DNA from: Sacculina carcini
Taxonomy: Eukaryota > Arthropoda > Thecostraca > Sacculinidae
Direction of reading: 5' to 3'
Length of the DNA: 64,000 nt
Assembly: GCA_916048095.2 (NCBI GenBank)
Contig: OU696576.1
Coordinates: forward strand, 10,145,988-10,209,987
Positions 1 to 64,000 of this stretch are shown here, one piece after another. A program made the translations under genes and the position numbers. The notes under the pieces were generated by a model. It searched no databases. It saw only the letters and a program-made list of their open reading frames with translations, and was not told where the DNA came from. Each line of letters starts with the position of its first letter. Position 1 is the stretch's first letter.

Positions 1-140
1 CTGCCATTATATTGATATGTGTCTGCTTGTGACGTTGACAATGGGCGCTCTCATCAAGCTCATCTTTCTTCATACATTCAGTTGCCTCAACCTGTGGCAG
101 ATCAAGTGAATGAACATGTGTGTGTGCTTGTGTGTATCAG

Positions 141-56061
<55,921 letters not shown>

Positions 56062-57222
56062 ATGCATGCAGGTGCAACACACCAACACACATCCACATGT
56101 ACATACACACAGGCACATACACACATACTTACACGCACATTCTGAGGAGATAGAGGTAGACATCCTCATTGGAATTATTACATTGGTTTTGCGTGTGACA
56201 CGTTCGATTAATCTTCTGAGTGTGTTCTGATTTGATACTTTTCTCTTCCTCAAAGAACCAAAACAGCTCGCTTCTTTTCTTCAGCTTTTCTCGATTTAGA
56301 TCGTTGATCGTTGGGGGACGAACAAAATCATTCCACAACAATACGCTGTCAAATCGAGGAGAATAATAGATAAATAATGAAGGCGATGAAAAGTATTTGT
56401 GCAGCTGAAAACACCATGTTAAAATGTTTTATTGTCTCCATTTCCACGGTGATGGCCAATACAGCTCGAAGAGAATCTGGAAAAAGCCAGTTTAGTTGTT
56501 TTGGCAGTCATCAGATAAAGAACAAACTCATGACAAATGTTGTGTGTTTTATATATAGCTGGAGTATTGGGCATGTAAGGAAATGGGCAAGTTATTTTTC
56601 AATGGCATGCATGATTGAATTTTCAGAGTTGTGTCAAGTTATATTTATGTTGTTATACGTTAAAGGTGAATTCATCACATCTCTTTTCAAGCTGCCATCT
56701 CATTAACGACTTTTTTTATATAATTTTCAGAAACCCGGATGCGGCATACTGGAGGAGAATAAGAAGATGCGCACTGAAAATTGCGTGTTTGCTTATTGTA
56801 TCATATTTCTCCAATGTTCATGCTTTTGTTGATGTTCGTCCATGTACGTGAAGTTATGTGGTGTTCATGTTTGACTTTTATATACCTATCAAACACTTTG
56901 TACTAGCAATGTTTGCCTATTATTTGCGCTTCTTTCTCCCTTTTTCACCACCATGGCAATTCAAGGAAATGCTTGTGTGTCCAAATTGTCTCAGTAAAAG
57001 TAACGTCCAGGCGTATAGTTGCCTGCATAAAATTTACCCTTTCTGATTGGGTTTCATCAACGTCTGCTGCTGTATTTTAGTCCAAAGAAATGTATGCGTA
57101 TATGCTCGTGTGTGTAATTGAGTGTTTGTATTTGAGAGATGTTGGTGTATCTGAAGTTAATGTATAACGGAAACCACCAAAGCAAAATTATGGTTTTAAG
57201 AGTTGTTTGATTGTAGAGCTGG

Positions 57223-57228
57223 AATAAA
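57223..57228 (+). terminator. Candidate poly(A) signal AATAAA
   Basis: This is the first canonical AATAAA I find after the TGA stop at 56061, which would give a 3' UTR of about 1.2 kb. Variants such as ATAAAT at 56370 are nearer. No transcript evidence is available here, so the site is tentative. Confidence 0.3.
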
Positions 57229-60049
57229 TCGCTTCTATGTTATGCTCTACATTGAAAAGATTCGGAGAATATTCAACTTTCACAACCCACTCTGTGTGGA
57301 TCGCAAATTTAAATTTGGTGTTTATATATTTGTGTGTTGCTGGCGTACTCCTCACAAAAGCGAAGCCGGTAAAATGCCTTTTTCCGATGTATTCAACATC
57401 CTTTTGTCTTTTTGGGATACGCACGTTCACGTACGTGAATTGTCAACGCAAACACTATTTAGGTGCATACACATGCATCCAGATAGTTTTGACATTGTGC
57501 CCATGCGTGGGTTGCTATCAATCGGTATGCATGCATTCAAAGATATAAGGAAGCACTCTGTCATTTTTCAAGTTCATTTATTGAGTTCCTACAGGTGTGC
57601 AGGTTTTACGTAATATTAAGTTATTCGAGGTTATTTTGCTCCCTTATGAGGCCGTCTCGTGTATGATGAATGTAGGCAGCATAATGGAGCAACTGTACCC
57701 GACGACTTCACGACACACGTGTTACGTAATTGTGCGCAAAATAGCTGAGCCGAGTCTTGTCGGCACTGTAATACGGGAAATTCACCACCGTGAAAATTCT
57801 CGTATAACTTGTGTATATCTTCAATTCCACGTTTATACCCATTTCTTCATCGTGCCACATATATTTGGTCAGGTTGTGCAGCATTTGTGTTGTACTCTCA
57901 AGCATCCTCAGTCAACGTGTAATTTAATGAAAGTTCATACCGAATTCAACGACAACAGCAACTAAAATTTGGTGTTTTATGCTGTTGTTTCATGGCAATG
58001 TGCGATTGCGTCTACATCGTGCGTCTAATTGATCAGCTGCATACAACTCAAATTGATCCACCGCGGACAGGAATACTTGAATACTTGTATAAGTGGCAGC
58101 TGGGTAGAGTGGCCAATAGTGAAATTTTGGAATTTTTCAAAATTATAGTTATTCTACTCAATTTTTTAGTCTGTTTTATTGTGGTAGCGTGCGGATGTGT
58201 TTTGCTGCTGCCCAGTTCATTACATTTATTAGATTTATTTGAGTATTTCTGTAGTGACAGAGTTGGTTTTTGATGGCCTGCTAGTAGCATTTATTTGCAG
58301 CAGGCGTGTGCCATCTCGTTCCCGGAAGTGTGCAGATTTGGCCGCTGGCGCTCGCGAAGATTCAACCATTTTGATTAAAAATTTCCCGTCAAACTGCTTT
58401 AATAAACTGATTAAACAATCTTTTTAGCGAAAATTCAGTGCTGGAATTTCCTTTGTGCCCTCAGCGGATTAAATTGAATTATGTTTTACGATTGTTTTTT
58501 CGAATAACATACATACGAAAAATATCGGGAGAACGTGATGTTGATGCTGATGATGCTACGTGATGCTGGCTTCGACAGTGCTATATAAATGTGGTGCTCG
58601 GAGAGATATGTGAACTGAGATGATGTGTGACTACATGCGCGAAATGGTCGAACTCGGCCGAAGCGCTTGAAGACAACAACAGGAGAACGAGCCTCGACAC
58701 ATGTAGGCTATGAGACTTAGACCGATGAGTCAGATAATTGTGCAGTTAGCGGGGACACAGGAATGGTTCAAAACCATTTTGAATAACAATGCTGCAAATC
58801 ATGTGTAATCATCATGCAAATCAATCATTTTTCCATCGCCATCACGACAGCATCAGCAGCAGCACGCTAAATGAGAATGCTGTCCTCCAGGAGCCAAGTG
58901 CCGAAACTGCAAGCGTGATCTTTACATCGACCTGGCGCGGAGATATCAATTGGAGCCACTAGCGGTGGAAAGTTCTGCAGTGCTCGGAAGAGCCTTCCTC
59001 AGCAACATCAGCCGACTCACTAATGAACCACGGAAATCATGTTGGCTGTGTCAGCGCATCGGTCTAGTGGTGGTTAGAAGGAATGCGGCCGCCATGTCAT
59101 AATTATATATATATACTGTTTACTTTTTTAATTATTATTGAGTGTGTTTTGTAGAAAACAAAAAGTAAAAAGCTGTGTCTATATTAACGGACGGGCTCGC
59201 GTCAGCACCTCTGCCTCACGCGCGCCTACAAGACGTCACAACACGACCAGACCACGAACACGACTCCCACAACACGATACATGCACCGTCCATACGCGAA
59301 CACACACGCAGGCCCAGTTCAAACACCCGCATTTTCGACCAATCAGCGGCGAGCTGGTCACTTGCTCGCCGCCACGGGGCATGTACACTTGACACGCAAA
59401 ATCGCACAAAGTGTTACACAAACACAAGCACACTAAGACGTTCACGAACTCAGACACTATCTCTCACACACTCTTACCATACGCAATCACACATGTTTTG
59501 ACTGTGTATTATATGGTGTAAAATATGGTGTGGTGGAATATGGTGTAAAATAAACGTGCATTGTGTCGTAAAAAATAAGAACATAATGCACAAGTGTGCA
59601 CTCTTCACAAGTAATTAATAAGAACAAGTGTGTGTGTGTGTGTGCATGCTTGTATGTGTACGCAAGGAAGTAGTTTTGTGTGACCGCTGTCCTTCAGTTA
59701 GTGTGTTTGTTTGGAACAGGTAAGGTGAGTGTCTTTTGAACGATGATTCGATGTGTCAGTGAGGTTCTGTGCTCACTCTTGTTTGTTAATATTATTAATT
59801 ACAGGCAAATCCAGTAGCATGGAAAAGTGCAAGCACACTATTACCACCCTGCGGTGACCATATGTACCGGGAGCGTCCAAGGGATGAGAAAGAGAAATAG
59901 AGTTCGAAAAGTAAGGAATTCTATAGAGAGTTGGGAAACAAAATAATAGATATATAAAAAATTATCCGATGACAGAACCGGCGGAGCAGAATTTCATTGG
60001 GCGAATTCTACAATCCCACAGTCCCTGTCCACCCAGCAGAAAATGATGG

Positions 60050-60275
60050 TACCAGATATCAGTCATGAGTTGTGCCATGCATTCTGGGGAGGTGGCCCTC
60101 TCTAATACGTCTTACGTCCTTGTGGTGCCATAGCGTGGAGAGGGTCGATTCTGCGGTGGCAGCGAGCTGCACGGGACACACCTGTGTGTGTTCATAAGCT
60201 TCGGCTTCTTCCCGTGTAGCAGCTGCCACTAAGGCATTCAACCATTTAACCTTTAACACTGCATAATGTCATTTC
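60050..60275. other. GC-richer island in AT-rich intergenic DNA
   Basis: About 220 bases with balanced composition sit just before a nearly pure A+T repeat. A 66-codon minus-strand frame crosses it (with A-A-A-T-R-E-E-A-E-A-Y-E and L-W-H-H-K-D-V-R-R-I), but no family is recognised. It may be a fragment of an interspersed element or an old gene piece. Confidence 0.35.
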
Positions 60276-60298
60276 GCCCACGCTCCTCAATGAATAAT

Positions 60299-60600
60299 AG
60301 AATTAACAAATATAATGTGAATATATAATATAATATAATATAAATTAAATATAATATAACATAAATATAAATTAAATATAATATAAATATTTAATATAAT
60401 ATAATACAAATGTATAATATAATATAAATATATAATATAATATAAATATATAATATAATATAAATATATATTAAATATAATATAATTTAAATATATAATA
60501 TAATATAAATATATATTAAATATAATATAATTTAAATATATAATATAATATAAATATATATTAAATATAATATAATTAAATATTAAACAAAAATAAATAA
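60299..60600 (+). repeat. A+T tandem repeat (TAATATAATATAAATATA)
   Basis: About 300 bases almost without G or C, built from AATATAATATAAATATA and TTAAATATAATATAATTTAA units. At least two longer units of about 56 bases repeat in the second half (60440-60580). Confidence 0.9.
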
Positions 60601-61390
60601 AGGCAAGATTATATAAATAACCGACAATTGATTCGATTTAATAAATAATAGGAAAACAACAATATAAATAATTAATATAACAATAAATATTAATCAATAG
60701 AGTATAATTAACAGTGAATATCAATCAATAAAATATATAAATCAATATGAATTAATAGAAAATAAAAAATATTAAATATGAATCAATAGAAAATAAATAA
60801 CATTAAATATGAATAAATATGTAAATTAATAATAAACAACATTCGATTTCGCTCTTTCAATGACATTTCATTAACTTTGGCATTGTGGTTGGGGATTTCT
60901 GTGGCGTATTTGATTGATTTTTCATCCTATTGTTATTCATTATCGCTGTTTCGATTGGTCACCCCCTTGGTACGCTTCATTGCTTTCGTTCACACTGGTC
61001 CTGAATTCGTACACGCGCATTGACGGATCAGTCTTGGAAGGTGAGATTTTTTCTGTTTTTTTTTATCTTTTGTTTCTTTGTCGACGGTGGCAATTTTCTG
61101 GTGTCGTACTTAATTTTGTATTTCAGTTTTCCACGCTGAATTATTATGTTCTCAAAAAGTTGGTATTTATATAGCTTGCAAACAGTGTAGCTTGTAAAAT
61201 TTGTGAGTTGTATAAATTTTTACACAACTACAATTTTTAACTAAAAATTTACATAACTAAAAAGCTACCGACCCAAACATCTTCTGAGGCACACTAGGTA
61301 GGGTGTATCTTTCACAAGTTATATTTTCAGCAAACTATTTGTAATTGGTTGGCTCACTGTTGGCCCATGTATATTTCAATAATCAGTAGA

Positions 61391-61630
61391 CACAGGCGGA
61401 TCCAGGAGGAATTCAGGGAAGTGAAGAAAAAAATGTTTCGATTAACTCCTCATAACCACGATATTCACTACAAAAGGTCAAGAAAAATATTTTTCTGTAT
61501 AATTTCTTGATATAAGCATTATGACAAAGACGTTGCATAGTGATGCATGCAGTGATAGTGATCACCCCCAAGATTCAGCCCCCCAACATTAATTCAGCTC
61601 CTCCAAAATTGCACTCTGTATCCGCCACCG
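61391..61630. mobile_element. 240-bp hAT-like MITE with 8-bp target-site duplication
   Basis: The element begins CACAGGCGGATCCAGG and ends with the reverse complement of CGGTGGCGGATACAG, so the ends share CA/CG--GGCGGAT-CAG. It is flanked on both sides by the direct repeat TCAGTAGA (61383-61390 and 61631-61638). An 8-bp duplication and CA(G)-type ends are features of hAT transposons. No transposase is present, and internal A runs and C-rich stretches look degenerate. Ends and duplication are read directly; the hAT assignment is inferred. Confidence 0.75.
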
Positions 61631-61638
61631 TCAGTAGA

Positions 61639-64000
61639 TCATATTAAACATCTACTGCTGATGTAAATACCAAATGAGTTTCGTGTTTCAGTAATTGAAT
61701 TTAATTCTGATATACTTAATTTCGGTTATATGAATTTTGCCTATTTCTTGCGTATATTGAGCCACATGATATACACTTGTAGCTGTAGCACACGATGCTT
61801 AGTAACTTACGATTGCCGTATTTATGTTTAAGTAATATATTTTGTTTTGCGTATTCGTTTTGTGTCTTTCCAAGCTTGTTCTGGATAGAGCTTTTTCCTA
61901 TGTTAATGATGCTCAACCCGCAGCTTGTGTTGCTTATAAACTAAATTTGAGTGATTATTCTTGTGAACTTGATGTGTCATGCGGGGCCAGCCGGTGCGTA
62001 TAGGGCAGTTATTGCGCTAGAGAGATAGTTGAGGGTGAGTTTTGCGAGGCCCAGTGTTGCTTGCCTCGTGTCACGGAATTGTAGCTTTGATTCAATGCTG
62101 TGAAATTCATGACTGAGAGAACGCCTGAAGTCGTCGGTATAGTTTGATATACATACAGTAGTTTCATTTGGATACATGAGTATAGTTCAAATAGTTATAT
62201 TACATATAATAATTAATTTACAAACACTAATGCTTGATGTTCAACCAATGCATGCGATTATAATAGCTTATCATTGAAGATAAGGAGTTGAAACATGAAA
62301 TACAGTTGGTCCCACCCATTAAGCCCATCATTGAATTCAAAATTTTACTCCGTTTGTTCCCAACGGGGCTTAATAGGCAGAATTACTACAGGCTAAAAAA
62401 TTCAGTGTTCCGAAGGGTTATATATATGAATAGGTTTTGAATTAACCAAAAGGGTTCGAGAGGGTTTTTAAATTCACAAAACGGGTCAGTGTTTGCGTGT
62501 AAATATCTGAATATATTCAATGAATGCGCAATATATATTATAATTAATTAAATATGATATATAGTGCTTTAATTTATGTGTTATCTGGTCATACTCCAAA
62601 TTTTTACACACAATTTTATTTTCTTACACATCTCAAATTTCGGCAAGTGATTTGATGAACCAAAAACACGAACAATAGTATTTTGATATGAATTGCAATA
62701 GATTTTTCTGCTTCTTAGATCTTGACACATATTTTTATGTCAGTCATTTCGGTGACAGCTTTATGTCATTTAATTTTATCCAATGACATTTAATGAGTCG
62801 ATGTGTGCCGAGTAATTTTGGCACTCAACTTAACTATATTGGTGTAACACAGTCGTGAAAAACGTTTTATTTATATTCGGTTGGTGAGCTTCGAATCACA
62901 CCAATAATCAGGCCACGAAACTGGACGAACTTTCACCGCATACACACGCACGCATTGAAGCGCACGTCTCACTTGTACATGTGTGTCAGCACGAACACGC
63001 TTACATATGATCATCGAGGTTTCATTCAGCGATTATAGCACTGAAAGACTGCCGCTCGTTGCTCACGCTCTTATTCTGGTATCTGTCTACAATTTCCGTT
63101 ATTATGTGAGTAATTCCTTCTTTTATTAAGTTTCAAGTAGAATGTTGTTAAAATATTTGCAAAATCAACAACATCATAATTCTTGCTTGTCGCTCAAATT
63201 TGAATGCTCATTCAAATATTACTTACATCATTGAAATCATTTCTCATTTACATCATTTAAATCTTTGATCATTTAAATATTATTTGTATTACTTATCATT
63301 CAATTTGTTGTTAAATAGAATGTTGAAAGTCTAATACTTATATTCCTATAATGTATGTATTATTAATTAATTTATAAGTTTTATATTTATCAACCATTTT
63401 ATAGGTCTGATATATAGTTGTTATATAATTATTTAGATAGGTTATATAGTTATATGTTGATCATAATTATAACGATGTCACTTGTCCAAATAAAAGCTAT
63501 AAGGATAATAAGTAGGGCTGTCAAAAAACTAACCTAAAAATCAGAAAAAGTAACTCTATTTTCAAGAAAAAATAACCTAAAATAACCTAATCTTCGTAAA
63601 TATAACCTCCTTCAAAAAAGGTCAATTTCTGCTTGCAGTTCCGAAGGAAGAAAATACACCAGTCCTTCATTTCTATCCTCTTTCCGAGTTGGTACTATTT
63701 TGCCACCCTCTCTCCGATCTGGTACCATTTTTACAACAAAGCACCAAAAGTGACTTAATATTATTTGACTAACATCGCAAAAAGGACTATAACCATCAAA
63801 ATGCAATCTAAAGTGGAAAGCTAATACAAAAGTGAAAAACTAATTGCAAATGTAAATATGTATTAGTAATGGTCGCAATAATATTCTTCATATTGTTTCA
63901 ATTGAACTATTTATCAAATAGCACGTACCACAGCTTGCATATTAGTGTGAGCGTAAACACTGCATGTGTGAATGCCCCCCGTCCTCCCATATGTAGCACC
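61639..64000. other. AT-rich intergenic DNA, nothing recognised
   Basis: No supported coding region or RNA gene. Short direct repeats of ATCATTTAAATC type occur at 63220-63300, and an AACCTAAAA-rich stretch occurs at 63525-63600 after TAGGGCTGTCAAAA. The window ends without reaching another recognisable gene. Confidence 0.5.

Follow-up and report, generated by a model that had tools for sequence, protein, structure and literature searches.

Splice-linked orientation of CA and TG repeats in a twitchin gene of Sacculina carcini with U/G-rich 3' splice sites

INTRODUCTION

In a long muscle gene of Sacculina carcini, why do CA tracts lie just after 5' splice sites and TG tracts just before 3' splice sites on the sense strand? 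In animals, the 3' splice site is usually characterised as rich in U or in U and C (PMC10946897), and zebrafish introns of an (AC)n/(GT)n class were reportedly described by Lin et al. (Genome Res., 2016). In such zebrafish introns, an AC-type repeat follows the 5' splice site and a GT-type repeat comes before the 3' splice site, and the two arms pair, draw the splice sites together and take the place of U2AF2, according to the parts of PMC6093180 and PMC9198270 drawn on here. A preliminary description of the Sacculina locus had listed twelve CA tracts after donors and twelve TG tracts before acceptors. Here, the pattern was analysed in the window (the whole 64,000-nucleotide stretch, C8:10145988-10209987 of genome G000, which has 264.4 Mb in 43 contigs), in the 20 kb upstream of it and in four myosin loci.

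RESULTS AND DISCUSSION

Gene model of the window

The + strand of the window carries the C-terminal part of a twitchin gene, with Ig and FN3 repeats, a kinase and C-terminal Ig domains. Hidden Markov models seeded from the window's own frames marked 62 FN3 and 38 Ig segments, on the + strand without exception, and a Pfam scan of eight exons returned fn3, I-set or Pkinase in every one. The best PDB match of the kinase exon was twitchin 1kob (E = 2.6e-68, 232.6 bits), which we take to be an Aplysia protein; the top titin chain scored 110.7 bits.

The gene was modelled by dynamic programming from codon use, Ig/FN3 matches, donor positions -3 to +6 and acceptor positions -3 and +1. With a weak exon at 4878-5063 removed, the model runs from 141 to 56061 on the + strand, where it ends in a stop, and comprises 101 exons and 100 complete introns. 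The splice sites of twitchin are predictions from DNA alone. Tracts were not scored as splice signals and could enter the model only through codon scores, and all 24 splice sites (12 donors and 12 acceptors) named in the preliminary description were present in this model. A gene finder without domain help, trained on the same exons, recovered 91 of 100 window exons exactly, together with 95 donors and 95 acceptors.

The gene also contains minisatellites. A 36-bp minisatellite at 1206-1724 (14.9 copies) lies within a single open frame, 1075-1896; its unit comprises the end of exon 1099-1228, the donor site of that exon and a TTTCAG, which yields many equivalent donor copies in tandem. Homogeneous intronic minisatellites occur at 14896-15286, 15819-16417, 34771-34961 and 53672-54062, with units of 20, 59, 47 and 29 bp, respectively, and 88-98% matches.

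CA and TG tracts at the ends of twitchin introns

Tracts were counted at one uniform tract score of at least 12 and within a distance limit of 60 nt; all those described here are on the + strand. After donors, CA tracts lie at 2083-2110 (20 nt past donor 2063), 3552-3705 (58 nt past donor 3494), 12848-12887 (13 nt past donor 12835), 30253-30291 (9 nt past donor 30244), 36093-36113 (15 nt past donor 36078) and 55444-55529 (16 nt past donor 55428). Two CA tracts at 15530-15635 begin 9 nt past donor 15521, and a 384-nt CA tract at 37710-38093 starts 14 nt past donor 37696. CA-rich arrays occupy 39131-39722, beginning 10 nt past donor 39121; 47503-48110, beginning 9 nt past donor 47494; and 50583-50853, 9 nt past donor 50574. 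A short imperfect CA stretch at 34655-34670, 27 nt past donor 34628, is under the score threshold. The placement of all twelve CA starts 5-55 nt past a donor, as originally described, was borne out.

Before acceptors, TG tracts lie at 19592-19609 (40 nt short of acceptor 19649), 21718-21729 (2 nt short of acceptor 21731), 25253-25272 (8 nt short of acceptor 25280), 26142-26164 (9 nt short of acceptor 26173), 28222-28238 (24 nt short of acceptor 28262), 36793-36815 (7 nt short of acceptor 36822), 42287-42307 (20 nt short of acceptor 42327), 46593-46613 (10 nt short of acceptor 46623) and 55252-55307 (6 nt short of acceptor 55313). A tract at 35091-35102, 13 nt short of acceptor 35115, is new relative to the preliminary description. 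An imperfect TG run at 117-135, before acceptor 140, is under the score threshold, and its intron is cut by the window edge. Two further sets are not close: the TG tracts at 35534-35670 end 126 nt short of acceptor 35796, and the tract at 52462-52585 ends 109 nt short of acceptor 52694. Of the twelve TG starts originally placed before acceptors, ten lie 18-63 nt away, and the other two, 35545 and 52460, lie at 251 and 234 nt. The count used below leaves out CA 34655 and TG 120, which are under the score, adds TG 35091-35102 and drops TG 59628-59644, which is outside the gene.

Of the 100 complete window introns, 11 had a CA tract no more than 60 nt from the 5' splice site and none a TG tract there; at the same limit from the 3' splice site, 10 had TG and none had CA. 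When introns were tabulated by the intron end nearest to their tract, the counts were 11 CA and 0 TG at the 5' splice site against 1 CA and 13 TG at the 3' splice site (Fisher P = 2.7e-6). All tracts were also shifted circularly in intron-only coordinates. CA after donors then had a mean of 4.2 against 11 observed (P = 0.0004), and TG before acceptors a mean of 2.6 against 10 (P = 0.0004). The reversed placements were absent, with expected means of 2.6 for TG after donors (P = 0.058) and 4.2 for CA before acceptors (P = 0.014). The sum for the right polarity was 21 against a mean of 6.8 (P = 0.0002). Pure runs gave the same picture: at four or more units, 14 CA and 1 TG at the 5' side and 13 TG and 0 CA at the 3' side; at three or more units, 15 CA and 4 TG at the 5' side and 25 TG and 2 CA at the 3' side.

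When orientation was ignored, 21 of 43 tracts lay within 60 nt of an intron end (P = 0.014 with placement in the own intron, P = 0.07 with placement in any intron). Orientation is the stronger part of the signal than mere closeness to splice sites. The polarity at twitchin intron ends is real, non-random and splice-linked, in agreement with what had first been suggested for this locus.

U/G-rich acceptors with and without tracts

The acceptors of the window are unusual in composition irrespective of the repeats. At positions -4 to -20, they contain T 0.464, G 0.285, A 0.142 and C 0.109, against T 0.341, G 0.189, A 0.285 and C 0.185 in mid-intron. Acceptors of introns with no tract near the splice site resemble the rest (C 0.112, G 0.281). 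G exceeds C in 87 of the 100 acceptors, and in 66 of the 75 whose intron has no tract at all. Short runs follow the same course in the tract-free window introns: TGTG occurs 26.7 times per kb in the last 45 nt, 10.5 times in the middle and 9.4 times in the first part, and CACA 8.2 times per kb in the first part, 5.3 in the middle and 1.8 in the last. C is modestly raised after donors, at 0.25 in +9 to +18 against 0.18 in mid-intron. The TG side reflects a broader trait, absent from the preliminary description: acceptors are U/G-rich and C-poor, tract or not.

The extent of this signal was followed in 95 tract-free introns from the window and the upstream stretch. T+G amounts to 0.67 in -50 to -4 against 0.56 in mid-intron, and the raised G reaches to about -23. 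AG is depleted in the same interval (observed/expected 0.55 against 0.80 in mid-intron), as before a canonical acceptor. The composition departs from that of a canonical polypyrimidine tract: T is enriched, but G is up and C is down relative to mid-intron. A search for a branch-point motif gave nothing clear.

In the portions of a survey of intron 3' ends cited here, pyrimidines are over-represented in every species surveyed, and while human and sea urchin show a rise of both C and T, the remaining species show one of T only; AG depletion before the acceptor is likewise known from other eukaryotes (PMC10946897, section 3.6). The Sacculina acceptors share with the polypyrimidine tract of that account a T-rich, AG-depleted stretch before the acceptor AG. 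They differ from it in that T and G rise together, whereas C drops under its mid-intron level (PMC10946897). A literature search over titles and abstracts of open-licence papers found no report of an animal whose 3' splice sites generally carry a U/G-rich tract, which is weak evidence of absence.

The short runs of the tract-free introns are biased in the same direction as the long tracts, and in the sampled loci CA/TG predominates among dinucleotide repeats. Both points would suit a neutral origin, in which repeats arose by slippage from strand-biased intron ends and kept the orientation of their seed, with no later selection on the repeat. However, the seed bias on the donor side is small (CACA 8.2 against 5.3 per kb in mid-intron) beside 11 CA and 0 TG tracts in twitchin. 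In addition, a neutral origin by itself leaves unexplained the TG tracts at 13 of 24 myosin acceptors described below, and we consider it rather unlikely.

A further possibility is regulated splicing. hnRNP L binds CA RNA, and CA tracts could recruit hnRNP L-type proteins and UG tracts TDP-43/CELF-type proteins, which would govern the use of alternative exons in this very large muscle gene. Introns with a tract near a splice site are longer than the others (medians of 612 for CA, 486 for TG and 239 for the remainder), which is favourable to this reading. A precedent is given by the (TG)m(T)n repeat at the acceptor of CFTR intron 8: the UG-rich RNA ahead of the exon 9 acceptor is a binding site for TDP-43 and alters inclusion, and a long TG represses that one exon, as stated in the part of PMC12171016 cited here. 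A TG repeat also stands directly upstream here, within 60 nt of the acceptor in 10 of 100 window introns and at 13 of 24 myosin acceptors. In contrast to CFTR, a large proportion of acceptors here have TG or U/G tracts ahead of them, in several genes encoding long open proteins. The UG bias is found at 87 of 100 window acceptors rather than at a small subset, and CA introns do not have significantly weaker donors (P = 0.52), both of which argue against regulated splicing; it is an unlikely explanation.

The comparison of donors also led us to reject the idea that CA tracts offset weak donors. Avoidance of decoy donors was likewise rejected for the donor half, with GT at an observed/expected ratio of 1.13 over the 44 nt that open the tract-free introns and of 1.11 in the middle.

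Recurrence in the upstream stretch and in myosin loci

The 20 kb upstream of the window carry on the gene, in a chain of 32 exons that includes two window exons. The first part of this chain is without domain support, and of the seven TG tracts in the stretch, one falls outside its predicted introns. At the 60-nt limit from splice sites, there were one CA tract after a donor, two TG tracts before acceptors and none in the reversed orientation. G exceeded C in 26 of 30 upstream acceptors.

Four myosin-head loci on four contigs were taken from 14 clusters with at least two myosin matches; they were picked on exon density while their sequence was still unseen. Exons were fixed by their Pfam places, and predicted exons that could not be so placed were excluded. 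A 29-nt "exon" in the table (L027 1679-1707) is a probable artefact and was retained. A TG tract lay within 60 nt of 13 of 24 acceptors, where about 1.3 would be expected from tract density (37 TG tracts in 40 kb; binomial P = 7e-11). A CA tract lay near one of the 24, and that acceptor has both: at acceptor 2867 of L026, the CA tract is 15 nt before and the TG tract farther, at 51 nt, and the acceptor is counted among the 13. The base composition again favoured G over C (0.37 against 0.09), with G in excess at 20 of 24 acceptors. With two TG and no CA tracts in the upstream stretch, and 13 TG against one CA among the 24 acceptors in myosin, the TG-before-acceptor half of the pattern recurs.

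The donor side of the myosin loci was different, with CA at 2 of 25 donors and TG at 2 of 25, and the 2x2 polarity table for these loci alone was not significant (P = 0.11). The two exceptions are TG tracts 11 nt after donors L026 2581 and L025 4691 (reverse complement). The preliminary description had seen no long TG tract just after a donor and no long CA tract just before an acceptor; this absence held in twitchin, with 0 and 0, but not in myosin, with TG at those two donors and CA at one acceptor. Overall, the rule is strong and recurrent on the acceptor side; on the donor side, it is strong in twitchin and unproven at other loci.

In L026 (2408-7380), near-duplicate myosin exons are adjacent to each other, with the HMM part 237-290 matched twice and the part around 375-436 twice. 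From their sequence, these are possibly mutually exclusive exons.

Genome-wide counts and random regions

Motifs next to tracts were also counted over the whole genome; these counts are lower bounds for repeats, are confounded by degenerate tract ends and probably include many tracts outside genes. TTTCAG beside (TG)6 was found 227 times downstream (backwards control, 80) against 535 times upstream (control, 226). CAG beside TG tracts was found 9,045 times downstream (backwards control, 4,687) against 12,137 times upstream (control, 10,913), and CAG after CA tracts 31,167 times against 31,412 in the backwards control. The donor motif GTRAGT occurred 475 times before CA and 5,799 times before TG, but these counts are unusable because degenerate TG arrays themselves generate GTGAGT. 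The genome-wide motif counts lend no support to the reading of U/G-rich acceptors and are not favourable to it. What speaks for this reading was read from the DNA of five loci for muscle or motor proteins, namely twitchin and the four myosins.

Sixteen random 10-kb regions, inspected by eye, contained for the most part retroelement-like frames and genes with no introns; multi-exon genes were few. Single-frame genes resembling Rad51, kinesin and P450 (by eye) were seen at L011 1714-2781 (+), L012 2059-3171 (+) and L006 8478-9809 (reverse complement), and a full myosin head by Pfam stands in a single uninterrupted frame at C7:1241414-1243426. Such single-frame conserved genes are possibly retrocopies, while twitchin keeps 100 introns. 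Elsewhere, uninterrupted frames of roughly 1,500-2,900 aa each contain several tandem protein-kinase domains at a spacing of about 1,230-1,390 bp. These frames are clustered, at C20:3.26-3.46 Mb, C24:7.69-7.78 Mb, C31:16-87 kb, C15:7.16-7.31 Mb, C35:6.99-7.15 Mb and other places.

Pairing of the two repeats and the U2AF2 copies

The polarity equals that of the zebrafish class (PMC6093180, in the passages cited above), and the repeats could in principle bridge introns in the same manner, with (AC)n after a 5' splice site pairing with (GT)n before a 3' splice site, either inside one intron or over an intervening exon. A few places are candidates for such pairing. The window intron 34628-35115 has the short imperfect CA stretch of 34655 at its start and the (TG)6 of 35091-35102 near its end, a pair that is sub-threshold. 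Exon 55314-55427, with TG before it (55252) and CA after it (55444), is the sole exon of the window with a tract no more than 60 nt away on each side. In the upstream stretch, one intron of 30 has both units (14731-15186 in the coordinates of the joined stretch L022/L023), with CA 30 nt after the donor and TG 245 nt before the acceptor.

Against bridging, the two units occur together in none of the 25 tract-bearing window introns, and both lie within 60 nt of the splice sites in none of the 100. This absence is weak by itself, as zero co-occurrence between 11 CA and 13 TG introns has a chance probability of 0.20, and the duplex test therefore carries the weight. Over 100 introns, the mean rank of the own-intron duplex was 0.517 (P = 0.55) and that of the across-exon duplex 0.526 (P = 0.37). 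The earlier proposal that the complementary arms could pair across an intron or exon is not supported by these ranks. In comparison with the zebrafish introns, the sense-strand polarity is the same; there, however, both arms are in one intron and pair, whereas here they lie in different window introns with no preferential pairing, and in this invertebrate gene the acceptors are U/G-rich even without a repeat. Moreover, the genome encodes two U2AF2 copies that have RRM1, RRM2 and UHM, which also speaks against bridging. Taken with the duplex ranks, bridging is highly improbable.

The U2AF2 family search of the genome gave 31 matches, of which two were above the cut-off (412 and 421 bits), and an intron-split copy could score below it. 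The two are uninterrupted frames that form an inverted pair at C26:1032223-1036658 (L028 and L029), and the best structure matches of both, over the RRM1-RRM2 and UHM regions, are to U2AF65, with 6tr0 at the top. Before the last 110 residues, the copies are identical at 193 of 305 aligned residues; in the last 110, the UHM end, they are identical at 110 of 110. A 383-bp stretch is 98.7% identical, and the sequences suggest gene conversion between the copies. The copies differ, for example, in RRLF against RRLY and KNYAF against KNFAF, sites that we take to be RNP motifs. As the two copies have divergent RNA-binding halves, a U2AF2-based mechanism for U/G acceptors is, judged from these frames, possible.

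A parallel is offered by the tunicate Fritillaria, in which, according to the part of PMC13326754 cited here, duplication of U2AF1/U2AF2 accompanies altered 3' splice-site recognition. A duplicated U2AF2 with one divergent copy and unusual 3' splice sites are common to both. In Fritillaria, the terminal AG changes, whereas here the AG is kept and the upstream tract has changed, as seen at the level of sequence (PMC13326754).

A proposed selective filter on repeat orientation

The reading that we favour, with a probability of roughly 0.6, is that U/G-rich 3' splice sites, together with splicing selection on repeat orientation, account for the polarity. The signal upstream of the 3' splice site would be a U/G-rich, C-poor tract of roughly 20-25 nt that replaces the U/C-rich polypyrimidine tract. 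(UG)n repeats would be the extreme form of this signal, born from it and expanding in place, and their expansion would be tolerated because it keeps or improves acceptor recognition and brings no AG inside. A repeat in the CA orientation before an acceptor would destroy the U/G signal and be removed by selection. After a donor, a UG run would act as a misplaced acceptor signal, so that mostly CA-oriented repeats would persist there, in a stretch that is already slightly C-rich. The polarity would then be the outcome of a selective filter on repeat orientation rather than a pairing device. We infer that selection acts and that U/G tracts are bound by U2AF in this animal; the trait may reach further across the genome. 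The donor side is the weakest step, given TG after 2 of 25 myosin donors.

A bolder version goes further: a U/G ("polyketo") tract that the duplicated, RRM-diverged U2AF2 reads would have taken the place of the polypyrimidine tract, a (UG)n repeat would be a ready-made 3' splice site, and repeat orientation would mark intron polarity. We hold this version to be improbable at present.

The best-known case of UG repeats beside an acceptor is CFTR exon 9, whose splicing they hinder (PMC12171016, in the part cited here). If the favoured reading of U/G-rich acceptors with selection on orientation is true, filtering by orientation would give a simple account of AC/GT polarity that needs no RNA bridging, and would serve as a control for the zebrafish class. 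A genome with U/G acceptors in its muscle genes would then offer a natural experiment on how far the code of 3' splice sites is able to shift and on the changes in U2AF2 that go with such a shift.
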